From: Pseudovirgaria hyperparasitica | Lineage: Eukaryota > Ascomycota > Dothideomycetes > Acrospermales > Acrospermaceae | Reading direction: 5' to 3' | Assembly (NCBI RefSeq): GCF_010093815.1 | Contig: NW_022985550.1 | Span: 1,005,074-1,069,073, forward strand | DNA length: 64,000 bases | Shown: positions 1-64,000 of the stretch, piece by piece | Layout of the letters: every line of letters starts with the position of its first letter | Position numbering within the stretch: position 1 is the stretch's first letter | Notes under the pieces: model-generated | Told to the model about the DNA's origin: nothing | What the model saw: only the letters and a program-made list of their open reading frames with translations | Database searches by the model: none | Made by a program: the position numbers and the translations under genes

Positions 1-2191
1 GTTTGTCTATTCGTGAGTTCGCTGCATGCTTTTTAAACAAAGTAATTTCCTGTATCGTATGCCATGTCTAGTATATCGACTTCTCACATGAGGGTCTTAA
101 GGCATTTGCTCGTCTATCGTCTTTATCCTAACATTTAGACCCTCGATTCCAATGTGACACACCCTCCACAGTCTCGAGCTTTACGGCCGCTGCTGCCGTT
201 GCCGTAACCCGCAGCCAAAGCAGGCAGTAGTAATAATAGCTGCCGTGAGTGAACGGAGGTTGTAGTAGATGTCTGTGGTGCCGTTAACGGCCTATCATTG
301 CACAGGGCCTACTCCACCAGTTCGCCCGTGCTGGGTTGCTTTACATCTATCCTCACCCACACCCCTTACGCAGCCCTCCTAATATCGCAGCATCACGAAC
401 TCTTTGGCACTTTGTTTTTGTCGTGCGTCTAGGGGGGTGCGACTGGTCCCATTTGTGCATCAGCTGCAGCCCTATAACACACTATTCTCCCTGTCAAACC
501 TGCGGGTATCTCCCGCTGTTGGGGCCGCCTAATTACATGCCCCCAGTCCCGTCTCTTGTGGCGCGCTCGCTCAACGCAAGCCGGACCGCTCGTGCTTCCT
601 CCAGTATACTTCCAGGTTTCACCACCAACGGCTCTCTTGAAGACCCTTCGCCGTCTAGGGTTGATTTGTGGAACATACTGCTCACTCTGAGACGTCTCAC
701 TAGTCTACTCTAAGGTGCGCAAGCTTTCCCAGCTCTCACATATTGCTTGTCATTTATTATACTCTCGGTATCGCGACAGTGGTGACTTCTGCCACCGCGC
801 GGCCAGGCAGCTGTCCGCCGACGGGTACATCCATTCTTTCTGCATTGCTAGTTTTGGGATCTGCTTGGCTCCGCACCAAACTAGGATGTCTAGGCGATGT
901 CTGAGGCGATCACCCTCTGTGGCTCGTTATCATACATGGGATATACCAGGATAATGAATACTGATGAGCGGAGTAGGCTGTGTGAACGCGTCGTCGTTTT
1001 TCTGGGCTGTCACTATCCGTCGAAGAAAGAGGCAGACTGATAATCACCACCATCATCATCAACGTCATCGTCATCGTCATCAGACACAAATTCTCTCCAT
1101 CGCTAAGACCGTTAGATTGTTGATGTCTAATTAGCAGACGAACTAATAAAGCAGCGTAGTCTAGTATTAGTTGAGTTTGCTTGTTAATAGTCGTTGAGGG
1201 GGTAGTAATAGAGGCGAGAGAGCGTGTGCAAGTTGGGTGGCTTCGGTCGCGGCTAGGCTGGTTAGGCGGCTTGTCTAGTGGGTTGCCTACGCCTACTTAC
1301 CTTTTTGCCAGTGCCACTCCGCAAAGCAACCTTGTGAACGGCCCTGCCTGCCTTGCCTTGCCTTGCACTCACACACACACACACTCACTCACTCACACAC
1401 ACACACTCACTGACCACTTACTCACACTACTCACGCTACCCATACTACCCACACACTTGTTCACTTACTCACTTGCTCACTTGCTCATCAAGCATCCTCC
1501 GCCGTCCGCCGCCAAACTTACCACTTGCATCTCCTGGTCCCAGTCTCCAGACAACCAGTCGCAGCATTCGCTATTATTCCCAAAACAGCAACTTGCATCT
1601 GCCCGACTGTTGCAGGTCAAGCCTTTTTGTCTCAACCATCTTGCTACTGCTTTTGCCAGCTAGGGTCGCTCGGTCACTCTTGCCACGCCGCCGCTATAGA
1701 TCCGGATCCCACCCTGTTGCTGTTCCACTCCGGGATCGTGCAGCCACGCCTCTCCTCCCCACCGCGTCGTCGTCCAACCATCACCAACCTGCATCTTCGC
1801 TAGACGTTGATGTCCTATCGCGTCGCTCCGCGTTCTAACACTATCGCGACGACCGTATCATCGTCGCCAGTTCTTCTCGCACGCCTCGCGACTGCTTCGT
1901 GATCCCGCCGGGCACGTCAACAAGAGCCGTCCAGCTCCGGGACAGCTCGTTGCCTTTTTGGCATGTCCTCGATGTCCTATCATCCAGTATCGGCATCTCT
2001 AAACGGTGGAGGTATCGCTTCGAGTCTGATGGACGGTTCAGGGACAATTAATCCGGCTGCCTTGAACTCTGCAGGTATGTTAAACCCGCCGTCAACTTTG
2101 CAAATCTGCGCTTGCTCGTGAAACTGGCCACGACTCACTCAGCTAAATCACCTACACACGATAAGACTGCACAGTTACACCCGCTGTTCGC
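1..2191. other. Intergenic region and leader upstream of the Rsc7-like gene
   Basis: No ORF here looks like a protein family; the short frames are low-complexity. A CA/CTCA-rich microsatellite lies at about 1366-1410 and a TCATCG/CATCAT tract at about 1050-1085. From about 1440 onward the plus strand is pyrimidine-rich in the style of a fungal core promoter and 5' leader. A possible 5'UTR intron starts with the GTATGT donor at 2075 and could end at the AG at 2142 or at 2174. This is inference; no transcript evidence is available. Confidence 0.6.
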
Positions 2192-4159
2192 ATGCGTTCC
2201 AACATCAATTCGCTAACTTCTACTTCCGTGGACACAGGTCTCGCCGGCGCCAATCAATCCGCAACCTCCCAACCGAGCCCACGCGGCGTCAAACGAGGTC
2301 GATCACCTGGAGAATATGGCGATGGAGCCAGCATCGTAAAGGAAGAGAATGGTACGATGAGTTCTCCTCTTCATTCAATAACGAGAACGTGCACTGACGC
2401 GTCAACCGCAGGACGAGAAGCAAAGCGTGGAAAACCCAAGGCTACCGACGACAGCCCGGCCTCTCAGAAGACATCTCAATCCAGTCACCCTGTTGCAGGG
2501 CCTGTTCGGACTCCACAATTGAAAGCTCAGTCTTTACCTCAGACGTCGCCCCCTCAGTCCTCTCCGCCTAAATCCACACCAAGCAAAGGCGCCGTATTGA
2601 AAGCTCTTCCCACGGTAAGGGATCACACCACGGACCAATTAAACCCAGAAGGCGATGAATATATCCCACGGGAGTATGACGATGCCGGTGAGAAAAAGGT
2701 GTCACCTATGGGCGATCCACTTGGTGGACGAGAGTACAGGTGTCGGACTTTCCTCGTGCCCAATCGTGGGAACAAACTCTTCATGCTTGCCACCGAGTGT
2801 GCCCGCGTTCTAGGTTACCGTGATTCTTACCTTCTTTTCAACAAGAATAGGTCTCTCTACAAGATCATCGCGACGCAGCCTGAAAAAGACGACTTGATTA
2901 ACCAAGACGTTCTTCCCTACTCGTACCGCTCACGACAGATCGCCATTGTTACTGCTCGCTCAATGTTTCGACAATTTGGGAGTCGCTTGGTCAAAGACGG
3001 TAGACGCGTAAGGGACGACTATTGGGAGAGCAAAGCTCGCAAACAAGGTTTCACCGAGGAAGATGCTGCCGGGGAAAAGAGACCAGGGGGAGCGAAACAA
3101 CGAGAAGCAGCAGCAGCCGAAGCCTCTACTGCCCATCAATTGACATCCCTCCCCCATGGCGAGATTATATACAGCAATGGACCAATCCCTACCGACCATG
3201 GCATTGGTCCACACCATCACATCAACCCTACTACACTCGCGCCTTTACCAATGATCAACATCCCCGCGGCCGACGAACATATGAGAAGAGATTATAGTAA
3301 CATACAACGTCCCCGACACGAGATTGCTGGAGCACCCGCGTATCATGACCGTACTACACCTAGCGGAGCCGCAGAGATTCTGAATCAAAGCGCTCAGGCC
3401 GCAGAATTCAACAAGTCCCTCGGCAATCAGCGATCGGAGCGGGAGCAGTATATGTCGGAATACTGGAAGAGACCACACGAAGTACCTGGTTCTCCACCGC
3501 GACAGGGAACGGTGGATGGCGATAATGCAACTGTGGTCTCTCAAACCATTCAATCTCCTGCTCCTGCACCAGCTGTTGCTTCCACCTCACAGAGTTTGCC
3601 GCCTCGAGCTCAGCCTCCTCCTCACTTGATTAGCGGTCAAAGCTACCCGCAGACGCAACATCACCCGCCTACCATGCAATCACCCATGCACCCAATGCAT
3701 AATCCACTGCGACCAGAGCAAATGCATCATCGATCTCCTAGCATGGGCATGGGTTCGTCTGGACCGCCTGGTCAACCTGCATACGGCTATCCAAACAGTC
3801 AAATGTGGCCGCCACAGCAGCCTCAACCTTCGCCACTTGGCCAGCACCACAACATGCAACAATACGGACAGCCACCGCCCCAGCAACAATCACCTCACCC
3901 TCAACAGCCTCAGCTACATCAATCGCCCCAAATGCATCACGCACAAAGTACTGGTTCCATGCATGGTATGCCCATGGGCTACCCTACAGCTGGCGGGATG
4001 AATGCACCTGGGTACTCTGGCATGGGAAGAAGTCCATACCAGCCTGGCGCCAATCCTCAGCAGTTCATGCACCAAAGCAGTGCTGCGCAACAACCTGGCA
4101 TGCAGGGCTGGGCTCCTCAGCAGGGACAACAGGCACAACAGCCGAATTGGAACTTCTGA
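2192..4159 (+). CDS. Rsc7/Swp82-family subunit of the RSC/SWI-SNF chromatin remodeller
   Basis: The product is a nuclear, non-catalytic subunit of an ATP-dependent chromatin remodeller (family of yeast Npl6/Rsc7 and Swp82). The conserved core is at about residues 159-271 of the spliced protein and includes EYRCRTFLVPNRG, ARVLGYRDSYLLFNKN and RQIAIVTARSMFRQFGSRLV, which I recognise as the Rsc7/Swp82 domain. The N-terminus is Ser/Pro/Lys-rich with KRGR- and KRGKPK-type basic patches. The C-terminal third is Pro/Gln/His/Met low complexity, probably disordered. The frame is open throughout, but 2352-2411 looks like a 60 bp intron: GTACGA donor, CACTGAC branch site, CCGCAG acceptor, phase 1. Splicing gives exons 2192-2351 and 2412-4159, 635 aa; retention gives 655 aa. 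Family call firm, intron probable. Confidence 0.88.
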   Translation: MRSNINSLTSTSVDTGLAGANQSATSQPSPRGVKRGRSPGEYGDGASIVKEENGTMSSPLHSITRTCTDASTAGREAKRGKPKATDDSPASQKTSQSSHPVAGPVRTPQLKAQSLPQTSPPQSSPPKSTPSKGAVLKALPTVRDHTTDQLNPEGDEYIPREYDDAGEKKVSPMGDPLGGREYRCRTFLVPNRGNKLFMLATECARVLGYRDSYLLFNKNRSLYKIIATQPEKDDLINQDVLPYSYRSRQIAIVTARSMFRQFGSRLVKDGRRVRDDYWESKARKQGFTEEDAAGEKRPGGAKQREAAAAEASTAHQLTSLPHGEIIYSNGPIPTDHGIGPHHHINPTTLAPLPMINIPAADEHMRRDYSNIQRPRHEIAGAPAYHDRTTPSGAAEILNQSAQAAEFNKSLGNQRSEREQYMSEYWKRPHEVPGSPPRQGTVDGDNATVVSQTIQSPAPAPAVASTSQSLPPRAQPPPHLISGQSYPQTQHHPPTMQSPMHPMHNPLRPEQMHHRSPSMGMGSSGPPGQPAYGYPNSQMWPPQQPQPSPLGQHHNMQQYGQPPPQQQSPHPQQPQLHQSPQMHHAQSTGSMHGMPMGYPTAGGMNAPGYSGMGRSPYQPGANPQQFMHQSSAAQQPGMQGWAPQQGQQAQQPNWNF

Positions 4160-5633
4160 GGCAGCAGACATCGCCAGATTCGCGTTTCCCGTATTGCTAG
4201 AAGACCATATCAGTTACACTGCCCTTGCATCGCTACGCAACGCATATGCGTCTCTCGAGGGTGACAAACTAAGACGATTGTCAGCATCAACGCTTCTTTG
4301 CGCCAGCTTGCACCAACCAAACCTCAAGGCAAGAGGGTTGAGCTTGGATCAGGAATAAATCTGCATCGACGATAATCTCACTCAAGTTTGTTTGTTTGCT
4401 CGTCACATCTATTCAGACATCATGACCTGTACATTATGAACTGCCTTACACTACCCTCAGTCATGGTACATCGTTGGATCTTTCTTTCTTTCTTCTTTCT
4501 TATATGCACCCATTGCACTCATTTGGTGGCGTCCAGGTGGAGTCGAGGCTGCATTTGAGCCATACATAAGGTTATTCGGTTCTTTCGATTGGGAATATTC
4601 TTGGATTTCGCATTGCTCGTTCCGGACGATTCACGGGTTATCGCACTCATGGTACCACATTGAGATTGTGGATCGCCCTTGGTGACCCGTTGGGACGCTC
4701 ATGCACAACGACTCAGACGATCTACGACTTATGGATGGACATACAGCTCGAAACGATACCGAACCTACATTGCAGCAAAGTTGAATAGGCTTGTTCTACG
4801 ATCGAATGGGCTGTGTCATCGCTCCCGGAAACATCTCTCTCCTGCAGTCGTCAACGTTTTCCATTACCTGCAATCCCATCAGTTCTCATTTACTTGCTGG
4901 TTGCCAAGGCACATTTTTCGCGCATCATCTCTCGTCACATGGGGTTTTTTTCAAGTCTCTTAATCATACAATTTCTCAGCATATCCCCTCTCGTTATCGC
5001 GGTTCATTACGGAGATTGAACACGTCATCTTGCTAAGCGGATTAGCAATAGTCGTCGGTGAATCGTCACGTGCATTTTAGGGTTGGGGCTGTGCAGCATC
5101 ATCGTCATTATCATCATCATTCTCATTTTCGCTATCATCAGGCCACGGGAGTATGACGAGCGGAGTCGTATGTCTTGCAGGACGGGATCGAACGACGCCG
5201 ACATGAAGGAAGGAGGGCGAGCATGAACATCGGGGTTTTGATGATGACGACGACGTCGCAAGATTCCCCCGTTCGCTGGGATATACACAGTCGCACGCGG
5301 CGCGGCGCCTCCTGATAATCATTAATATCTATTCCATCTTTTTTATCTCCTGAATATCAGACCGCATTTTTCGATTTTCCTGATTTGTGCTCCTCGTCTT
5401 CTATTTTTTGGTGTTTTTGGTGTTTTTGGTGTTATGTGCACACATGGACTTGTCAACTGTTGTATCGGACCCTGTGAAGCGGCGAGCGGCTCCGTACTAA
5501 CTTCGTTGTGACCATCTGACCCTTCAATGCCTCCTGTGTCCTCACCTATATACGATACGCCATTATACATTAATCCACCACCACCACCAAAGAGATAGTA
5601 CAGGACACATCAAAACGCAATACCTGTTCTCTA

Positions 5634-5665
5634 TCCATCCATCCATCCATCTATCCATCTCCATA
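5634..5665. repeat. (CCAT)n microsatellite
   Basis: An interrupted run of TCCA units, about seven copies, in the convergent intergenic region. Confidence 0.8.
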
Positions 5666-5832
5666 TTAATCAACCCGTCCGTACGTTGTGCCAATGCCAA
5701 GTTAATGTCAATGCCAATGTCCGTCACTCATTCAATCAATCAGTTACATACCATACCATGCCATGCCGCACCGCCGTCCTGCCACAGAGCTGGTTTTCTT
5801 TTTGATATTTTTGTATTTTGTATTTTGTGTGT

Positions 5833-5912
5833 TGTTATATTTGTATCTTGTTATATTTGTATCTTGTTATATTTGTATCTTATTATATTTGTATCTTGTT
5901 ATATTTGTATCT
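5833..5912. repeat. 16 bp minisatellite, five copies
   Basis: Five head-to-tail copies of TGTTATATTTGTATCT. Copies start at 5833, 5849, 5865, 5881 and 5897; the fourth has one substitution (TATTATAT) and the others are identical. The flanks contain related TTGTATTTTG words, so the array probably arose from local slippage in an AT-rich 3' flank. Confidence 0.93.
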
Positions 5913-5968
5913 TGCTTGTAGTCTGTAGTAGTTGATTAGGTTGAGAGCAAGAGACGACGACGTTATTG

Positions 5969-5996
5969 GTGTGTGTGTGTGTGTGTGTGTGTGTGT
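5969..5996. repeat. (GT)14 microsatellite
   Basis: An uninterrupted GT dinucleotide run of 28 bases just downstream of the 16 bp minisatellite. Confidence 0.95.
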
Positions 5997-6349
5997 TCAT
6001 ACGATGCGGCGGATTATGATGAATATATATTGTATGTATGACACACTACACACTGGAACGAGACATGAGATGCGTTTCAATGCGGGGAGGATGTCATTGA
6101 GAACATGGTTATAGTTTTGTTTCTAGTAGGGAGAGGGGGTTGGTTTTGTTCTGGGATTGGAGTGGGGTTATTTTGACGATCATAGATGAGGGAAAGCGAC
6201 GAAAGGGGAAAAGGAAGATGTGTGGGCGTGGGTGTGGGACGGTGCATGAAATGAAGTATAATGGATGGATGATTGGGCTGCTAAATCTATCGCGTACAAA
6301 ACCATGCAGGACCACAAAAACACAACGACGTCCCGGGTCTACAGGGCTC

Positions 6350-7896
6350 CTACTCAAAGGTATACCTCAGCCACTCGCCGACTGCACGCAGACTCTCCCA
6401 TCGCACGGCCTCGTCGCGGTCCTGCATCAGCTCCATAACCCGCGTCTTCAACCCGAGTTTTTCCAACTGCGCGCGCTTCTCGGGCACCTCCTTGACCAGA
6501 CTTGCGATATCATTGCATCCGATCGCGAGCACTTGCTTGTCTGTGTCCCACGTCTTGCCCAGGATCTCGGCGAGTTTCTTGGGTAGGGCACCCTTGTCGT
6601 CCTCGAGGATGCGGCGGGCGTTTTCGCGCCAGAAGGCTGGGCTGCGGTGAGGTGGTGACCAGCGGAGGTGTCCGGATTGGACTTCGGCGGCGTAGCTGTC
6701 GAAGGTGGTTTGCGTCTTGGTGTATTCTTCAAGGGTGCTGGTGAGGGCTTTGAGGTCTTCCTGGGCGTCTTCGTCGGTGAGGTGGCGCGATTGGAGAGTG
6801 CTGAGGAAGGAGGGCAGCTTGGCGAATGTGGCAGCGGGGAGGAGTGTGGACGGGTTACTGGTGAGGAGGTTGTGCAGCGTGCTGAGGAGGAGACGGGTGG
6901 TCTTTTCTTTGGGGGAGAGACGCAGGAGTTGGACGTAGAGGATGATAATGTCGTGCTCCCTGGTGTGTGGGTTAGTATTGCAATCGCAGTTGACGGAGTC
7001 GCAGAACTTACTCGTTCAATCCATCCCCAACCAGCTCACCCTCGAAGCTCAGTTGCCATATTACGAGTAAAACATGATAAAGTAGTTGTAAGCCAACGCC
7101 GCCCCCGATGGTTGTATCAACGCTTCGAATGCTGCCTCCGGCTCCGCTTCGCATTGTTGAGTCCCCGTCTCTGCCTGAGCCTGCAGCAGCCCGTAGGATG
7201 TCTATCAAGGGATCCAAGGTTTCCTTCCTCTGTTCCCAGAACAGCTCTCTTGACTTCTCCGTCTTGAGGACTAATGAATATTGTTGAACGGCAATGTCTT
7301 GTTGCATGGAATCGGAGCTCTTGGCAAGGATCGACAAGTAGCTGTACAACTGAGGCAGGGCTTTCGCGACCTTAGTCTGATCCTTTCTCGAGAACGACTG
7401 CGCATGTGATATCAGCGCAGACAGTACCGTTGATGTGAGTAGCGGGATCGCATCTTCTTTATTGTTGTTCGTCTTCAGCAGCGGGAGGAATGGATCAAAG
7501 GGGGCAGCGTGCTTTGCTAGACCTGATGTCAAAGACGGAATATCTGTATAACATATTAGCTTTATATACATGATATCGGATGGCAAGGGACTTTGTACCA
7601 TCTAAAAGATCCCCGGTCAGTACTAGCATGTACTGGACGATGTCACCTCTCTTGGATGCCGTCTTCTGGAATATGCTGTCAGAGCCGTTGCCGCCCAGGA
7701 GGAGCTGTACAAAGCCGTCGACATCTCCTTCTATCGTTTGCTTGCGCTGCTCTTTGCGGACCTTGTCAATTGACTTGATCTTCTTAAGGTCGGCATCGCT
7801 AATAGTTCCTGCCCGTACAGCTCCTTCCCAGGATATGGGTCTCGCTCGAATGTTGTTCTGCAGAGAAACAATGTACATCGGTGGATCGAGAGACAT
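6350..7896 (-). CDS. vma13: V-type proton ATPase subunit H (Vma13)
   Basis: Subunit H is the regulatory V1 subunit that caps the stalk of the vacuolar proton pump, couples V1 to V0 and restrains ATPase activity in free V1. The model has three exons: 7896-7599, 7543-7012 and 6959-6350. Introns are 7598-7544 (GTACAA..ATACAG, phase 1) and 7011-6960 (GTAAGT..CACCAG, phase 2). The spliced product is 479 aa, close to the 478 aa of yeast Vma13. Diagnostic stretches are RPISWEGAVRAGTISDADLK, RKEQRKQTIEGDVDGFVQL, PLLTSTVLSALIS, EEHDIIILYVQLLRLSPKEK and the C-terminal EAVRWESLRAVGEWLRYTFE. The start at MSLDPP was chosen because family members begin this way; frames further upstream do not continue the homology. 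It is divergent from dis3. Confidence 0.94.
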
Positions 7897-8195
7897 GTTG
7901 TGAAGATGTTGAGCGGGTTTCGTGACCAGGAATGTTGGAAATGGCTTGGTCACTGACGTTGGCTCCAAGCACCGACGTAAATGCTGCGGTAAGCTCCAGC
8001 CTGCTTTGAGGTTGTGATCGTTGGTGCGCTATATCAATCACACCGGTATAAGAACTGCGCAGGCTCTCTGACATAATCAAACGACTCCGAAAACTTCACA
8101 CCACAACTACATAATTACCGCATGCGACTAGCACTCCGGATAGAGCTACATTCATACAAGTCGAGGTCCTCTATCTGAGGATACCAAGTACAAAT
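7897..8195. promoter_or_regulatory. Shared divergent promoter of vma13 and dis3
   Basis: Only 299 bp separate the two start codons, so both core promoters and both leaders must lie here. I see no clear TATA element. Co-regulation is possible but is not shown by the sequence. Confidence 0.6.
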
Positions 8196-11156
8196 ATGAC
8201 AAGTTTGAAGCGCTCGCTTGCCTCAGACCCAACTTCGGCAAACTTGTCCAGCAAAGTTTATGTTAGGTCGACAAAGAGCGGCAAAGTCCAAAAGATAGTC
8301 CGAGAGGTCTACTTGAGACAAGACATACCATGCTCCTCGAAACTCTGCCATCGATGCCTAGAGAATGCCCCAGCGGACTATCATGACAAGGCCTCCAGGT
8401 TTGTCCTTTCCGCCACGCCGGCTGGAACAAAGGCCTTTCCCAATGGCCACTACATCATTCCGGATACGAACGCCTTTTTAAACGGCATGGACCTGTTCGA
8501 GGTGGACTCTGCATTTTACGATGTAGTCATTCTGCAAACAGTGCTTGAAGAGGTCAAAAATAGGTCCCTCCCCATCTATCATCGGCTTGTAGCCTTAGCC
8601 AACAACGAGGATAAACGATTTTATGTCTTCTTCAACGATTTCAGATTAGAAACTTATGTCACGCGAGATCGTGCCGAGACCATCAACGACCGTAATGATC
8701 GTGCAGTGCGCAAAGCCGTATCATGGTATCAGCAGCATCTTGAGCAAGCCGTCAAATCACGTGGCTCGCAAAGATGTCCCTCAGTCATCATGCTCAGCGA
8801 TGATAGAGCTAACCTAGAGAAGGCGAAGGCCGAGAAAGTGACGGGTTCTACATTATCTAAATACCTGTCAGGACTGGACAATGCTGACCAGCTGCTTGAC
8901 ATGCTGAGCTCTTCTCAAGAACAGCGCGAGATCAAAACAGGACCGAGAGAGTTATTCTACCCTGAATACTATACCATGTCGAAGATGAATACAGGGGTGA
9001 AGGCTGGCACACTTCACCAAGGCATTTTCAACGTCTCTCAATACAACTACCTAGAGGGCTCAATACATGTACCAGCGTTCGAAAAGTCTTTGCTGATCCT
9101 TGGTCGAGAGAATAGCAACCGGGCTGTCAGTGGTGATGTTGTCTGTGTCGAGATACTGCCAAAGGACCAGTGGAAAGCGCCTTCAACAACCATTGTTGAG
9201 GAAGAGACTGTCAACAAGAACGACAACGCAGACGAGGAGAGCTCGGAAGGCGTGATCTCAGAACGAGAGCGTCGAGCACTCCAAGATGAAGTAAAGAAGG
9301 TGCACGGAACAAGCGCTGAAGGCAGGCCACAGCCTACTGCCCGTGTGGTTGGTGTCATCAAACGCAATTGGCGACAATACGTTGGACACGTCGACAAGGA
9401 TTCTGTAAAAGCAGGGTCAAAACAGAGCAGGCAGCAACAAAGCGTGTTTCTCATTCCTATGGATAAACGTATTCCGAAGATCCGTATGCGCACTCGTCAG
9501 GCTGGAGAGCTACTGGGTAAGCGTGTTCTGGTCACGATAGACTCCTGGGATCGAGATTCCCGGTATCCTGTTGGTCATTTTGTCCGCTCATTGGGCGAAC
9601 TCGAAACCAAAGGCGCAGAGACGGAAGCGTTGCTGCTTGAGTATGATGTCCAATACCGACCATTTCCAAAGACTGTACTGGACTGCCTCCCAGCTGAAGG
9701 GCACGACTGGAGAGTCCCAGCCAGCACAGACGATCCAGGCTGGCAAGGCCGACGAGACCTGCGCGATCTCATTGTGTGCAGTATCGACCCACCAGGTTGC
9801 GTTGACATTGATGACGCTCTGCATGCACGTAAACTACCTAACGGTAACTTTGAGGTTGGCGTCCATATCGCCGACGTCTCTCATTTTGTCAAGCCTAACA
9901 ATGCCATGGACAAAGAGGCTAGCATGCGTGGCACTACTGTCTATCTGGTTGACAAGCGTATTGATATGTTACCCATGCTGCTAGGCACCGATCTATGCTC
10001 GCTCAAACCCTACGTAGAACGCTACGCATTCTCCGTGCTCTGGGAAATCACCCCTGAAGCCGACATTGTCAAGGCCGACTTTACCAAATCCGTCATCCGT
10101 TCCCGCGAAGCCTTTGCCTACGAGCAAGCGCAACTCCGCATCGACGACGCATCCCAGAATGACGAACTCACTCAAGGCATGCGCACCCTTCTCGTGCTCT
10201 CCAAAAAGCTCAAGGCCAAACGCATGGCTGCCGGCGCCCTTAATCTCGCCAGCCCGGAAGTCCGCGTGCAGACCGAGTCTGAGACTAGTGATCCGGTCGA
10301 CGTCAAGACGAAACAACTCGTCGACACCAACTCCCTCGTCGAGGAGTTCATGTTGCTCGCCAACACGAGTGTTGCTGGCAAGATCTACGCTGCATTCCCG
10401 CAGACGGCACTCCTGCGTCGCCACGGCGCACCTCCAAAGAACAACTTTGCGGAGCTCGCAAACCAGCTTAAGGTCAAGAAAGGTCTAGAGCTTCGCGTGG
10501 ACAGCAGCAAAGCACTCGCCGACTCCCTCGACACATGCGTCGACCCGCAGCAGCCATTCTTCAACACCCTCGTGCGCATCCTAGCGACGCGCTGCATGAT
10601 GTCAGCAGAGTACTTCTGCTCCGGCACGCAGGCGTATCCCGAATTCAGACACTACGGCCTGGCATCCGAGATCTATACCCACTTCACGTCTCCAATCCGA
10701 AGATATGCAGATCTGGAGGCCCATCGCCAACTTGCCGCCGCAATCGACTACGAGCCGCTCGACGCCAGCCTGCACTCGCGCGGCAAGCTCGAAGCCGTGT
10801 GTCGCAACATCAATGTGCGTCACCGCAATGCCCAGCACGCGGGCCGCGCGTCCGTGGAGTACTATGTCGGGCAGGCGCTCAAGGGCCGTGTCGTCGACGA
10901 AGACGGTTTCGTGATGCGTGTGTTCTCGAACGGATTCGTGGTGTTTGTGCCGCGGTTCGGTATCGAGGGCTTGATCCGGCTGCGGGATCTTGGCACGCCG
11001 GAGCCGGAAGGGGTGTTTGACGCGGAGGAGTATGTGCTGCAGACGACGGGCAGCAGGACGGTCAGGGTCGAGCTGTTCCAGCCGGTGAGAGTGCGCATCC
11101 AGGATGAGGTAGAGGAGAGCACGGGCAAGCGCAAGGTCAAACTGGGGCTGTTGTGA
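8196..11156 (+). CDS. dis3: Exosome catalytic subunit Dis3/Rrp44 (3'-5' exoribonuclease and endonuclease)
   Basis: This is the processive RNase II-type nuclease of the RNA exosome, which degrades and processes nuclear and cytoplasmic RNA. The 986 aa product, encoded without introns, has the full order of parts. The CR3 cysteine motif (DIPCSSKLCHRC) is near residues 44-55. A PIN endonuclease domain runs from about 84 to 230, with IIPDTNAFLNG and a later DRNDRAV stretch. Cold-shock domains follow. The RNB exonuclease domain contains DPPGCVDIDDALHARK, with the metal-binding aspartates near residue 536. An S1-like C-terminus ends in KRKVKLGLL. The length fits the family (about 1000 aa in yeast). 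The start MTSLKRS lies just before the conserved KVYVRSTKSGKVQKIVREVY block, so little N-terminal sequence can be missing. Confidence 0.96.
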   Translation: MTSLKRSLASDPTSANLSSKVYVRSTKSGKVQKIVREVYLRQDIPCSSKLCHRCLENAPADYHDKASRFVLSATPAGTKAFPNGHYIIPDTNAFLNGMDLFEVDSAFYDVVILQTVLEEVKNRSLPIYHRLVALANNEDKRFYVFFNDFRLETYVTRDRAETINDRNDRAVRKAVSWYQQHLEQAVKSRGSQRCPSVIMLSDDRANLEKAKAEKVTGSTLSKYLSGLDNADQLLDMLSSSQEQREIKTGPRELFYPEYYTMSKMNTGVKAGTLHQGIFNVSQYNYLEGSIHVPAFEKSLLILGRENSNRAVSGDVVCVEILPKDQWKAPSTTIVEEETVNKNDNADEESSEGVISERERRALQDEVKKVHGTSAEGRPQPTARVVGVIKRNWRQYVGHVDKDSVKAGSKQSRQQQSVFLIPMDKRIPKIRMRTRQAGELLGKRVLVTIDSWDRDSRYPVGHFVRSLGELETKGAETEALLLEYDVQYRPFPKTVLDCLPAEGHDWRVPASTDDPGWQGRRDLRDLIVCSIDPPGCVDIDDALHARKLPNGNFEVGVHIADVSHFVKPNNAMDKEASMRGTTVYLVDKRIDMLPMLLGTDLCSLKPYVERYAFSVLWEITPEADIVKADFTKSVIRSREAFAYEQAQLRIDDASQNDELTQGMRTLLVLSKKLKAKRMAAGALNLASPEVRVQTESETSDPVDVKTKQLVDTNSLVEEFMLLANTSVAGKIYAAFPQTALLRRHGAPPKNNFAELANQLKVKKGLELRVDSSKALADSLDTCVDPQQPFFNTLVRILATRCMMSAEYFCSGTQAYPEFRHYGLASEIYTHFTSPIRRYADLEAHRQLAAAIDYEPLDASLHSRGKLEAVCRNINVRHRNAQHAGRASVEYYVGQALKGRVVDEDGFVMRVFSNGFVVFVPRFGIEGLIRLRDLGTPEPEGVFDAEEYVLQTTGSRTVRVELFQPVRVRIQDEVEESTGKRKVKLGLL

Positions 11157-12403
11157 GGCCGTGATGACATGATGTCACAGCCCGGCGATATCTATTCATA
11201 GTCCGGCTATATAATGGGCCCATCACTATTGTATATGCAATGTACCCGTACACTAACTACCGCAACTATCGACAAATCCACAATCCATCAAAACAATAAT
11301 CGTCCCTCCCAATTCATCCTCACTACTTACCACCTCGGCCCATCTAAATCCGGAAATCCGCCCCGACAAAAAAAACCCAGCATCCCATCCATCTCGCTTC
11401 ACCTCATCTCATTAACAGCCCCACTGAATCGCCCCACCCATCTACGCTCCGGCCATCTCCCTCCTCTCTCATCAGATCAAGATTGAGATCGAGATCGACA
11501 CCTTACCCGCACGCAAATATGCCTGGCGGTATGTATACCCATATATCATGTCCGAGCGCGCGCTTGAGCAAAATCTCGTAAAAACGTAGTAATAGAATGC
11601 GTGAAAAAGGAAATATTGGACTAGGCCTTTTTAGGTCGCGGTCGTATGATTATGATCTAGGGATACTAGGTATACTATACCTTGGAAACTATATGAGGCT
11701 GCTAGGCTGAGTAAGTTGATTGGTTGGTGGGAGGGTGATGTGCGCGGTGCGGCGGGATGGGCTAGAGTGTGTGTGGCTAGGTATATATGGTAATAGGTAA
11801 AGTACACGTACGTCCGTGATAGTATACATATATAGTTGTATACAGTCATACGTCCGTGTTGACGTATGTATGTACTACTATATATACACACGTAATTACA
11901 TAACGCATGTACGTATACACACGCACACGCACGAAAATAGCCAAGAACATCCAGTAAACACAACCCTCCAACCCCTTCAAGTAATAACAAATACCAGTAC
12001 CGTATCATCTCATAGCATACTCCCCAAGATCACATACTTCTTACTAGTCCCACTCTTCCACGGCCATACACCCTTCTAGCACTACAAACTATAAACACGC
12101 GATCTACTACAAATAGTCCTGTACTTCGTTGATAAGTCTGAATAATTCCATATCTCCCCCTTTCCCCCCCCCCCCACGCTCGGCGATATATTAATTCTCT
12201 ACGTAGTAAATAAAAAATTCAAATATATATAAAAATATCCGGATGTTTTATGGTTTATAACCCGGTACGTCGGCGTCGGGCATGTCGGCGCATGTCGGTG
12301 TGTGCAGGACCGGCTGTTTAGCATGACGCTGTATATCTAGGTACGGAGCAGTATAGAACAGCACAGCACAGCATATCACAGCATAGTATGGCACAGCCCA
12401 TGC

Positions 12404-12504
12404 GTTCGTGCGTAAACAATGACAGATGACAGGTGACAGGTGACAGGTGACAGATCAATCATAGACAGCCTCACCGTTCGTTCGTGCGTAAAGTAATGAC
12501 AGAT
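12404..12504 (+). repeat. Direct repeat pair of about 25 bp around a 7 bp minisatellite
   Basis: GTTCGTGCGTAAA followed by AATGACAGAT occurs at 12404-12427 and again at 12480-12504; the copies differ by a short insertion and substitution. The first copy runs into a GACAGGT array at 12421-12455. Confidence 0.8.
12421..12455. repeat. 7 bp minisatellite GACAGGT
   Basis: Five consecutive GACAGRT units: GACAGAT, three GACAGGT, then GACAGAT. Confidence 0.9.
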
Positions 12505-12785
12505 TATCCAGAAAATATCAAAATCCAACGATTATCTCCGTCACGCCTATCCTATACACGTTCAGGAATCCTTCCTTCTTTAGGCCTTCTGTTATTCGTT
12601 TATCAGCTTTTGTCCATCGTCGGCCGACTTAGACGAACCTAGCCTAGCTAACTAACCTAGCTGAGCAGGCTCGCCAAGGCTAGTTGGTAGGGAGATGGGA
12701 GATACTTAAGAGAGACATAGTTAGAGTTTGACGTATGGACCTCGATCTCCATCCCTTTTGCAGTTGCTGGTAGTGGGAGTGGTTC

Positions 12786-12824
12786 TGGGTCTGGGACTGG
12801 GACTGGGACTGGGACTGGGACTGC
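12786..12824. repeat. 6 bp repeat GGGACT
   Basis: About six tandem copies of CTGGGA, the first degenerate (CTGGGT). Translated, the run gives a Leu-Gly dipeptide repeat, which explains the spurious open frame over it. Confidence 0.9.
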
Positions 12825-15250
12825 TGGCCTTATCGATTGCGAGTGGTTCCCGATGCCGATGTCAGTGCGTGCCGCGCGGATGGGGCGAGGCGTGTGGACA
12901 GAGCCGTGGTACGTATTTGGAGTGTTTGGGTGAGTGGGGCTTGGGGCTTGGGGCTTGAGGAGGTTGGTGGTGGTTTGGTGGTGGTGATGATGGGATTAGA
13001 TGTTAGAGGTGTCTAGTCTAGTTAGTACACATATCGGAAGGAGAGAAGGAGGAGGGAAAAAAGTGCAAGTGCAAGTAGAAGTCATGATGTAGCATGAGGA
13101 TTTGTTCATTTAGGTTGTTAGTTGGTTGTGTTATCTGTGTCTGTCTGGTTACCTAGTTGAGTTGAGCGATTGGTAGGAAATACAATTAATACTTAACCTG
13201 CTATATGAGATGCTTAGTATATACATTCCCGCTTCTTAGTCTATATAACTTGAATTATACACATTATGCCAAGGGATAAAGATGGTAAATGTGGGAAATG
13301 GTAGATATTCAGATAATATTAATATGGTGCTTGAGCTAGGATAGAAAGGTGAAACACATAGCTATCTATACTTGTTACAGCTAGTATTTACCACTTACTA
13401 TTGACTATACGCTCCATATAATTCAATCCCATTCAACCCGATTAGTACAAGACTAATCCCGTTCGTTCCAACGCCCTATCCAACGTCCAATCGACGCGAT
13501 GCCATTGTCACCTTTGCATAATCCTTCCTTCTCTTCAGATGTATACATGCAGCAGCATACAACCCCAATCCTCCTCTCTGACCCAGCCCAGCCCAGCCCC
13601 AGCCCCAGCCCTGTCTCGCCCTATCCAGCCCCAGCCAGCTCGCAAATCTGGTCGTCGGTTCATAGACAGATCTGGTCGCAGCCCTGTCATCGATCCGGTC
13701 CCGTTCCAGTCCCTGTCGTTGTCATCGATCCAGCCCTGCCATAGTCATACATCTAGCCATATATTCTAGCCACAGATCGCAGCCATAAATCTATCCGTAG
13801 ACTGTAGCCGTAGATCGCGAGCCGCGGGTCTAAGTGTATCCGTCATTATTACCCGTAGTATAGTATCACCCGTAGTACTACCCGGCACACAATAGTAGTA
13901 TCCCAGATCTCGCACCACCACCAGATCGCCCCAATCCAGACCCGAGGTAAACGTCCACGGCCATTTTAAGCTTTGAGTCCAGCTCAGCCCAGTCTAGCCT
14001 AGTCTGGACAGCCTCGGCTAGCTGGCTACTCAGCTAGCCCTTTTAAGGCAAAGGTACAGGTGTACTTATGATATAGCTACGTATTATCTAAGCCAACGAC
14101 CCCACCATGCCTTTCCTATCCCTCTCCAGATACCACCACCACCACCTAGCTACCTTACCTAAGCCCGTATCTACTAGGTAGTACTCTGCCCAAACACTAA
14201 AGGTCCGCGGACAAAACTCAACCTAACCTACCCTAACTTAACCGTTCGAACCATTTAAACAAAAAAGGCCCGCCGCCGGGTCGGTCGGCGCCAAACTTAA
14301 TGCATTGCCGCAATGGCTGCATTGGGATTAGCTGGCGATGAATTGTAGGGAAGGCCGAAGGTGAGAGGTGAATTGGTTTGGTGTAGTGTTTGGGGGCGGG
14401 GATCGGGGATCTGAGATCTGAGATCGGATAATTGGGATCGGATGCTTGATGGTGTATGATTTATAATTGATGGTGAGTGATGAGTGATGTTGAATGGTGA
14501 GTGAGATTTTGGGTGAGAGTTTGGGGGTCGATGTAATGGAGAGGGGACGAGAGGTGGTATGTACGTTGTACGCCGGTTGTTTGCTGTGAATTGAGATAGG
14601 AAGGGGAGAGGTGAGGAAGGAGTGGTGATATAGATGGGTGGTAGTGAGACGCGTGTATTTGGCGCAACGTGCTACAGTACATATAGTATATGCAGGGCAG
14701 GTACATGCATGCAATGCAGGTGATGGGTTGGTAGCTTGACACCTTGACAGCTTGGACAGGTACGCGCCACGGCAACTATACATGACAGTCACGACAACGT
14801 GTATCAGTGTGGCGCAAGACAGGCACGCATGATTCAATACCATGACAAAAGAGACGCGAAAGCAAGATATGTGGTACTAGTAGTAGTGATGTTATTGCTA
14901 CTATCTGGTAGCTAGCTAGTGCAGGAGCTACGACACTTTCCAAGACGGAATATATACATGAAAAAGAATATAGAGAGTGCGCGGTGAGAGGTTTAGCTGA
15001 TGTGGATGAAAGGAAAGGACATATCATGTCTGACCTGGCGGGGTTTGATATATGTATGTATGCATGTGTGTGTATTTGTGCGACAGGTTGATAGGAGATA
15101 AAGTGTGTATGTTTGTGAACAAGGCAAAAAAAGTGGGTATCTTTTGAATATGCGCGACAAGGTGCCAACATGATGGATTCCCCATCCTCAGTATATATGC
15201 AAAGTATGCGGCCTCGGTATGCAGGATGCGGAACGGAAGGAGAAAAAAAA

Positions 15251-15892
15251 TCACAAGTGCCGCCGACCTTGCGTCCATTGTCCAGCACGGATTTCGAAGT
15301 CTGACTGCGCGGCTGATTTCTCCAGGTCAAAATCGAAGTCTGACACCTCAGATACGGACGGGTACTGTCGGTGTGACTGAACCGAGGTGGTGTTTGGGGA
15401 AGGGGGAGTTGCAATGTCGCTGCTGCTCTCGTGCTTGGACGGCCGGTATGGGGTGGGCGGTCTGTCCTGCGAGTAGATGCTCGAGCCCCTTCGTCTGCTG
15501 GGTGGATATGTGGATTTGTTGTTGTGGGCAGACATTGGTCTGGAGAAGTTTGGGCTTTGCGGCATCTGCGCTGTGGATGGACGGTCGATGAGTGGTTCGT
15601 CCTTTTCGTAGGTGCATTGTGTAGTGATGATGGCGACTGGGAGTGGTTTCTTGGGCATGCCCATGTATCGTGAGGAGCGTCGGGTGTACTGACTCGGCCT
15701 TCGCCATGATTCAATCTCCTCGTCGTCGAGGGGTGTGATGGATCTATGACTGAAAATGGAAACTCGTCGGGAACGTTTGCGGTAGATGCACAGGACGGTG
15801 ACGCTGATTGCGACGACAATGATACCCAGACAGGATCCAAGAACGATCCAGAGGTTCCGCTTGCTGGGGGATTGGGAGGATAGTTCAGCCAT
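15251..15892 (-). CDS. Small single-pass membrane protein of unknown function
   Basis: The product is a 213 aa protein. A short Ser-rich N-terminus (MAELSSQSPSKRN) is followed by one hydrophobic segment at about residues 14-34 (LWIVLGSCLGIIVVAISVTV) and then a basic stop-transfer patch (YRKRSRR). The remaining roughly 175 residues are Ser/Pro/Arg-rich and probably disordered, with many possible phosphorylation sites, ending acidic and then basic (SEVSDFDFDLEKS...QGRRHL). The layout resembles fungal type I or III membrane proteins with a cytosolic tail, such as small WSC-like or stress-sensor remnants, but there is no cysteine-rich ectodomain. I do not recognise the family. An upstream exon adding an ectodomain cannot be excluded. 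Confidence 0.65.
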   Translation of the reverse strand: MAELSSQSPSKRNLWIVLGSCLGIIVVAISVTVLCIYRKRSRRVSIFSHRSITPLDDEEIESWRRPSQYTRRSSRYMGMPKKPLPVAIITTQCTYEKDEPLIDRPSTAQMPQSPNFSRPMSAHNNKSTYPPSRRRGSSIYSQDRPPTPYRPSKHESSSDIATPPSPNTTSVQSHRQYPSVSEVSDFDFDLEKSAAQSDFEIRAGQWTQGRRHL

Positions 15893-18800
15893 ATTGATGC
15901 AACCTGGCAGTCGATGCTATGTGAAAAAGGATCCGGGCGATGAAGAGAGCTTTATGCCATTCGCGATGGTATGGTTAGTGACCAGCTATCTAGCGGGGTA
16001 GTCTGGTATTTGGAAAGAATGCGAGCAGATGGTGAATAATGTCCGACTGAAATATCGAAGTTGACGAGACGGTCCAATGGGCGAGAGGCAGGATTGGGTT
16101 CATGCAACGGAGAATATCCAAAGAACCGGAAAAGGAATATGTGGTTCTGGGAGAATCGGTGGTAGAGGATCCCCGGAACCGACGACCAGTGGGGCGGAAC
16201 GAAGGGAGGGCAGAAAGCCGTGAATGCTAGGTAGTAGTATGTAATTATGTCTGTTGAGGCTGCACAGAACGACTGGACGGCGATGAACAGAATGTAAGAT
16301 ATTATCAGGGCGAATTGAGGTGGTACAAATCAAAAGAGAGACAGAGGAGTTGGAAGGCGGGGAACAACAGAATATAGACAGGATAAAAGGATATGGTCTC
16401 TCTCAAATGGACGATTAGAGAGGAACAGGGGCGCAAGAGTCGGTGAGCGGGCTCGAGCGATGAGAGATGATTAGATGGAGGGGGAAGAGTGGTATCGTGC
16501 AGGACAGGGCTAGACAAAGTGGTAGCAAGTCCGACGCCATACTGGGTTCAGAGCGGAGGCTAAAGCGATGTATTGCGAGTGAATGCAAGAAAGCAGAGGC
16601 AAAGAGCCCTGGAGGGAAGAAATGGAGACACGATAGGCAGGCCGGTCGTGTTTCGCGCAGCTCTATCTGGAGACTACGGGAGAGAAGAGTGGAGAATGGA
16701 GAGCTTGGAGAGGGGTCGAGTGGGCATGTGGATAGCAGACTAGTGATTAGCTACATACTGCTACTGTAACTACTTGGAGATGGTGGTGGGGTGGAGTGTA
16801 TTGTGTGTGTTTATGTGTTGAGTGGTTGAGTGAGTGGAGTGGGCCGGGATAACGTGGGCTGTTTGGTACCTGGCTTTAGTCTGCCTGTACCTATGCGGGC
16901 TGGGCGGCCTGTGCCTGTCAGTGTGTCAGTGTCACCCTGGGACCTGTCCATGTCCATGTCCATGTCCCAATGTCCAGTCAGTGTCGTGATAGCAGTCCAG
17001 TGTTGCAGTAGTAATGGCAGTAAATAGTTATAGCATATGTCCCTGTCCCTGTCGCCGTCCTTGATCCTCTCATTACTGCTGTTAGCACTGCCACGTCCGT
17101 GTGTGTGTGCTGCATGCCTCCGTAAACCATCATTACTACCCTCCACCATTTCGCATTCGCACAAGGGACATGCCTGCCACCGATCAGACTTGGCCGTCGA
17201 TACTCCTCGCATCATGATCGTGCACATCATCCGGCCAAAGGAGCGCTAGATGACTGGGCTGAAGATCGTTTCCAGATAGACGACATGCGAATTGTCATGT
17301 CGACTCTCAGCTGTCAGATCGCAGGACTCAAGACCAGACCGTCAGGAATATCCGAAGGGGGGACGGTCATCAGAAACTCCGAAGATGTGCAAGGAGTAAT
17401 TACTATGTATTAGTAGTGTTGTAGTTTATGTAGTATAGTGTGGTGAGTGAAGGATGAGGAGGGGGGACGCCCAGAAGCCGGAGACGAACGGCAGCGGGAG
17501 TACCTGAACTGCCAGCCTGGCTATGTAATTACCTGCCCTGCCTACTACTACTACTACTACCTACCGTCGACGCCGTAATGCTGCTGCTGCTAGACTATGG
17601 ACTGTGGAGTGCGTTATGGAGAGTATCAGTTAGTTGGTGTACAGCCTTGTGGAGTTGTAAATTACCGTGCGTCGATTGGAGTGCATGCTCTCATAGCATC
17701 GATACAGTATATCTGCACCTCTGAAGCCGCAGATGGATCATTTGACCTCCACTCTTGACCCTGAACCTTGACCTGCCTCGACGACCTCGACACTGGCAGT
17801 AATAATAACAAGCTGTATGATGTATAGCCTGTGTCTGTATCATGTATCCTGTATCCTGTATCATGTATCATGTACCTGCATCCTGTATTACCATGTCCTC
17901 TGTAGCTGTGTCTGTGCGGCTTTGCGGCGTCTTGACAATTGACAGATACCGCGCCCAGACCAGCCCGCGATCCCGTCCAACTCCCCCTCAGGTAGTTGTT
18001 TTACACTTTTCGAAGCTTCAGATGCACCCGCGCCGCCTCCTGGCAGCAGCTTTACAACGGCAACGAACAATTGAACGACAACAACAGCCTATTCACGTCT
18101 TTATCATCTTGCCATATCGCGTTGTCGTCTCCAGACAAATATTGTACCAGGTACTCGCCTCTCCACTCCTCCATCCTACGGACACGGCTGATCCGCATTC
18201 CTTTTCAGGGACACCACCATGTCGAATGCCTCTAATTCCCACTACGCATGCACCTGACCGCTAGATGCATACAGCCTGCATCAAACTCCCCCTTCACTCC
18301 AGGCTCGGCTGTACAACCGACTCGCTGTGCTGCATGAACCTGCATACTATCACATCATTCTTCCCGGCTCCTGTCCATCGCTGCATCGCCTCCTTCCTCC
18401 GTTTGCCGACCTTAGCTGTCAGTAATCTCCGTCTGAGACGAGACCGGGACAGGCATCTCTCATCTCCATCTTCAAGCTTCATCGCCAACTTCAACTCCAT
18501 TACCATCACCATCACCACTTTATCGACGACGACTGCTTTCATGACATGCCATACCATGCGAGCTATCCATCCTTTGATGCGCTAGTAGAATCAATGGCCC
18601 CTAGTGTCCTGCTACACTACTCTATTAATCGCGATGCCGTCCAGTCTAACATGCTCGATCCCAGCAGAGAGGCGCAGATGGCACCTCTCGTCGGATCTCC
18701 ATCTTCTCCAGCAACTTGGTCGTCGGCAAGGAAGATGCACCTTCATCTCCAGATCCATGTCTATTGTTGCGATGCTGAAACACGATAGTCCATTTTTGGT

Positions 18801-21800
18801 TGAGCTAGGCATACCATAATGAGACGAGAATGGCTGTATTTCGGATCTCTATATCCAAGTACTCGACTCGACAGCAGCCCGAATCGCCAATAGCCTGCTG
18901 GAACGTTCTCATTGATGATTATTGCACACTTGCTGGCGACACTCTTACAATTGTTGAATCCGACTCTCGCCTCGCGCGGCAACCCTGCCGTCTCATACAA
19001 TCAATCCATTCCCTTAAGATGTAAGTACTCTGTACATCCTTCCCTGCCGAGGCCTGGTGGCGCTTGGTCAGCTGCCTTCGTCGCTCCCGAGTCTCTCACC
19101 ATCATCTCTTGGAGCGCCACAGTCGCACTAGTGAATGTCAGGTCCTTGACACGCATCATGTAAAGTCATCGACGCGCGCATCTGGCGCCGCAATAGACGA
19201 CACTACCGCTGACCTGTATCTTGCGACTTCACCGCCTTTCTTGCTTGCAGGCCGTTCCATGTCCTGCTCACCCGCCGAGGCAGATCATCAATAAAAAAGG
19301 TACTTCTTCCACACGAGTCAAGCACACTGCAATCTTCGATTGTCCATTTCTCAGCCCTGTCCGGTCCATCTGACCTCGTCTGCCGAACGCTCGGCCAATT
19401 CTCACTCCTATCGTCCAATCATGCCGGACACGCCAAACGACCAGATCGCTTCTCAACTGCATTCCACACGCACAGCAAATTAACAAACATCTCCAAAACC
19501 TGTCACATGGTGTAGATGGCAGATCAGCCACTATCTCTCATTGCCGTCGTCCAAGCCTTGCATCTTCTCACCATGCCCGTCAAGGACATCGAACTTACAC
19601 AGGGTATCCTGCCTGCCACACTTCGCTCCTGACCACCATCAAACACCATGGAAGCGCACTCCGATCATCACTGCAATATCTGTCAATGTCCGCAGCTTCG
19701 TGAGTATTCGGAATTCCCTGCATATGAGGTCACCCCTGTAATAACACCACCAAGATACTACATAATAGTTGGATCTTGACGGACTGGCTTTCTAGCGAGA
19801 CTCTAGCGCTGACTTTGCCCTCTCGTCCATCCGCCAATCACACATCCAAAACCCATACTCTATGATACATCCATTTCACGCTATCGTCGAACTGCTGCTC
19901 GTCCACTCTTCTGGCACCCAATCGCATCTGCAATCTGCCGCATCCCACGAGAGTACCATTGTCAAAATCCTGCTCCAGCCTTGAAAAATGCTCGTCAGCC
20001 CTGTCAAGCAGAGCTTTTTGTCTGTACACGTTGCACTTGCTAACGACCGCTAGTTGCATGCCTTGGAAGAGGATTGAAGATGTATGGTTGCGCTAGGCTT
20101 GCGTACCGCTTCTGGAACCCGTTCTCGTACGAGCTTGAGAAGTCGTGGTGTCGTGAGTGCAACATGCATCCACATCGACGACTTACGCCGCGACGACACA
20201 CGCACATCATCCATGCAACACCACCACGTTCACTCTTCGACTTGCCTGTTCAGTCCGCGAGACTGTATGAGACATATCATGATTATCGTGCCCTGACATG
20301 AATACACGTGGCTCGGCATGTTCGAACCGACCTTCTCAGCCCTTGCCGCACCACCATCACGACTCACCGATCAGTAATAGCCATCACCTGCATTCAGCTT
20401 CGCCATGGTCGGCTTGCGACGTACATTCATCGACAACCAGTGTCAAACTTGACCAATCGGGACGAACTTAACAATGTACTCGTGGTCGTGTCGAAATGAT
20501 AGACTAATTGACTGAACGAATCCCCTAAAATCTGACTTGATAACCATGTCCATACCTCCGACGACACACGGCACTGGTCCAATCACATTTCGCGATACAC
20601 CACTCTGCGACAGTGCTCTATCGTGACCAGAGTCGTCTCCACGAACACGATCTTCCCGCCCACCTGGGAGGTTTCGTGCATCTTTACAGGGGATAATGTG
20701 ACAAATTAGATGCCAAAGAGCGTTGTCCGTGGTGCCGAGCGTCGTTGTAGAAGGGGTATCCATCTCTTGATTTCGCACATCATTACAGGGGGAATGAGAC
20801 AAATTCAATACCAAAGTGTTTCGTCGACCGTGCCATGTGTCGATGCAGAAAGCGTTTCCCATCTCTTCGAACCCTAGAGCCTGCACCTGCCCTTATCCCT
20901 AACATGAACAGAGACCCTAAAGGTCTCGCTATGCATGCTTCTGTGTGCGGTCGTTGTTCGACAGGACTTGCCACCTAAAAAGGGGTCCTTTCTTACTGCA
21001 TCTCGCAGGCGTAGTCATTGTTCTTATGTACTAGTAATGCCAAAGCTGAAGGAAACGCTCATGCCGTATCTAGACCTCCTAAATCCCTGTCCAGATCCTA
21101 GATATCAAGTCATCCAATTCATCAATGAACCATTAGACTCCTATCCTTTACCAGAAACTGCTGAGCAAAAGAACTACCATTCAAGCCTTGTACCGATTGT
21201 ACTGAACATTGATATAATGCCGTAGAAATCTTTCGAAATAAACATGTCCGTGTTTGATAGTGATGATGGAAATAGTGCTGTCGTGCAGATTGACCATGTA
21301 TGTGAATTTATTTTATTTGTACCTTCTGATATGACTGCTCTGAGATTGTTCGTGTTGTGTGGATGTTTTGTATGGGCACTGGATGAATGGATGCGTGAGT
21401 AGGTATATGGATAGGGATGTGAGTAGGTATATAAGTGGATGGTGATGGCATGTTTTGCGTAGATTTAGCAGGTAGTAGGTTCAGTTGTGCTGGGAGGGAT
21501 AATTATTGTAGTGGGATAGTCTTCCACGGAGAGAATAGGAATCTGGACTTTGATAGTCAGATAGACAGCATAAAGGGGAGGGATGGTAGCAAGGGCACTA
21601 GAGTTCATATGAGTCTGGTATTCGTGCTTGATCGTGGAGTGCACTGTGTGAATCTGGGCAGGTGTGAATAGAGAGTTATGTTTTTGTGCCTTGCGAATGG
21701 ATTTTGTTATTAAACTATGCGTCTGTGACTCAACAGATGTCGGTATTTTTCCAAATTCGAGCAAAAGAAAACCGTGTGAATGAATAAATATCACGCATCG

Positions 21801-22322
21801 AGTGAAGGAATATGTGTTTCCGTACCCGACGACCTGAGCGTCGAGGAAGGTTAGCATTGATTTGATTTATGTTTGTTTAGGAAAGATTATTTGGGTGATT
21901 GGGATGAGGGACAGATGATGGGTTGTTTGTTGTTAAGTTTCGACGTGTGAGAAGTTGGTGAAGTGAAAGGTAGACGATTTGGGGACAGGGGTTTTGATTG
22001 TATTCACTTCACCTTGTAGCTCGACAAAGTGTGTTGGAACGGTGAGCGACTTGTTCTTGGGTATTGTAATTCCCTGAGCTCACCTCCCGCATTCGTTTCG
22101 CTCTCTATGTCTCTCTGCAGTTGATATTACTACAATTGCAATCCTCGACTCACCTCTCGATAACCTCGATCCGACCTCAATTGGAGTCATCATAACTACA
22201 ACCGCAACCACAACTCGATATAACGTCGACTTGCAATCATAGCTCTCAGCTACTCTCGATCGCGATCCTCAACCTAAGACGCACCACTTCCACAATCCCA
22301 ACCACAACCACAACCACCAGCA
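15893..22322. other. Gene desert of about 6.4 kb
   Basis: This stretch lies between two divergent genes. The longest frames (up to about 147 aa) are not recognisable and have no plausible splice extensions. Notable content: TCCATG and tandem GTCCCT words near 16945-17050, a CTACTA run near 17545, a diverged 99 bp tandem duplication at 20672-20870, and a pyrimidine-rich leader-like stretch at about 22080-22320 that probably is the 5' UTR of the next gene. From about 17.9 to 20.5 kb the plus strand is C-rich in a way that recalls a long untranslated transcript. I see no transposon ends or transposase fragments. Confidence 0.5.
20672..20870. repeat. Diverged 99 bp tandem duplication, two copies
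   Basis: Copy A is 20672-20770 and copy B is 20771-20870, directly adjacent. Shared words in order are TTTCG..CATC.TTACAGGGG, AATG.GACAAATT, A.ACCAAAG or ATGCCAAAG, GTCG.TG.AGAA and CCATCTCTT.GA. I estimate identity at about 65-70 percent by eye. Both copies are open in one minus-strand frame, giving two related 33-residue units, but no family is recognisable. Confidence 0.75.
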
Positions 22323-23194
22323 ATGAACTCCCCATACTCTCCAGGCCCTCCCCCTCCCCATATCTTCACCCCGCCCCACCAATCCGGCCCTCACCCAACC
22401 GCCTGGCCCTCACAATTCCGTAATCAACACCACGGCCCCCCAATGAACCATCCCCTCTACCCAGGCCCCATCCCGCAACCAGACAATCCCCAACCCAGCC
22501 CGAGCCCCGAGCCCAAGCCCACAAAGACACACCAGCCAAGCCAAGCCGACGTCAAGGCCTCATTTGCCCGTTTGGCCGAGTGTATCCCAGAGGCAGCACT
22601 TACGTCGTCGGAGAGAGCTTTGTTCTTCGGTATGTGTAGTAATCGTGCCTTGCGTTTTGGATCCTGGGGTTCTTGACATTATCAATCATTTCCTCATCAG
22701 CTACCTATAATCTAACATACATCACAGCAAACATCCGCCTCGCCTTCCCGGCCCACACTCACGCCCTCGAAATCGTGTCCGCTACATCGACAAGAACAGT
22801 CGGTCGTGACGAACTGTATCATTCCCGCTGCCGCTACCTTGCGCTGGTCTCATTTGACCACAACAATGACGGCGATTCCGGCAATGACGGTGAAGAGATG
22901 CAGATTCTAGCAGAGAGTGGCAGGGCTGTGCTGAGGTACCAGGATGAGGAAGAGGAAGTGGAGGAGGTTGAAGTCGTGGGAGGGGGAGGAGGTGGGATGA
23001 GTTTGATGAAGGGGTTGTTCAGGGGCTTGTGCGCTGCTGTTGAGGAGGTTGTGGAGGGGAAGTTGGATGGGGTTCGGAGGAGGGATGGGGAGAGGGAGAA
23101 GGAGAAGGAGAGGGAAAGGGAGAAAATGAGAGAGAGGGAGGGGAAGGGGGCTAGGAAGGGGGAGAGGAAGGTTGCGTTTGATAGGAGGGGATAG
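22323..23194 (+). CDS. Conserved-looking fungal protein of unknown function
   Basis: A two-exon model joins 22323-22629 and 22728-23194 (257 aa). The 98 bp intron has a GTATGT donor and a CATCACAG acceptor, phase 1. An alternative acceptor (CCTCATCAG at 22700) stays in frame and adds nine residues. The N-terminus is Pro/His-rich (about residues 1-75). The middle, from about 80 to 155, looks ordered: FARLAECIPEAALTSSERAL, then ANIRLAFPAHTHALEIVSA and RYLALVSFDHNN. It is followed by an acidic run, a Gly run and a C-terminal Lys/Glu/Arg-rich helix. I do not recognise the family. The extreme C-terminus follows a GA-rich plus strand and may be low-constraint sequence. Confidence 0.6.
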
Positions 23195-23945
23195 GGGTAT
23201 TGAGGTGCTGGGATGGTGAAAGCAAGCAAACGCAATCAAATTGGGTTGATGACAGCGCTGAACATTCGAGCTTCAAGGCATAATTGGATATGCAAGCACT
23301 TGGGCCCAAGCAAACAACAAAATATCGATCAAGCAAACCATATACAGAGTGCACAATATACGCAAGCAGTCTCGCCATCTCATTCCCCCTTTCCTCTCCG
23401 GCCCTTGTCCATTAAGAAATCTACAAAACACCCACGGCATATCTCACCCTACATACTTCCCACCGAAGAGAGACTCTGGAGATAGTAGACTTTACTAGCC
23501 GCTGGCGTGAATAACAACAACCAGGACCCTTCCTGACCGGGAGTCCTGCTTAAAGGTCTGTACTTTTGTTATATCTTGCCACATGATCTGCGGGACTTTG
23601 CGCGCGTTCATATGTACGAGATTCAGTAAGATGGCCACGTGTGTGGTGATCACGATGGTGATGATGATGTTTGCTATCAAGAGCATGGTCATGTTGTTAA
23701 AGGGAAACTGAGAACTGTGTCTATAACCGTCAACAATCCCTGCCCCGCTAATCCATAAGCGAGAGGCTAGGCCAGGGTCTTCGCTTCGTACAGTGGCCCC
23801 ACCTGCTTTTTGGTAGATCCCCGCTAAATTGTCAACCTCCAGCAACCTTTCTCCAAACTTTCATACCCTACCAATACACAGTCGCAACGCTGCTACCTCT
23901 ATTGTCCGTCCCAGACGACCGCAACTCGCCCATCGTCGTCGCGCA
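23195..23945. other. Intergenic region, presumed promoter of the G-patch gene
   Basis: No supported gene. The last 120 bases before 23946 are C/T- and A-rich in leader style. The frame upstream of the chosen start stays open for 39 codons (from 23829), but it reads like translated leader. Confidence 0.5.
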
Positions 23946-24866
23946 ATGGCAGACAGTGACGAGGAATTCTACACCATCCCGATCAAAGACCAGCGTGTCT
24001 TCGGCGCCGGCATCAAGCGCAAACGAGTCGCCTTCGTGCGCGCCTCTACTGCAGCTTCCACGACTACATCGCCCAACACCAGCAACACCACGCCTACTCT
24101 CGCCGAGCAATATCTCGCCAAACACGCACAGAAGAATACACAGGCATCGCAGCTCGCCGCTGCCGCCGCTGCTACTGCTGATGACGGCGACGATGACAAC
24201 GACAACATAACACCAGCGCAACCCCCTCCCCTACCAAAATGCGAAATATGCAAACACCCAATCCGCACACACACGCCCACCTCACCAAGCAACGGCAACA
24301 ACACCCACAACAACACGAAGCAAACCGTATCAATCCCCCACGAAGCCACAATCCCGCACCAGCTCGCCCTCGCCCACTCCCACCCCCCCTCATCCATCGA
24401 CCGCACAAGCAGAGGCCTCCCCTACATGCAAGCCCGAGGCTGGGACCCCGACGCACGCCAAGGCCTCGGCGCGACGGGTTCAGGGATGCTCTACCCCATC
24501 GAGGCAGTGGAGAAGAGAAACCGGTTCGGGATTGGTGTGCGGGTGAAGAAGAAGCAGGTTTTGGCAGAGGGTGAGGATAAGGAGGGCAAGAAAGCGGAGC
24601 GGGAGAGGGAGAGGATAATGAAGAAGAAACTGGTCAATCTCGATGCGAAGCAGATTCGTCGTCTGGATGACGAGGAGCGCAGGGTGGCGGATCGGATGAG
24701 GGAGTTGTTCTATCGTGATGAGTCGGTGGATAAGTTGCTTGGAGCCATGAATGAGGCGCCATCGCTATCGGTGGTGAAGACGGCGAAAATGAAGTCGAAT
24801 GTGAAGAGGATGCGGAGGCAAGTTAGTGGGTTTGAGGGGTTCGATCAGAAGGGCAGGTGGATTTGA
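23946..24866 (+). CDS. G-patch domain protein, GPANK1-like
   Basis: The product is a nuclear RNA-associated protein; G-patch proteins commonly activate DEAH helicases in splicing or ribosome biogenesis. The 306 aa protein starts at MADSDEEFYTIPIKDQR. The frame continues 39 codons upstream, but that part is leader-like. It has an N-terminal basic motif (IKRKRVAFVRAS), a CEICKHPI cysteine pair in the middle, and a G-patch at about residues 160-205 (SRGLPYMQARGWDPDARQGL, then GATGSG and YPIEAVEKRNRFGIG). A charged helical tail contains LDDEERRVADRMRELFYRDE, typical of the fungal members. It ends convergent with the Syn8 gene. Partner helicase unknown. Confidence 0.82.
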   Translation: MADSDEEFYTIPIKDQRVFGAGIKRKRVAFVRASTAASTTTSPNTSNTTPTLAEQYLAKHAQKNTQASQLAAAAAATADDGDDDNDNITPAQPPPLPKCEICKHPIRTHTPTSPSNGNNTHNNTKQTVSIPHEATIPHQLALAHSHPPSSIDRTSRGLPYMQARGWDPDARQGLGATGSGMLYPIEAVEKRNRFGIGVRVKKKQVLAEGEDKEGKKAERERERIMKKKLVNLDAKQIRRLDDEERRVADRMRELFYRDESVDKLLGAMNEAPSLSVVKTAKMKSNVKRMRRQVSGFEGFDQKGRWI

Positions 24867-25388
24867 GCATCTGAGCGTTTGGCTGGCTGGCGGAGTGCGT
24901 GCATGCGTGCATGCGGGCATGTGGAAGTGAAGGGAAAGGGGAAGAGGCGTTCTGTTTGATTGAGATACCCGCAGGAACACTTCCTGCATCCTGCACATAT
25001 GGCGTCATGGGTGGGAAGACGTCCATGAACACACAATTTATGCTTGGTGGAAGAGGCTTGGACCGAATCAATGGGAGGCTATTTGTTGTTTGTTCGTCTT
25101 TCGTGCCGCTGATGTTGTCCATGTTGTCAATCAGCAGGCAGGTGGCTACACAGCATAAACAACAACACAGCCGTGTTTGGTTGAACCGTTGTTCGTTTGT
25201 GCACCACCATGCCCATGCAGACGCGCGCTTTATATTCATAGGCGGATGAAAATGACTACTGCACATTGCCTTAAATCTGATATATGTACGTATATAGCAA
25301 ATGCTAGAGACAGCATGCCATCACCCATAAAAACGTCGCTGCAGCAAACGCCCCCAAAAAGCAGACAATCCGACACACACAACGCCAG
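24867..25388. other. Convergent intergenic spacer
   Basis: About 520 bp between the stop codons of the G-patch and Syn8 genes. It contains a GCATGCGTGCATGCGGGCAT direct repeat at about 24901-24920; no gene is seen. Confidence 0.6.
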
Positions 25389-26239
25389 CTATTTGAAAAT
25401 GACAATCAACAACACCAATATCACAATCAACACTACAATCAGCGACAGACTCCAATTATCCTTTGCTTTTCTGCTAAAGTTGTCCAGGTTCGAGCGCGCC
25501 CGGTTCAACGTACTCTGATGTCTGTTCACGCCCTCCTCGACGTCTTCCAGCAGCATGACGTGGTCGTCCAGCTCGTTGCCGATCTGCATGCTCAGCTCGC
25601 GCTGTCGCCCAATTGAGCGTCCGAGTGTGTCGAGTTGCTCGTCTTGCTCTTGTATCACGCCCTGGTGATACATGTGGATTTGTTCATTTGACAAGTAGGC
25701 CTGGGCGTCTACGGCCGAGGGCTCTGAAGGCTCATCCGTGTAGCGGGCGGGGAAAAGTGCAGCTCGATTCGGATCCGGAGATGCTGGGGTTGGAGGTGAA
25801 GAAGAGGAAGAAGCATCGGTAAAGCGGACAGATTTGCTGGCGGGCTTTTGCGCGGCGGCGAAGTCGGGCGCGAGAGAGGATGAGTTTGGGGATGTGAGGG
25901 CTGCGTCAGGAGAGTGGCCGAAGCCGTGGAATTGGGATTGGAGGGCGGAGAGTTGGGATTTCAGCCGGGGGAGGTCTTGGGCGTAGGTGCTGGGGACAGC
26001 AGGTCAGATCATGCATGCATGCCATGTAGGAGAAGGGCCATGTAGGATATAGAGACGTACGAATCAGGTCTTGCTTCCAGTGCCTCGATGCCAGACGAGA
26101 GCGACTCGAGCGATCTGGAAATCTGGCCATCGTGAGAATTGGGCTCGAGATTCAGCGAAATGGCCCGCTGTCGCTCGAGGAGGGATAGCTTGATGTGATC
26201 GGCGAGGAGGAAGAGCTGCGACGGGTTCGAGGAGGACAT
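25389..26239 (-). CDS. syn8: Qc-SNARE of the Syn8/syntaxin-8 family
   Basis: The product is a tail-anchored SNARE that pairs with endosomal and vacuolar SNAREs to drive membrane fusion. Two exons, 26239-26061 and 25989-25389, are joined across a 71 bp intron (GTACGT..CCCCAG, phase 2), giving 259 aa. The N-terminus matches fungal Syn8 (SQLFLLADHIKLSLLERQRA, then SLNLEP). A Ser/Pro linker follows. The SNARE motif runs from about residue 160 to 232 (QDEQLDTLGRSIGRQREL, IGNELDDHVMLLEDVEEGV, RHQSTLNRARSNLDNF), and the C-terminal anchor is about 16 residues of Leu/Ile/Val. Where the family normally has the zero-layer Gln (human ELDEQN), this protein has His, at residue 203. The start has no credible upstream alternative. 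Confidence 0.9.
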
Positions 26240-26988
26240 GGCGCTTCTTTTTTTGGCGACTCCTCGATGGGAGTGGGTAGGCTCGATGGGAGTAGAAAGT
26301 GAGCTGAATGGCAGAATATGCACCCAAGCGCAGGCACAAACAACCGCTGCCGGGGCGTCGGGCCGCCGGGGACTGGTATAGGAGAAGCAAACTTTTGGCT
26401 GAGGAGAAAGGAAAAAAAAGACAAGTTGAGGTTGTACACAGTCTCGGCGATCAGGAGGCTCGGGAGTGGTGTAGATGAGATTGTTTGGCTGGCGGTGTAT
26501 TGTGACGGTGATGTAGGAGAGGAAGAGCGATTGGGAGTGTCGTCAGTGCTACCAGGGCCCCCCCCTACTTACCTAGGTACTTACCCCCCCGCGCGCCTTA
26601 GCAAATGCAGCAGTCGCAGGTGGTGCAGGCGTCTTTTGCAGCGGGCCTAGTCCCTACGAATCACGAATCGGTCCGCCGTCCGCGGGAGTTCCTCCGCCGA
26701 ACGCTCCCTTGGCTCCTCCGTCGTCACTACCCACCCTGCACCACATCGACAATACACTTCCAGGTACAACAAACGTGCACGCGCATTCCTCCATTGTTCA
26801 TTCACTTCCCGCCCCCTGCCCTTATCCTTCTTTGCTCACACATACACGCTCGCAAATTGCCTCATTCCACAGCGCCCGCTTTTGCTCTCTTTGCAATGCC
26901 CCCTCTCATCTTATAGCCTTTCGTTTCCACCTGTTGACCACAGGCCCCTTTCGTCCGACCTTCGCTTTCAACCTCGCCCAAAAACAAC
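26240..26988. promoter_or_regulatory. Divergent promoter region of syn8 and the RING/TRAF gene
   Basis: The 749 bp between the two start codons contains C-rich runs near 26560-26590 and pyrimidine-rich leader-like sequence next to the RING gene. Open frames here are not credible. Confidence 0.5.
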
Positions 26989-28502
26989 ATGTCGGATGCT
27001 GGAGATCGTAGCTCGCGACGCTCGTCCAGGGCTGCTGCCAGTAGGCCACACTCGCCTCCGAGAAGCCCTCCGATCGAAGTCGCAGGTTCAAGTTCTAGGA
27101 CTCCAGAGTTCCTGGAGCGGCACAACAATGATGCCCAAATTGTCGGTCACCCTCCGAGTACCCCTTCACCGATTGCCATCGCTGCAGCATACTCACCATC
27201 ATGTCGACTTCGACAGCCTCAGGACCAGTCTTCAGCCGCCCCCAACCTTTCAGTCGACCTCAGAGAGGTCGAGTATGTCTCTAACGTAGACGACAACTTG
27301 GTCTGTCTGATCTGTCACTGCCCCTTCGTTGAGCCGCGCATCCTGTCGTGCGATCATGCGTTCTGCAAGGAATGTCTGGTTCAGGCCTTCGCTGTCCAGC
27401 GTCCCACACATACGACGTGCCCGACCTGCCGCACTCCGGCCAAGCTCGAGGACTGCTCCCAGAAAGTCCACCGAATGACCGAACGCATGCTGGACGAGTT
27501 GGTTATAAAGTGTCCAAATAGCTACCTGGGTTGTGGCTGGGCCGAAAAAAGAGTTGACGTACAAGACCACATTGAGCTATACTGCAGCTATACCATGTTG
27601 GCGTGTCCTGACAGGGACTGCAAGCTTCAGATCCTAGCAAAGGACTTTCATCGTGGCTGCCTGCATGGCACCGTGAGTTGCCGAGACTGCCACATCTCGA
27701 TGATGAAGAAGGACATCCAGGTAGCGTACAACGTTACGAACAAGTATCGGGTGCTGACGCCACTTAGGATCACATGAAGAAGTCGTGCGAGAATCGCATG
27801 ACTACCTGTAATGAATGCCAGAAAGAGCTTGTTCGCGTTGACTTGCCGTCCCACCTTGCCGAGTCCTGTCCAAAGGCTATCATACCCTGCACCGGCGAGC
27901 CTATCGGCTGTGACTTCAAGGCTGAGCGTGTTGACGTCTTGAAGCATACACCAGATTGTCCCATGGTAAAGATGTATCCTCACTTCGCCGCACAGAACGC
28001 CAAGATTGAGGAGCAGGGCAAGGCTCAGAAGCTTATGAATCGCAAGATCAACATTCTGGAAGGTAGCATGTCAGCTCTTCAAGACATGCTTACTCCAGGA
28101 AACGTGCCGTCTTCATTGTCTGATATGAACGATCTGACCGGGGCTCCTTTCGACTCTGGCATTCATCACGTCCTGTCAGTCAATGAAACGCTTCGTGAGG
28201 AAGTCGACCGCACAACTAGTGCCCTGGCAGAGTTGGACGGCCGCTTAACCATGACGGTGTTGAATGAACAGAGTCGTACTAGGGACGAGCTCTTGCACAT
28301 CAATCATGCCATTGGATCCATGCGAGTGCAGCTTCAATGGCTAATCAGCGCGCGTATACAGGCTCAGGGACGTGTTTCGGGCAGTTCAGTTCCAAGTGCT
28401 AGCGGACCTTCCGGGTCTGCCAGCGCCGGTTCTAGTTCCGGGGTCAACCTGCAGCCTGTCCGTCGACTGAGCGATCCGAACCGTCAAGACCCCAAGCTAT
28501 AA
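26989..28502 (+). CDS. RING and TRAF-type zinc finger protein, probable E3 ubiquitin ligase
   Basis: Exons 26989-27720 and 27768-28502 are joined across a short 47 bp intron (GTAGCG..CTTAG, CTGAC branch site, phase 0), giving 488 aa. The N-terminus is Ser/Pro/Arg-rich. A C3HC4 RING finger lies near residues 104-146: CLICHCPFVEPRILSCDHAF, then CKECL and CPTCR. Repeated TRAF-type zinc-finger cysteine/histidine units follow to about residue 310: CPNSYLGCGW, CPDRDCKLQI, CRDCHISMMKKDIQ, CNECQKEL and CTGEPIGCDF. After that come a coiled-coil-like region and a Ser/Gly-rich tail. The RING implies E2 binding and ubiquitin transfer; the substrate is unknown. No MATH domain is seen, unlike animal TRAFs. 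Confidence 0.9.
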
Positions 28503-29186
28503 GCTGGTTATCAAGCAGGCAAGCACACTTTACGAAATTATGAATTATTGACTACTCAAAAAAAGGCGTTCTCAAAAGCGGAAAAGACTTCTGGCGGTTG
28601 AAAAGTTCTGCTCACACGGGGGTGTTTGGAGGCTCAATCATCGAAAAATGGATTTGTTGTTGATATCATGATTCCGCGAAAAGGCGAAAAACGATTGGCG
28701 GAGCCACATGACTTTCAGCGTACTCAGTTTGTCAGGACGCAGTTTAGAGATTAGGATACCCGGGTTGTATTTGGAGTCGGATGGATGGAGCTGGCGTACT
28801 AGTAGAGCAGGCTTCACGACTCGACTCTTCGTCATATGGTGTGTGGCCCAAGGCGTTGTCGGACAGGTGTCTGTCTGTAGAACACATCGTCTTGAGACGA
28901 ACATTTGAATGCAAAACCTCAGGAGGAATTGCACAGGTCGGAGAGATAGCATCAACTCAACTCAAACATTCGATAATTCTACTGGCTGCTCGTGCTGTTC
29001 CTGAGGTTCTTGATGTAGCTAGCGTGAACCACTGGTCCGTGCTTATCAAAAGTCTTCCACCAACACTGACTGGTGTCCTTACACCAAACACAACAACGGA
29101 AGGGAGATGTACTGTCCGCGTTGAACATCTTAGCTACCACTCAAATATGTTTGATGTGGGAAATTGATCATCGACATTAGCACAAG
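28503..29186. other. Intergenic region
   Basis: About 680 bp between tandem plus-strand genes, with no recognisable element. A 128-codon open frame at 28781-29167 has no family resemblance and is not called. Confidence 0.5.
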
Positions 29187-31052
29187 TTGGTAGAAAGAGC
29201 TATGGACATGGCGTCACGACAAAGTGTCAAAGTCCTCAGGGGCTGCGTCCTTGATACGATTCCAAGACGAACTCGGCTTCAACACATCAGGAACCGATCA
29301 TCTATGGCAGTCCCAGCAGCTTCGTGTCTGCTCCCTAAACATACACGTACATGTACCCAGGCACGCTTCTACACTTCATCATCGACACAACAAGACGCTC
29401 GTCACGCGACCTCGCTCTTCGACATGCACGACCGCGACGTCGAATCCATCATCAATGGCATCCGCCGCTTCCACGCCCACGGCGAACCCTACCGCATAGC
29501 ACACGGCTCCACAAACAGTACCCGGCCGCGCGCCCCTGGCACAAACGTCATCGACATATCCCGCCTCAACCGCGTCCTGCACATCGACCGCGACGCCCAG
29601 ACCGCCATCGTCGAGCCCAACGTGCCCATGGACCGCCTCGTCGAAGCCACTCTCGACCACGGCCTCATCCCACCCGTCGTCATGGAATTTCCCGGCATCA
29701 CCGTCGGCGGCGGCTTCGCTGGCACCTGCGGCGAGAGCTCCTCGTTTAAGCACGGCTTCTTCAGCGATAACATCGACTGGGCTGACATCGTCCTTGCGAA
29801 TGGCGAGCTTGTCCGTGTCTCGCCTGAGGTGCGGCCTGATCTCTTTTCTGGTGCGGCGGGCGCGCTGGGGACTTTGGGTGTTACGACGCGTGTGCAGATT
29901 AGGCTTGTTAAGGCGGAGAAGTATGTCGATGTTACTGTGCATCCGCTTACTACGACTGGCAAGGGCAACGATGGAGGAGAGGAGGATATCTTTGCTGCTG
30001 CTGTGGATAAAGCAGCGCTGTTCGCTCGCCGCTCAGACATCGACCATCTCGACGGCATCCTCTTCTCGCGCACCGAAGGTGCCCTCATGACCGGCACCAT
30101 GACATCCGCCCCTCTCTCACTCTCCTCATCCTCATCTTCATCCTCACACACAAACCCCCAACAACTAACACGCTTCTCCCGCCCCAAAGACCCCTGGTAC
30201 TACATGCACATCTCCCACCTCCTCACCCAACAACCCCACAACCCACGCCCAACAACCTTCCGCACCCCGCTCGCAGAATACCTCTTCCGCTACAACCGCG
30301 GCGGCTTCTGGGTCGGCCACGCCGCATTCGAGTACTTCCACTTCCCCTTCACCGCGCTCACACGCCGCCTGCTCGACGACTTCCTGCACACCCGCATGAT
30401 GTACACCGCCCTGCACGCCTCAGGCCTAAGCGAGCGCTACATAGTACAGGACTACGCGCTGCCGTTCAGCGGCGCGGTCGGGTTTCTGAAAGGTGTCCAG
30501 CGAGACGTGGGCGTTTGGCCGCTATGGCTGTGTCCGCTGAGGACGGTGTCCGGGACAGCGCATTTCCATCCGCGGGCGCGGCGGGCGACAGAGAGTGCAA
30601 GTACGACTACGACAGAAGCAGGGACGGCGGAGGGACAGAAGGCAGACGAGGAGCAGCCCGAACACATCCTGAACATAGGCATCTACGGCTGGCCTCCTTC
30701 GCCTACTACCTGCACGCCCACCTTCGCAGCCGTGAACCGCCACCTCAACGCCCTCGCCGCCACCCATGGCGGCACGAAATGGCTGTACGCCCAATCCTTC
30801 TACACAGCCGAGGAGTTCTGGCAGATCTACGACCGGGCGTGGTATGAAGGATTGCGGGCCAAGTATGGGGCTGCTGGCGGCGGTAATAATAGCTTGCCGA
30901 GTGTGACGGATAAGGTTGCTTGGGATGGCGTGGAAAAGGAGCAGCAAGTGCGGGATGTGTGGCCGGCGGCGGGGATACGCGGGCTGAGGGCTGCGATTAA
31001 GAGTAAGTCGTATCTAGATGCGCGGAAGAGTCGGTGGAAGGAGTGGAGTTGA
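29187..31052 (+). CDS. FAD-binding oxidoreductase, Delta24-sterol reductase (DHCR24)-like
   Basis: DHCR24/DWARF1-type flavoproteins reduce the C24 double bond of sterols with NADPH. Many filamentous fungi carry homologues although ergosterol synthesis does not need them, so the substrate is uncertain. The frame is 621 aa without introns. The FAD_binding_4 region covers about residues 80-260 in this frame: YRIAHGSTNSTR, IVEPNVPMDRLVEATLDHGL, EFPGITVGGGFAGTCGESSS and DNIDWADIVLANGELV. The C-terminal half holds FHFPFTALTRRLLDDFLHTR and WPLWLCPLRTV. A Ser-rich insert and a Thr/Glu-rich loop look clade-specific. The start is uncertain: ATG codons at 29187, 29304 and 29424 are all possible. The last begins right before the conserved part; the longer forms add a basic, possibly mitochondrial-type leader. 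Confidence 0.85.
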   Translation: MVERAMDMASRQSVKVLRGCVLDTIPRRTRLQHIRNRSSMAVPAASCLLPKHTRTCTQARFYTSSSTQQDARHATSLFDMHDRDVESIINGIRRFHAHGEPYRIAHGSTNSTRPRAPGTNVIDISRLNRVLHIDRDAQTAIVEPNVPMDRLVEATLDHGLIPPVVMEFPGITVGGGFAGTCGESSSFKHGFFSDNIDWADIVLANGELVRVSPEVRPDLFSGAAGALGTLGVTTRVQIRLVKAEKYVDVTVHPLTTTGKGNDGGEEDIFAAAVDKAALFARRSDIDHLDGILFSRTEGALMTGTMTSAPLSLSSSSSSSSHTNPQQLTRFSRPKDPWYYMHISHLLTQQPHNPRPTTFRTPLAEYLFRYNRGGFWVGHAAFEYFHFPFTALTRRLLDDFLHTRMMYTALHASGLSERYIVQDYALPFSGAVGFLKGVQRDVGVWPLWLCPLRTVSGTAHFHPRARRATESASTTTTEAGTAEGQKADEEQPEHILNIGIYGWPPSPTTCTPTFAAVNRHLNALAATHGGTKWLYAQSFYTAEEFWQIYDRAWYEGLRAKYGAAGGGNNSLPSVTDKVAWDGVEKEQQVRDVWPAAGIRGLRAAIKSKSYLDARKSRWKEWS

Positions 31053-31169
31053 GTTTGAAAGGCCCGGGTGGGGGATTGTTATTTTGAGGGATAGGTAGGT
31101 TATGTAATATTATATAAGATCAATGATAGAAGGGAGATATATATATCAGAGGGCTATATGTACTACGGA

Positions 31170-31218
<49 letters not shown>

Positions 31219-31722
31219 ACACGCATTCTCCACAGAGCATGTGTTATATAGACAAATAACTGATAGAGCTGAGCTTATATATTACTACGGACGGAATACT
31301 CGTGCATCAATTGTACATCCAGGCCTTTTTCCAGTCTGGGGCGGGGGGATTTTAAAAACACAAAATCGCTAGTATACAAAGGAAAAAGGTGGGTTTGTTT
31401 CGTGCGGTGAAGAGGTGCAGTCTAGATCATCTCCATCTCCATAGGCGCAACGCGCTGGTATGATGTGATGTGAAGTGGTGTGTGGGGTTGTGTGTTGGTA
31501 AGGGGGTATCTCCGCAATGCATGCAAGATCATATTGCAGAAAAAAAAACACCTGCAGAAAAGCGCAGAGAGCAAAGAAGAAAGAGAGAGCGGCGGCTTCA
31601 CCAAATGGACAGCCAGTCAATGCTAAGCCAAGCTTCGCCATAGCCAATAAAGGAAACGCGTTATTGAATAATGTGCAGTCTGATAATTTTTGTTGTTTCA
31701 TCTCGTGAGCCCGCGTGCTGGC
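31053..31722. other. Convergent intergenic spacer with a CA microsatellite
   Basis: No gene is seen in the 670 bp between the DHCR24-like and coiled-coil genes. It holds TATA-rich sequence and the CA run listed separately. Confidence 0.6.
31173..31216. repeat. (AC)22 microsatellite
   Basis: An uninterrupted 44-base AC run in a 3' flank, the longest pure dinucleotide repeat I found in the window. Confidence 0.95.
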
Positions 31723-34700
31723 TCAAAACTCCCATCCGCGCTCCTCTTCTTCATGTCCACCAAGCTCCTGCTCTGGCGCTCCTCCGTCGATAACGCTATC
31801 TTCATCGTCGTAAAACCCATTCATGCTGATCTCCTCGTCACGCAACATTGGGTCTTGGTCGTAGCTGGATTCGCGGAGAAGCGGCGGCGTGCTTGGGCTT
31901 TGCGCAGGTTGTTTGCCCATCTGTTTGCTTGTCAAGCCCGTAAATCGCTGGCCTGTCGAGCCAAACGCAGAAGGCTGCTCAGGGTAATGTTGTGGATGTT
32001 GGTGCCGGGACTGCTGTGGCATGGTCTGGGGATGCGGTTGGGGAGAGGCGCGACGCACATTTGAGGCTGGCGGCGTCATCAGGCCGGAAAGGATAGATTG
32101 CGAATGCGAGGGTACTGGCGATGGCTTTGGTCGAGAAGGAGTGAGACTGCGGTTCAAGGCGTTCGACAGTTGAGGTTGCTTGAGCTGGGGAATGGATGCC
32201 GTGCTGCCCGCTCGACTGTCTCTGCCACCCTTACGCCAGTTGCCAAACGCTGCGGCAAGCTGAGCTGCTTTCGGCGTTGCCAGGTTGGAAAGCGTTGATA
32301 GCGTAGGGAAAGAATTGCCATTTCCACTTATCAGCCGCTCCTTTTCCTGTTGCTCCATCTGTAGGTTAGTGCGGATGCGGATAGCCGCGTCGCGAACAGC
32401 CTCGCGATTGACGTTGGGTTGGCCAAGAGCATTGATCAGCTCGCTGATATCATCAACCCGTACTCCAAGGAGCTCACGAAGCCAGCCGATCTCGGTATCG
32501 CGCTCCTTGAGCTTGGCTGGAGCCTCAGTATCGATTTCTTCAAGCTGCCGTTCAAATGATTCGATACGAGTTTCGCGTTCCTGCAGTTGCTCCTGCAGAA
32601 CGACAATAGACTCTCGTAGGGCTTGAGGAGATACCTTCTCCGGCACTCCTGCGTAGCCGCCTGGCGCTTGTTGTGCAGCGGGCGACTTGACGGATGCAGC
32701 AGTGAGAGCAGCAGCGTTAGCAGCATCCCGAGCAACCTTGAGCTGTGACTCGAGATGTTCGGCCTTGGACTTGAGCAGTTCAGCTTGGTCTTCAAGGTGT
32801 TCAAGCTTCGCGTTCGAAAGATTCAGTCGTTCCTTGAGATGCGTCTCCTCACGGCGGCTGTCTTCACGGACGTTCTCCAGCGCCCGGGCGTGTTGATTGC
32901 GGATCTCTTGGTATATCCGCTCATGTCGTTCCTTGACCTCGTCGATTGCAGCCTCACGCTGATTGTAGGCCTCGTTGAGGGCATTGCGTCGAGCGTCCAA
33001 CGCTTCTTCGAGTTGAACTTCGTAACGAGCCTTGGTCTGATCGTAGTCCATCTTCAAGTTGTCAAAGTCAGCTTGCAGTCTTTGCTTCTCCCTGTCGGCA
33101 TTCGATCGAAGCATATTGATCTCATTGTTGGCAGCTTGCAAATCAGCTTCCATGAGGCGTCTAGTGCGTTGCACTTCTGTTTGTCCCATATGTCTGGCTT
33201 CCCGGAACTCGCGCTCATAACGAGCAGCGTTTCTTTCGTGCTCATCGCGCTCATTTCTGAGCTTCTCCGAACTCTCTTCAATCTTCGAAAGTTGTTGCTC
33301 GGTGTGTTCCAGCTTGACTCTGAGGCGCATGCCTTCCCGTTCCTGAGTCTCAAGTCTTTCCAGCTCGCGCTCGAGTCGTTCTCGAGTTCGAGCCTCCGCC
33401 TCGATCCGGGCACGAAGTACCTCGTATCTGGTCCTGTGCTCCTCGTCCTTCTTTTGCCATGTTGACTTTTCTTCGGCAATTGAGCCAGCAGCTTGGGTCA
33501 TGTCATATTGAAGTTTCTCAATCTTAACACGCATGCCTTCACGGACCCGCACGACTTCTTGAAGCTGTAGCTTGACGCTGTCAGATGTCTTCTTGAGCTC
33601 GTCATTCTCGATCTTGAGGTCCTCATTCTCGGCGCGGAGCTCATCGTTGCGTGACTTGCTGTGAGTCATCTCGTCACGCCATTTGTTGCTCGAAAGACGG
33701 TACTCGTCGATAGTGGCCTCGAGAGCTTCGTTCTGATCTTGTAAGGTAGCAAACTTCCGGCGGAGCTCTTCTTCCGCAACTTGCCGAGAAGAACGTTCCG
33801 AGCGAGTGTTATGCAGCTCCTCATGTAGCGCCCGAGTCTTTGATTCTTCATCTCTCAAGCTTTCCCGAATAATGTTAATCTCTTCGTCGTTGAGCTTGAG
33901 CAAACGTTGGGCCTCCTCCTCGCGCTTCTCGGCAGTTTCGCGTGCCTCTCGTTCTTGGTCGACCTTGATCGAGGCTTCCTTGATCATGGCTTCAAGGTCA
34001 GCGATACGGCCTTCATTCTCAAGAATGCTCGCGTTGTCGGACTTCTTCTGTTCCTTAGTGTCTTGACGCTCAAACGCCTCTTCAATGAATTCGCGAATCT
34101 CGTCCTTGTTTTGCGTCGCAACATATTCCTGACGAGCGATGGCCTGGTTCATGATCTCCCGCAAGTCCTCCTTGTGCTGACCAGTCGACTCATGGTGTCG
34201 CTCCAGGGTCTCATGCATGAGCGCTTTGAAGGTTTCGTTCTTCTGATCAACATCGGTGTGTTGGCGCCGAAGTGCCTCTTCCATAATATCCTTGAAGTCT
34301 TCGAGAGAGACATGATTGGAAGCTGAATGAGCCAATTGTACCTTCATTGCAGCTAATGCCTGGTACACTTCAGAAAGGCTGAAGTCGTGCTTATCCTCAG
34401 TAACTTCTGGCATTGCGGTCCGGATCTGTAATTGCTCCGAGAGAGATGCTTTGAGATCGTTGATTGTGTCGTAAAGCTCCTTTGTGTTGACAGACGGTAG
34501 TTGTGGAGACTTTGGCTTCGTGTCCTCCAGAGACTGCTTCTCGGCCATGGAAAGCTTGAAGTCCGAAAGAGCAGAGTAGAAGTCCGACAAGTCCACCTGC
34601 GCAGGGGCTGGTGGCTCCACTGGTCTGGCCGCCACCTCAGCAGCAATCCTGGCCTGCTCCTCCTGCTGCTGTCTCTGCTGTTCGGCGAGCGAAGACTTTA

Positions 34701-37700
34701 GCTCGGCAAAAGCTTGATGAACCTCAGAAAAGTCTGGCGCGGGTGGTTGGGCAGCCAGAACCTCAGCTTGATGCTGTTTCTGCTGCTCCGCAAGAGAGGT
34801 CTTTAGTTCAGCAATGGCTTCGTTGATGGCGGTCAAGTCAGGTGGTGTCGATACGATCTTCGGTTGATCCGCCCGCTGTTCGGCGAGAGAGACCTTGACG
34901 TCGGCCAAAGCCGAATATATTTCAGATAGGTCAAGAGGCGGGGCTGATGGAGTTGGCGTTGCAGAACGTGGGTCATTTTGCTGCTGTTGCGAGGCAAGCG
35001 CTTCCACGACAATTGATCTAATTTTCTCAAGCTTGCGATCTTTGAGTGGCGAACGATTACGGAAGCGTTGCTCATCGAGGTCGTCATCTTCATCATCAGC
35101 ATCGCTGCCGAGTGGCTCCGTGGAATAACTCCTGCGCGTGCTTCTAGCACTGCGTCTAGACATTGCTGCAACAGACTCCTGCATGAGACGCATTGTCTCT
35201 TCAAGTGGCCCAAGACGAGTGGAGAGAACGCTATCAATGAGACCATCCACATGGTGGTCGAAGAAGCGAGCACGAGATTGCAGCTTGTCAATGCCGGCTT
35301 CATCTGAGACCATGTCGTCCCAATCGCTGACAGGAGCATCTTCTGCAGTGTTGAGACGGTGTACAGGAGACTCATACGCAAGACCAGCCCTGGAATCGCT
35401 GAAAGGATCTTGGATGAGTTCTGATTCACCATGTCGCATACCGGTTGGAGCTTGCATTCTGCGGGGGCTCGGGCTGGGTGCATCGCTACGTAGATTGGTG
35501 AAATTGGGTCGCAGATTGGGTGTGCCGAAGTCCATAGAGCCTTGTGGCTGGCTAGAACGTTCCCAAGTCTGAGCCTCTTCCTTCTCAACGCCAAAGTCCG
35601 AACCGGCATCATTCATATGCTTCATGACCTCGTCGATATCGTTGAACGAGGGCTGCGCAAAGGAATCGAAATCGACACTATCGTTATCCGCATGCGGCAT
35701 CGGTCTACGCGACAATGCAGTTCTATACGACCCATCGTCGCTTGGACGGAAGGTTGTGGTCGGGCTGCGGCTGACCTGCCTGTTAGGAGCGCTTGAATTG
35801 TGCTCTATGTCAGTGACATCAGAAGGCTTCGTAACGTGAAGACCAAATTCAAATGCACCGGAGCCAGAACCAATCCGGGGTGTGAATTCCTTGGCGATGG
35901 CCGAGAGCGAGCTCTTGTTTGCCGCGTGATTGCTTGGTGGACGTTCTGGCAGCTTTTCCACAGAAGCAGAAATGCTCCCGTCGTGTTCGGTCATCGAACG
36001 ACTGTCGTCCAGGAAGCTGGAACCAACAGGTGTGGCATCGGAGCTTCTGTTGATCCCCACAATATCTGCCGGTGCGTGCGCCCGAGGAGCTGGTAAGGCC
36101 TCCTTGACGACTGGCTTCGTAGGTGCAAGATTTTCCTTTGCATCTGGTATGGGGCTTCTCTCGACCTGGGGTTCTTGCTTCGAGGCCTGGAACTGAGTAG
36201 TCTCGGAGAGCGGCTGGGAAGCAAGAACGGGCTGCGGCGCGAATTTGGGCAGAGTGTCCCCATCATCGCCAAACCTTCTAGCCCTCTTCTGCCGGGCATC
36301 TGACTGGGTAACACGGCCATCGGCGTCTTCTTGATCTTCTTCTTCGATCTCATCATCATCAGACCCCGATCTCGCGCCAGAGGCTCTTCTAGGAACAGCG
36401 TCAGGGCGGATGATGGGTACAGCCTTGGAGCGTTTCGCAGGTTTGATGATGTCCTTGTGACTGAAGTTGATCGGTCCGAATATGTGAGATTGCACTTCTT
36501 TCTCTTCAGCCTCAGCTGGCTCCTCAGGCATTATAGCAGCATCTACATTTGGTCGGAATGAGGTAGAATCAGGCTTGAAAGCAGGACCACTGGAAGCAAA
36601 GTTGAAATCTCCGCTAGGGGCAGGATTCGAGTTTAGGCTCGCACCAGGAGTAAAGCTAGGTGCAGCCACGTTCCAGCTGCTCGCAGCAGGGTTGAAAGAA
36701 AATGGTGCTGCCGAGCCGTAAGGAACGCTTCGACTGAAGCTGTTCTTCTTATGGCCTCCGCTTGGTTGATACTCGAAACCCAGTGAGTTGAACGAAAAGT
36801 TGCCCGGCTGAAAGGACGCCGTTGGATTGAACTTGAATTCTTTTGCACTGGCGTTGAGACTTGAGCCAATTGAGGCCTTTGAAGCACGGCTACCGTGTCC
36901 TGGTTTCCAGATGTTACTGCCTTGAGACGTTGTCGCTGAATGCATTCTGGCGCCAACAGCTTTCTCTTCCGCACTTGGGTTGGTGATTTCTGATATATTG
37001 GTCTTCGCGTCGTCACTAATGTCACTCCTACCATTTGCTGCAGCTGTGTTGTATGAGTTCTGCTTCGTTTGTGTCAGGGAGTGATTGCGGTTATGAGGCT
37101 GCGGCTGGTGAAGCACTTGCTCAACTGGACGCGGGCGTCTCCATTCGGAAATGCTATCATCCAATTCAGATTGGTGAGAAATCTTGGGGCTCTCAGCACC
37201 GAAGCGACTACCGGGACTGAACTGCCCTCCTGAAGCAACGTCCTTTTCGAAGGTGGCCTCGAGGTGGTAGTCAGCGGACTCAACGTCGCGCTGCAGGTTT
37301 TCACTAATATTGTGCTGATGACGTGGCTTTGGTACGGCCATCTCCGTCTCAGCACCTTTGACTTGGTGTGGTACATCATGTTCTTCCTCGGCCTCTTCTT
37401 CTGGGACTTCCTGAAGAGTGGACGATGGTCTCAAGTTCGTCAGACCGGGAGATTGCATGCGCTGTTGATGTAGCTGCGCAAGCAAATCGTCCTTCTGAGG
37501 GAAAGAGTATGTTTGCGGCGTGAAGCCAAAGGGTGATACGGGTGACATAGTGTCGTTCAGACTTGGCATACTGTTGTTTTGGGAGATGCCTGGTGAGCCG
37601 CCTCTTGTTGTGGCTTGTGATCCAAAGTATGATTCATGTGGGGAAAAGGTGCGGAATCCTCCAGGTGGCGTTGCTTGAGGAGCAAAACTTGACGGCATCG

Positions 37701-39381
37701 CAAACATCGAGTTCCTGTGCATGTGGGATGACATGCTTCTCTGTGAGTTGCCGAAAGCCGACATAGGCGAAGCAATTGATCGCGTGGACTGATGCCCTGA
37801 CATCCCACTTCCGTTTGGTCCAATCCGCTGACTGCCTGCTGAAGAAGAAGGCAAGGGTGGAGAGAACGGTAAAGGAGGGTACTGAGACGAACCTTGCCTC
37901 GACATCATTGTTGGTGACTGAGATTGTGAAACTTCTTCTGAACCTCCCAACGACACGCCTAATGCGGCCAGCTTCTGCTCAACAAGGAAGTCCTGGTATG
38001 CCTTCCAGTCGTTCTCATTAGGTATATGTACCTTGAAGGATTTAGTACTCATCTGCTGAGATTGATCGGTTGGATCAGGGAAAACATCGCGGTTTTGAGC
38101 ATGGCCAAGCGGCTGAAGGATGTCCGGGGTACCTCTCCAGTGCCCGAAACCTCGCGTATCGTAACCTTCATCCTCGAACTTGGCGAGTCTTGCCCTCACT
38201 TCAGCGTGCGACAGAGGCATAGGTGCATGTCCGGGCTTGCCTCTGTTTGAATCAATCGGGAAGTCCATAACCACACTTCGACCTTTCTTCGTTTTGATCA
38301 CTTTCCTTGGACGCTTGGGTGGTGGTGTCGGTGCCCGTTCCTCGACTTCCTGTACACGCTTGACCGGAGATGGTGAAATCGGAAGAGCTGTCTCAGTGGG
38401 TATCGGCGTAGAAGGCTTCTTTGATACCAGTCGAGTAGCGGCATCAGAGGCTTCGATTGGCGACAATGATTGGTCTGCCGGAGAAGCTGTATTCGCAGCA
38501 TTTTCAACCGGCGAAGTCAAAGACTGTCGAGCCACAAGTTCCTTGGTTTCCTGAGAGCTCTCAGGCTCCGGCTCCTGTGGCTTCGACGCATACCTTGAGG
38601 CCATCATCTTGGCGAGATGTTCCTTCTCTTCCAGACCAAAGTGAGACCAGAAATCTTCTTGCTTTAGAGTCAAGTTCTTCTTGTGTCCCTTCCTCGCCTC
38701 TGTAGGTTCAAGCGATGATTGTCCAGTGGTTTCCGATTCAACGGGCTCTTTCGACTGAGCGTCGACGAATTTGCGAAGTAGCTCCTGTCTTGAGGCTTCT
38801 GGACTTTGCGACAGCAAATCCCTGAAGGCTTGCCTCAGGACTGGTCGCGGTGTGGCTTCTTGTGCGGCAAGCAAAGACGCAAAATGTTCCGCAGTCGGCG
38901 TTGCTTGTAGAGCCGGGACAAGAGCTGGCAGGAGATAATCAAGCCCAAAATCGGGGGTCTCTTCGTCTGCTACTCGAGAAGGAAGTAGATGGTCAAGACC
39001 AAATTCGATCTCTGACGATTCGCTACCTAGATCGTCACTTCCAAAATGCTCTGGATCTTGAATTCTTTCACTGACTGTGCCTGGTGAAGGCTGTCTATAT
39101 GGAGACCCCCAACTTGTTGTGTAGTACGACCCAGGCTCTTTAGGTACCGACGGCGCAGAAGGAGTCCGTGGGATACCAGCGATTGATGGTAGCGATGGAA
39201 GAGGTGGGAGCTCGGGACTTGAGTGACCTAGGGTGTTTGCGGGAGACGACCACTGATCCCGCGAAGGTGAGAGATCGTTCGAATGATCGAAGGGTTGCAG
39301 GTCTTCAACAGTCTGTCCGGGAGCAGACGGAGGAGAAGACGGCAGGGTATCTTGAGGTGTCGATGGTCGTGAAGCTTGCAT
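31723..39381 (-). CDS. Very large coiled-coil protein of unknown function
   Basis: A single uninterrupted frame encodes 2552 aa. Residues 1 to about 1350 are mostly Ser/Pro/Gln-rich and probably disordered, with short conserved-looking islands: RQAFRDLLSQSPEASRQELL near 185, SRGKPGHAPMPLS-like sequence near 370, HIPNENDWKAYQDFLVEQKL near 450. Between about 1479 and 1774 lie two tandem repeat families, listed separately. A long continuous coiled coil follows (about 1790-2250), rich in Glu/Arg/Lys with heptad-like spacing. Then comes a conserved segment, LRELLGVRVDDISELI with AAIRIRTNLQMEQQEKERL, and a basic Ser/Pro/Gln tail ending acidic. Such proteins in Aspergillus and Neurospora are variously labelled myosin-like or involucrin-repeat proteins, but there is no motor domain here. 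A scaffold role at septa, spindle poles or Woronin bodies is only a guess. Confidence 0.85.
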   Translation of the reverse strand: MQASRPSTPQDTLPSSPPSAPGQTVEDLQPFDHSNDLSPSRDQWSSPANTLGHSSPELPPLPSLPSIAGIPRTPSAPSVPKEPGSYYTTSWGSPYRQPSPGTVSERIQDPEHFGSDDLGSESSEIEFGLDHLLPSRVADEETPDFGLDYLLPALVPALQATPTAEHFASLLAAQEATPRPVLRQAFRDLLSQSPEASRQELLRKFVDAQSKEPVESETTGQSSLEPTEARKGHKKNLTLKQEDFWSHFGLEEKEHLAKMMASRYASKPQEPEPESSQETKELVARQSLTSPVENAANTASPADQSLSPIEASDAATRLVSKKPSTPIPTETALPISPSPVKRVQEVEERAPTPPPKRPRKVIKTKKGRSVVMDFPIDSNRGKPGHAPMPLSHAEVRARLAKFEDEGYDTRGFGHWRGTPDILQPLGHAQNRDVFPDPTDQSQQMSTKSFKVHIPNENDWKAYQDFLVEQKLAALGVSLGGSEEVSQSQSPTMMSRQGSSQYPPLPFSPPLPSSSAGSQRIGPNGSGMSGHQSTRSIASPMSAFGNSQRSMSSHMHRNSMFAMPSSFAPQATPPGGFRTFSPHESYFGSQATTRGGSPGISQNNSMPSLNDTMSPVSPFGFTPQTYSFPQKDDLLAQLHQQRMQSPGLTNLRPSSTLQEVPEEEAEEEHDVPHQVKGAETEMAVPKPRHQHNISENLQRDVESADYHLEATFEKDVASGGQFSPGSRFGAESPKISHQSELDDSISEWRRPRPVEQVLHQPQPHNRNHSLTQTKQNSYNTAAANGRSDISDDAKTNISEITNPSAEEKAVGARMHSATTSQGSNIWKPGHGSRASKASIGSSLNASAKEFKFNPTASFQPGNFSFNSLGFEYQPSGGHKKNSFSRSVPYGSAAPFSFNPAASSWNVAAPSFTPGASLNSNPAPSGDFNFASSGPAFKPDSTSFRPNVDAAIMPEEPAEAEEKEVQSHIFGPINFSHKDIIKPAKRSKAVPIIRPDAVPRRASGARSGSDDDEIEEEDQEDADGRVTQSDARQKRARRFGDDGDTLPKFAPQPVLASQPLSETTQFQASKQEPQVERSPIPDAKENLAPTKPVVKEALPAPRAHAPADIVGINRSSDATPVGSSFLDDSRSMTEHDGSISASVEKLPERPPSNHAANKSSLSAIAKEFTPRIGSGSGAFEFGLHVTKPSDVTDIEHNSSAPNRQVSRSPTTTFRPSDDGSYRTALSRRPMPHADNDSVDFDSFAQPSFNDIDEVMKHMNDAGSDFGVEKEEAQTWERSSQPQGSMDFGTPNLRPNFTNLRSDAPSPSPRRMQAPTGMRHGESELIQDPFSDSRAGLAYESPVHRLNTAEDAPVSDWDDMVSDEAGIDKLQSRARFFDHHVDGLIDSVLSTRLGPLEETMRLMQESVAAMSRRSARSTRRSYSTEPLGSDADDEDDDLDEQRFRNRSPLKDRKLEKIRSIVVEALASQQQQNDPRSATPTPSAPPLDLSEIYSALADVKVSLAEQRADQPKIVSTPPDLTAINEAIAELKTSLAEQQKQHQAEVLAAQPPAPDFSEVHQAFAELKSSLAEQQRQQQEEQARIAAEVAARPVEPPAPAQVDLSDFYSALSDFKLSMAEKQSLEDTKPKSPQLPSVNTKELYDTINDLKASLSEQLQIRTAMPEVTEDKHDFSLSEVYQALAAMKVQLAHSASNHVSLEDFKDIMEEALRRQHTDVDQKNETFKALMHETLERHHESTGQHKEDLREIMNQAIARQEYVATQNKDEIREFIEEAFERQDTKEQKKSDNASILENEGRIADLEAMIKEASIKVDQEREARETAEKREEEAQRLLKLNDEEINIIRESLRDEESKTRALHEELHNTRSERSSRQVAEEELRRKFATLQDQNEALEATIDEYRLSSNKWRDEMTHSKSRNDELRAENEDLKIENDELKKTSDSVKLQLQEVVRVREGMRVKIEKLQYDMTQAAGSIAEEKSTWQKKDEEHRTRYEVLRARIEAEARTRERLERELERLETQEREGMRLRVKLEHTEQQLSKIEESSEKLRNERDEHERNAARYEREFREARHMGQTEVQRTRRLMEADLQAANNEINMLRSNADREKQRLQADFDNLKMDYDQTKARYEVQLEEALDARRNALNEAYNQREAAIDEVKERHERIYQEIRNQHARALENVREDSRREETHLKERLNLSNAKLEHLEDQAELLKSKAEHLESQLKVARDAANAAALTAASVKSPAAQQAPGGYAGVPEKVSPQALRESIVVLQEQLQERETRIESFERQLEEIDTEAPAKLKERDTEIGWLRELLGVRVDDISELINALGQPNVNREAVRDAAIRIRTNLQMEQQEKERLISGNGNSFPTLSTLSNLATPKAAQLAAAFGNWRKGGRDSRAGSTASIPQLKQPQLSNALNRSLTPSRPKPSPVPSHSQSILSGLMTPPASNVRRASPQPHPQTMPQQSRHQHPQHYPEQPSAFGSTGQRFTGLTSKQMGKQPAQSPSTPPLLRESSYDQDPMLRDEEISMNGFYDDEDSVIDGGAPEQELGGHEEEERGWEF
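34060..34945 (-). repeat. Two protein-coding tandem repeat families inside the coiled-coil gene
   Basis: Around residues 1479-1687 about six units follow the pattern (D)LSE.Y.AL.(D/E)LK.SLAEQ, for example DLSEIYSALADVKVSLAEQ, DLTAINEAIAELKTSLAEQQ and DFSEVHQAFAELKSSLAEQQ, separated by Pro/Gln spacers. Directly after (about 1688-1774) come about four units of roughly 22 residues: EDFKDIMEEALRRQ, ETFKALMHETLERH, EDLREIMNQAIARQ and DEIREFIEEAFERQ. Confidence 0.85.
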
Positions 39382-40985
39382 TCAACATCTATTCTTGCAG
39401 CCGTCGGACCCTTGAAAGACGTCGCGAAACGCGCCTCTTTCGCGAATTAGTCAACGGCGGATTAAGTATGTATTCGAGACAGAATTGATGATGTCCAGAG
39501 CGAGATTAGAAACGCGTTTGGATTTTTTTTTCCTCGGCAGCCAGAGGGCAGGGTGTGGCAGGCTCGGTACGGATGACGCGCTAAGAATTATACAAGACAA
39601 AAGAAAGGCTTCGGGTTTGCAAGTGGCTGCAAAAGGAGGGACATCTAGTTGGCAATGGGAGCGTTGACACCAGTAAGCACCATAGCGGGTTGCTGAGGGC
39701 TATGAGGAAAGTCGTGATGGTAGAGGAGTTGGCGGTGGATGAGGAAGTTTGAAAGGAGTCGAGGTTGGTGTGGAAGAGCAAGGATGGATACGGACTAGCG
39801 TGGGCTGGTATGGAACCTTGTTGGAACTTGGAAGGATGGATGAGCTGGCCTGAACACTCAGGACTCAAGACTAATTAAGGACTACTCAAGAACAACATAT
39901 ACCATCGAAATCCGTCCACGTCAACACACATGATGCTGCCACATGTCGTCGTTCCTCGACTTTGGACAGACAGAGAGCTCGATGCCTTTTCCCCTGACCC
40001 TTACATAGTACCTACCGCTGTCACCCTCGGCCATGATCGTCGCGGCGAATGAACAGCACAGCATGGCACCTGGCAACGTCACTCGAGCATCAACACTCAC
40101 CATGCCCCAGCCCAGCCTTCCCCAGCTTGTCGACCGGAGCCGTACAAAGCATGCGGAGATGCGCTCAGCTTGGATGTCAGCGCCATCATTCGCCTGACGT
40201 ACGAACCTGCAAAGCCATGACGGTGCTGTGTCACTGATTTTCTGGGGTTCATATAAACGTATATCCAACGTTCGACCTCCCTTGTATGCTGGTATAGTGC
40301 GTATCTCATTCTCTTAGCCTCTAGTTACGGTACTACACTCGAGGTCAGAAACCAAAACCTTGCCAGAGTCGCCACTTGCCAGAAGTCTACACGAAGATCC
40401 AGCATGTACGTAGACAATGATAATTACTACAAAGAAGACCTTCGCAGCACTCAGTTACCCGTCTTAGCGCCCGCGGTGTTCCTAGCAGCCATAACGCTAT
40501 CCTAACACGCTGACACATCAAATCCATCGCTCAAAAAGATTGACATATCACGCATCACGTGACATGAAAAGTTCCTCTCACTTAGGATTCCGGGTAAAGC
40601 GGCACGGCGCCCTCTGACTGGACAGCACGTTTCTTGCCGTCATGCAATACTCTTGGTAGGCATATAGTTACCATATACTACGTCAAACAGAACTATCCCG
40701 CCCAATATGAATATGTACACACCCCAGTCTTACAACATCAACATCTCCCGCCCCCTATTCACAAGCAATCTCAAGATAAGACGAATAATACCGCATCGTA
40801 AATATCTCATAGATCTCCACCGTAGTTACCCAGATCAGATCGATCTCAGTGATTATATTTAGCCTCGGCTACGCCCGCACTATTATTATCAACACATCAG
40901 CGTCACCAACGTAATTAGAAGGAAAAGCCTTCGGAGACGCCACATACACTCACAGGTTGTATATATCAGCATTTTAACAGGCGTT
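39382..40985. promoter_or_regulatory. Divergent intergenic region
   Basis: 1.6 kb between the starts of the coiled-coil and MFS genes, so both promoters lie here. No supported gene is present. Confidence 0.5.
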
Positions 40986-42822
40986 ATGGCCAGGGACGTC
41001 GTTAACATTCAGCATAAACCGCGCGACCGCGGGGATGATGTTAGCAGTGCGAAGAGCTGGCCGGATAACACGTTCCTAGACTCTGCTTCCGAGAAAGACG
41101 AGACGGAGACGAGCACGATCACGCAGCAGTTGGAGGAGCCTGTTGTGATGCAAGCGGATCATACTTCTGCTACTGTTGCTGCTGCGCCCGTGGTAGTCGT
41201 TGACGATAAGCCTCCTAATGGCGGCTATGGATGGGCGTGTGTGGCGGCGTGTTTCTGGATCAATGCGCATACCTGGGGCATGAATAGTGTGCGTATATCT
41301 CTAATCATTGCTCGTTTTCTTCTTCTTCGTTTGGGTTGTCATTGGTGACAGTGATTGACGCCGGCGATGGCTATGTCGTACGGAACCACCGTGGGCGCAT
41401 TGATGGTGCTTCAGAAACAACGTACCACTACCGTCCACGTTCTCGTGCTCCCTCCCCCCGTTCTATACAAGATCTCATATCTAACGCCCAGCGCTCCAGG
41501 CCTACGCCGTCTTCCTCGCGCACTATCTCTCCACAAACACCTTCCCGGGCGCCACCCGCCTCGAATACGCCCTCATCGGCGGCCTCTCTATCAGTACCGC
41601 CCTCCTCATCTCGCCCATCGCCACGACCACCACTCGCCTCTTTGGCACGCGCACCACGCTCTTCATCGGCATCTTCTTCGAAACAGCCTCCTTCATCGGC
41701 GCCTCCTTCGTCACGCGCATCTGGCAGCTCTTCCTCAGCCAGGGCGTGTGTTTTGGCTGGGGCATGGGCTTCCAGTTCGTCGGCAGCGTGAGCGTGCCGC
41801 CGCAATGGTTCACCACGCGGCGCAGTCTCGCAAACGGCGTTGCCGCCGCGGGTAGTGGGCTAGGCGGGCTGACGTATAGTCTCGCAGCAAATGCGATGCT
41901 GCAGAGCATTGGTCTCGCGTGGGCGTTTCGGGTGCTTGGGATCGTGGCGTTTGTGGTCAACACGACATGTGCGCTTGTGATCCGCGATCGCAACAAGCAG
42001 GTTGGGAGTACGCAGTTGGCGTTTGATTATGCGCTGTTTCGGAAGTATGAGTACTGCGTGCTGCAGGTTTTTGGCGTGTTCAGTATGCTGGGATATGTGG
42101 TGTTGTTGTTTTCGCTGCCGAATTATGCGCAGCAGTCGTTGCACTTGACGTCGATGCAGGGCAGTATTGTGGGTGCGGTATTTCAGCTCGGGCAGGGACT
42201 GGGTAGGCCGCCTGTGGGTTACTTTTCTGATAACTTTGGGAGGATTAATATGGCGGGTACGATGTCCTTCCTGTGTGGGCTCTTTTGCCTGGTAGTATGG
42301 GTGTTCGCGAAGAGTTATGGAGTACTCCTGTTCTTTGCCCTCATTGGTGGAAGCGTCGCTGGAACTTATTGGGCGGTAAGTTGTCTGACACGATCCAGAC
42401 ATCATATTACCATTTGACTCATTGTGACAGGTAATCGCACCGGTCACAGCTGAAGTCGTAGGACTCAAGCACGTACCCAGTGCTTTGAATATCACGTGGC
42501 TGGTCTTAGTCCTGCCTACGACCTGTGAGTTCCGTATTTGTGGCTCTGCCGCCCAGTGGAGTTTGTGTCTAATAATTGTATAGTCTCGGAAGCAATTGGC
42601 CTGCAGATAGTGACCATGAATGGGGGCAAATATCTCGGTGCGCAGCTCTTTGCCGGTTTTATGTATATGGGTGCTGCATTATGCATGGTGTTGCTAAGAG
42701 CGTGGAAGATTGGGGACATACAGATATCCAAGAAAGTCAAGGCTGCCAAGGATGGAGAGATCGAGCACGTAGATGGAAAGGGGAACTTTCTACAAAGAGT
42801 AGTCAGCATGCAGCGAGTGTGA
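40986..42822 (+). CDS. MFS permease, monocarboxylate transporter-like
   Basis: The product is a plasma-membrane-type permease of the MCT-like MFS group (relatives of yeast Mch/Esbp6), expected to have 12 membrane spans; the substrate cannot be read from sequence. Four exons: 40986-41288, 41500-42375, 42431-42524 and 42584-42822 (503 aa). Introns are 211 bp (GTGCGT donor, CTAAC branch site, CTCCAG), 55 bp (GTAAGT..GACAG) and 59 bp (GTGAGT..TATAG), and all phases match. The N-terminus is a hydrophilic cytosolic tail of about 75 residues. Span 1 begins with the signature PPNGGYGWACVAACFWINAH, followed after splicing by WGMNSAYAVFLAHYL. Other marks are YALIGGLSISTALLISPIAT, GWGMGFQFVGS and PQWFTTRRSLANGVAAAGSG. 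The stop lies 206 bp from the stop of the next, convergent gene. Confidence 0.9.
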
Positions 42823-43028
42823 TTTTCGTCGAGATATGTTCAGGAGCGCATGTCGCATATAGTAGATTTCATTGGTATCTGTACAAAAGAAAAATGCTAG
42901 TCCGCACGTAGTGTTGGTATGGCATGCATTCGCCTCTGCTGGAGCTGAGGTGTCACATGCCCTGGCATCATCACCTAATCAAGAACGCCTTAGTACAAAT
43001 TGTAGCCTACTGTGACTGATACACCACT

Positions 43029-44429
43029 TCACCGCCAGGATGAAGCTGATTCACAATGCTCCATGAACCGATAAATGCCTTCAAACCCTTGGTATTCCAA
43101 AGGAGTATGCTTGTCGAAGGCATGATCGGAAATCATAGATTCACTCATGTCGCTCGCATATAGACTGTCGAATTCAGACGGTGACGACAGCCACGGATTT
43201 TCGCCCGCAATGTCTTCGAAGTCTTCACCTGTATCAGACTTTGTGGAATACTCGACAGCTGATTGCCGTTCAGGAGTAAGCATCGTCTGCCATTGCACCT
43301 TGTCTTGTGCATAGCCTCTGTGGTCGATTGGCTTCTCGTAGAACGAGCACTCGGACGCGGTACCATCGGGGGCGAAAGGGAAGAGAAGCGCTATGTCTGT
43401 ACCGACAAAGGCATCAAACTCCTCATCTTGCGTGATGATGCCGCGTGATATGCCCATTTCATCGCAAAGATTCAAAACAGTTTCCGCATCACATCCTGGG
43501 AAATGCACGCGCAACGACGTTCCTTGATAGCTTATAGGTAGGTCCCCAAGAGCGGACAGGCGATTCAGGTCATTGAGAACTGCAGAAAGCTCCTTGAGAC
43601 TTCTTGAGAAGTCAGTGGCCAAGACGTCTTTGAGACCGTCAGTGTTGAGGTTGTCCGGGCCATGGGCTGGTGCGAAACCAGCAATGGCGCTCAGGGGTGT
43701 CAGTGCAGTTATTGTAGGGTTGATTTTGAAGTCGATGAAGGAGCCAGGAGTAGCCTTGGGAAGTTTGTTGACCTTGCGGTTCACATTATCCTGTAGTGGT
43801 GTGATAGCTTTGTATCGCTTCTCACCGGTAATCGGATCAACGCCATTGAATTGTACCTTCTGCCCGGAGATCAAGAAAGCTCGTACAGCCTGAGACACAT
43901 TCTGTACAACCTGAGCTGGTGCCGTTGGCCCATGCGAGAAGTATCTTGCCGAACCACCACCGAAACCATATCCGCCTGCAGAACGGCCGAGTGTACCGCC
44001 GGTTAGATTGGGCCGCAGAGTTGTCGCAAAGGGAGCCCGACCACTGGATGCATTTACGGCCGATCCGATGCGGGACTTAGGAAAAGAGGCGCGATCGTAT
44101 CTCGAAACTGCTTTGGCTTGAGTGGTAAATCGTCGAACGAAAGAGCCTATAGCACTGTGCGTCGAGTACCACCTGCCTTTGCTTTGCTTGAGAGCAGCAA
44201 GTGGATGAACAGGGTGACGAGCAGCATTACGGACGACTATAGGTTGTAATTCGGTTTGTGCTGCGCGAGTAGAGGCTCCGAGATGTGTTTCGACGAGACG
44301 AGAGGCTTGCTTCCAGGCTGCCCTACATCTGGTCAATCTAGTTCAAGTCTGAGGTCGTTCGGATACGTACTTGACTATCTTGGCATTCCTGGCGAGCAGC
44401 GTGTGCAGATGCGCCACCGAGGGCGGCAT
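43029..44429 (-). CDS. Conserved fungal protein with basic, possibly mitochondrial N-terminus
   Basis: Two exons, 44429-44371 and 44328-43029, are joined over a 42 bp intron (GTACGT..GACCAG, phase 2), giving 452 aa starting MPPSVAHLHTLLARNAKIVK. Without the first exon the frame has no good start, so the spliced start is preferred. The first 110 residues are rich in Arg, Ser and Ala with few acids, as in a mitochondrial leader. A Gly/aromatic stretch follows (GGYGFGGGSARYFSHGP), then AVRAFLISGQKVQFNG and a region with SLKELSAVLNDLNRLSALGD and VHFPGCDAETVLNLCDEMGI. The C-terminus is acidic. From memory, fungal homologues are sometimes labelled casein kinase II beta 2 subunit, but I see no CK2-beta zinc finger and do not support that name. 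Function unknown. Confidence 0.78.
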
Positions 44430-45143
44430 AGTGTTGAGATACGCAGTCGAGGACTGGAGGGGAAAGGTGTTTTGATGATGCGAATGAACGGGAACGGCGA
44501 CTGTAGTTATCGATCGAGTGGCGAACGCGCCACGTGATTTGCATACGTCAAGTGAGGATGTGGCTAACGGGCCGCGCTATTCCTTTTTGAGAACGCGGGG
44601 AATTAGATAATAGGTGTAATTGAATGTACAGATGTGATTCCCAGTTAAGCATGATACACAATTCCTCGCCACTACGACCATGTCACATCACATAGGCCTT
44701 GGTGTCCAGTGTTAATGAGAGTATTACATATTAGCTGGCGCCAGAAGACCTTACACAGATCCGGTGCATGCGTCTTAGGCATAATACTAAGCACAACCTT
44801 GACTTTAGACTGTTGCGTGCACGAAGAAGGCAGTGAATCGATTGGCCTCCAGAATACAGAGATTTGAGATTATTTTTGTGTCCACGAAGGTCGGAATCTA
44901 TGTATCGTCAAAGCAGGACAACGCAAATGCAATAATTCTTGTCCCACAGATCATCCCAAGCAACGCCATAAGCCCACCCGACTTTTGAATCCGACAGGAT
45001 GATACATCGATCGAAGCATGCAAGGACGCCGTAAGGGGGAATTGAATGGGAACCCGACGTGCGCTAGAAGATGCCAAATCCAAGGTGCAACGCGAAGGAA
45101 CAACCCCGTAGGAACAAACGAAATCCATGATTCAACAGTCACT
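44430..45143. other. Intergenic region
   Basis: 714 bp between two minus-strand genes: promoter of the left gene and 3' flank of the LARP gene. Short open frames only, none recognisable. Confidence 0.5.
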
Positions 45144-48100
45144 CTACGCCTCCAATGCAGCTTTTAGAGCAGAATCGATATAGTTGCTGATCCTTTTCCG
45201 ATTCTTCATGTTTAAAGCTCCATTTCGCCATGCTGAGCGCAGCTGTTTGAAAGCAATACGGTCACCTTCATGGGGTTCTGCGTTGATAAATTCAACATAG
45301 TGACGAGCAACACGTTGGCGAATGACGCTCCTAGGACTCATTAAAGCTTCGCCGTAGTAGTTGATCAGGTTCGTAATGCCGCTGTCAGATCTTCTTCTGT
45401 GAAGGTCTTCAAAGGCAAGAAATCGGAATTCGTTGTACATATGTGTATTGAAGTTGCGAATCAAAAAATGGGACCAGAATTGATACAAAACTTCCATGTC
45501 GTAGGGGCAAGATCTGAAGGGAGCAAGTCGCCGTTGTTCGAGTGCTTTTATTCGATGTTGTGTATAATATTCGCCAGTTGATTCAGGGGGAAGAGAGTCC
45601 ACGGGCTTGTCTTTGTCTTTGACCCAATATACTGTCAAAGGGCTGGTGACTTCTACTTTCTCGATAGGTTTCGTTGGAGTGAGGGTGCGGTGGAGGTTCA
45701 GCGATGGCCTCCGATCATCTCTGCAGGCTCAATGAGCATTGGCACTCGCATTCGCACGTGATCAAATGATCTGGCTTACCCGTGCGCCGCATTGACTCCG
45801 TTGACTTGGATGCCGTTGGGTCGGTGATCGGACTTATGTATGTCTTCGGACACGTTTTGAAGATCAATTGAGCCGTTCGAGAACGTTCGAGAAGAAGCTG
45901 TGTGGAAAGAGCCAGTAGCAGGAAGAGGCTGGGTCGAGATTGGCACGTCACGCACAATGATCTTCAGCCCCTCAATTTGTTCATCGGAGAATGAATCTGC
46001 CTCTGGATTCATCGCGGGCGGTATTGATGCAGTGTTGACTTGATCGTTCTGGCTAATGGCGGTGGACGGCGAGAAAGGCTCAGCATGTTGTGCATTCTCA
46101 GCTGTAACACGAGAGTGCTGTCCATTTACCATCGGTGTGTTGGAGATATCCTGTAATGACTGATAGGTCACCTCATTCTGGTGCCATCCCGGGCTTGATG
46201 GGCCTGTCGGCGACATTGTTGGTGGGTAGCGCATGCCGCCTATGTTTTCAAGGCCCTGGGGATGAGGCACAGGTGGATTATGAAGCTCGTCAGGACCATC
46301 ATTCTGAGCGGTGGAATCTCTCTCAGATGTACTCAAGACCCATTGCTCCCAGCCTTCGCGGCGTCGCAGCCTGTCTTTACCATCGACCCCAAGGCGGTAC
46401 TCGATTATCCGAGACTGGTAGCACACCAGCTTGATCATTTCCAGATCTGTGGTGAGCTGCTTGATTCTGTTGAAATCGGCGATGAACGTAAGGTAAACAA
46501 AGCCCTTTGAATCCATGTGCTTTCTCATGAACATATCCTTGCAGAGGTTCTCAACAGAGAAATAGTATTCACTGTGGATATTAGCGTCGAGGGTGTTGCA
46601 TCGGTAGTCGTGTACTTACAGTTGCATTTGAATCATGCTGACAAGCTGATAATTGTCCATCATTGGACTGTATGGCATTGCACTCATTGATTGCATGTAC
46701 GGCTGGTCATACATGCCCGGAATGAATGTCTGGATAGGTGATAGTTGTTGACTCTGAGGATAGCCGTTGGCAGAACGTCCATAGTTACTGTCCATCACCA
46801 TCGACTGTGGTCGGCCCCCACCACGCATCGACCTTCCTTGGGGCGGAGGCCCAAAATAAGATGTTCCCTCAGAGAAGGACGGCGAGCGAGGGTACGTATA
46901 CTGGCCTGGCTGCATTCCAGAGGTATGTCCATTCGTGAAGCCATGGGCTCCATGATGGTTGAAAGAGTTGGTTGCACCCCGTCCACCACGCATACTGCCA
47001 CGTCCTCTACCTTCGCCACGCTCCCTCCCAGACACGGAGCCAAATTGTCCGTTGCGTCGCTCACCTGAGCCATGCTTAGCCGGAGGGAATGAGGTCTCTA
47101 CTGCTGTAGACTGCTTTCTGTACGCAGCTTCCGGACGATCTGATGTTGAGGCACCGGCGTTTCGTGATTCTTGAGTCGCTGCGATGTCATTCATCGAAGA
47201 GGAGAGATCGTCTCGTCCCTTTTCGGCAGACGTGGATTCGAACTTGCGGGAAGCCCTCTGGCGGTTAGGCATGGCTTGTTTTGACCCTTGACCACTTTGG
47301 GTAGGTCCAGGAGATGGGAAACCTACACCCTCTGCGGCACTGTTCCGATATCCATTCGGAGCATCGGCAAACTTGAACGTACGGTCACTGCGCTCATTTG
47401 AGCCACTCGAGGTCTTCCCATCCTTGTAATGAGGACCGGCACTGGTGGCGCGGCGTGACTTCTCCGGGGTGATGTCTCGCGCGCTGGCTCCATCGCTTCT
47501 TTCTCGCTTGGTAGCATCGCCGTTGTATGGGGTCGGGCCACCTGTAGACTCTTTTTCAGGACTACCAGAGGTGTTGTTGTAGGCACCACCTCGTGACGAC
47601 GCTGTAGCGCCACCACGACTTCCACCGCGAGCACCTCCTCTTCTGTTTCCAGGATTGGGCAATGGTGTATTGAACACAACTGTGGGTGTATATGGCATGG
47701 ACACCCACTCATTCTTACCGTGTGTACGAGATGCCGTGGTGGTACGGTCTTTCACATCCTTTTCAGGCTTGCTGACAGCCTTCTTTTTGTCCTCATCCTG
47801 TGCGGTTTCAACAGTCGGCCAAGACTGTTCGTCTCTGGTTGGTGGTAAAGGAGCTGCGACATTCGAAGGATCTTCTTTGTGAGGTACTTTACTAGTTCGC
47901 GTATCTCGGCGTCCTTGCCCTGCTTTGTCGTCCACTTGAGTACGCGCATCAATGTTAGCATTTTGTCCTTTTTCTCTCCGGCCAGCGGATCTTAAATAAG
48001 TGCCTTCCGGCCCAGTTGGATGCTTACTCTTTCTTCTAGTCTCTGGCTTAATCGCATCATTGGTCTTCTCTGTCGAAGCTTTCATCGACGGTATGCTTGG

Positions 48101-48769
48101 TACGGCTGGGACACTGACCGGGCCCTTTTTAGGAGCCTGGGGAAGAGCAGAGGGCTTGGCAAACTCAGATGCACGCTGCTTCCAAATGTTGACTGTTGGA
48201 GGAGGTGCTTCATGCAAAGGCTTCTGCTGAGTCTTTTCCTTTGACTGGCCCTTCTTAGACTTCTCTTCTTGACTTGCACCTTGATCAGCAGACTTCTCTA
48301 CCGCTGCAGAGCCCTGGGACTTGTTCTCCCATGTTGACTCAGATGAGGCGTTGGCTAATGACGAAACATCATCGTCTTTCCCAAGAGTGGATGATGATGC
48401 AGTGCCACCGAATTCCGGTGATGCAGGACCCGAAATTTGACTCCGTTGCTGGATATTGGGCTGGGTTTGAGGAGCGACGCCATTGGCTTGCGGCTCTTTA
48501 CCAGAAGACTTTTCCAGTTCTTTCTGAACTCTTTTCAGTGAAGCTGCAGCGGTATCATCTTCCACATTATTCACGACTGGTGGGTTTGTTGGCAGAGTGT
48601 TACTGGACGGTGTGGCATCCTTTGCGGGTGTTATTGACCCAGACGATGCTTTGGCCGTAGGTGCTGCTGATGCTGATGTCGAAGAGATGCCTTTCGCGGC
48701 TTGTGCATATGAAAAGGAGCTCATAGTTCCAGTCGTGTCGCTGGATGAACGGTGGGAGGTAGTGGCCAT
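45144..48769 (-). CDS. La-related protein, LARP1/Sro9 type, with C-terminal DM15-like repeats
   Basis: The product is an RNA-binding regulator of mRNA stability and translation. Three exons, 48769-46620, 46571-45780 and 45720-45144 (introns 48 and 59 bp, GTAAGT..CCACAG and GTAAGC..CTGCAG, both phase 2), give 1172 aa. Residues 1-690 are disordered, starting MATTSHRSSSD with FSYAQAAKG as in Sro9 relatives, and rich in RG/GGRG patches (GGARGGSRGGA, GRGRGSMRGGRG). The La motif spans about 700-785: LEYYFSVENLCKD, MRKHMDSKGFVYLTFIADFN and IKQLTTDLEMIKLVC. After a Ser/Pro/Asn-rich linker, about 1050-1165 reads YQFWSHFLIRNFNTHMYNEF, then FEDLHRR and LINYYGEAL. This spacing resembles the helical DM15 repeats of animal LARP1 that bind the mRNA cap. 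MSSFSYAQ (24 codons from the long frame's start) is an alternative start. A 5'UTR intron from about 49317 to 48990 is possible. Confidence 0.88.
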
Positions 48770-51700
48770 GCCAATATGAGAGGCAATTAGCCGCAAGCGG
48801 TGAGGTCTACCAGGTCTTTCGATTGACCTTGGTAGTGATGAGTGATCTCAGACTAGAGCTTGAGCGAGAGACACCGAACAACACAGCCTGTGACTGTGTG
48901 TCCGGAGAGGTGAAGGTCGACCCTCTCCGCGCTAGCTGTCCGATCTTGTTTGACTCGGTCGCGCGCGTGGGTGCTTCGACTGGCAGACTCTGTGAGAGAT
49001 GAAATACCGAATATTTGGTAATGAGATGTGTAGACGAGAGAATGGGTGAAGTTGAAAGTGAAGTCAGGAACGCTTGTTGAGAAGGCAAGTCAGAGGGAGG
49101 GTGTCGCTGGAGCGGTCGCGAGCTGTTACGAATGAGTACCAGAATGATGAGGAAAACGATGGCGGAAAGGTGAGAGAGTGGTGTCGCAGATGAGCAACGA
49201 AATGGGAGGTTTGGTTTGAGGGGAAATCGATTCGGTGGCAATGTCGCACAACGTGGGTGGTGTCTGAACAGGCAGGCGAAAACAGCAGCGACGACGGATG
49301 GAAACAATTTTGCTTACCTTCTAATAGTACCGGTGTGCCTGAGGCGTCGCGGGATCCGCCAAGCAGCGAGGATTCGGTCGTAGGGTAAACGGTGCGCCAA
49401 GTTGAGGGCTTTACCGCAGCTCGAAAACAGAGAAGCGCGAGAGCGAAAAGGGAGCGAGACAGCAGACCGAGAGATATGAGGAGGTGAAGAGTAAGTGAGA
49501 AGAGATAGGTGGCAGGGTAGTAGTAGCAGAAGAGAAAATCAGAGAGAGTGGTTTTTGTTTGGAGTGTGGAGGAGTGGCACGATGGATACCCGCAAAGATA
49601 ATTTTCAACTGCTGAAGACCGAGGAGTGCCCGTTGTGCGTTATGTGTGCTCGTGAGGTTTTTCAATTTCGCCGTGCTCAGTTGTGCACCGGCTGTGCCAG
49701 ACTGTACCCGCCCGCTCTCCCCAACTTGGATGCCACATAGCCCGCGGGCCGGCAGCCTTGGTGTGTTAATACGACTACGGTAATAATTGTTAACCAGGTA
49801 CTAATAAGTGTTAAGGCTTCGACCTCATTCATTCTGCATCATTTATCCACTAATAATCACTAATTGTCACCTAAGAGGGCATTCAACGTTAGGATAGCCC
49901 ACTCAATAGGCTCATTTCGGCTTTCATTCCAACATCCTCGGCCGTGGCTCTCTCTCACACACACTCTCTCTCTCTCTCTTTCTTCTCTCCATTCGCGCAC
50001 CATTGAACTTTTGCTATAATCCTTCGTATCCCCTGGAATCAAAACTCTTACTGAAACACTTCAAGTATGTGCCTGTCTCTCACTTGTCATTTTTCTCCTT
50101 GGCTTCCATTCGGCATAATTCACGCGGAGAAATGAGTTACCTTAGCTGCCTGACAAGCCAAGGCGCTAAGTGTCCCAGTTCATGTCGTCATCTCCAGCAG
50201 CACGTGAGAAGTCGATACTCAGTACCAACTCCTATCTACCTTTTTTATTTATTTTATATGATTCTTCACTTGCTGTGTCTGCAATCAGCTGCATTCAGGC
50301 GTTTCCCGTTACGAGACATCGGGACACGTCCCCTCGTTCTCGGTGGTCAGGTGAATTGTGTTAATTGTGTCACTCACACGCGTTATCTGTCCTACACGTC
50401 GTATGGTGACGCTGCTGCAGATGTGGCGCTCATCATTGTCCTCTTTTCACCCCAGACGCCTGTCAGCTCGCTGGTCGCAGAGTCCTCCTGTTATGAAGTT
50501 GAATGCAGTGATCATAGCGTCGTCCTGCATCAAGCATATCACACATCTCAGGCAGTCCTAAGTTTCTCCGACTTGCATTCCACTCGGCCCACATCAGTCA
50601 TGATCTACTGTTGAACCCAAACCTTGCGTGGGAAATGAGACTGCGAGAACGACGACATTGTATGGTAGATTGTAAGAAAGGTTGCGAGCGTGGGATAAGT
50701 CACCTTTCAAAACAAAGAATATTGGTGCCGTTGAGGAAGAGCATAATGAAGAGTGATGATAGGGAGTAAGAGTAGTGACTTGGGGGTGTAGCGGAGATGG
50801 TATCAATATCTATGGTCGTATCAGACCGAAAGTATGGTATTGTCGAGGCGCCGTCGGTGGTCACAGTACGTCTGGCTCTTCATTCACATATCGATATGCT
50901 AGACCTAGGAGCGATTTTTAGTACATCTGGGTCTCTTTATGGGAACTGGCAGCCTTTCATCGTGGAGACTATCAATCATCTATGTGGTGCGAAACGATGA
51001 TATATCCAGTCCGATCAGACTTACACGAAAACCGACTCTCACGCACATTATGTCCTTCTAATCCTCCAGCTTCCGTCCATCAGCAAGTTTGAACGTAGCC
51101 TCGAACAGATGGAATTTCATAAAACTCTGTAGCCAAGACTCATAAAGAGAGCCTATCATCGATGTACGTCAGGTCTTGAGGGATCTATGAGACCAACATC
51201 CTGGCTCCACGTTGTATCTAGGACATCTCACGACACAAACGTCTTCCTTTGCCCTGCATGCGTTGTTCTGATTCACATGGCACAGTTTGTTTTCGTAATA
51301 GCGATTAGTTTGTGGTTTCGGTAACGAGCTTGAAAACTACATGGCGGTGTTCTAAATAATTTGTCATTCGGTGACTTGTGTCCACTGGTCTGTGAGGTGA
51401 TGTGCGTGAGAGAAACAAGCCACGGAATGGTAGTAGGAGACGGTATATGTCTAGGTAGTGGTTCATGTACAGCTACGAAAGCATTGGCTGTTGTCTTCCT
51501 ATCCCTCACTCTATGTAAGGTGTTGGTATTGTTTAGCCACTGTCACTTTCTGCATTGTTGACACACGAGTGAAACTGCCGTGCCATGATATTGAGACAAG
51601 TGCCATGATGGCATTTTCTTCTGCTGATAAGATACACAATACTCTGCCCTTAGCTTTATAGTCGCCTATGTACTTTCACGCCTGATTACCAACATGCGTT

Positions 51701-51793
51701 GATTTGAAAAACATATACATTGAATTTCGACATGTCTAAACCGAGATCATGTTCGAGCCAAACAAGCGTTCAGTATTACATAGTGTTATACAA
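48770..51793. other. Intergenic region between the LARP and RGS-LOV genes
   Basis: About 3 kb. The left 560 bp are the leader of the LARP gene, with a strong GTAAGC donor on the minus strand at 49317. A 52-codon plus-strand frame with paired cysteines lies at 49582-49740 (see its own entry). The stretch 49741-51793 shows only short frames and a CT-repeat near 49945-49985; I see no gene in it. Confidence 0.5.
49582..49740 (+). CDS. Possible micro-ORF with zinc-ribbon-like cysteines
   Basis: A 52-residue frame begins MDTRKDNFQLLKTEE and continues CPLCVMCAREV..., with a second CTGC pair 12 residues later. The cysteine pattern is C-x2-C-x2-C-x12-C-x2-C, which could bind zinc. It lies upstream of and divergent from the LARP gene, and no splice extension is visible. 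It could be chance; with five cysteines in 52 codons I list it at low confidence. Confidence 0.2.
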   Translation: MDTRKDNFQLLKTEECPLCVMCAREVFQFRRAQLCTGCARLYPPALPNLDAT

Positions 51794-53983
51794 TCAAACC
51801 ACTTTGATATCCCCGAAAAATCTGCCTACCGCCTTCTCTCCCCTCCTGTCTCTCCCTCTGTCCCTTGCACTTTCTTGATGTTGCCTCCTCGGCTCTTCAC
51901 CAACGCCACCCCTATCGCTCATCATCGAGGGACTATTCCGCCCCTGCTGCCTGAGATACTGAGCATAGAGCCTCGAATTCTCAGCCTTTGACACGTCCCT
52001 TCCGTGCGCTGACTCCATCCCGCTATCCTCAGCCGGGCGCCATTTCGCCTGCGGCTTATGCTCGATACCGCCATTAATCCGCCCTGTAAAGTCCTCTCGC
52101 TCCACCATGACGACCATCCACACGCCCACCTTGTTGTCCGAGCCCAGGAGCGGCGTGCAGTGAATCCAGCGCGTCTTGGACTCAACAATGTTGGGCCCGA
52201 ACTTTCCATGCAGCCATTGGATTTTGGCTGTTACGCCGACGCCACGGTCGAACGCTTTGGCGACTTCGGCGCGCACGTGCGCCGGACCGCCGACGCGTGA
52301 GAGGAAGTTTGATTGGAGGAGTCCAGGGACTCGGAGAGAAGCGGATGTGAATACTATACGTAGAGAAGGGGATGGGCGCACGAGGAGGTACTGGACAGTG
52401 TTAATAATGCGGTTGAGCGCACGGGGAGAGAGAGGTCTTACGTTTTTGTATACTCCTGGCAATCGACCAGAGGATCCGAAGCGTGCTGGTGGGTATAGAG
52501 CCTCATCAGAGTCGTCGTCGAGACCAACGTACTTGTGGTTGGGATGATGGTTCTTCCTCGCACCACTAGAATTCGGGCGCGTGCTGGGGGCTGAGCCACG
52601 GGCGTCCTGCTGCACTGCCCTTAGCTCTTCATCGCTCAACATGCGTCCGAGCATTCTAAGGTGTTTGAGTGATTCTTTCGGGGTAGCTTCTGACTGTTCT
52701 TTCTGGCCTAATCTGTCGTGCATCAATAGGCGTTGGAATGACTCGAGACCTCGCCCGCCGTCTACCAAATTTGTCACATCGACTTGGCAGCCGATGAAGT
52801 AGCGCGCTTGAAGGTTATTGTCGTGGAGAGGCGCAACAAGGAGAAGGTTGAGGAATGGTGTACCTTCGCGACGGCTGAAGATGTTAGCGCAAATACCTAC
52901 AGATGCCATGGAACTATGAACTGACTAATTCAGTAATGTCTCGCACAGCTCTTGTCCCTTGTCTATGGCTTCCTTGATCCTTCTTAGGGTCGCTTGGGAG
53001 CTTTTCGGGCCTTGTAGAAAGCGACAATTCTTGCCGATAGTGTATTTGCGTCCGTACTGGGTGGTGCGCGTGAACTCTGGTTGCGATAATCAGTAAAGTT
53101 CCCACGATAGATTTGCGTGACTCTAACCTTCTGAACAGTATACAATGGGGTTATCAGGCTGAGTTGGATCTGTCATGCAATATACTTCTGCAACTCCCTG
53201 TACAAGATCCTGCATAATCGGCGTGTTCGAACCTGTGATTTCCTTGACAAGACATTCTGTCACCACCTGTGTTAATTGATGGGTTATGTAGACCGGAAGA
53301 GCTTCCTCCACCAGTGTTTGCAAGAGCTGATCAGCAGTGTCTTCGAGGCTGGGGTTAATGCTGACTGCGCCCTTGTTCCCACCGCGAGGAGACAGATCCA
53401 TACTGATACGTTGCGCAATTATTGCGTTAGCGTAACGTGCAGCGGCGATTGCCTTTTGGGAGTCGAGGTATCGTATCAGGAGCGGCACCAGTTGTGGTTG
53501 ATAGCGATTGAGAAAAATGGTGAACTTGTGGAATAAAGCGTGGTCTTCAAGGATAGATTTGAGGTGGTCAACAGAGAACAAACGTTCGGCAAGCATTTCT
53601 GCATCTGACTCTGTTACCGTTGGAGGAGGTGGCCTCAAATCAAAGGTCTCTGGTTCGTGATAACGCGACTTGTCATGATCATAGGCCTCAGATTGCGGTA
53701 GTCCTGGGGGAGGTTCCTCATACAAAGGCTGATCCATGTCTTGACTTGGATCTGTCTCATTTGAGTCCTCCTCGTAGCCATCAAAGATCGATACAGCCCG
53801 TACGCTCTGACTAGACCTTGGAGACATTTGGCCGGGCGCTTGCAAATCATCGAAAGCATCGTCTCGTAGTAACTGGTCATCGAACTCTGTGTTTTCTATC
53901 GCTGGTGACATGATTGGACTGCTAATTCGATGCAATAATGGAGGAGTGGAAGACCTTGGCCTCGGGCTTTGTTGATAGGTCAT
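51794..53983 (-). CDS. RGS-LOV-PAS blue-light receptor candidate
   Basis: The product is a candidate photoreceptor coupling blue light to G-protein signalling; fungal RGS-LOV proteins have been described. Four exons, 53983-53128, 53076-52926, 52874-52442 and 52390-51794, give 678 aa. Introns are 51 bp each: GTTAGA..AACCAG, GTCAGT..CTTCAG and GTAAGA..GTCCAG. The last has no stop and keeps frame, but removing it joins GVYKN to YLLVRPSPSLRIVF, as a continuous PAS fold needs. A disordered N-terminus is followed by an RGS-like helical region at about 125-255 (LKSILEDHALFHKFTIFLNR, then IRYLDSQKAIAAARYANAII). The LOV domain (about 265-376) has Cys303 in GKNCRFLQG, Asn335, Asn345 and Gln366, all as in photoactive LOV. 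A second PAS-like domain lies at about 481-585 (TRWIHCTPLLGSDNKVGVWM) with an Arg-rich tail. No membrane segment is seen. Confidence 0.88.
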
Positions 53984-55644
53984 GTCTTTGGATAGCCTAT
54001 CATTCCACAGTAAAAGCTACTGCTGGTTGTATGTACAGGACCGAATTCTTCGAGAACAACACGTGTTTTCAGAGGGAGGCACACTATCTTAAAGGACGAC
54101 CAAGACCATAAAAAGTAGGGTGACGGCAATCAAGCGACTACGTCACAGGAGACTATTTAGCCTGTCAAAGTCTAAGTCGGCTTTGACATCTGTCGGCAAA
54201 ACGGTCGGATGGCTCACAGAGAAATCTGATAGAATGTACCAGGTCATGCATGCCAACCGATCTGCCGCTTGTGAGGATGGCCCTAGTCATGCAAGATAGA
54301 AGGACTCCGGACCGGACTGGAGGAAAAGTGATAGCCCCGTCGAATGGGAATTATTGGCGCAGCTCAACTATATGCATTAAGTCTCTCTTGTCCGGTGGTG
54401 GCGTGTGAGTCTGCATGCCACACGTGTGAGGACGTCGGCCTTGACCATAAAATCTACCAACATGGTGGGCTGACATCAGACCCCAGATGATATCATCGCG
54501 AGTGTCAGTATACTCAGACAAGACCCGCCCATGTTATCTTTTCTTAGTAACGATATGGATAGAATGATGCGATAATAGACCCTGGAGCCGACGACAAGGT
54601 TTCCATGTCATACAAATCCGGGTCGCGCTGGAGTCCGCTCCGTGTGTGCCATCGTCCAAGTCCAGTTAACCAAGGATGAACGTAACAGTACCACACCGGC
54701 CCGATACCGAAGGACGAAAGAGATTAGACTGGTGCGTGTGGTGAGGCTGGACCGGGCGTCATGCTGTGGGTTATTGTGTTACCAACATTGAGAACCTCAT
54801 TTGATGAGGGACGTTCGATGGTTTGGGCGTCAGATTCTTGGATGGGTCCACACGTACCTGTCAAACGCTGAATGTCAAGCGATCATATGCAGGGAGTAGC
54901 CATTATCGACATCTAGATCCGAGGGTCGTCAGGCACTGTCAACGCCAGCTAGGTTAGTAGACAGGCATTGCTTGTGTTTGCTCAGGCACACAAATTCTCG
55001 AGATGTTGGAAAGTCTGAAGATTGATTTCGTTATTGATGCAGATATAAGTGAGCACGGCGGAAGAGGTCCAGTGTATGAGGTTGAATGGTTCACTTCGGT
55101 GTTGTCAAAGCGGTGTCTTGTAGATTGGAGTGGTATTGAAGAAAGGATGTCGAGGTGGAAGAGCATTGAATTACGACGCTAAGCCTATCAAGTACTAGAT
55201 CTTGATCCATCTCATACCCGTGCTGATCCATCTTGATCTTATCCTCACCCTCATACTTCTCTCCTGGTCACAACCCAAACACCACATTTCTGTGATCGCG
55301 TTCATGCAGACATGTTTGTCATAGTCCATCGGTTTAGTTAAGCGTACAGGAAAATACCAACAGGAGGATGATCTGTTGACACGAACAGCACAATATCTAA
55401 TACACTATATGCAAACTCTCATATCAAATCTAAACAGCTTCGATCCCCGATCACGACGAAAGGAATCAAAGATCTCGGGAGACAACACTTTCTATCAGGC
55501 CATATCCCCCTTGTCTGGACTGACACCATGTACCGCGATACGCCATATTAATGCTAACCCGGGAACGCCTTTGCCCAGCAGCTCTAACCTATACTAGCGT
55601 CCATCATTCGATCATTCGACCGCAGATCCTTGATCAAAAAGTCT
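53984..55644. other. Intergenic region
   Basis: About 1.65 kb holding the RGS-LOV promoter and the 3' flank of the esterase gene. I see no credible frame or repeat. The short 70-73 codon frames are unrecognisable. Confidence 0.55.
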
Positions 55645-57826
55645 TCACTTGCTAAACATATCCACCTCGTACCAGCTATCGCCATTAGGACACTGAACAC
55701 TGTTCTCCTTCAATCCCAACACCTTCTCGATTGTTGCTTCGCCGCATCTTTTCGAAATCGTCAAGGCAAATTGCCAATAGGACCAGTTATCGGCTGCGCT
55801 GCCGTCCTTGAATTTGTAGGGGTTGCTCTGGTCTTCGTTTTCAAATTGCCACTTGTCTGTTCCGGATGCTTTCTCGCATTTGTCCAGCTCACTCTTTAGC
55901 TTCTTGCCCCACTGGTCGCCCTGCTCGTATGCCGAAAGCTTCAGGTTGAAATTATACTGCCAAGCACCGCCATCGGAGCGCCGACAAGCGAGGTGGAGAT
56001 ATCCCAAGTGCTGGTTATCGGCAGGGAAGCCATCATGCTTGGAACCGCCAGGACCTTCAGTGTTGATGTCACGGACGCCGATTTGGTAAAATTCGTAATT
56101 GGCTTCTGTTTGCAGCCTGCGCGAATGCATTAGTCGGTGTCATGCTCCTGAACAAACGAAAGAGAAAACTTACCACGCCGATTCCTTTGTCTTCCCGTGT
56201 TGAGTCAGGAGCTGCTCAGTGGCCTGGTAGCAATTGCTACCGTCTTGGGTCGCGTAAAGGTAGAGCTCCTTATCATTAGAGATCTTGACTGAATAGGCGC
56301 ACCCTTCGTCTCCTACTCGAGTAGCTCGGACGAACTGCGACGGAACATCCGCAATAGCACTGGCATCGCAGATGTTCTGACAAGTCTTGTCTCGGAGCCG
56401 ATAGTACATATCAGTAATGTCATGCTGTTTGCCGTCGCCTAAGATCCAGTACTTGGGAAAGTTGGCGCTCAGCTCCCCTTGAGTACCAATCGCAGGATTT
56501 GATGGCAAGGGTGGCTTGATGGTACATGTACCTGCAGACAAGTCGACAATGTCAGCTCCCTGACCGATGTTCAACTGCTTCGCCCGAGTCTGTGCCATGT
56601 GGAAGAATATCTTGCTGGCTATAATAGCATGGCCCTTCTTCAGCGGATGGAACACACGCGCCCAGTTGTCTGGAATCGGGAGCGAAATGAGCGATTGTGG
56701 CTTAGGATCAGAGTCCGACATATTGGCTTTGATTGTGTCCTGGCCTTCCTTGATCAAACCTTGGACTTGAGCTTCGAAAGAGCCCTCGGGGAACCCATCC
56801 TCGTTCTGGCGCTTCTTCTTACTGCTCTCTGTGGTCCCGTCCTGGTACACGTCAGCCAAGCTGAGAGGCACTGAGAGGATGAATGGAGACTTACCAGATA
56901 GAACATTAGTTGATCACGGTTTGGCTGCGGCTCCTGTACTCCAGGCATGCAATATCGGCCCTCAAACGTTCCAAAAGCACTATCCCACTCAACTACCACG
57001 AATTGAGACCCAGCACGCTTGACAGCCTGTCGTATCTGTTCGTTGACCAGGTCGACTAGCTCATTCATGGCCTTTCTGCGGTCTACCGTAAGATACTGCC
57101 AATTCAGCCAGTTCACGGGGAATGTGAACCAATGCCAGGACACTTTGTCGCAATCGTTTGAGGTCTCATCGAAAAAGCGACCATAAGAAGTGACATAGAC
57201 AGTGCCTTGCCCAACTTTACCTTTAAGCTTGCCATAAAGAGAGTCAAGGTTTTTCGGCAGAGTGTTCTGGATGAGGTCCTTTGAATTGGCAATTGTCTTT
57301 TCACATCCGATCTTAGGATTCCAGGTGTAGACACACTCGTTCAGCAAGTCTACGAGGCCGACATCGTTGCCACCGGACGACACAGTAATCATGTCATATC
57401 CGCTAGACAACTGCGCGACTTGTTTCTCAACATCTGGACTCTTGGCACCCGAGCAAGCCAAGAACTCGAATGTTTGCGTGCCGCTCATACGTGGCGACGA
57501 ATTGAGCAGATTAGCATAAGAGCTATCGTATCGTGAGCACGAGTAGTCGATTCTGTTTCCTGCGCCAATTCCTGCCTATAGACTTCATTAGTGCAAGGTC
57601 CAGCGACGAGGGCTTAAAACTACCGAATACTTACAGCATAGGAATCCCCAACTGCGGCCCATTTCTTGATCCAGGATTGCTCATTTGCATTCTGCTGGGT
57701 TTGTCGGCGCTGAAGACCGAATATGTTTCTTGGCAAAGAGATTCCCGCTGCGGCTGGGGCTGCAAGAGTCTCTGGGATTGCGAGCAATAGCAAGAAAGCT
57801 TGCAGGGTGGACGAAGACCACTGCAT
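55645..57826 (-). CDS. Secreted SGNH/GDSL hydrolase with an additional C-terminal region
   Basis: A secreted esterase/lipase-type enzyme. Four exons, 57826-57635, 57575-56895, 56841-56174 and 56116-55645 (introns 53-59 bp, consistent phases), give 670 aa. A signal peptide covers about residues 1-22 (MQWSSSTLQAFLLLLAIPET, then LAAP), followed by a dibasic RR near 41. SGNH blocks: AVGDSYAAG with nucleophile Ser62, LACSGAK, then SSGGNDVG with Asn134, and FHPLKKGH with the likely catalytic His356. Cysteines suggest disulfides. The roughly 290 residues after about 380 belong to no family I recognise; they are rich in Trp, Tyr and Cys and contain VGDEGCAYSVKISNDKELYL and NYEFYQIGVRDINTEG. Divergent from the secreted gene at 58.4 kb. 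Confidence 0.87.
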
Positions 57827-58405
57827 CGTAACAAGGAGAAGATAAGTGAATGAAGATTAGAGTAAAGAAACAATGGTTTTGGTGGTTGGATTGGTGCTTG
57901 AGAGTGGTGATCTTGTCGGCGTGCAAAGGAACTCCACCATTTATACATATTGTAAGTTGACTCTGGTAAACAAGGCAATCTCTATTTCGAGAGTCGATAA
58001 AGCCCAGATACGAGATCTCACCTCATAAACACAAGGCTGAAACTGATGGTACCTGAGAGCCATGATGAATAATCAAGCCACATCCCGGAACAAACGCTCT
58101 GATTGGCTACCGACCATCTATATCGGGGTCGTGGAGGCTGTGGACATGCTTGTATCACGCTTATGCATCCGCGCACTGGACAAGGCAACATTTTTCTAGA
58201 AGCCCTGCTAATTTAGTACCTGTCAGCTCAAAATGGAATTCAGCTACGGAAGAATTTGATAAATTCAAAGAGAATAAAGCTTCGTAGGTAGTCCCTTTCG
58301 TTCAACAAGTCACTCGCTCTTCTCTAGATTTCCAAGTCTTTCTCGTCTCTCTGCCTCAAGCTTTGTATTTCCTCCTTTCTATCTTTCCTTCATATCACCG
58401 CCACC
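57827..58405. promoter_or_regulatory. Divergent promoter of two secreted-protein genes
   Basis: 579 bp lie between the start codons of the SGNH hydrolase and the secreted deaminase-fold candidate. Both leaders are pyrimidine-rich on their coding strands next to the starts. Co-expression is a reasonable inference only. Confidence 0.5.
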
Positions 58406-59167
58406 ATGCTCCATCGCCTCTTCTACATCCTCCCTCTTCTCTCGACCCTCACATCCGCCCAACGCTGGGGGGTCCGAGAAGACTCCCCTCCAGCCGAGAC
58501 CCACGAGAACGTACAAATCACCCATTACTCCTCGGCCGTCACAAAGATCATCACCACCAACCCAGCGCAGGACCTCGACTTCACAAACGCCCAGGCCCTC
58601 ACCGATGGTATGCTCTACCAAATCGCGCTCGAGGCCGCCGCCGAAAAAGACGACCTGGCCGAGGCCGCCGGCACCATCGACAGCGTCCCGCCCGCCCTGA
58701 CAGTCATGCAAGCCGGCTCCGAGATCTACATCTCCTCGTCCATCAAGTTCAATGCGCCCGGCTTCATCACCACCTTCCCCTCGTCGCCCGCCAGCCTCGT
58801 TCTCGCACAGTGCTGCGCACTAGGCCGCTCGTTTGGCCTCGACGATCGCTCGAGCTCGAACCATCGCAGCGAGGGCAACTGTGGCGAGCCCGGTGCCGTG
58901 CACATGTGGTTCAAGCAGCACAACACGAACGACTTTGCGAGGTTCCCGCAGAACGGGCGCATTGTGACCGTTGGGTGGTATAATGGCGAGTACTCGATCT
59001 GGAACCCGTGTGGAAATAATGATGATCCTACGACGGGAAATGCGAGGGCTGATTGGGGATGTACGCGGTTTATACAGGAGTTTGGTCTGACGGCGCTGCC
59101 TGCGGGGACGCAGGCGCAGCAGGTGCCGGACGATTGGTATATTCAGACTAATCAGATCTGCCTATAG
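58406..59167 (+). CDS. Secreted protein with cytidine-deaminase-like fold signature
   Basis: An intronless 253 aa product. The signal peptide is about residues 1-18 (MLHRLFYILPLLSTLTSA). The order of elements fits the deaminase fold: helix (ALTDGMLYQIALEAAAEKD, about 64-82), a two-strand hairpin (ALTVMQAGSEIYISSSIKF), a helix opening with CGEPGAVHMWF (Cys159, Glu161), a strand (GRIVTVGWYN), then NPCG (Cys202) and WGCTRFIQEFG (Cys219). In classical deaminases (C/H)xE and PCxxC hold the zinc; here the second pair is 16 residues apart instead of 2, as if a loop were inserted. This reading is my inference from motif order; catalytic activity and substrate are unknown. Kozak context (CACCATGC) supports the start. 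It ends 270 bp from the convergent dehydrogenase gene. Confidence 0.8.
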   Translation: MLHRLFYILPLLSTLTSAQRWGVREDSPPAETHENVQITHYSSAVTKIITTNPAQDLDFTNAQALTDGMLYQIALEAAAEKDDLAEAAGTIDSVPPALTVMQAGSEIYISSSIKFNAPGFITTFPSSPASLVLAQCCALGRSFGLDDRSSSNHRSEGNCGEPGAVHMWFKQHNTNDFARFPQNGRIVTVGWYNGEYSIWNPCGNNDDPTTGNARADWGCTRFIQEFGLTALPAGTQAQQVPDDWYIQTNQICL

Positions 59168-59437
59168 ACGATGGTGTGGGTGTTGGATAGTGTTTTGAAG
59201 TGTTGGGTGTTGTGTGTGTAATATTTCATAACGTTGAGTCTTGGGTATGACGGGAGGGCAGGGGGAGTTCTTGCTTTACATAGAAGGGGTTAGTAATATT
59301 CTTACTCTCGAGATTATCTACTGTTACTGTCTCGGCACTCTGTTTGCTAAGTGCTACTGTATGTGATATGCCACATAGAAGTGCTGCAATAGCAGTCAAC
59401 ACAGCACTCAGTCCCCATCTGACCCCTGACCAACCCC

Positions 59438-60718
59438 CTACCACACCAAGACCCCCTTGATAACCTCCCCCTTCTCCATCGCCTCCCTCGCCGCCGCAAA
59501 CTCCCCAACCGGATAATTCCGCAACAGTTTCTCCACCGGCAGGAACCCCTCCTTACACCACCGCACCAGCTCCGGCAACGCCTCCACCGGATCTCGATCC
59601 CCCTCAATCACACCCACAAGCCGCCGCCCATGTACCATATGCGCCAGCGTATCCAACTCCAGCCTCGCCCCAACGGGCTTGACACCCACCTGCAGCACCG
59701 TCCCATTATTCGCCACGGCCTCCAGACACGCGCCCAGCACCACCACACTCGGACTCGTATCCAGCACATGCGTCGCACCCCGCCCACCCGGCGTAAGCGC
59801 CCGAATCGCACCCTGCAAATCCGTCCCGCGCGCCTCCAGTTCCGCAGGCGCCGAATGTAGGCCATGTGTTGCGCCTAGCGTACGTGCCAGCTCGACGCGC
59901 GCCGGCACCAGATCTGCCGCGATGATGGTCTGGACACCTAGATGTTTGGCGGCGCAGATGGCGGCTAGACCGACGCCGCCCAGGCCGACGACGGCGAGCA
60001 CATCGGACGGGGTGCAGCGGGCAACGTGTGTGATTGCGCCGGCGCCGGTCATGATGCCGCAGCCCAGGGGCGCGTAGGCGATGAGGTCGTGGGCGTTGCG
60101 GACGAGGGCGGAGACGTTTGCGGCGCAGGTGGCTTTGACGGGGGTGGGCGAGGCGAAGGAGGATTGGCCGAAGTAGCCGCCGCCGATGACGCGGGAGGGG
60201 TCGGCGGCGAGGACGAAGTTTGGGTCGTTGGCGTGGAGGGTTACGGCGGCGTGGGAGGTGCAGTAGGCTGGGTGGCCGGTGGTGCAGTAGTGGCAAGACT
60301 GGCAGGAGGCGGCGGAGAGGATGACGAGGTCGCCTGGCTTGAAGTTCTTTTCGAGAGACTTGGAGCCGAGGCGGAGGATACGGCCGGCGCCTGGGTGAGG
60401 GTGTTAGAGATGTTTGAGATGGTGTTGAGGGGGCAAGGGGAGGAGGGGAAGTCGGGTTGGATATCTTCACTTCGGAAGGACAGGATTTCGTTGTAACGGG
60501 GATGTTGAAGGGGGAACGAGCACTGACTGACCTTCATGGCCCAGTACGCGCGGATATATGCCTCCATAACCTGAGATGTCGGTATGGCAGACGCCGGTGG
60601 CGATCATTTCGACCATGAATTCATCTTCATGGGGCTCACGAGTGAGGAGGTCTTCGAACTTCCAGTCATGCTCGGAGTAGGCAACAATGCCCTTGCACGG
60701 GACGGTATATTGGGACAT
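59438..60718 (-). CDS. Zinc-dependent alcohol dehydrogenase (MDR family, aryl/benzyl-alcohol type)
   Basis: A medium-chain NAD(P)-dependent dehydrogenase that interconverts alcohols and aldehydes. Exons 60718-60532 and 60390-59438 (141 bp intron, GTCAGT..ACCCAG, phase 1) give 379 aa. Catalytic zinc ligands are visible: Cys44 in GVCHTD, and His61-Glu62 in LGHEGAG, formed across the splice junction. The structural zinc site is CQSCHYCTTGHPAYC (C-x2-C-x2-C-x7-C). The Rossmann motif is VVGLGGVGLAAI. The C-terminal domain is complete and ends KGVLVW. The substrate loop and the sequence around CGIMTGAGA resemble aryl-alcohol or glutathione-independent class III relatives, but the substrate cannot be assigned. 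Exon 2 is very GC-rich in the third position, unlike its neighbours. Confidence 0.92.
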
Positions 60719-61710
60719 GGGATGATGCTGTTGTCTGGAACGTGTCTGGCACGAAGGTTTGGGTTGCGCGGGTGTGCATGATGGAAGGTGAGTTATGATG
60801 TCGGCGCAGCGGCATCAATTGAAGATCCTCGGAAAGAGGTGGTGTTAGTGCGAGGGGTCGGAGGGTGATGTCAAAGGCTGGGACTGGCTGAGGATACAGA
60901 GCTGTCGCGCGAGGAGGGGGATGATGCCTTGCGGTGGCGCTAGATAGAAGTTTAGAGGTAGATGTTCCGGATCCAAGAAGTCTACTATTGACATGCACGA
61001 GCATTAGAAGCCATCTTGATAGTGTGTTCTGTGACCTCCTGTATCTCAGTATCTGTCGTTGTCAAGCTCTGGGAGCTGTCAAGAAAGGGCTGATTGCATG
61101 TTGAAGCCGCCCGGCAAGAGAACATGGTAGAGCGGAGCCACAGTCCATAAGGAGAGCCGTGTATAGATATAGCAAATTGGTGTTGTATAATGCTTTCCAC
61201 CTTTGCATCAGCACAGCCGGAGGACACCAGGGGTTCAGGCCTGAGGCGCCGAGTGACGTTGAAGGCCCGAAGCAGCTAGACCAGAAGTCAGACAGTCAGG
61301 CGGCAAGGCAGGAAGTGGGGCCAAGCTAGCTCTGTTGACTCCACAACTTCGACAGCTCCAATCTACAGCTCTCGCGTTCCTGGAGCTGCAGCTGTCAAAA
61401 CTTTAATATTCTCTCTCTCGGTCCACTTCAAGTCTACAAACGCCCAAATCGTGTGTACGACGTCTCTGTCAAGCTGGTTTTCTCTCTCTCTCTCGTGAGC
61501 TTCTCCGATTGAGCCCCTAGGTAAGGGTGTTCTTTGACCTGCGCGATCGCTTTGAGCTCCATCATGGCCTTCAACCAGCCCTCGGGCTGCCTTGAAGCTG
61601 AGAAGGTTGCTCATTCCCTCCCTCGATGTTCAGCGTCGCTAACGCTATCCAGCTCCGTCCTGTGTGCTTGACTGAGAGTATATCTTGAGTGTGACCTCGT
61701 CGTAGCCATC
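60719..61710. promoter_or_regulatory. Divergent promoter region of the dehydrogenase and the CUS2-like gene
   Basis: 992 bp with no supported gene. CTCTCT-rich sequence at about 61480-61500 lies in the probable leader of the CUS2-like gene. Confidence 0.5.
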
Positions 61711-63026
61711 ATGACCGACCCTACCTCTGTCCGCAGACCATTCCCGCAGTCCGATACCGAGTTCGCAGATGACGAGCGCGTCTCCTTCTCCCAGGCCGAC
61801 AACGCCTACATTCTTGAAGCTGAAGACCAGACCGAGTGGATCTTCAACGATGCTGCGAAGAAGTGGATGCCTCAGGTGAGGCATTATGTTGCGCACAATA
61901 GCGTGTTCACTTGCGCTAGCGCTGTGCTGACATTGGCGCACAGATCGATGAAGAAGAAAAGGAGCAGCAGATGCAGGCCTATCATGTGCCGGGCGTAGCT
62001 GAAGATGAGCCTGCCGTCTCCAACAAGAAGCGCAAGCAAGATGCCGACGTATGTGCTCACCTTCCAGCCTTTACGACCGCCTTAACAAAGTGATAGGGCG
62101 ACCAGGCTGGTAGTAAGAAGAAGCGCACTGAGCCCGAGCGCAAGAACACCGCTGTCTACGTTACCAAGATCCCACTGGATGCTACTGTAGAGGAGATTCA
62201 CAACGTGTTCTCCAAGTGTGGCATGATCGCCAAGAGCGTGGACACGGATGAGAGCCGAATCAAGATGTACGAGGATGAGGAGGGCCATTTCAAGGGCGAC
62301 GCACTCATCTCTTATTTCCGCGAGGAGTCCGTGTCGCTTGCCATCAAGATGCTTGACGACGCACCGTTTCGCTTTGGCGCTCCAAAGGAGCAGGAGAATA
62401 TGCGCGTCACCGCGGCCGATTTCTCGTACAAGAAGGAGAAGGGCGTCAAGGACGGCGAGGATGGCGCAAAGCCGAAGAGTAACAAGATCAAGCGCAAGAT
62501 CCAGCAGCAGTACACCAGCATGGCCGCGTATGTGTTGCTCACCAGAAAACACGACGTGTCTTCTCACACTGACCGATCCAACAGCAAGCTCGCAGACTGG
62601 GACGACGACGATCCGCAGACTCTCCAACAGACATCGTCGCGCTTCGACAAAGTCGTCGTCATGAAGCACATGTTCACCCTCCACGAGCTCGAGGAAGACC
62701 CGGCCGCGCTTCTCGACATCAAAGAGGAAATCCGCGAGGACTGCGCCAACTACGGCACCGTGACCAACGTCGTCCTCTTCGACAAGGAGCCCGCCGGCGT
62801 GGTGACGGTGCGGTTTGGCACGGCGGAGGCGGCGCGCGCATGCGTGGCCAAGTGCGACGGCCGCTCCTTTGCCGGCCGCTTCGTCGAGGCGTACATTGCC
62901 GACGGCTCGGAGCGCTTCCGCAAGACGAGCAACCATGCCCGCACCGACGAGGACGAGGCGGAGGAGGAGGCGCGGCTGGAGAAGTTTGGCGACTGGCTCG
63001 AGGCGCAGGAGGCTGAGCAGCGATAG
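61711..63026 (+). CDS. U2 snRNP-associated splicing factor, CUS2/HTATSF1-like
   Basis: CUS2/HTATSF1 proteins bind SF3B1 and regulate U2 snRNP assembly before spliceosome formation. Four exons, 61711-61875, 61944-62048, 62097-62527 and 62585-63026, give 380 aa. Introns are 68, 48 and 57 bp. The last has no stop and keeps frame; removing it joins QQYTSMAA to KLADWDDDD. The N-terminus has TEWIFNDAAKKWMPQ, the aromatic motif of the family, and a KKRKQD basic patch. RRM1 (about 107-205) begins NTAVYVTKIPLDATVEEI. RRM2 (about 260-360) has the UHM features expected for ULM binding, an acidic helix (DIKEEIREDCANYG) and GRSFAGRFVEAYI. The acidic C-terminus ends EAQEAEQR. Confidence 0.92.
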
Positions 63027-64000
63027 GGGCTTGGTCCTGGCTGCCTCTGATATAACCTTCCTTTCTTCTCCCTTGTGTCTTTGTGTGTAACTAGCGGGGC
63101 ATTCTGGCAGCAGTGGCGGCAGAGGTGGCAGCAGCGACGGTGTTGTCGGCGTCCTGGGTGTTTGGTTCTGGATAGGATAGGATGGGACAGGGTGGGACAG
63201 GCAGGGTAGGGTAGGATAGGACAGCGTAGCATTTCCGTGGCGCCCTGAATACACATACACACATCCATGCAATCGTATACACATTCAAACCCGCGGCCTC
63301 CTCTGTTGGAACGGATGAACGGATGAATGGATGAACGGATGAACGAATGAATGATAAAAACACACAGCACAAAACCCATCAGCGCATGAGACTTGACTCC
63401 TCAATCTCTACAGGTATCCAAGACAGAAATGATTATTGTGGGGAAAATAGAGAGAAGAGAAGGAAGAAGGAAGAGGCAGGTTAATTGGATTCGATGTAAT
63501 GGATTGTGATGGAGGAGACGCTTTGTTGACTGTTTGGTCATATACATGTATTGCCCCGGGTGGGTGTTGGCGTTTTATCTATTTTCTTATAAACCTATTA
63601 GGATGGAATGGGATGGAATAAGAGAAGAGAAGGAAGGGCTGTTTTGAGTCATGCTTATTTATGTATCCATCTACTCATTCAATAATCTATTCGTTGCGCC
63701 GTGTATACACACACAAGTATAGTATAGTCTACCCAAACAGCGCGACTTGAGTTGCAGGAGAGAGTGTGTGAGAGGTAGATAACCGGAGCGATACTCGAGG
63801 TAGAATGTACTTTCATGTTCGCAAGCTAAGCGTTTGGGGTTTATTGAGTATACAAGAATTCAATAGTTGAAGAATCCAATAATTTAAGAATTTGGGAATT
63901 TCAAGATTCTATGCCCAAAAAAAGGAAAGAAAAGAAAAGAGTGGTCGAAGTGCGATGAGGGTTTGAGATGCTTCAATCGAGGCTACTACTTGCCTAGATA
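63027..64000. other. Terminal intergenic region with simple repeats
   Basis: About 970 bp after the last stop. It has a GGGTAGGATAGGACAG-type tract at about 63171-63225 and a degenerate GGATGAAC/GATGAATG tandem tract at about 63309-63353. No gene is seen. The long minus-strand frames over this part run antisense into the CUS2-like exons and are not credible. Confidence 0.6.
63309..63353. repeat. Degenerate 8 bp tandem repeat (GATGAACG)
   Basis: About five units of GATGAACG or GATGAATG, with a 4 bp sub-period. Confidence 0.85.

What the first reader, a model, noticed from the sequence alone, without database searches (positions are those of the whole stretch)
51794..53983. RGS-LOV-PAS protein with all LOV photochemistry residues in place
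Seen: an RGS-like helical region, then a LOV domain with GKNCRFLQG (Cys303), Asn335, Asn345 and Gln366, then a second PAS-like domain. Known: these residues form the flavin-cysteinyl adduct and hydrogen-bond network of phototropin-type LOV domains, and fungal RGS-LOV proteins are reported. Inference: light controls G-protein shut-off, and the C-terminal PAS may dimerise or sense a second cue.
Basis: partly seen in the sequence, partly recalled or inferred. Interest (0 to 1): 0.72.

Follow-up and report, generated by a model that had tools for sequence, protein, structure and literature searches.

The report
Fungal blue-light sensor, RGS label unproven
This is a real gene for a fungal blue-light receptor with an intact light-sensing domain, but the part said to switch off G-proteins cannot be recognised as such by sequence, so it looks like a little-studied kind of photoreceptor rather than a proven light-controlled G-protein switch.

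Summary
The LOV domain is solid: PAS_9 E=2.6e-14, AsLOV2 E=4.8e-28, Cys303, Asn335, Asn345 and Gln366 in place. The RGS half is not supported: no Pfam RGS match in either protein, while the same model finds RGS genes elsewhere in this genome; alone, the window N-terminus scores inside a null of real segments (8 of 93 as high), though the paralogue scores above it. No Glu-Asn dyad occurs in that domain. The C-terminal domain is as conserved as the LOV (59/102 vs 61/109) but its PAS identity is unproven. Best reading: a fungal LOV protein of the class without a recognised effector (LovA/BcLOV3/lov-u), else a strongly diverged RGS-LOV. Val267 at the AsLOV2 N414 position predicts a slow photocycle. 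A basic amphipathic helix follows the LOV here; the aligned stretch of the paralogue is acidic (+2 vs -5).

The parts
53128..53983 (-).
   Evidence: Spliced model; no Pfam RGS match
53077..53127 (-). Intron 1, 51 nt, GT..AG; splits the same codon in the same phase as the paralogue's intron
52926..53076 (-). Exon 2: LOV core with GKNCRFLQG, Cys303 and Asn335
52875..52925 (-). Intron 2, 51 nt, GT..AG
52442..52874 (-). Exon 3: end of LOV with Asn345 and Gln366, linker with basic amphipathic helix at residues 400-417, first residues of the C-terminal domain
52391..52441 (-). Intron 3, 51 nt, GT..AG, in frame and open; excision supported by the paralogue
51794..52390 (-). Exon 4: conserved C-terminal domain (PAS-like, unproven; domain about residues 476-578, exon from residue 481), tail and stop codon

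Best explanation
The gene encodes a fungal blue-light receptor with an N-terminal domain of unrecognised family, a phototropin-like LOV, a linker helix and a conserved C-terminal domain that is perhaps a PAS. It most probably belongs to the known fungal class of LOV proteins without a recognised effector (LovA, BcLOV3, lov-u), of which this genome holds two. Shown: gene model, LOV with complete photochemical residues, paralogue, lack of an RGS match. Inferred: flavin (likely FMN) binding; formation of the Cys303 adduct; slow return to the dark state because Val267 sits at the AsLOV2 N414 position and Leu347 at F494; release of the linker on illumination; use of the basic helix at 400-417 and of the C-terminal domain to change membrane or partner binding. 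It is unlikely to act as a GTPase-activating protein.
For: LOV matches and pocket residues. No RGS match listed in either paralogue, while in the same genome five rows, by my grouping four genes, exceed the cut-off of that model, and none of them lies at one of the three LOV loci found. In Zymoseptoria tritici the RGS-LOV Zt_Lov1 is caught by Pfam RGS at 4.2e-08 and is only 17.7% identical to Zt_Lov2 (PMC9512790, passages); our two are 40% identical over 507 aa, so they look like one class. Two fungal LOV types, with and without RGS, are described (PMC10056346, passages). AsLOV2 kinetics: N414V over 12 h, F494L 206 s against 80 s (PMC3903614, passages).
Against: No fungal LovA, BcLOV3, LovB or BcLOV4 sequence was available, so orthology is not tested. 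A two-row profile of both N-termini against RGS domains beat all shuffles locally (0 of 100, 0 of 200; 4 of 200 globally), and the paralogue alone beat all 93 null segments, so a remote RGS relation is not excluded. BcLOV3 is listed as short-LOV in one review (PMC12941744, passages), which does not fit a 678 aa protein well.
Confidence: 0.58

Rival explanations
1. It is a strongly diverged RGS-LOV of the BcLOV4 type: in the dark the RGS-like domain masks a basic amphipathic helix; blue light frees it and the protein moves to the plasma membrane.
For: Same order of parts as described for BcLOV4 (N-terminal domain, LOV, polybasic helical linker, C-terminal domain of unidentified function; PMC8993538, passages). 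Residues 400-417 are amphipathic and basic (moment 0.49, charge +2); the best basic windows of 11, 14 and 18 residues in the linker were reached by 44, 77 and 41 of 2000 shuffled linkers. Faint RGS signal in the paralogue.
Against: No RGS match by Pfam; the window N-terminus alone is inside the null. The aligned stretch of the paralogue is acidic, -5 against +2, so the helix is not a shared trait of the pair. BcLOV4 reverts with t1/2 18.5 s (PMC10793642, passages), while Val267 predicts slow reversion.
Confidence: 0.28
2. One reading: a light-gated RGS that speeds GTP hydrolysis on a G-alpha subunit.
For: The genome has four loci with strong G-alpha matches. Magnaporthe MoRgs5, with an N-terminal RGS and C-terminal PAS and PAC, bound MoMagB and MoMagC in yeast two-hybrid (PMC3248559, passages).
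Against: No RGS match. The Glu-Asn pair, whose replacement in RGS4 abolishes GAP activity (PMC10794492, passages), does not occur in residues 125-262. The same Magnaporthe paper notes that MoRgs5 resembles Mdm1, whose G-protein role was not established.
Confidence: 0.07
3. On the C-terminal part only: the domain is not a PAS but a separate fold of these fungal proteins. (Independent of the other readings, so confidences do not add up.)
For: No Pfam match in the window protein, one sub-threshold match in the paralogue; PDB search with the two-row profile listed one sequence, E=0.63, a plant virus coat protein, taken as chance; no relative confirmed in pattern-based scans of the prokaryote and viral collections.
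Against: The pattern of strands at its end reads like a PAS (own reading); PAS_4 E=0.0066 in the paralogue.
Confidence: 0.35

Closest known systems
Fungal LOV proteins without recognised effector (Fusarium LovA, Botrytis BcLOV3, Verticillium lov-u, Zymoseptoria Zt_Lov2)
   Same: LOV domain in a protein without a recognised effector; LovA has 674 aa, this one 678 (PMC10056346, passages). That these named proteins form one class is partly my inference.
RGS-LOV (Botrytis BcLOV4, Fusarium LovB, Magnaporthe MoRgs5, Zymoseptoria Zt_Lov1)
   Same: Order of parts; basic amphipathic helix after the LOV in the window protein
   Different: No Pfam RGS match; valine at the N414 position predicts slow reversion, BcLOV4 is fast
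Plant phototropin LOV2 (AsLOV2)
   Same: Cys, Asn, Asn, Gln of the photochemistry; no 11-residue insertion as seen in this genome's WC-1 LOV
   Different: No kinase match; Val267 for N414, Cys269 for V416, Leu347 for F494, Val349 for L496, Lys320 for R467, Leu316 for V463
White collar 1 of the same genome (C3:79851)
   Same: LOV domain, 38-41% identity in the LOV
   Different: WC-1 has the insertion, two further PAS matches and a GATA finger; the window protein has no GATA match

Membership tests
LOV photoreceptor domain | PAS/LOV sequence family with GXNCRFLQ motif | tested here: met
   PAS_9 E=2.6e-14; best PDB match NPH1-1 LOV2 E=4.8e-28
LOV photoreceptor domain | Adduct Cys and flavin-contacting Asn, Asn, Gln | tested here: met
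   C303, N335, N345, Q366 at the AsLOV2 C450, N482, N492, Q513 positions
LOV photoreceptor domain | Flavin binding and light-driven adduct | not testable with these tools
   Needs a purified protein
RGS-LOV | N-terminal RGS domain recognised by sequence | tested here: not met
   No RGS match listed in either paralogue; positives in the same genome; leave-one-out RGS scores 29 to 115 against 14.5 for the window N-terminus and 21.4 for the paralogue's
RGS-LOV | Glu-Asn dyad for GAP activity | tested here: inconclusive
   No Glu-Asn pair in residues 125-262; its place reads Leu-Val ungapped or Pro-Leu in hhalign's register (own reading), but the alignment itself is weak. Whether the named RGS-LOVs keep the dyad was not seen
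RGS-LOV | Polybasic amphipathic helix between LOV and C-terminal domain | tested here: inconclusive
   Window protein: best basic windows of 11, 14, 18 residues reached by 44, 77, 41 of 2000 linker shuffles; paralogue 536, 384, 799 of 2000
RGS-LOV | Light-driven binding to anionic lipid | not testable with these tools
   Needs experiment
Fungal LOV without recognised effector (LovA/BcLOV3/lov-u) | LOV but no recognised effector domain | tested here: met
   Only PAS-family models pass their cut-off in Pfam
Fungal LOV without recognised effector (LovA/BcLOV3/lov-u) | Sequence orthology to LovA or BcLOV3 | not testable with these tools
   No fungal collection available; pattern-based scans of the prokaryote collection (C- and N-terminal domain) and the viral one (C-terminal domain only) confirmed no relative
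Fungal LOV without recognised effector (LovA/BcLOV3/lov-u) | Light induction through white collar | tested here: inconclusive
   No excess of GATC, CGAT or GATCGA in 1 kb upstream of either paralogue; expression not testable
Second PAS domain | PAS fold in the C-terminal domain | tested here: inconclusive
   No match in the window protein, PAS_4 E=0.0066 below cut-off in the paralogue; profile tests without power

The most novel reading that the evidence does not exclude
The fungus carries two slow-cycling LOV receptors of one class that diverged in output: the window protein has a basic amphipathic linker helix and is recruited to membranes by light, the paralogue has an acidic stretch there and is not, while a cryptic, non-catalytic RGS-like domain in both still docks on G-alpha. 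That would make the two fungal LOV classes (with and without RGS) branches of one family.
Probability: 0.12. Interest if true: 0.55.

Novelty: new member of a known kind. Interest (0 to 1): 0.3.

Why it matters
The Fusarium review says that fungal LOV proteins other than white collar and VIVID have received very little attention (PMC10056346, passages). A paralogue pair with opposite charge on the linker stretch and a pocket that predicts slow cycling would be a natural experiment on how such receptors signal, and a possible source of slow membrane-recruitment tools. The correction also matters: the RGS label should not be carried forward without a structure or a tree.

Tried and rejected
Structure prediction of the N-terminal domain: switched off, so neither the RGS nor the PAS fold could be tested by structure. 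Profile search of the N-terminus in the PDB listed 50 sequences, all matched only at the start of LOV domains. A marginal Sec7-like_HUS match (E=0.014 and 0.010, below cut-off) was taken as chance. hhalign of the two N-termini against four RGS domains: score 22.6, probability 7%, 0 of 100 shuffles as high; against each RGS domain alone nothing; against six: 23.7, probability 12%, 0 of 200 local and 4 of 200 global. hhalign of the C-terminal domain against LOVs: 2 of 100 shuffles higher; against WC-1 PAS domains 23 of 200 local and 155 of 200 global; against PAS plus LOV 7 and 16 of 200; the known-homologue control, LOV against PAS, gave 5 and 26 of 100, so this test has no power. The failed control also warns that weak RGS scores mean little either way. 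Synteny between two 9.9 kb flanks of the paralogue and the window: one weak hit (28.8% over 66 aa, E=6e-4) from 135 ORFs, so no sign of a segmental duplication. Light-response elements upstream: no excess. Relatives of the C-terminal domain in the prokaryote and viral collections and of the N-terminal domain in the prokaryote collection: 66, 13 and 87 pattern matches, none confirmed.

Full report
What is there. On the minus strand a gene runs from 53983 to 51794 in four exons (53983-53128, 53076-52926, 52874-52442, 52390-51794) with three GT..AG introns of exactly 51 nt each and codes for 678 aa. Without removal of the third intron, which is open in frame, the product would be 695 aa; some searches were made with that longer version before the third intron was recognised. 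A search of the window's own genome (35.0 Mb, 59 contigs, unnamed) gave four rows: the gene itself, two rows of a paralogue on contig 11, and one LOV on contig 3. The paralogue has two exons and 777 aa in my model, is identical in 202 of 507 aligned residues, has its intron in the same codon and phase as intron 1, and lacks the 17 residues of intron 3.

The LOV domain. Pfam PAS_9 matches residues 274-370 with E=2.6e-14, and the best PDB match is the LOV2 of NPH1-1 (oat phototropin), E=4.8e-28. Cys303, Asn335, Asn345 and Gln366 fall on C450, N482, N492 and Q513 of AsLOV2, and the paralogue keeps all four. Of the 20 pocket positions that I listed, 13 are identical to AsLOV2 in the window protein; the seven others are Val267, Cys269, Leu316, Lys320, Leu347, Val349 and none further among the photochemical four (one search lists each; the count of identical ones is 14 if only these six changes are subtracted, which is the correct figure). 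The domain lacks the 11-residue insertion that the white collar 1 LOV of this genome has, which by recalled knowledge favours FMN over FAD. Val267 sits at N414 and Leu347 at F494, and the paralogue has Val and Leu there too. In AsLOV2, N414V is reported with a photocycle of over 12 h and F494L with 206 s against 80 s for the wild type; VIVID and YtvA, in which this Asn is not conserved, are slow too (PMC3903614, passages). BcLOV4 reverts with a half-time of 18.5 s (PMC10793642, passages). I therefore expect a slow receptor; this is inference from other LOV domains.

The RGS claim. No RGS match was listed, with E<=10 asked for, for the full window protein, its N-terminus, the full paralogue or its N-terminus (HMMER's filters drop most matches above about 0.1). 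The same Pfam model gave six rows in this genome: five over its cut-off, which I group into four genes, and one below it in a repetitive stretch with a stop. None lies at a LOV locus; the nearest is about 360 kb from the window gene. A two-row profile of both N-termini against RGS domains scored above all shuffles locally (0 of 100; 0 of 200), with low probability (7% and 12%), and 4 of 200 shuffles reached it globally. Single sequences are the harder test: the window N-terminus scored 14.5, reached by 8 of 93 segments of other proteins; the paralogue scored 21.4, reached by 0 of 93; true RGS domains left out one at a time scored 29 to 115. So a trace of RGS likeness may exist in the paralogue, but the window protein cannot be called an RGS protein on sequence. 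No Glu-Asn pair occurs in residues 125-262; its place reads Leu-Val without gaps or Pro-Leu in the register of hhalign (own reading). Replacing this pair in RGS4 abolishes GAP activity (PMC10794492, passages).

Which known class. A review describes two kinds of fungal LOV protein besides white collar and VIVID: one with RGS, one without recognisable domains (PMC10056346, passages). Fusarium LovA has 674 aa and LovB, with RGS, 663 aa (same passages). In Zymoseptoria tritici, Pfam detects RGS in Zt_Lov1 at 4.2e-08, and it shares 17.7% identity with Zt_Lov2 (PMC9512790, passages). Our two proteins share 40% over 507 aa and neither shows RGS, so I file them, with moderate confidence, under the class without recognised effector. 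I could not test orthology, since no fungal collection was available. Pattern-based scans confirmed no relative of the C-terminal domain in the prokaryote and viral collections, nor of the N-terminal domain in the prokaryote collection. A paper on Monilinia laxa photoreceptors that names BcLOV3 (PMC7827745) was seen only in a search listing.

Linker and C-terminal domain. Between the paralogues the LOV is 61/109 identical, the C-terminal domain 59/102, the N-terminal domain 46/137 and the linker 21/94. The C-terminal domain is thus as conserved as the LOV. It has no Pfam match in the window protein and a sub-threshold PAS_4 match in the paralogue (E=0.0066). Profile tests against LOV and PAS domains were not clearly above shuffles, but neither was a known-homologue control, so they say nothing. 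In the linker, residues 400-417 form a basic amphipathic stretch (moment 0.49, charge +2). The best basic windows of 11, 14 and 18 residues were reached by 44, 77 and 41 of 2000 shuffled linkers; in the paralogue by 536, 384 and 799 of 2000. Other parts of the window protein reach a higher moment, the LOV helix near 316-334 above all (0.61), and the paralogue has a window of moment 0.46 and charge +1 at 441-458. The stretch of the paralogue aligned to 400-417 has charge -5. For BcLOV4, a review says that unmasking of a polybasic amphipathic linker at this place is speculated to bind lipid in light, with RGS seeming to inhibit this in the dark (PMC8993538, passages). This is the best hint of an output for the window protein; it rests on composition only.

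Surroundings. The genome holds four loci with strong G-alpha matches and four weaker rows, one over the cut-off only with its neighbours; one phytochrome row, two rhodopsin rows and five photolyase/cryptochrome rows in four loci (the tool calls such counts lower bounds). Of 67 open frames of 150 codons or more in the window, 20 were scanned against Pfam; 10 of the 20 matched something, none a photoreceptor or G-protein part. The flanks of the paralogue share one weak hit with the window.

Verdict. It is a new member of a known kind, of modest interest, with two sharp tests left: the photocycle rate, and light-driven membrane binding of one paralogue but not the other.

Noticed in passing
L002:674-3063 (G000:C11:815639-818028): Second full-length LOV protein of the same architecture, 777 aa, with an acidic stretch where the window protein has a basic helix, and an Arg-rich stretch further on in its linker.
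   Followed up: yes
whole genome G000: Only three LOV genes found (window gene, paralogue, white collar 1); no VIVID-like LOV seen at E<=1 with the white collar LOV as query. Such counts are lower bounds.
   Followed up: partly
53127-53077, 52925-52875, 52441-52391: All three introns of the gene are exactly 51 nt long, a multiple of three; the third holds no stop in frame.
   Followed up: no
31726-39381: Open reading frame of 2552 codons on the minus strand without any Pfam match at 0.001.
   Followed up: no
45779-48847: Two adjoining open frames on the minus strand, the downstream one with a La domain, perhaps exons of one La-related gene.
   Followed up: no
8115-11153: Rrp44/Dis3-type exosome nuclease in one open frame (RNB E=4.6e-102).
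   Followed up: no
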